Source: Dysgonamonadaceae bacterium (GTDB taxonomy: Bacteria > Bacteroidota > Bacteroidia > Bacteroidales > Azobacteroidaceae). Taken from it: a stretch of DNA of 19,339 nucleotides. The notes under the pieces were generated by a model that ran no database searches, was not told the DNA's origin, and saw only the letters and a list, made by a program, of their open reading frames with translations. A program made the position numbers and the translations under genes. The number at the start of each line of letters is the position of its first letter. Within the stretch, counting starts at the first letter, position 1. This document shows positions 1-19,339 of the stretch, piece after piece. The stretch spans positions 1 through 19,339 of the forward strand of contig JAIRSN010000106.1 of the NCBI GenBank assembly GCA_031255425.1, written 5' to 3'.

Positions 1-1007
1 CCGATATGGATGTAGGGGTAGGGAAACAGGCCGGCGACTTCCTCCAGAATGCCTTCCAGAAAGCCGAAGGTTTCCTCCCGCGTGCAGTAAACGTCGTTGA
101 AGACGCCCCACAAGCCTTCCACCTCAAACGGTCCGCCCGAACAGGAGTATTGGGGATAGGCAGTCAGGGCGGCGACGGCATGTCCCGGCATTTCGATCTC
201 CGGCAGGATGTTTACAAAGCGCTTTTGGGCGTAGCGGACTACCTCGCGGATCTCCTCCTGGGTATAGAATCCGCCGACGCGCGTATCGTCCCAGCGGCGG
301 GGCTGGTCGCCGTAATGACCGATCACGGTGCGGTTGCGGAACCCGCCGATTTCGGTCAGCCGCGGGTACTTTTTGATTTCGATCCGCCAGCCCTGGTCGT
401 CGGTCAGGTGCCAGTGCAGCGTGTTGATTTTCAGCAATGCCAACTGGTCGATGTAGTGCATGACTTCTTCTTTGGGCGAAAAATGCCGGCAGACATCCAG
501 GTGCATCCCGCGGTAGGCATGGCGCGGCGTGTCGTCGATCCGGCAACAGGGAACCGTCCATTTGACGTTGCTTTGCAAAGTCGGGCTTTCGATTTCGGGC
601 GGCAACAACTGCCGGAGGGTCTGGGCGGCGTAGAAAAACCCCGCCGGTTCGCGGGCTTCGACTACAATCCGGTTCGGATGGATGGACAGTTTATAACTTT
701 CCCCCTGGGGCAACTGCCGGTTCAGCTTGCAAACGATGACGTTCGACTTGCCGGTAGCCGTTCCCTTCAGGTCTATCCCGCCGGCGGCTTTCAGGCGTTC
801 GGCAAGGACGAAGAATGCTTCCGCCGCCGGTTCGCCCGCGTTTTCGTCCGGCAGCAGGCGCGTGTCGCGGTCGAAGGTAAACTGTCCGGCAGCCGGCTTC
901 AGGTGCAGGGGCTGGGGAATAATATTGTAACTGTTCTTTTGGGACATTCCGCTTCCGGCGGAAAGAAAAAGGAGGAGGATAAAAAGAAAGGATTTCAGAT
1001 TCAGCAT
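1..1007 (-). CDS. GH20 beta-N-acetylhexosaminidase, N-terminal part (cut by window edge)
   Basis: Secreted exo-acting glycosidase expected to remove terminal GlcNAc or GalNAc from glycans. The visible part is 335 residues. It starts with a signal peptide (hydrophobic run about 5-18, MLNLKSFLFILLLF). The GH20 N-terminal domain follows at about 25-160. The catalytic TIM barrel then begins, with RGMHLDVCRHF at 166-176, HWHLTDDQGWRIEI at 198-211 and LPEIEMPGH at 268-276. The last readable residues are YPYIHI, so the catalytic Asp-Glu pair expected in the next strand (GGDE) lies just outside the window. Activity therefore cannot be judged here. It lies downstream of susC/susD on the same strand, which supports a role in processing N-acetylhexosamine-containing host or mucin-like glycans. 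A hairpin and a possible -7 promoter separate it from susD. Family assignment is secure; substrate is inference. Confidence 0.93.
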   Translation of the reverse strand, partial: MLNLKSFLFILLLFLSAGSGMSQKNSYNIIPQPLHLKPAAGQFTFDRDTRLLPDENAGEPAAEAFFVLAERLKAAGGIDLKGTATGKSNVIVCKLNRQLPQGESYKLSIHPNRIVVEAREPAGFFYAAQTLRQLLPPEIESPTLQSNVKWTVPCCRIDDTPRHAYRGMHLDVCRHFSPKEEVMHYIDQLALLKINTLHWHLTDDQGWRIEIKKYPRLTEIGGFRNRTVIGHYGDQPRRWDDTRVGGFYTQEEIREVVRYAQKRFVNILPEIEMPGHAVAALTAYPQYSCSGGPFEVEGLWGVFNDVYCTREETFGFLEGILEEVAGLFPYPYIHI

Positions 1008-1034
1008 GACTTTATTGTTTTTTTTGTTTTCCTG

Positions 1035-1042
1035 CAAAAGTA
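1035..1042 (-). promoter_or_regulatory. Candidate Bacteroidetes -7 promoter element for the GH20 gene
   Basis: The minus strand reads TACTTTTG, a full match to the Bacteroidetes -7 consensus TAnnTTTG, about 28 bases upstream of the GH20 start codon. The following leader is A-rich, as is usual for translation initiation in this phylum. No clear -33 TTTG is visible at the expected distance, so this may be a weak secondary promoter within the operon. Confidence 0.45.
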
Positions 1043-1061
1043 CGATTATTTTCTTTATGCA

Positions 1062-1100
1062 CACGGTGCGGGAAGATGTTATCGCTTCTCCCGCACCGTG
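1062..1100 (-). terminator. Strong hairpin between susD and the GH20 gene
   Basis: Perfect 12-bp GC-rich stem: CACGGTGCGGGA at 1062-1073 pairs with TCCCGCACCGTG at 1089-1100, with a 15-base loop. It lies 34 bases past the susD stop. In the minus direction it is followed by an A/U-rich segment but not by a clean U-run. It could be a partial terminator or an mRNA-stabilising 3' structure that lets susC/susD accumulate above the downstream GH20 message. Confidence 0.5.
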
Positions 1101-1133
1101 CAAAAGGTGTATGCCGCTGTTCTGCGGAGAAGC

Positions 1134-3041
1134 TTATCGCTTACTCCACCACAGCGGCGTGGTTGTCTTGTCCGGCCCGCCCAGCAGTTGGATGGCTTGG
1201 GCATAACCGGCGGGATTGACGGAGCCCAGCCCGGTCGGGTAGCGGTAGCGTTTCGGGTAAAACTCCAGCCGGCACTCTTTTGCCGTTCCCTTTGTCAGGG
1301 GCACCTGCGCCTGGGAGTAATCCGTTTCCACCGCCTGGTTTTCCATAAAAGGAAGACCCAGGCGACGCTGGTCGTTCCACGCATCCAAGGGTTGCCAGGG
1401 AACAAAGGCGAGGTATTTCTGTGTAATAATCTTCGCCAGGTGATCGTTGTTGGCAGTGCCTCCCTTGTAGATGGAGTTGACCGGATAATGATAGGTCGCC
1501 GTTTTGCTTTCGCCGGTGTATCCGTCTATATACTGAATGGAGAAAGGCGTCGCTTCGGTGGTATGATCGAAATCGACGGAAGTCCCCACCCGGTTGTAAT
1601 CGCGGGAAGTGAGGTAGGCATCCACCTTGCCGGCAACGCCCAGGTACTCGAAGCTGGCACGGATACCTGCCTCGTAGAACGACTTGGCATCTCCGCCGAC
1701 CGCCCATCCGTACAGGGCAGCTTCCGCCAGCAGGAAGTTGGTTTCCCAGGGGGCAAACCAGACCCGCTTGTTGGTGCTGTACCGGTACGCCTTCGACAGG
1801 CGCGGGTAGTTGGCGTTCGTCCCGATCAAGTCGGTCGAATAGCCGGCTTTCCGGTCCCAGGTGCCTGCTACCCAAGCGCTCCACGCAAACCGCGTCTTTA
1901 TTTCAATGGTATCTGTCACTGCATCCGGCACCGGGTAGAGCTTTGCCGTGCTTGCCAGCTCATCCGGTTTGGCGATGTCCGGGTCGTAGTAAACCGCCGG
2001 GTCCCGGTAGCCCGGAACGTTGAACAGTTTCGTTGCCCGCGGGTCAATCTTGCTGGGAAGGGCGTCGAAGAAATAACCGGCGCAGGGATCGTTGGTCGTC
2101 AGCGGCAAATGTTTGTCCAAGTACACGCCCAGGTAGGTCTGCGGATCTTTCAGGGCGGCTTTCATCTGCACGGAATCGGCAGGAACGTCGAACGCCTGTC
2201 CGCCCAGGCCTACCACGAGGTTGTTGAAGGTAACGGAGATAGTCTGCGCATTCCACGAACGGGTCATTACGCCCGTCAGTTCGTCCCAGCCGTCTTTTTC
2301 CGCCACCCGCGCTATGTCTTCCGGCAACAGAATCTTATCGCCTTTGGCAGCGTCTTCAAACTCTTCCTTCGCCTTGGCAGGGTCTACTTCCGAAAGCAGC
2401 ATCGCATAACGCATCCGCAACGAATGAGCGTATTTGATCCATTGCCGGACGTTGCCGCCGTAAAACGCATCCAGGTCGGCAAGGGCAGACATGTCGACCG
2501 CCGGGTCCAGTTGCGTCGCCGCGTCTTTCAATTCACTTAAAACGAAATAGAACACCTCTTTTTCGCTCTTATATTCCCCGTTGATGGGCGCGGGACCGAA
2601 GCCGCAAGCCAGTTGCGCATACATCTCGGCACGCCAGATCCGGGCGATCTGCAAGGCATTGCGGGTATGCGGCAAGGCGGTTCCGGTTGCCAACTGTTCT
2701 TCTCCGATGGCAACCGCCGTGTTGACATTGTTCAACCAGCCGCCGGCGTAGTTGACGCTGCAATAGTCGGTCATCCAGCCGTTGTTGTCCGAGCCGAGCG
2801 CAAAACCGCTTCCCCTTTCAAAACGGGCGGCATATTTCCACGTTAAAATAAACATCCGTTCGGCGATGTGCGGGTCTTGTTGCGCACCCATAATGGATTT
2901 GTTCAGGAAATATTCCACTTTCACATCCGTGATGCTCGCGTCCCGCGGATTCCGGTTCAGGTCTTCGAAATCGCTGCAAGCAGTCGTCATTAATACGGCA
3001 AACAGAGATACGCCTGCCGCTATTGTTTTATATGATTTCAT
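1134..3041 (-). CDS. SusD/RagB-family outer-membrane glycan-binding lipoprotein
   Basis: Surface lipoprotein that acts as the lid and glycan-binding partner of the SusC-type transporter encoded immediately upstream. The 635-residue protein begins with a lipoprotein signal peptide ending in a lipobox (LMTTAC, lipidated Cys22). The next residues, SDFEDLN, are acidic, resembling the Bacteroidetes lipoprotein export signal that sends lipoproteins to the cell surface. The FEDLNRNP motif near the mature N-terminus is typical of the SusD-like families made of TPR-type helices. Its length is somewhat above the common 500-600 residues. The gap to the susC stop is 23 bases, so the two are surely co-transcribed. 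The bound glycan cannot be read from the sequence; the neighbouring GH20 suggests N-acetylhexosamine-containing glycans. Confidence 0.93.
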   Translation of the reverse strand: MKSYKTIAAGVSLFAVLMTTACSDFEDLNRNPRDASITDVKVEYFLNKSIMGAQQDPHIAERMFILTWKYAARFERGSGFALGSDNNGWMTDYCSVNYAGGWLNNVNTAVAIGEEQLATGTALPHTRNALQIARIWRAEMYAQLACGFGPAPINGEYKSEKEVFYFVLSELKDAATQLDPAVDMSALADLDAFYGGNVRQWIKYAHSLRMRYAMLLSEVDPAKAKEEFEDAAKGDKILLPEDIARVAEKDGWDELTGVMTRSWNAQTISVTFNNLVVGLGGQAFDVPADSVQMKAALKDPQTYLGVYLDKHLPLTTNDPCAGYFFDALPSKIDPRATKLFNVPGYRDPAVYYDPDIAKPDELASTAKLYPVPDAVTDTIEIKTRFAWSAWVAGTWDRKAGYSTDLIGTNANYPRLSKAYRYSTNKRVWFAPWETNFLLAEAALYGWAVGGDAKSFYEAGIRASFEYLGVAGKVDAYLTSRDYNRVGTSVDFDHTTEATPFSIQYIDGYTGESKTATYHYPVNSIYKGGTANNDHLAKIITQKYLAFVPWQPLDAWNDQRRLGLPFMENQAVETDYSQAQVPLTKGTAKECRLEFYPKRYRYPTGLGSVNPAGYAQAIQLLGGPDKTTTPLWWSKR

Positions 3042-3064
3042 TCTGTTCTGATTTTTTAAGGTGA

Positions 3065-6000
3065 TTAAAAAGCTATATTGACATTAAAGGTAAAGGTGCG
3101 GTTGGTGGGAATGGACGCCAGCTCCAGCCCGATGGCATTGGTATCGGTTCCCAGCACCGATTCCGGGTCGATTTTCGGCGTTTTGGAATAAATCATCCAC
3201 ACGTTGTTGCAGGTAACGGAAAGTCCCAACCGGGTGATGGGCGTTTTCTTCAATACCTTTTTATCGAACTCGTAACCCAACGAAAGGTAACGCAGCCGGA
3301 TGTTGGTCGCGTCGTAGGTGAAGACTTCCGGCAAGCCCAGGTTGGCGCCGCCGCCTTCGATGATGCGGGTCCAGTAGTTTTCGTGGCTGACGGCGGTGGT
3401 GTTCGCCGACCCGTCCTGGTGGACGGTGTTCGGAATCACGAAGTCTTCCCGTTTCCCGTTGACAACGGTCTTGGCTGCCACGCCGAACTGGTGCAGCAGG
3501 GAGGAGGTTCCGGAATAGAGGTAGCCGCCGAAGCGCCCGTCGATCATAAAGTTCAAATTGAATCCCTTGTAGTTGAGCGACTGGGAAAGCCCGGCGAGAA
3601 AGTCGGGATTCTGATTCCCGATCAGTTCGTTTTCTTCGGTAAACAGGGGCAGTCCCGACCCGTCGACGATGATTTGCCCGGCTTCATTGCGCAAATACTT
3701 CTTGCCGTAAATGTCGCCGTAGCCGCCGTTGGTTTTCGCCACAATCTGGATCGTCTCCAACTGAACGCTGCCGCCCTGCTGACCGTCATTTCTTCGCAAC
3801 AGGTTGTATTCGGTCACTTCGGGCGTCAGGGCGATGATTTTGCTTTTGTTCGCGGAGATATTGGCGGTTGCCGACCAGTTGAAATCCTTCGTTTCGATAA
3901 TCCGTCCGTTCAGCATCAACTCCCAGCCCCGGTTCTGGATGTTTCCCGCATTGATCTTTTTGTTGTTGTATCCGGTACTCATCGGGTCCATCGGGATGTC
4001 CAGCAACTGGTTGGTTGCATTCTTCTTATACCAGGCGAAATCAAGCCCGAGCCGGTTCCGGAGGAAGCGCAGTTCGGCGCCGGCTTCGTAGTTTTTAATC
4101 AGCTCGCTTTTCACATCCGGATCGTAGAGGGTGGTTTTCGTGTAGGCGACGGTGTGCCCGTTCGGGTCTTTGGACAGTTCGTAGGGATTGCCCGTCTGGA
4201 AAGGCGGCAGGGAGTTTCCCACTTCCGCATACGAGGCGCGCACTTTCGCAAAGGTAAACCACTGCGGCATGGTTCCCCCCAGCCTGCCGATCATATCCGA
4301 AACGACTCCGGAAAAGCTGACGGAAGGATACATGTACGAGCGGTTTTTCTTGCTCATCGTGGACGACCAGTCGTTCCGCAGCGTGGCATCCAGGAAGAGG
4401 TAAGCGTCCCAATTCAGTTGCAACGAGCCGTAGAGGGAGTTGATCTTCTGCGGGGTGGACAGGTAATTGAGCAGCGCGATGCCTTTCCCGTTGTTGATAT
4501 TAAACAGCCCGGGGACACTCAGTTCGCCGACTTCGACGGTCATCCCGTTCTCGCGTTGCGACATCAGGTTGCCGCCGAAAGTGACAAATCCCCCCAGGTT
4601 GCCGATTACGTTGTCTTTCCGGGCGGTAGTCAGGAAGCTGAAATTGTTTTCGAAGAAAGTCACCGACCGTTCGCTGTACGTTCCGTTGGTATACCGCTTG
4701 GCGCCGAAATCCTGTTTGGTCGACGTGGTAGTGGTATAGTAGTCGGTGCCCGCCCGCAGTTCGGCGCTCAGCCAATCGGTGAAGGCGTAGCTCATCGAAG
4801 CGCTTCCGATCAGGCGGTTCCGCGTATCGGTGGTGCGCCGGTGCTGCGTAATCCACCAGGGATTTTCCTGCGAGTCCGTAGAGCCGTTAAACCAGATCTG
4901 CCTTTTGGTATCCGGATCGACGGAAGGGTTCTTCAAATCCATAATATCGAGCGACCGGGGCAGGAGGAACAGGGTATAAAAAGGATTTCCCTCGTTGATT
5001 CCGTTTACGGTACGGTTTTTCCCCCGGTTGTTGATGTAGTTTGCTTTCACGTCCAAGCGCCAGCGGTCGTCGTTGCCCAGGTTGGTCGACAGGCGGGCAA
5101 GGAGAGAGGTTTTGTTCAACGACACGTTCGGCGTCATGCCTTTATCGTCCAAACGGTTGATCGAAAAATACATGTCTGTCTTGTTGACGGTCTGTTGAAT
5201 GGCCACATTCTCGGTAGCCGCCACGCCGGTGCGGAAAAAGTTGTCGATATTGTTCCGGGGCGACAGCGCCCGGGTAACCCCGTTCCATTCGGTGACTTCC
5301 GTTCCCATGACCGGTCCCCACGACCTTCTTTCCAGCGGGCTGAAGGTCCCGTGCTGTCCCTGCCCGAAGGCATTCTGAAGGTCCGGTTTCAGGAAAATGC
5401 TTTGCAACGCCAAGCCGCTGCTGACGGAGATGCCCAAGCCTTCTGTTTTGCGTCCGGATTTGGTGGTGATCAGGATGGCGCCGTTCCCCGCGCGGCTGCC
5501 GTAGAGCGCGGCGGCGGCTCCGCCTTTCAGTACCGACATCGATTCGATGTCTTCCGGGTTGATGTCGGCCAATCCGTTCCCGAAGTCGGTGCCGTCTACG
5601 TTCCCCCACATATCGCCGCTGCCGCTGGTGAAGTTATTGACGGGGATTCCGTCGATAATGATCAGCGGTTGGTTGTCGCCCGTGAGGGAGTTGTTTCCCC
5701 GCAGGACAATCTTGGAGGATGCGCCCGTGCCGCTGGCTTTGATAACCTGCAAGCCGGCGATTTTGCCGGAGAGGGCGTTGGTGATATTCATCTCGCGGGA
5801 TTCCAGCAGGGCGTCGCTCCGCAGTTCTTCCATCGAATAGCCCAGTGCTTTCTTTTCCCGCTTGATTCCCAGGGCGGTGACGACCACTTCGCTCAGGGCG
5901 TGCGCGTCTTCGGAGAGCGTAATGTTGACGACGCTCCTTCCGTTCACCTCTACTTCCATAGCCGTGTAGCCCACATAACTTACCAGCAGCGTGGACTGGG

Positions 6001-6505
6001 CGCCGACGGTCAGTTGGTAGTTTCCGTCCAGGTCCGACACCGTTCCGTTGGTGCTTCCTTTTTCGGAGATGCTGGCGCCGATCAGTTCTTCGCCGTCCGC
6101 TCCGGTGATTTGTCCGGTCACCCGGATCCGGTTGTCATCGGCGGGCGCCTGTTTCGCCAGGACGATGTGGTTGCCGGTCACCGTAAAGGCGACATCCTGC
6201 CCGGCCAGCGCTTGCCGGACTGCTTCTTCTACCGGCCGGTCCTGCACCTGCACATTTACTTTCTTTTTCAATGCAACGTCGCTGTTGCCGTAAGCAACCG
6301 TGTACCGGCTCTGCGATTGGATGGCGTCGAAAACGGCTTCTACCGTCGCTTCCGGCAGGTTGATGGTTACGTTCCGGGAGTGGGAATAGGTCATCGCAGA
6401 CATGATCAATCCCAACATCACCAAGCCTGTACGCAAAAAAGAAAGAGGAATGGTCTTTCTCAAAGAACGGGTGGTTCTTTGTCCTTTTTTTTGTTTCATA
6501 CTCAA
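3065..6505 (-). CDS. SusC/RagA-family TonB-dependent transporter with STN signalling domain
   Basis: Outer-membrane TonB-dependent transporter (1146 residues) that imports oligosaccharides captured by SusD. Order of domains: basic N-terminus and signal/membrane segment at about 20-40; STN (secretin/TonB N-terminal) domain at about 47-118; carboxypeptidase-regulatory-like domain at about 127-198; the SusC signature TALGIKREKKALGYSMEEL at 210-228; plug domain to about 340; then a long beta-barrel ending in the aromatic-rich strand TFNVNIAF. The STN domain is the feature of transporters that signal to a FecR-type anti-sigma factor, and a fecR gene lies directly upstream. A second Met at residue 3 is an equally possible start. 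The leader carries the double inverted repeat at 6545-6601. Confidence 0.96.
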   Translation of the reverse strand: MSMKQKKGQRTTRSLRKTIPLSFLRTGLVMLGLIMSAMTYSHSRNVTINLPEATVEAVFDAIQSQSRYTVAYGNSDVALKKKVNVQVQDRPVEEAVRQALAGQDVAFTVTGNHIVLAKQAPADDNRIRVTGQITGADGEELIGASISEKGSTNGTVSDLDGNYQLTVGAQSTLLVSYVGYTAMEVEVNGRSVVNITLSEDAHALSEVVVTALGIKREKKALGYSMEELRSDALLESREMNITNALSGKIAGLQVIKASGTGASSKIVLRGNNSLTGDNQPLIIIDGIPVNNFTSGSGDMWGNVDGTDFGNGLADINPEDIESMSVLKGGAAAALYGSRAGNGAILITTKSGRKTEGLGISVSSGLALQSIFLKPDLQNAFGQGQHGTFSPLERRSWGPVMGTEVTEWNGVTRALSPRNNIDNFFRTGVAATENVAIQQTVNKTDMYFSINRLDDKGMTPNVSLNKTSLLARLSTNLGNDDRWRLDVKANYINNRGKNRTVNGINEGNPFYTLFLLPRSLDIMDLKNPSVDPDTKRQIWFNGSTDSQENPWWITQHRRTTDTRNRLIGSASMSYAFTDWLSAELRAGTDYYTTTTSTKQDFGAKRYTNGTYSERSVTFFENNFSFLTTARKDNVIGNLGGFVTFGGNLMSQRENGMTVEVGELSVPGLFNINNGKGIALLNYLSTPQKINSLYGSLQLNWDAYLFLDATLRNDWSSTMSKKNRSYMYPSVSFSGVVSDMIGRLGGTMPQWFTFAKVRASYAEVGNSLPPFQTGNPYELSKDPNGHTVAYTKTTLYDPDVKSELIKNYEAGAELRFLRNRLGLDFAWYKKNATNQLLDIPMDPMSTGYNNKKINAGNIQNRGWELMLNGRIIETKDFNWSATANISANKSKIIALTPEVTEYNLLRRNDGQQGGSVQLETIQIVAKTNGGYGDIYGKKYLRNEAGQIIVDGSGLPLFTEENELIGNQNPDFLAGLSQSLNYKGFNLNFMIDGRFGGYLYSGTSSLLHQFGVAAKTVVNGKREDFVIPNTVHQDGSANTTAVSHENYWTRIIEGGGANLGLPEVFTYDATNIRLRYLSLGYEFDKKVLKKTPITRLGLSVTCNNVWMIYSKTPKIDPESVLGTDTNAIGLELASIPTNRTFTFNVNIAF

Positions 6506-6544
6506 TAGTTTTTAGATTTAAAAATTAAATAATAACATTTCTCC

Positions 6545-6601
6545 GCACTTCCCTGTTTCGATAAAATAAGGAATTAATAAGGGGAAGTGCCGCTTATTAA
6601 T
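6545..6601 (-). promoter_or_regulatory. Overlapping inverted repeats in the susC leader, pseudoknot-compatible
   Basis: Two perfect 9-bp inverted repeats interlock. On the minus strand the order is ATTAATAAG (6601-6593), two bases, GCACTTCCC (6590-6582), CTTATTAAT (6581-6573), a 19-base loop, then GGGAAGTGC (6553-6545). Arm 1 pairs with arm 3 and arm 2 with arm 4, which is the H-type pseudoknot topology with no base between the inner arms. As DNA, either repeat could instead be an operator. It ends about 40 bases before the susC start codon and follows the fecR stop by about 41 bases. Confidence 0.5.
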
Positions 6602-6642
6602 CCGTTGTTTTTTGGTAAATAAAATAACTTTCATGGAATGGT

Positions 6643-7656
6643 CTATTTAGTTTTGTTTTTAGAAAAAACGGTAATGATTGAACCTTTGATGCGAAAATCC
6701 AACTTCTTTGTTTTCTTCAGTACATTCAGAATGTCCACTACATTTTCTTCGTTCCTAAATTCGCAGGTAAACCTTTCTTGTGCGAGCTTAGCGTCTGCAA
6801 TGGTGATCTCTACGGCAAAACTGCGTTCGAGCGCGCGGACAATGTCCTGCAACTGTCGCTTATGGAAACGGAATATTCCGTTTTTCCAATCGGTAGCTTC
6901 CTGTCCCTGCACGGTCGAAATCATCGGTTTTTTATCTTTCTCATACGTCAGCTGTTCGCCCGGATTCAGCAAGAAATCCCGGTCGAACGGCCGGTTATGT
7001 ATATTGGCAGCAATCAATCCCTCGTATAAAGTGGCTTGTATGCTGTTTTCTTCTTCAAACGCTTTCAGGTTGAATTTGGTTCCGAGAACTTTAACGTCGA
7101 GCAAAGGGGTGGACACGATAAACGGGCGCCGGTCGTTCTTGATCACTTCAAAATAAGCCTCTCCCGTCAGTTGCACCCGGCGCACCGCCGATGCTTCGGT
7201 GTGGTAGGTCAGCGACGAACAGGAATTGATCCACACTTTTGTTCCGTCGGGCAGGGTCACCTGCGAGCGCTCGCCTTTTCCGGCGTCAATCGTGATAAGG
7301 CAGGGGGCATCCGGCGGTTTCGTTCCGGTAAAAAGTCCCGTTTTGTATACTGCAAAGGGGAGCGACACGGCGACGGCGAGAATCGCGGCGTACCTGAGGA
7401 TTCCCGTCAGAAGCGCTCTTTTCTTTTTCCTTTCCTCCCCGGACGGTTGGCGGATCTGTTTTTCCAGCTTTTTCCATTCCCGGTCTGTGTCCGCCAGGCG
7501 TTGCCATTCTTCTATCCGGTCAGCCCAGTACAATTCCTCCAGGCCGAAAAGAAAGTCCCGGTTGGCGTTATCGCTTTCGAGCCACTCCACCAGCAACGCG
7601 CTTTCTTCTTCCGTAAGCTGCCGTATCAAATATTTAACGATTAATTCTGTTTGCAT
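6643..7656 (-). CDS. FecR-type anti-sigma factor
   Basis: Inner-membrane anti-sigma regulator of the FecR family, 337 residues from the chosen start. Residues 1-80 are the cytoplasmic anti-sigma part. A single transmembrane segment lies at about 83-104. The periplasmic FecR domain follows, with LPDGTKVWINSCSSLTY at 135-151 and RRVQLTGEAYFEV at 159-171. The C-terminal domain, expected to contact the transporter STN domain, runs to the end (DILNVLKKTKKLDFRIKG). The frame stays open upstream to 7788, but the preceding 44 residues do not look like a FecR N-terminus, whereas MQTELIVKYLIRQLTEEE does. The usual partner, an ECF sigma gene, is missing: upstream lies only a repeat-filled region. It precedes susC by 137 bases on the same strand. 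Confidence 0.9.
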   Translation of the reverse strand: MQTELIVKYLIRQLTEEESALLVEWLESDNANRDFLFGLEELYWADRIEEWQRLADTDREWKKLEKQIRQPSGEERKKKRALLTGILRYAAILAVAVSLPFAVYKTGLFTGTKPPDAPCLITIDAGKGERSQVTLPDGTKVWINSCSSLTYHTEASAVRRVQLTGEAYFEVIKNDRRPFIVSTPLLDVKVLGTKFNLKAFEEENSIQATLYEGLIAANIHNRPFDRDFLLNPGEQLTYEKDKKPMISTVQGQEATDWKNGIFRFHKRQLQDIVRALERSFAVEITIADAKLAQERFTCEFRNEENVVDILNVLKKTKKLDFRIKGSIITVFSKNKTK

Positions 7657-7821
7657 GCCTGCTGTATGCCCGCGGATATTTTTCGCGTATATATAAAGAC
7701 GATGCAAGGAATGAAAACTACTCCCGAAAAAGGATGTGTTATAAAACATGTTTGGCCGGGGGTTTCTTTTTGCCTTATTGCTTCCCAAAAAAAATAAAAG
7801 CGGCTGCGCCGCCAGGCGCCG

Positions 7822-8072
7822 TTTCAGGGCAACCCGGCAAACGTCCCAAAGAAGTTTTTGTGCTTTCCATGTATCCCGGAAAGTCTTCCAGGGGAATTTT
7901 TACGCTTTCAGGGTATCCCGGAAAGTGTTCCAAAGAAGTTTTCACGCTATCCTGGTTACTCTGCAACCGTTCCGGGGAAGTTTTGGCGATCGCCTGGTCA
8001 CCCTGCGATGGCGCTCACATCGAATTTTCGTGGGTAGTTGGCTGTAAAATGTCCACAGGAATTTTTTTTCGC
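7822..8072 (+). repeat. 42-bp GC-rich tandem repeat, left arm of composite element
   Basis: Five 42-bp units start at 7822, 7864, 7906, 7948 and 7990, with a decayed sixth up to 8072. The units drift but share the pattern TTTCC-n-TATCCCGGAAA followed by CTTCC-n-GGAA and a T-run ending in RCGC. Each can form small hairpins (TTTCC with GGAAA; CTTCC with GGAAG). Positions 7864-7889 match the reverse complement of 8437-8462 over 26 bases without mismatch, which ties this arm to the right arm. Confidence 0.9.
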
Positions 8073-8317
8073 TTTTTAAATATTTAAAAAACGTCAAATG
8101 AATTATTTTTCACTTTTTAAACGTTTAGAAAACGTCAAATGAATTATTTTTCACTTTTTAAATGTTTAGAAAACATCAAATAAATTATTTTTCACTTTTT
8201 AAATGTTTAGAAAACGTCAAATGAATTATTTTTAGCTTTTTAAATATTTAGAAAATATATTATAAATAAATTTTAACTTTTTAAATGTTTAAAAAATGTT
8301 CTGAAAATCCTGGATTA
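8072..8317 (+). repeat. 41-bp AT-rich hairpin repeats, centre of composite element
   Basis: Five exact-length 41-bp units start at 8072, 8113, 8154, 8195 and 8236, with a decaying sixth from 8277. Each unit starts with an imperfect palindrome (CTTTTTAAA, two bases, TTTAGAAAA) followed by a 21-base spacer close to CGTCAAATGAATTATTTTTCA. The same unit length and hairpin-plus-spacer design recur at 19154-19339. Confidence 0.92.
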
Positions 8318-8336
8318 TTTCTAAAATGAACTGACG

Positions 8337-8630
8337 CGCTTCCGAGGAGGCGGGCACGTTAGCAGGGTTACCTGGAAAGTGCAAAAACTTCTCCGGAAGG
8401 TTTTCCGGGATACCCTGAAAGCGCAAAAACTTCCCAGGAAGACTTTCCGGGATACATGGAAAGCGCAAAAATTTATCCGGGAGGTTTTCCGGAATACATG
8501 GAAAGCACAAAAATTTCTCCAGGAGTTTTTCCGGAATACATGGAAAGCGCAAAAACTTCCCGGAGACGTTTGCAGGGTGACCCGGCGAACGCCCGGAGGA
8601 AGTTGTGGCGTTGGCAGGGACCTCTGCTGT
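8337..8630 (-). repeat. 42-bp GC-rich tandem repeat, right arm in inverted orientation
   Basis: Six 42-bp units start at 8337, 8379, 8421, 8463, 8505 and 8547, with a decayed unit at 8589-8630. Their reverse complement is the same family as the left arm. Read from the outside inwards, the unit types come in the same order in both arms: a type with CCC-GGCAAACG, then TTTCCATGTAT units, then TTTCAGGGTATCCC, then a CCTGGT-type unit. The right arm has two extra units of the TTTCCATGTAT type. Confidence 0.9.
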
Positions 8631-8738
8631 CTCTGTTTCTTTTCATATATATAATGAATAAAGGGAGATTTATTTCTAATGGTAATGAGGTCGGGATAGG
8701 AGGATAATGTCTATGTCCCAATCTATTGCTTCATAAAA

Positions 8739-9350
8739 TTATAAAAGAGGCTCGAAACGAATCCCGTTCCATTTATATTCCTTTTTCCCGTGCCGGACGG
8801 ACGGCTGGATTTTCGCCCGGTCTTCCACGCTCAGATTGTCCGGCGCAGGGTAGGTTTGCGACAGCACAGCCGTTTCCGCATCGTAATCCAACTGCATAAG
8901 CAGAATGTCCGGCACCGGAAATCCCTCTTTTTCCTCCAAAAACCACGACGGAGCGGCGGGAGTAAAGAAAATCCCGGAATCCAGCACATTCCCGGAAACG
9001 GAATAAAATTCGATCCGGCTATCGCACAGCGGAGCGCAAACCGTATGAATCGTGCAATAAAGCCTCGACTCGTTGATCATCTGTAAAACAATCAGTTGAA
9101 ACGAATTGTTTCCGGTTTTCAGCCGGAGGTAATCCGGCGTCAGGCACTCGATAGAGACCGAATCCCCAAAGCTGTTCGGGAGAACGGCGTCCCGGCCGGC
9201 TTCGTACAAGTCGACCAGGTCGAGGCGGGCATTGTGGTCCAGATCCAACAGCAGGGATTCGGGCAGGGAAACGAACGCTTCCCTTGCGGTTTGCGCCCGC
9301 AGGATGGGGAAAACCAGCAGGGCGGCGATTACGATGATTGTCTTTTTCAT
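8739..9350 (-). CDS. DUF3256-like secreted protein
   Basis: Unknown function; 203 residues with a clear signal peptide ([20 protein letters not shown]), so it is exported, probably to the periplasm. The mature part is rich in beta-strand-like stretches with two central Cys (about residues 98 and 105) and no lipobox. From memory it resembles the Bacteroidales DUF3256 family, often found next to truA. Its ATG overlaps the truA stop in an ATGA arrangement, so the two are translationally coupled. It is the last gene before the repeat element. Confidence 0.78.
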
Positions 9351-10099
9351 TCTATTTCAAATAATGTTTCGGGATATTCGATATTTGTCAGAAACAACGC
9401 ATTTCCGGCAACGGAAGTTCCGGCGTTGCTCCGGTTTTTGCTTTCGATGACCGACTCGAACCCCGCCAAAGACAAGCGTCCTTTTCCCGTTTCGATCAGT
9501 GTGCCGACTATCGCACGCACCATATTACGCAAGAAACGATCCGCCCGGATGGTGAAAACCCATGCATCGCCTTCGTTTTCCCAGCGGGCTTCCATTATCC
9601 GGCAATGATTGGTTTTGACATCCGTATGAAGTTTGCTGAAACTGGTGAAGTCGGTGTGTTTCAATAATATTCCGGCGGCGGCGTTCATCCGGTCGTAGTC
9701 CAGCGGACGATTCACCCGCAACGGTTCCTGCCGGAAAGGATCTTTTTGATGGGTAATATAGTATTTGTAGGTACGCGAAAGGGCGCTGAAACGGGCGTGC
9801 GCCTCCGGCTTCACCGGGACAATCCGGCGGACGGCGATGTCGGAGGGAAGGATCCGGTTCAACCGTTCCGCCCAAAAAGGGTCGTCTAAGGGCTGTTCCA
9901 CGTCGAAATGCGCGACCATCATCCGGGCATGGACGCCGGAATCCGTGCGTCCGGCGCCGGTCACCGAAACCGGGCGGCGCAACAGGGTACCGATGCTTTT
10001 TTCAACCGCTTCCTGCACCGTCGAACCGTTGGGTTGCACCTGCCAGCCGCAGTAATTCTTCCCGTTATAAGCCAGATATATGAAATAACGCTTCGCCAA
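9347..10099 (-). CDS. truA: tRNA pseudouridine(38-40) synthase TruA
   Basis: Cytoplasmic enzyme that isomerises uridines 38-40 in the tRNA anticodon arm. The 250-residue protein has the conserved start [20 protein letters not shown] and the catalytic motif [11 protein letters not shown] with Asp53; the C-terminal half carries HTDFTSFSK and the [11 protein letters not shown] motif. Length fits the family. The start is TTG: a stop codon lies four codons upstream in frame, no ATG exists before the conserved region, and an upstream ATG (ATGACCATT) is out of frame. A -7 promoter element lies about 43 bases upstream. The stop overlaps the start of the DUF3256 gene by four bases. Confidence 0.96.
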
Positions 10100-10141
10100 A
10101 CTGAATGGTCATTTATATTTGTTTTGAAAAATATCCGGACG

Positions 10142-10149
10142 CAAAGATA
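10142..10149 (-). promoter_or_regulatory. -7 promoter element of truA
   Basis: The minus strand reads TATCTTTG, a full TAnnTTTG match, about 43 bases before the truA TTG start and just after the end of the PdxA-like gene. It is preceded by AT-rich sequence. This suggests truA and DUF3256 form their own transcription unit. Confidence 0.6.
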
Positions 10150-10192
10150 CAATTTATTTTTGCATTTTATCCGGGAAAAATCCGGCTGTGCA

Positions 10193-10200
10193 TACCTTTG
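10193..10200 (+). promoter_or_regulatory. Possible antisense -7 element facing the PdxA-like gene
   Basis: The plus strand reads TACCTTTG, a full -7 consensus match, but no plus-strand gene follows; transcription would run antisense through the PdxA-like gene. No TTTG is seen at the proper -33 distance. It could be a chance match or drive an antisense RNA. Confidence 0.25.
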
Positions 10201-10230
10201 AGCGTTGCCCCAGGCAAAACGGAAGGCGCT

Positions 10231-11289
10231 TTAGATCGGCGTTTCCTCTTTGGTCAGGTCTAATTTCTCATTGTCGGCGCCGCGTTCGAAATAGAGTTTT
10301 TTAAGGGGATTTTTGTTTATTTCCTTGTCCGTCTCCCGGTTGCGGAGGATGTCGATAGCCATGTAAAGCGCGTTCCGGAGCGAAGCGGGCGAAACAAGGT
10401 TTTTCCCGGCTTTCTCGAACGAAACCGGTTGAACGGGTCCGGTGATTACGTAGGGTAAGTTGGCGGAGAAAAGCGTGCCTTCGCCCTGCGACAGGGTCTG
10501 GAAGGCAGCCATGCCCTGGTCGTAATACATCGCCAGAACCGCGTCGAACCGCATGTAGCTCTCCGAACCGAAAAAATCGTCGGCAGAGTAAGGCCCGACG
10601 CAACAGATGCTGTCTTCGGCTGCGACGGCTTTTATCGCCGGGAGGATGATTTCCGTTTCCTCTTTCCCCGGTTTTTCCTTTATGCCGGCTTGCGGATTCA
10701 GCGACAGAACGGCTATTCGCGGCGCGGTAATCATAAAGTCGCGCCGGAGGGTGGCGTGAAGGATGCGTATCTTTTGGGTGAGCGACCGGACGGTGAGCGC
10801 TGCGGGGATTTCGGCAAAAGGGATGTCGCCGGTGGCGATCGCGATCCGGAGCGAATCGTTGACCAACAGGTTAAGGCTTTCCGTTCCGGTGGGAAGGAAA
10901 AGGCAGGGATTTTGGGTGCCGGGTGTTGTGAGAAGCACGTCGATGCGGTTTGCCTGCAATTCTTCCAGCGCCTTTTTCAACGCTTTTTCGGCGGCGTTGG
11001 CGCTTTCGGCCGTCCATTTCCCCAATTCCACTCCGCCTTCTCCGTCGGCGGTATGGATAATATTGAACCGTCCCGCGATGGCGTCTTCGGCTTTACCGAT
11101 GCTGTTTACGTTGGGCGACGGCACGCCGATCATCTTCCGGTGATAAGCCAACGCCTTCGACGAACCGTAAACGACAGGAATACAGAGTTCGTACATGCGA
11201 GCGTCTTCAAACATTTTAATAATAAGCTCATAGGCTATGCCGTTTGTATTGCCCTGGCAAATCCCGACTTTGATCATTTTTTCACTCAT
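10231..11289 (-). CDS. PdxA-family protein lacking the catalytic ligands (probable pseudoenzyme)
   Basis: PdxA normally oxidises 4-hydroxythreonine-4-phosphate in vitamin B6 synthesis. This intact 352-residue protein has the PdxA scaffold: GICQGNTNGIAYE where GDxNGxGxE is usual, SLNPQAG where NPHAG is usual, and MYYDQGM where MYHDQGL is usual. All three metal histidines are replaced. Compared from memory with E. coli PdxA, they are His166 to Asp155, His211 to Gln200 and His266 to Tyr256. Substrate residues are also changed: His136 to Gly135, Lys274 to Gln264, Asn283 to Leu273 and Arg292 to Ile282, with Thr137 kept as Thr136. The frame is undamaged, so this is probably a retained protein with a new role, not a decaying gene. 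It starts with ATG; a second Met at residue 5 is possible. It has its own -7 promoter. Confidence 0.85.
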   Translation of the reverse strand: MSEKMIKVGICQGNTNGIAYELIIKMFEDARMYELCIPVVYGSSKALAYHRKMIGVPSPNVNSIGKAEDAIAGRFNIIHTADGEGGVELGKWTAESANAAEKALKKALEELQANRIDVLLTTPGTQNPCLFLPTGTESLNLLVNDSLRIAIATGDIPFAEIPAALTVRSLTQKIRILHATLRRDFMITAPRIAVLSLNPQAGIKEKPGKEETEIILPAIKAVAAEDSICCVGPYSADDFFGSESYMRFDAVLAMYYDQGMAAFQTLSQGEGTLFSANLPYVITGPVQPVSFEKAGKNLVSPASLRNALYMAIDILRNRETDKEINKNPLKKLYFERGADNEKLDLTKEETPI

Positions 11290-11319
11290 ACGGACTGTGT
11301 TGTTTTTGTATTAATGGCG

Positions 11320-11327
11320 CAAAGGTA
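11320..11327 (-). promoter_or_regulatory. -7 promoter element of the PdxA-like gene
   Basis: The minus strand reads TACCTTTG followed by C, the classic Bacteroidetes -7 element, about 30 bases upstream of the ATG. A TTG lies about 22 bases further upstream as a possible -33. It lies between the AbiE-like toxin stop and the PdxA-like gene, so that gene does not depend on the toxin operon. Confidence 0.6.
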
Positions 11328-11380
11328 GCATAAAATCTTCAATTATGCACAACTGGAGGCGGCGGCTGAGCTTGGAGGTA

Positions 11381-12388
11381 TTAAAAGTCAATGCTGTTTA
11401 ATCGTTTGTTGAGCAGTTTAATCTGGTCAATTATTTCACTGAAAAACGGCGATTTGCCGTAAATCATAGTTTGCATTTTATTGTAATCGTCTTCCCACTT
11501 AGCCATTTCGCCGTCGGGAGGTGTGATTTTTATTGTACTTGGCGCAAGAGTATCATAATCAAAGTCTTTCATTGCAATAAACATACGGCGGTGCGCAATA
11601 ATTGATTTGTATAAATCCTTATTATTCAATGCATCTTCAGCGATAGGCGTTCCCAAAATCCTTGCAATATCATAAATATGACGGCTCATCCGGTTCACCT
11701 GGATCCGGGATTTGTCCTGTTTTGAAAATTCTTCGTGCAAGAGGCAAATCTTTTCCAAAAAAGTGCGTTCCGGTGCAACGGCATTGACGACAAACGGCTT
11801 TTCGGTAAACGTTGCCTGTGGGAAATGCGTATCCATAAACGATTGTATTCCGACTTTTTGCAACGGCTCTTTCATTGAACGACCGCCGATTTCCAAAATA
11901 ACCGTACTTTTTATGTACGGATTTTCGGCAAAAACCGATTGGTATTCCACAAACACCTTTTCGGGGTCAGTGGTAGTAACATCGGTAATATTCATTGAAA
12001 CGGAAAACAAGTTTTCGGGTATGCCGTTATCCCTCATTCGGTTTATTAAATCAAACTGTAAATTGTTGCGAATAAATTTGCAAACAGATTTCCGCAAGTT
12101 TTTACTGATTTGTTTGATGGTGAAAGTATCGCCCGTAAAGCCAAAATATTCACGGTTAATAGCAATATCCACATCTTCCGAAAATCGTTCGATCAGGTTA
12201 TAACACTTGCTTAACGAAGTGCCGCCCTTGAACGATAGATGTTCTGAGTAAGGCAATGAAAATAAAGCGCGTAACACAGCTGTTACCCACACATCTTTTT
12301 CGATAATAACCTGCGGTAAATTCGTTTCATCGTGCAGTTGTTTGTAAAATTCAATCTTTTCGGCATCGGTTAATTGTAAGAAAATCAT
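11381..12388 (-). CDS. AbiEii/AbiGii-type nucleotidyltransferase toxin
   Basis: Toxin half of a type IV-like AbiE system; members of this family act as nucleotidyltransferases and give abortive phage resistance or growth arrest. The nucleotidyltransferase core is seen as FKGGTSLSKCYNLIERFSEDVDIAI at about residues 53-77 (GG-S and the Asp72-x-Asp74 metal pair), preceded by IIEKDVWVTAVLRALF and followed by PERTFLEKI in the C-terminal half. The frame is open to 12415, but the Met at 12388 gives a four-base ATGA overlap with the antitoxin stop and starts the protein as MIFLQLTDAEK (335 residues), so that start is preferred. Base composition is visibly more AT-rich than the flanking genes, which suggests horizontal gain. 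Confidence 0.9.
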   Translation of the reverse strand: MIFLQLTDAEKIEFYKQLHDETNLPQVIIEKDVWVTAVLRALFSLPYSEHLSFKGGTSLSKCYNLIERFSEDVDIAINREYFGFTGDTFTIKQISKNLRKSVCKFIRNNLQFDLINRMRDNGIPENLFSVSMNITDVTTTDPEKVFVEYQSVFAENPYIKSTVILEIGGRSMKEPLQKVGIQSFMDTHFPQATFTEKPFVVNAVAPERTFLEKICLLHEEFSKQDKSRIQVNRMSRHIYDIARILGTPIAEDALNNKDLYKSIIAHRRMFIAMKDFDYDTLAPSTIKITPPDGEMAKWEDDYNKMQTMIYGKSPFFSEIIDQIKLLNKRLNSIDF

Positions 12389-12993
12389 AATATTAAAAGT
12401 ATTTTGCGAATCCAAACCGGCATCAGCTTTATATCCGTTTCAAATTCCTGTTTTGTAATTTTCGAAAAATGCGATTTGATAATTTTCAACTGTTCGGGCG
12501 TGGCTTTCCCCTCGCCGATTTCTCGGAATGCCGAAACGATAAGCATCAGCAATTCGGACTTATACGACAACCGTTTGACTTCGGCAGTGTGTTTGAACAG
12601 AATGCCTTTACCGTCGCCAGCCTTCACCCGCCGCGCCGCGCCGTCTGTCAGATAGACCACATTTGCAGGCACTTGTGTAGAAAGGTTTAACATATTGAGG
12701 GCATGTAATCCCGTCGGCACAATACGCGCTTTGTCGCGTTTGGCGATGGCGCGGGCGATCTCGTCAAGCGAGGGCTTACCCGATATTTTCACGCCGTACA
12801 ACTCTTTTTCCTTTTTCGGATACCAGTAAATACCGTTGGCAAGCCGAACCAACAAACCCGCAAGCGTTAAGCGTTGCAATGACTTTTTCACGGCATCGGG
12901 CGTACCCAAAGCAGCAAAATCGTCAATGAAAAATATTTTTCCACGCTTGTGGTTTTTGACTTTATTTACTATGTGGTTTGCAGTTGTTTGCAC
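12385..12993 (-). CDS. AbiEi-like antitoxin/transcriptional regulator (DUF6088-like)
   Basis: Cognate antitoxin and probable autorepressor, 202 residues. The N-terminal part (MQTTANHIVNKVKNHKRG, then FFIDDFAALGTPDAVKKSLQ and LTLAGLLVRLANGIYWYP) looks like a winged helix-turn-helix. The C-terminal part would face the toxin. It resembles DUF6088 proteins, which precede AbiEii toxins in Bacteroidetes. The start is GTG; an ATG two bases upstream is in another frame and stops after eight codons. The stop overlaps the toxin start by four bases. A perfect inverted repeat lies between the promoter and the start codon, as expected for negative autoregulation known from other AbiEi proteins. Confidence 0.82.
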   Translation of the reverse strand: MQTTANHIVNKVKNHKRGKIFFIDDFAALGTPDAVKKSLQRLTLAGLLVRLANGIYWYPKKEKELYGVKISGKPSLDEIARAIAKRDKARIVPTGLHALNMLNLSTQVPANVVYLTDGAARRVKAGDGKGILFKHTAEVKRLSYKSELLMLIVSAFREIGEGKATPEQLKIIKSHFSKITKQEFETDIKLMPVWIRKILLIL

Positions 12994-13010
12994 ATTATCT
13001 ATCTCTTTTT

Positions 13011-13045
13011 ATTTGTCCCCGATTTATCATATTTCGGGGACAAAT
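13011..13045. promoter_or_regulatory. Operator dyad of the AbiE-like operon
   Basis: Perfect 12-bp inverted repeat: ATTTGTCCCCGA at 13011-13022 and TCGGGGACAAAT at 13034-13045, separated by 11 bases, so the half-site centres are 23 bp apart, close to two helical turns. It lies directly downstream of the -7 element and 18 bases before the antitoxin GTG. Position and symmetry fit a repressor site bound by the antitoxin. Confidence 0.75.
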
Positions 13046-13054
13046 TTCACGCTG

Positions 13055-13062
13055 CAAAGGTA
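13055..13062 (-). promoter_or_regulatory. -7 promoter element of the AbiE-like operon
   Basis: The minus strand reads TACCTTTG followed by C, a full TAnnTTTG match, ten bases upstream of the operator dyad. The start of transcription would fall at the edge of the dyad, so a bound repressor would block initiation. Confidence 0.65.
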
Positions 13063-13110
13063 CGACTTTTTTGAAAATGACAATATTTGAAAAGAAGAAT
13101 AAATAAGTTA

Positions 13111-13140
13111 GGCAGCCGCCCTTCGGACTGCGCCTCCGGC
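13111..13140 (-). terminator. GC-rich structured segment after mlaD, possible terminator
   Basis: A 30-base GC-rich block stands out in AT-rich surroundings just past the mlaD stop. Several short self-complementary stretches (GGCAG with CTGCC; CCG with CGG) could fold, followed in the minus direction by AACTTATTTATTC. Pairing is imperfect and no uninterrupted U-run is present. Confidence 0.25.
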
Positions 13141-13158
13141 ATCTCTATTGATTATTCA

Positions 13159-14049
13159 TTAAAAGAGAGAGAACCGGACATAATTCTTGGGATGCTCCTT
13201 AATATCCCGGAGAAGCTCGGATGCATTCCGCGCCGTCGAGTCCAAGTGATTATACAGAGCGCGGTCGTTCAGTAAGAGACCGAGGGAGTTGTCCTTGTTG
13301 TTTAGCTGGCGGGACATCTGGTCGATGTTCTGCATCACGTTGTCCACCTTGGCGAAAGTAGCTTGCAAGTCCAAACCCTTCAGGTGTTCGCTTACGACCG
13401 TGAAGTCGGACGACACCTTGTTGAGGTTGGACACAATGACCGGCACATCTTTCGACAGAAGCTGATTCAGTTGACCGGACGAACGTTGAAGGTTGGAGGT
13501 CGTCGCTTCGATATGTTCCAGCGATTGCGTCAGCGCCGGATGCGTCACCAGCGACTGAATCCCGGACAGGATAGAGTCCAGCCGCGGAAGGAGATGCTCG
13601 ATTTGCGGCAGCAGTTCGGCAGACAACTTATCCATCAACCCGACGGGCGTAATCCCCTCGATCGTGTCGCCCACCTGACAGTAAGTCGCCGCTTCGCGGT
13701 TGACCATCAGGTTCAGGTAGGCGCCCGACGTCAACCCGGATTTCAGTTCGACATAACTTCCGGTTTTCAGCTTCACCTCTTCGTCCAGGCTGATCAGAAC
13801 GAGGATGTGATTCCGCGACGAATCGTCAAACTTGTATTGAATCGAATTGACAAGCCCCACCTTGAAGCCGTCAATGAAAACGGGACTGGATTTCTGCAAT
13901 TCGGATACATTCGGCATCGCAACATAATAATGGTTCGCCGGCTTAAACAGGTTAATCCCCTTCATGTAATTCAACCCGAAATACAAAATGAACAGACTGG
14001 CGATTGTCACCAAAGCGATTGTTACTTCTTTATTAAAAATCTTCTTCAT
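13159..14049 (-). CDS. MCE/MlaD-family lipid transport protein
   Basis: Periplasmic substrate-binding component of an Mla-like ABC system that moves phospholipids between outer and inner membrane. The 296-residue protein has one N-terminal transmembrane anchor (about 8-26). The MCE domain follows at about 38-118, with SSPVFIDGFKVGLVNSI and LKSGLTSGAYLNLM. A long helical, coiled-coil-prone tail (about 140-290) carries repeated patterns such as LLPQIEHLLPRLDSILSGIQ. Its start lies 11 bases after the amidase stop, so the two form an operon. The ATPase and permease genes are not in the window. The C-terminus is compact, ending KNYVRFSLF. Confidence 0.92.
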   Translation of the reverse strand: MKKIFNKEVTIALVTIASLFILYFGLNYMKGINLFKPANHYYVAMPNVSELQKSSPVFIDGFKVGLVNSIQYKFDDSSRNHILVLISLDEEVKLKTGSYVELKSGLTSGAYLNLMVNREAATYCQVGDTIEGITPVGLMDKLSAELLPQIEHLLPRLDSILSGIQSLVTHPALTQSLEHIEATTSNLQRSSGQLNQLLSKDVPVIVSNLNKVSSDFTVVSEHLKGLDLQATFAKVDNVMQNIDQMSRQLNNKDNSLGLLLNDRALYNHLDSTARNASELLRDIKEHPKNYVRFSLF

Positions 14050-14060
14050 TGTTTAGCTTT

Positions 14061-15140
14061 TTATTTGTTTTGAACCCTCTCATCGTTTTCAAATGTGACG
14101 ATAAATGCACCCTTAAAATCTTTCAGCAAAGACGCCCTGACTTTTTTTATTTCTTCCGGACGGGCGGAGTTCCCCACGGTATATTTGTACAAGCCCTTGT
14201 CGACGTAGTAATCTGCCTTGTATCCCTTCAGGAGCGGGGAATTGGCTTCCAATTTCCGGGCGGAAGCCAGAATCTGCACCTTATATACGACTTCCTTCTT
14301 CCTGGAATCCCCGGACTTGCCGGGAGATCCCGCCGCACCGGTTGTGTTTCCGGAAGTCTTTTTCGTGGCCTTGTTTTTCCGGTCGTAGTTCGTTTTGTAT
14401 TGCGTGAACGCATCGCAAATGGCTTTGGCGTATTTCTTCTGACCGGCATCGCTCAGCAGAATCTTCTCCGCTTCCACATTCGTAATAAAGTCGAGTTCGA
14501 CCAGTATGCGGGGCATCGACGACTTCCGAAGCACCAGGTATTGCGCCTGTTTGACGCCGTATCCCTTCCATTTCACGCAGGTTTCCAAGCGGTTCTGCAC
14601 CATCGAAGCGAAGTCGATGCTTTGTTCCACAAACTTGTTCTGGATAAATTCAAACATGATATACGACTCGGCGGAAGTGGGGTCGAAGCCCTCGTATTTC
14701 TCTTCGTAATTGTCTTCCAGCAGGATTACGGCGTTTTCCCGCTGCGCCACCTCCAGATTCTCCTGCGTCCGGGAGATACCAAACGTGTAGACTTCCGGGC
14801 CGCGGGGACGTTTGGAGGTCGAGGCATTGGTGTGGATGGAGATAAACAGGTCTGCATTGGACTTGTTTGCGACATTGGCGCGTTCGTTCAGGCCGATAAA
14901 CACATCCGTTTTGCGGGTATAAATCACTTTGACGTCCGGATGTTTCTCCGAGATGTATTTCCCCGTCAACAGCGCGACGGCAAGGTTGATGTTTTTCTCT
15001 TTCCCTTTTGAACCGACGGCGCCCGGGTCTTTTCCGCCGTGCCCGGCGTCGAGTACCAGCACAAACGAACTTTTCACCGCATTTGCCGGCACAGATGAAA
15101 TCGTTAAGAGTATCAATAATATGGGAAGATATTTTTTCAA
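14061..15140 (-). CDS. N-acetylmuramoyl-L-alanine amidase (Amidase_3) with C-terminal SPOR-like domain
   Basis: Secreted zinc amidase that strips stem peptides from peptidoglycan, giving denuded glycan. The 359-residue protein has a signal peptide (about 1-21) and a catalytic domain at about 26-250: LVLDAGHGGKDPGAVG (zinc ligand His34), Glu48 in GKEKNINLA, SIHTNA (His103), and the catalytic Glu215 in RILVELDFITN. A low-complexity Lys/Thr/Gly/Ser linker (about 255-284) leads to a SPOR-like domain (about 285-352, YKVQILASARKL and GLYKYTVGNS) that would target septal glycan. The start is TTG: a TAG stop lies two codons upstream, and no ATG precedes the signal peptide. A -7 element is 27 bases upstream. 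It is divergent to the DigH-like hydrolase gene. Confidence 0.94.
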   Translation of the reverse strand: MKKYLPILLILLTISSVPANAVKSSFVLVLDAGHGGKDPGAVGSKGKEKNINLAVALLTGKYISEKHPDVKVIYTRKTDVFIGLNERANVANKSNADLFISIHTNASTSKRPRGPEVYTFGISRTQENLEVAQRENAVILLEDNYEEKYEGFDPTSAESYIMFEFIQNKFVEQSIDFASMVQNRLETCVKWKGYGVKQAQYLVLRKSSMPRILVELDFITNVEAEKILLSDAGQKKYAKAICDAFTQYKTNYDRKNKATKKTSGNTTGAAGSPGKSGDSRKKEVVYKVQILASARKLEANSPLLKGYKADYYVDKGLYKYTVGNSARPEEIKKVRASLLKDFKGAFIVTFENDERVQNK

Positions 15141-15166
15141 ATGCTATTTTTTACTGAATACGGGAA

Positions 15167-15174
15167 CAAATTTA
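15167..15174 (-). promoter_or_regulatory. -7 promoter element of the amidase-mlaD operon
   Basis: The minus strand reads TAAATTTG, matching TAnnTTTG, with a TTG about 21 bases further upstream as a possible -33. The transcript would begin about 20 bases before the TTG start codon. Confidence 0.55.
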
Positions 15175-15225
15175 CGGGAATATTTTGAATAAATACAACA
15201 TTTTATTGATATGAAATAAAAGTTG

Positions 15226-15233
15226 TAATTTTG
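15226..15233 (+). promoter_or_regulatory. -7 promoter element of the DigH-like hydrolase gene
   Basis: The plus strand reads TAATTTTG, matching TAnnTTTG, with a TTG at 15206-15208 as a possible -33. The leader to the ATG at 15253 is short and almost all A, favourable for initiation in Bacteroidetes. Confidence 0.6.
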
Positions 15234-15252
15234 TAACTAAAAAAAAAGAAGA

Positions 15253-16770
15253 ATGAAACGGAAACTTATGCTACTGCTGATCACGGCGATCTGTTCGCTC
15301 CCCTGCCTTTCCCAGTTAGCGCCGAAGCGGGAATTTCGCGGGGTGTGGCTGAGTGTCGCTCATCAGGACCGGTACCTGAAGATGACGGTCCCGGCGATCA
15401 AACACTATTTTGTGCAGATGCTGGACGAATTGCAGGCGTGCCGGATCAATGCCGTTTTGTTTCAGGTACGGCCGGCGGCGGATGCCTTTTACTGTTCCGG
15501 GATTGAACCTTGGAGCCGCTATTTGCGCGGGCGGCAAGGCTTGGCGCCGGAAGAAGACTTCGACCCGGTGGCCTTTTTCATCGAAGAAGCGCACCGGCGG
15601 AACATCGAGTTCCATGCCTGGTTGAACCCGTACCGCGTGACGGTTTCCGAGAGGGATACGCTGCACGCCTCCCATGTTTACCACCGGCATCCCGAATGGT
15701 TTGTCAAGTATGGGCGGCAAATCTATTTCGATCCGGGCTTGCCCGAAAGCCGGAACTTTATCTGCGAGGTGGTGAAAGACCTGGTTGCCCGTTACGACCT
15801 GGATGCGATTCACCTGGACGATTATTTTTACCCCTATCCCATAAAGGGGCTGGCGTTTCCGGACGACGGAAGTTTTCATCAATACGCCGGCGCCCAGGGC
15901 TTCCGGCCCGACCAGCGGGACGATTGGCGAAGGGAGAATGTCAACCGGCTGATCCGGCAGATCAAGCAGACGGTGGTGCAGGAAAAGCCTTACGTCCGCT
16001 TTGGCGTCAGCCCTTTCGGCATTTACCGGAACCGGAAAAGCACGCCCGACGGCACCGGAAGCAATACCAGCGGACTGCAAAACTACGACGACCTGTATGC
16101 CGATGTGAAACAGTGGGTCGAAAAGGAATGGATCGACTACAATATCCCCCAGATTTATTGGGAAACAGGACACCGGGCGGCGGATTACGAAACGCTGATC
16201 AACTGGTGGAACCGGAACAATTACGGCGCCCATTTGTATATCGGGCAAGACATCGCCCGCACCGTGAACGCGCCCGACCGCCGGCATCCGGACCGGAACC
16301 AGTTGACGCGGAAGATGGAACTGTCGCGGACACTCCCCGCCGTTTACGGGAATTGTTTCTGGCCGGTGTACGAGCTGCTGAACAACACCGGCGGTATTGC
16401 CGACAGCCTGAAAAACCATTACCATGCTTATCCGGCGTTGATTCCCGCCTACCTGCACCTGCACGACAAGACGCCCAGGGAAGTGAAGTCGTTGAAGGCG
16501 GGATGGACAGACCGGGGATACGTGCTGCAATGGAAGCGGAACGGCGACCCGGCGGATCCCCGGAAGGCGCAGTATTATGTTGTCTACCGTTTTGCAGATA
16601 AAGAAAAGAAGGACCTGAACGATCCTTCCAAAATTGCGGCGATTGTCCGCGAAACTTCCTGTGTGCTGCCTTACGAGCGGGGAACGGAAAAGTATCAGTA
16701 CGTCGTGACTTCCGTCGACCGCTTCCACAACGAATCCAGAAAAGGAAAAACGAAGCGGGTGAAACTGTGA
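15253..16770 (+). CDS. GHL10-family (DigH/YngK-like) glycoside hydrolase
   Basis: Secreted hydrolase of the glycosyl-hydrolase-like 10 family (formerly DUF187). The E. coli member DigH (YddW) cuts peptidoglycan glycan strands from which amidases have removed the peptides. The 505-residue protein has a signal peptide (about 1-20). A TIM-barrel domain spans about 25-400: FRGVWLSVAHQD, NAVLFQVRPAADAFY, EFHAWLNPYRV, the acidic motif IHLDDYFYP (186-194) and PQIYWE (299-304). A fibronectin-III-like C-terminal domain (about 405-505) ends the protein. It is divergent from the amidase gene with only 112 bases between starts, which supports a shared peptidoglycan role. Its stop is nine bases from that of the convergent peptidase gene. 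Family is sure; substrate is inferred from the relative. Confidence 0.9.
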   Translation: MKRKLMLLLITAICSLPCLSQLAPKREFRGVWLSVAHQDRYLKMTVPAIKHYFVQMLDELQACRINAVLFQVRPAADAFYCSGIEPWSRYLRGRQGLAPEEDFDPVAFFIEEAHRRNIEFHAWLNPYRVTVSERDTLHASHVYHRHPEWFVKYGRQIYFDPGLPESRNFICEVVKDLVARYDLDAIHLDDYFYPYPIKGLAFPDDGSFHQYAGAQGFRPDQRDDWRRENVNRLIRQIKQTVVQEKPYVRFGVSPFGIYRNRKSTPDGTGSNTSGLQNYDDLYADVKQWVEKEWIDYNIPQIYWETGHRAADYETLINWWNRNNYGAHLYIGQDIARTVNAPDRRHPDRNQLTRKMELSRTLPAVYGNCFWPVYELLNNTGGIADSLKNHYHAYPALIPAYLHLHDKTPREVKSLKAGWTDRGYVLQWKRNGDPADPRKAQYYVVYRFADKEKKDLNDPSKIAAIVRETSCVLPYERGTEKYQYVVTSVDRFHNESRKGKTKRVKL

Positions 16771-16779
16771 AAGAGCCGG

Positions 16780-17964
16780 TTAAAGACCCAGCGGCACAAT
16801 CGCTTCCTCCAGCACGGTTAAATTCTCCACACCCGTTTCGGTGACGAGGAAAGTGTTCTCAATCCCCACCGCGCCGGTCTCCGGAAACACGAATTTCGGT
16901 TCGTATGCGATTACCATCCCCGCCTGCAACAAGTCCTCCGAACGCGCCGTCAGCACCGGCGGCTCGTTGATTTCCAACCCGACCCCGTGTCCCACGAACC
17001 GGGCTTGCTGAACCGTCCCCATAAAGTGGGCGGCGAAACCGGCTTCGCGTGCCATCTCCACCGACTGGTTGTAAATATCGGCACAGGACGTTCCTGCCTT
17101 GACGGTTTCCGCGAAACGGCGGTGCATCCGGACCGATGCCTGATGCGCCCGGTGAACGGCGTCGGGCAACGTTCCATACGAATAGACGCGGGTCATGTCG
17201 GTCAGGTAGGGCGTGAAATTCCCCGCCATATCCACCATCACCGTTTGCCCGGGACGGATCGTCCCGCCGTTCGCGCCGATCGGCAGACAGGGACTGAGCC
17301 CGCCGCCGCCCAAGGCAAAGTCGAACGGCGACGGCGTTGCGGCGTTTTCCCCCGCCAGCAGGCTCCCCATAAAGATTTCCATATTGCTCCCGAACGTGCG
17401 GAAGATGCCGAGGGAACCGTTTTTCCGCATCAGGCGTTCGATTTCGTATTGCAACTCCACGTCCTTCATGCCCTCGTGGAAGAGGGCGGGAATCTGCCGG
17501 TAGGTTTCGATGTGTTTCTTTGCCGACATACGCAGTTGTGCCGTTTCCCAGGGCGTTTTTATCGTCCGGGCTTTTCGCAGGACGGCGGTCGCGTTGCCGG
17601 TCGCTTTCGGGCGGAAGACGGCTTCCAAGCGCAGGAACTCGTGATGCGTAATCTGGTCGGCTTCCAGCAGTAAGACGGAGGGAAGGCGCTGCTTCCGCCC
17701 CGCCAGCAAGCCGGGAATATCCTCCGGTTTGCGGATCGGAATCACATTTTCACCGGGCAAGTCCACCGGACGGCGAACGAAACAAAGCGGTTCTCCGTCG
17801 ACGGGCAGATAAACGTAGCCGGCAAAGACTTTTCCCGTCAGGTAATACAGATTGACGGGAGTTGCGACCAGGCAAGCCCCGGCGCCCGACGCTTTCAGCA
17901 GGTTCCGGACATTCGTCTGCCGGACTTCCAGCTCTTCTTTTGAAGGGTATTGTGAATGAATCAT
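16780..17964 (-). CDS. M24-family metallopeptidase (Xaa-Pro aminopeptidase-like)
   Basis: Cytoplasmic dinuclear-metal peptidase, probably cleaving Xaa-Pro dipeptides or N-terminal residues before proline. From the chosen start it has 394 residues: an N-terminal creatinase-like domain (about 1-125) and a pita-bread catalytic domain. All five metal ligands are present: Asp245 (VMVDMAG), Asp256 (LTDMTRVY), His326 (VGHGVGLEINEPP), Glu355 (AYEPKF) and Glu369 (GIENTFLV). The frame stays open to 18075, but that start would overlap the ispE coding region and lie upstream of the -7 element at 17993-18000. The Met at 17964 leaves a leader of about 24 bases; the Met at 17982 (400 residues) would be nearly leaderless. 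No signal peptide is seen in the chosen form. Confidence 0.92.
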   Translation of the reverse strand: MIHSQYPSKEELEVRQTNVRNLLKASGAGACLVATPVNLYYLTGKVFAGYVYLPVDGEPLCFVRRPVDLPGENVIPIRKPEDIPGLLAGRKQRLPSVLLLEADQITHHEFLRLEAVFRPKATGNATAVLRKARTIKTPWETAQLRMSAKKHIETYRQIPALFHEGMKDVELQYEIERLMRKNGSLGIFRTFGSNMEIFMGSLLAGENAATPSPFDFALGGGGLSPCLPIGANGGTIRPGQTVMVDMAGNFTPYLTDMTRVYSYGTLPDAVHRAHQASVRMHRRFAETVKAGTSCADIYNQSVEMAREAGFAAHFMGTVQQARFVGHGVGLEINEPPVLTARSEDLLQAGMVIAYEPKFVFPETGAVGIENTFLVTETGVENLTVLEEAIVPLGL

Positions 17965-17992
17965 TTTAGGTTTATATTTCATTATCGGGATG

Positions 17993-18000
17993 CAAATATA
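17993..18000 (-). promoter_or_regulatory. -7 promoter element of the M24 peptidase gene
   Basis: The minus strand reads TATATTTG followed by C, a full TAnnTTTG match. It lies only 15 bases from the opposing ispE -7 element, so each promoter's -33 region overlaps the other. Confidence 0.6.
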
Positions 18001-18015
18001 AAGAAAATTCTTCGT

Positions 18016-18023
18016 TATCTTTG
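18016..18023 (+). promoter_or_regulatory. -7 promoter element of ispE
   Basis: The plus strand reads TATCTTTG followed by C, a full TAnnTTTG match, 23 bases before the ispE ATG. It shares its -33 region with the divergent peptidase promoter. Confidence 0.65.
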
Positions 18024-18046
18024 CGGGAAAGAAAAGACGCAAGCCT

Positions 18047-18868
18047 ATGATTTCCTTTCCGAATATAAAAATCAATCTGGGATTAAACGTGGTTTCCCGA
18101 AGGCCGGACGGTTACCACAATATCGAAACGGTGTTTTATCCGGTGCGTGGGTGGTACGATGCCTTGGAGATTGTTCCGGCGGAAAAGGCGCCGGGGGGCT
18201 TTTTCCCGACGGGCATACCGGTGCCGGACGCTTCTGCGCAGAATTTGGTGATGAAAGCGCTGGCGCTGCTGAAAGCGGATTATGACATTCCGGAAATAGA
18301 TGTCCACCTGCACAAGAACATTCCGCTGGGTGCCGGTTTGGGCGGCGGTTCGTCCGACGCGGCTTTTATGCTGTCTCTTTTGAATGATTTCGCCGCGCTC
18401 CGTTTATCCGGCGAACAGTTGGAGCGTTATGCAAGCCGGCTGGGTGCCGACTGTCCTTTTTTCATCCGGAACCAGCCGGTCTTTGCCGAGGGTACGGGGA
18501 ATGTGTTTACGCCCGTCGCCGTCGCCCTGCGGGGCTATTGTCTGGTGGTGGTAAAGCCGGACATTCACGTGTCGACGCAGGAAGCGTATGCCGGCGTGAC
18601 GCCCCGGCAGCCGGTGGTGTCGATACGGGAGATTATCCGGCAGCCGGTCAGCAGATGGAAAGACCGGTTGGCGAACGATTTTGAGGAGAGTGTCCTGGCG
18701 CGTCATCCGGAAATCGGCGCGATAAAGCAACGAATGTACGACCGGGGTGCGGTTTACGCGAGTATGTCCGGGTCCGGGTCGTCCGTATTCGGACTCTTCG
18801 AAGAGGCGCCTCTGCCGAACGGCGAGTGGTCGCTTATCCCGGCGCATGTCTTTACCGGGATTATCTGA
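18047..18868 (+). CDS. ispE: 4-diphosphocytidyl-2-C-methyl-D-erythritol kinase
   Basis: GHMP kinase that phosphorylates 4-diphosphocytidyl-methylerythritol in the non-mevalonate isoprenoid pathway. The 273-residue protein has the N-terminal substrate motif FPNIKINLGLNVVSRRPDGYH (Lys8), the ATP-binding glycine-rich loop PLGAGLGGGSSDAA (93-106), the catalytic Asp135 in RLGADCPFF, and the third GHMP motif YASMSGSGSSVFG (237-249). Length is normal. The ATG start follows a -7 element closely. It is divergent from the M24 peptidase gene, and no other pathway gene is in the window. Downstream lies a small hairpin and then the second composite repeat. Confidence 0.97.
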   Translation: MISFPNIKINLGLNVVSRRPDGYHNIETVFYPVRGWYDALEIVPAEKAPGGFFPTGIPVPDASAQNLVMKALALLKADYDIPEIDVHLHKNIPLGAGLGGGSSDAAFMLSLLNDFAALRLSGEQLERYASRLGADCPFFIRNQPVFAEGTGNVFTPVAVALRGYCLVVVKPDIHVSTQEAYAGVTPRQPVVSIREIIRQPVSRWKDRLANDFEESVLARHPEIGAIKQRMYDRGAVYASMSGSGSSVFGLFEEAPLPNGEWSLIPAHVFTGII

Positions 18869-18879
18869 TCCCCGTTCCC

Positions 18880-18901
18880 GTTCCGGGTAATAATCCGGGA
18901 C
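18880..18901 (+). terminator. Short hairpin downstream of ispE
   Basis: GTTCCGG at 18880-18886 pairs with CCGGGAC at 18895-18901 (one G-U pair) around an eight-base loop, 11 bases past the ispE stop. A U-rich tract (TTTTTTCTTTC) begins about 15 bases later, too far for a textbook intrinsic terminator. Confidence 0.35.
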
Positions 18902-18945
18902 AGAAGGTATGTTACTGTTTTTTCTTTCAGGCTGACACTCCGCCC

Positions 18946-19112
18946 TTTCCGGTCCTCCCACCTCCCTTGCCAAGAACCCCGGCACCCTTTCCGGCTCTCC
19001 TGCCTTACTTGCCCGGAACCCCGGCGCCCTTTCCTGCCCCCCGGCAAACGCCTTTTTCTCTTCCGCGCTGTATTTGGGTCACCCTTCTCCCGTCTCAGTT
19101 TTCGAAAGAACC
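18946..19112 (+). repeat. 42-bp GC-rich tandem repeat, second locus
   Basis: Three clear 42-bp units start at 18946, 18988 and 19030, each beginning TTTCC; a fourth, diverged one starts at 19072. The third unit shares the CCCGGCAAACG core with the first unit of the array at 7822. Unit length and order (GC-rich 42-mers first, AT-rich 41-mers next) repeat the design of the first locus. The sequence between the ispE hairpin and 18946 shows nothing certain. Confidence 0.8.
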
Positions 19113-19339
19113 AGTTTACTGTTTTATATTTGGAAAATAGACCGTTTTTTTAGACTGTTAAAATTTTAGACGGCTCAAAAAGATAGTTTTTTTTCCGTCT
19201 AAACATTTAGACGGCTCGAAAAGATAGTTTATTTCCCGTCTAAACATTTAGACGGCTCGAAAAGATAGTTTTTTTTCCGTCTAAACATTTAGACGGCTCG
19301 AAAAGATAGTTTTTTTTCCGTCTAAACATTTAGACGGCT
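19113..19339 (+). repeat. 41-bp hairpin tandem repeat, second locus, running off the window
   Basis: Exact 41-bp units start at 19195, 19236 and 19277, and a fifth is cut at the window end from 19318. A diverged unit lies at 19154-19194 and probably another at 19113-19153. Each unit holds a perfect palindrome, CCGTCTAAA-CA-TTTAGACGG, followed by the 21-base spacer CTCGAAAAGATAGTTTTTTTT. Unit length, hairpin position and spacer length equal those at 8072-8276, though the sequence has diverged. Confidence 0.93.

What the first reader, a model, noticed from the sequence alone, without database searches (positions are those of the whole stretch)
7822..8630. Composite mirror-image element: inverted 42-bp arrays around a 41-bp hairpin array
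Directly visible: five to six 42-bp units (7822-8072), five to six 41-bp AT-rich units (8072-8317), then six to seven 42-bp units in inverted orientation (8337-8630). Positions 7864-7889 and 8437-8462 are perfect inverted copies over 26 bases. Unit subtypes occur in the same order in both arms when read from the outside inwards, so the arms arose as one large palindrome and not as independent arrays. No open frame, transposase or CRISPR-like unique spacer explains it. It sits at the 3' end of the truA-DUF3256 unit and upstream of fecR. Possible roles (inference): bidirectional transcription barrier, nucleoid or condensin-like protein loading site, non-autonomous mobile element, or a long structured RNA.
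Basis: partly seen in the sequence, partly recalled or inferred. Interest (0 to 1): 0.82.

Follow-up and report, generated by a model that had tools for sequence, protein, structure and literature searches.

The report
Palindrome arrays paired with DUF6261 genes
The odd mirror-image DNA stretch is one copy of a widespread repeat whose palindromes recur every 41 to 43 letters, and arrays of that kind sit directly in front of many genes of an uncharacterised protein family (DUF6261) in related bacteria, pointing to an undescribed gene-plus-DNA-array system.

Summary
In detail: 42-bp units (left arm, minus strand), 41-bp AT-rich units, then 42-bp units inverted. The arms share a 27-bp perfect inverted copy and are each other's best match, but by small margins (114/140 against 109/140 for the next locus), so one large palindrome is only partly supported.

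The element belongs to a dispersed family: 143 unit matches on 42 contigs of the same genome. Units are a palindrome of about 20 bp plus a linker. Palindromes differ between loci but keep pairing; spacing stays at 41-42 bp despite many substitutions.

Unexpected result: in 26 Bacteroidales genomes, 64 of 86 assessable DUF6261 (PF19775) genes have such an array within 600 bp upstream, against 5 of 138 control ORFs (Fisher p about 1e-30). With no period filter, the best upstream array of each gene, where strong (63 genes), is 41, 42, 43, 82 or 84 bp. Array sequences are mostly unrelated, even between similar proteins. A second, Pfam-less family has 20-21-bp arrays.

Best reading: a geometry-coded array, palindromes every four helical turns, is the cis half of a DUF6261 module; the window holds dispersed copies. 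Binding by DUF6261 is inferred.

The parts
7822..8019 (-). left arm: 42-bp units (palindrome + linker A), read on the minus strand, degenerate towards the centre
   Evidence: R1 model hits on the - strand within 7818-7959
8059..8296 (.). central 41-bp AT-rich array, 5.8 copies, with palindromes of the TTTTTAAA..TTTA.AAAA type; sister array at G000:C232 (91% over 95 bp)
8353..8592 (+). right arm: 42-bp units of the same family in inverted orientation
   Evidence: R1 hits on the + strand within 8367-8592
7863..7889 (-). 27-bp perfect inverted copy, left member
8437..8463 (+). 27-bp perfect inverted copy, right member
8573..8650 (.). right-hand end of the element with its boundary module, 94% like G000:C257; part of it (8577-8611) 91% like C70
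   Evidence: query 774-851 and 778-812
7799..7813 (-). terminator-like hairpin followed by a T-rich run next to the left arm; similar hairpins stand next to several other arrays of the genome (seen by eye)
19165..19339 (+). second array of the window: 41 bp, 4.3 copies, palindrome CCGTCTAAACATTTAGACGG; a match of 84% to contig C61 falls on the array directly upstream of the DUF6261 gene there; the contig ends inside it
18943..19039 (.). short 42-bp tandem repeat (2.3 copies) beside the second array, within the stretch matched by G000:C169
8739..9350 (-). DUF3256 gene whose 3' end faces the element (neighbour)
   Evidence: PF11644 E 1.2e-40
6643..7656 (-). fecR gene whose 5' end faces the element (neighbour)
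   Evidence: PF04773 and PF16344

Best explanation
The element is a dispersed copy, rearranged here into a mirror image, of a palindromic tandem array that elsewhere is the cis-acting half of a two-part module whose other half is a DUF6261 protein gene. What counts in the array is geometry more than sequence: each unit is 41-43 bp, four turns of the DNA helix, and carries one or two palindromes, so that the dyads lie on one face of the DNA. Shown: the family, the strict period, covarying palindromes, more constant linkers within a genome, the upstream position at most DUF6261 genes in several families of the order, and the near lack of sequence similarity among those arrays. Inferred: a dimeric or oligomeric protein, most simply DUF6261 itself, assembles on the regularly spaced dyads, recognising spacing or shape (dyads on one face, or extruded hairpins) more than sequence, and so controls its own promoter. 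Also inferred: copies of array, in some cases with the leader but without the gene, have spread through intergenic DNA; the one in this window is such a copy.
For: Family: 143 unit matches on 42 contigs (150 of 1877 candidates scored). Covariation: 88.6% of stem cells paired vs 69.5% shuffled; 74 cells changed on both sides vs 26; slid controls 32-59%. Two-speed units: 19 contiguous units of L181 keep the linker at 0.889 but the palindrome at 0.607 identity. Length: 171 of 178 spacings are 41 or 42; I count 13 spacing changes against 1077 substitutions there, vs 57 gap openings per 241 mismatches in other dispersed repeats of the genome. DUF6261: 64 of 86 assessable genes have the array upstream vs 5 of 138 control ORFs; in the first set 20 of 24 upstream vs 3 of 29 downstream. 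With no period filter the best upstream array per gene, at score 100 or more, is 41, 42, 43, 82 or 84 bp in 63 of 63. Perfect stem of 7 or more in 31 of 61 units vs 2.7% of shuffles. L120, L122 and L123 share flanks and linkers but have different palindromes; L122 and L123 lie beside DUF6261 by Pfam. A leader like theirs stands before arrays L119, L124, L170, L171, whose contigs have no DUF6261 match. All five genomes with unit matches (of 58) have DUF6261, which is in 25 of 146 relatives. Blind stretches: 4 arrays of 40-44 bp in 229 kb of DUF6261 genomes, 2 in 608 kb of the others. Named case: Prevotella nigrescens NZ_CP082843.1, K8O81_RS10460.
Against: No binding or expression data. Array sequence hardly follows the protein: of 4 pairs with protein identity 0.60-0.69 three have array identity 0.43-0.48 and one 0.61; shuffles average 0.42, maximum 0.585; over 1830 pairs the correlation is weak (rho 0.10, p 2e-5). 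That speaks against a sequence-reading protein. The DUF6261 core is acidic (median pI 5.8), unusual for a DNA binder. 22 of 86 assessable DUF6261 genes have no array by this test, 5 of 6 in G131. Of 44 arrays tabulated in the own genome only L122, L123, L134 and, by its gene start, L120 are beside DUF6261. Eight DUF6261-bearing genomes among those gave no unit match. Linker-A arrays fold better on one strand (35 of 51, p 0.011), as an RNA reading would predict, although the broad set does not.
Confidence: 0.55

Rival explanations
1. Selfish intergenic minisatellite or MITE of the BrickBuilt type, with no functional tie to DUF6261; palindromes are kept by hairpin-templated repair and the period by the copying process.
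For: Dispersed, intergenic, no preference for gene ends; array ends and flanking modules shared among some loci; L120, L122 and L123 keep flanks while palindromes change en bloc.
Against: The position in front of DUF6261 genes in 22 of 26 genomes and the same period with mostly unrelated sequence are not expected of a selfish repeat. No Y1_Tnp (RAYT-type) match in G000, G008, G009, G016, though 5 in G023.
Confidence: 0.2
2. RNA-level element: the array is transcribed, and its hairpins act as an attenuator, stabiliser or small RNA.
For: Linker-A-type arrays fold better on the A strand than on its complement in 35 of 51 cases; only 36-44 bp lie between array and ATG in eleven DUF6261 genes, little room for a promoter.
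Against: 64 DUF6261-linked arrays: 38 fold better antisense, 26 sense, p 0.17. An exact 41-43 nt period is not needed for RNA hairpins. Arrays flank 5' and 3' gene ends equally. No Rfam match in the window.
Confidence: 0.15
3. Plain cis-regulation: a variable-number repeat that tunes DUF6261 expression through some other DNA-binding protein; DUF6261 is only the regulated gene.
For: Constant upstream position, median 90 bp from the ATG; the acidic DUF6261 core and mostly unrelated array sequences fit a partner other than DUF6261.
Against: Does not explain the many arrays of the own genome that have no DUF6261 gene beside them, nor a second gene family with a different, 21-bp period.
Confidence: 0.25
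4. Assembly artefact or chance.
For: The genome is a fragmented MAG (274 contigs, 77% complete).
Against: Same architecture in many genomes, in long contigs, and in a complete Prevotella nigrescens replicon.
Confidence: 0.01

Closest known systems
F-plasmid centromere parS_F (sopC) with SopB/ParB
   Same: Twelve 43-bp tandem repeats that contain 16-bp inverted repeats bound by ParB (PMC6238139, passages seen): nearly the same unit length and dyad layout.
   Different: DUF6261 has no ParB match in Pfam; here there are up to 52 gene matches per genome, and the arrays have mostly unrelated sequences.
BrickBuilt MITE of Porphyromonas gingivalis
   Same: Intergenic tandem array with leader and tail, dispersed, in the same bacterial order (PMC4596501, abstract and sections 5 and 8 read).
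   Different: 23-nt units of one sequence family, 19 copies in ATCC 33277; the parts that I read name no partner gene family and no locus-specific palindromes.
CGTC-tagged REPs
   Same: Stems of 8-9 bp that begin with A-T pairs, loops of 4-5 (PMC3733652, abstract, passages and section 6 read); many linkers here end in GACG, the reverse complement of CGTC, at the stem.
   Different: They are mostly head-head dimers, head-tail arrangement negligible; ours are head-tail arrays. Their consensus figure was not available to me, so the orientation of the tag could not be compared.
ParMRC partition (ParR-parC) and iteron origins
   Same: Paralogous DNA-binding proteins with their own repeat sites (ParR specificity in Clostridium plasmids: PMC9426499, listing and start of abstract only; iterons recalled).
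   Different: The DUF6261 proteins scanned match no ParR or Rep family; their neighbouring genes were not scanned.

Membership tests
BrickBuilt MITE | 23-nt tandem unit of the described sequence | tested here: not met
   units of 41-43 bp
BrickBuilt MITE | intergenic location | tested here: met
   42 of 44 arrays overlap no predicted gene by more than 30 bp
BrickBuilt MITE | leader and tail with small terminal inverted repeats | tested here: inconclusive
   shared leader or tail in subsets only; TIR-like ends seen by eye at L126
REP/RAYT (REPtron) | Y1_Tnp-type transposase in the genome | tested here: not met
   0 in G000, G008, G009, G016; 5 in G023; G000 is 77% complete
CGTC-tagged REP | stem of 8-9 bp with A-T in the first two pairs | tested here: met
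   outer two pairs are U-A in 22 of 23 rows of the first helix; linker-A units only
CGTC-tagged REP | head-head dimers predominate, head-tail negligible | tested here: not met
   arrays are head-to-tail
ParABS centromere | ParB-family protein beside the array | tested here: not met
   no ParB domain reported for 8 DUF6261 proteins with the limit at E 10
ParABS centromere | tandem units of about 43 bp with an inverted repeat | tested here: met
   compared with PMC6238139
CRISPR | constant repeats separated by unique spacers | tested here: not met
   both halves of the unit recur within an array
CRISPR | cas genes | not tested
   no search made
iteron-type plasmid origin | replication initiator gene downstream of the repeats | tested here: not met
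   no Rep family for the DUF6261 proteins scanned in Pfam and NCBIfam

The most novel reading that the evidence does not exclude
Bacteroidales chromosomes carry at least two families of small proteins, without detectable homology to each other, whose genes are mostly preceded by an array of palindromes of their own. The code of these arrays is a ruler, not a sequence: DUF6261 goes with four helical turns (41-43 bp), a second Pfam-less family with two turns (20-21 bp). Array sequence turns over almost completely between paralogues while period and dyads persist, so recognition is by geometry. The window's mirror element is a free-standing, rearranged copy of such an array.
Probability: 0.4. Interest if true: 0.95.

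Novelty: categorically new. Interest (0 to 1): 0.85.

Why it matters
A protein family of unknown function, with up to 52 matches per genome, gains a strong genomic clue: a DNA array of fixed period in front of the gene. If DUF6261, or another protein, assembles on these arrays by spacing rather than by sequence, that would be an unusual recognition principle, testable in a cultured species such as Prevotella nigrescens. It may explain why this draft genome is broken at such repeats, and it gives a rule (41-43 and 20-21 bp) for annotating intergenic minisatellites in this order. The literature searches made here listed no paper whose title or opening abstract reports the association: (listings only, apart from the papers named in Closest known systems and PMC4060949 and PMC5771137, of which I saw passages). 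'DUF6261' occurs in one paper of the library (listing seen only).

Tried and rejected
Coding arrays: rejected, because 41- and 42-bp arrays coexist. Gene-end or terminator function: rejected by 29 vs 29 flanks. RAYT mobilisation: not supported in the own genome. Viral carriage: five single-protein scans of viral contigs found no relative of DUF6261; they reach close relatives only. In named phage records five matched; of the two fetched one has a whole related frame, the other aligned only at the C-terminus. Neither shows a tandem array of period 12 or more. Family X: no match in named phages or plasmids.

A general excess of 21-23-bp arrays in Bacteroidales was at first taken as a mere trend; may explain part of it. 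'The protein reads the palindrome sequence' was my first mechanism and is weakened. The strand asymmetry of linker-A arrays looked like a sign of RNA until the broad set failed to show it. The two-speed numbers for the own genome (linker 0.817 and palindrome 0.786 within loci, 0.665 and 0.455 between) are biased, because units were picked by linker similarity, so I rely on the contiguous array L181. DUF6261 and family X show no detectable homology (probability 5.9).

Selection notes: 93 of 197 DUF6261 matches (145 plus 52 in G061) were examined: the loci returned by the tool plus 40 that I chose from the list. 7 of 93 had under 150 bp upstream and were dropped before the count. Control ORFs are mechanical frames of at least 200 aa and include some that are not genes. 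The 64 arrays use TRF score 50 or more; some have only 1.9-2.7 copies. Start codons are the ATG nearest the expected protein start, so distances are approximate. In one search the six genomes without DUF6261 were chosen partly because they lacked a unit match; one search is the unselected survey. For family X, 30 of 82 matches were examined and 4 dropped for short upstream DNA.

Full report
What is there. Window 7822-8630 holds 42-bp units on the minus strand, about six 41-bp AT-rich units, and 42-bp units on the plus strand. The two arms are each other's best match in windows of 63 to 140 nt, but by small margins: 59/63 vs 56/63 and 74/84 vs 70/84, 104/126 vs 101/126 and 114/140 vs 109/140. 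Over the whole ungapped overlap of 170 nt they are 72% identical, as left arm vs L109. I accept an inverted duplication of two to three units; one palindrome over the whole arms is not shown. Of the 42 contigs in the match list, only this one has matches on both strands, so the mirror layout is particular to this locus.

The family. A search of the own genome with the element gave 50 matches (40 of 88 candidates scored). I fetched 27 matching stretches; 26 of them, all but L125, hold tandem arrays of period 41-43. Each unit is a palindrome of about 20 bp centred in one half and a linker of about 22 bp in the other half. Two linkers occur in the 42-bp arrays: A (about AAAAACTTCTCCGGGACG) and an AT-rich B (about AAAATCTGTTAATTTCTTAC). 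Where both stand in one locus they carry similar palindromes (L114, L120, L122, L123; by eye). In an alignment of 23 unit pairs, 88.6% of stem cells pair, against 69.5% after shuffling; 74 cells are changed on both sides against 26; slid controls reach 32-59%. These sequences are related, so the shuffle count is not a probability. A covariance model built from them finds 143 matches on 42 contigs (150 of 1877 candidates scored) and, among 58 genomes with stricter filters, matches in four further members of the same genus. One member of that genus has a contig of 774,998 bases, the length of the Candidatus Azobacteroides pseudotrichonymphae chromosome AP017913.1, so I take the genus to include that species (inference).

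Two speeds and one length. In the relative G023, 19 contiguous units of L181 keep the linker at 0.889 identity while the palindrome falls to 0.607, in about four discrete types. Spacing is nearly fixed: 171 of 178 spacings are 41 or 42 bp. By my reading there are 13 spacing changes against 1077 substitutions between neighbouring units; other dispersed repeats of this genome show 57 gap openings per 241 mismatches. That control is small (35 alignments). Arrays lie between genes regardless of direction: 29 flanking 3' ends, 29 5' ends; 4 convergent, 4 divergent, 6 tandem among those with both neighbours on the stretch.

The partner. Loci L120, L122 and L123 share their flanks and linkers but not their palindromes. 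The gene beside L122 and L123 is DUF6261, PF19775; for L120 only the shared start region is on the contig. DUF6261 was found in six of twelve genomes tried first: G000, G008, G009, G016, G023 and the genome of L029 with 52 matches; the six without it had been chosen partly because they lacked a unit match. The unselected scan finds it in 25 of 146 relatives and in none of 14 control genomes. All five genomes with unit matches have it; eight further genomes of the set have it without a unit match. I examined the upstream DNA of 93 of 197 genes, from 26 genomes. Of 86 with at least 150 bp upstream, 64 have a tandem array of 41-43 bp (40-44 allowed) within 600 bp, median 90 bp from the start codon; 5 of 138 control ORFs do (Fisher p about 1e-30). 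Such arrays occur in 22 of the 26 genomes, which span the window's own family and nine other families of the order as labelled by the tool. In the first set of loci 20 of 24 had it upstream and 3 of 29 downstream. With no period filter, the best array upstream of each gene, at score 100 or more (63 genes), has period 41, 42, 43, 82 or 84. Misses: 22 of 86, for example 5 of 6 in G131. In blind stretches, arrays of 40-44 bp (or double) number 4 in 229 kb of DUF6261 genomes and 2 in 608 kb of the others. A named, complete example is Prevotella nigrescens FDAARGOS_1486, NZ_CP082843.1, K8O81_RS10460, with a 41-bp palindromic array at its annotated start.

What is constant and what is not. Among 61 such units, 31 have a perfect stem of 7 bp or more, against 2.7% of shuffles. 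The unit sequences are otherwise nearly unrelated: best-rotation identity 0.454 within and 0.431 between genomes, 0.421 for shuffles; the closest pair reaches 0.74. The four protein pairs of 60-69% identity have arrays at 0.43, 0.44, 0.48 and 0.61; over 1830 pairs array identity rises only slightly with protein identity (rho 0.10, p 2e-5). Folding shows no strand preference in 64 arrays (38 antisense, 26 sense, p 0.17), unlike the linker-A-type arrays (35 of 51 on the A strand, p 0.011). Palindromes at a fixed spacing of four helical turns, with nearly free sequence, point to DNA geometry rather than to RNA or to a sequence code. The helical interpretation of 41-43 bp rests on the textbook 10.5 bp per turn.

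A second family. The ORF behind one control array (L241:13347-14012) has no Pfam family and has 28 matches in G008, 23 in G033, 12 in G023, 11 in G009, 5 in G068, 2 in G000, 1 in G016 and none in six other genomes. I examined 30 of these 82. Of 26 assessable copies, 25 have an upstream array with period 20-22 or a multiple of 21; control 10 of 138. It shows no detectable homology to DUF6261.

Mechanism. I hold it most likely that the array is a platform of regularly spaced dyads for an oligomeric protein, most simply DUF6261, beside its promoter, and that copies without the gene have spread, some with the leader (L119, L124, L170, L171). In working principle this is like the F-plasmid centromere, twelve 43-bp repeats with inverted repeats bound by ParB (PMC6238139), but DUF6261 is not a ParB by Pfam. 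The acidic DUF6261 core (median pI 5.8) and the turnover of sequence are real objections; a third protein could bind the arrays instead. No function is known from the libraries tried (Pfam, NCBIfam, PHROGs, PADLOC; the few other matches are weak), and no related sequence is solved (best E 0.14).

The window. Its second array (19165-19339) lies in a stretch 84% like contig C61, where the matching array stands directly upstream of a DUF6261 gene; the contig ends inside the array, so a DUF6261 gene may follow. The main element resembles the arrays at L120 and L122 at 0.63-0.67 over about 150-190 nt, less closely than L108 and L109. Both window arrays thus belong to families that accompany DUF6261 elsewhere in the same genome.

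Noticed in passing
L241:13347-14012 and L340-L369: A second multi-copy protein family without Pfam match has 20-21-bp (or multiple) palindromic arrays upstream in 25 of 26 assessable copies.
   Followed up: partly
window 19165-19339: 41-bp array that runs off the contig; its relative on C61 stands before a DUF6261 gene.
   Followed up: partly
L121:8245-8600: Inverted repeat of about 48 bp (AAAACCTCATTTTCACC...CCTCAGTAGC), seen by eye; the same module flanks arrays in L114, L117, L119, L111: possibly a separate MITE.
   Followed up: no
L126:640-1175: Array flanked by inverted GTCTCGTACG ... AGTGGGC / GCCCACT ... CGTACGAGAC, possible terminal inverted repeats of a mobile unit.
   Followed up: no
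L109, L112, L118, L121 and others: Other dispersed intergenic modules: AAAATATAAAAGCGGCTGCGCCGCC (terminator-like), GGAGTACGGTGTATCTGCTTGGCT, and CCCCGGGTGCAAACCCGGGG blocks, often nested with the arrays (by eye).
   Followed up: no
L123:2893-3117, also L245, L249, L273 (DUF6261 proteins): Some DUF6261 proteins end in an Ig-like looking segment (YTGxPV...GTAxxxIxGxGxYxG), others in an acidic DDDRP tail; the names of these segments are my own reading.
   Followed up: no
L029 and other truA loci (L009-L088): Tandem arrays of 21-23 bp are common among non-coding minisatellites of Bacteroidales truA neighbourhoods (23 of 57); L029 has 42- and 41-bp arrays near truA with no DUF6261 gene found in the locus.
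   Followed up: partly
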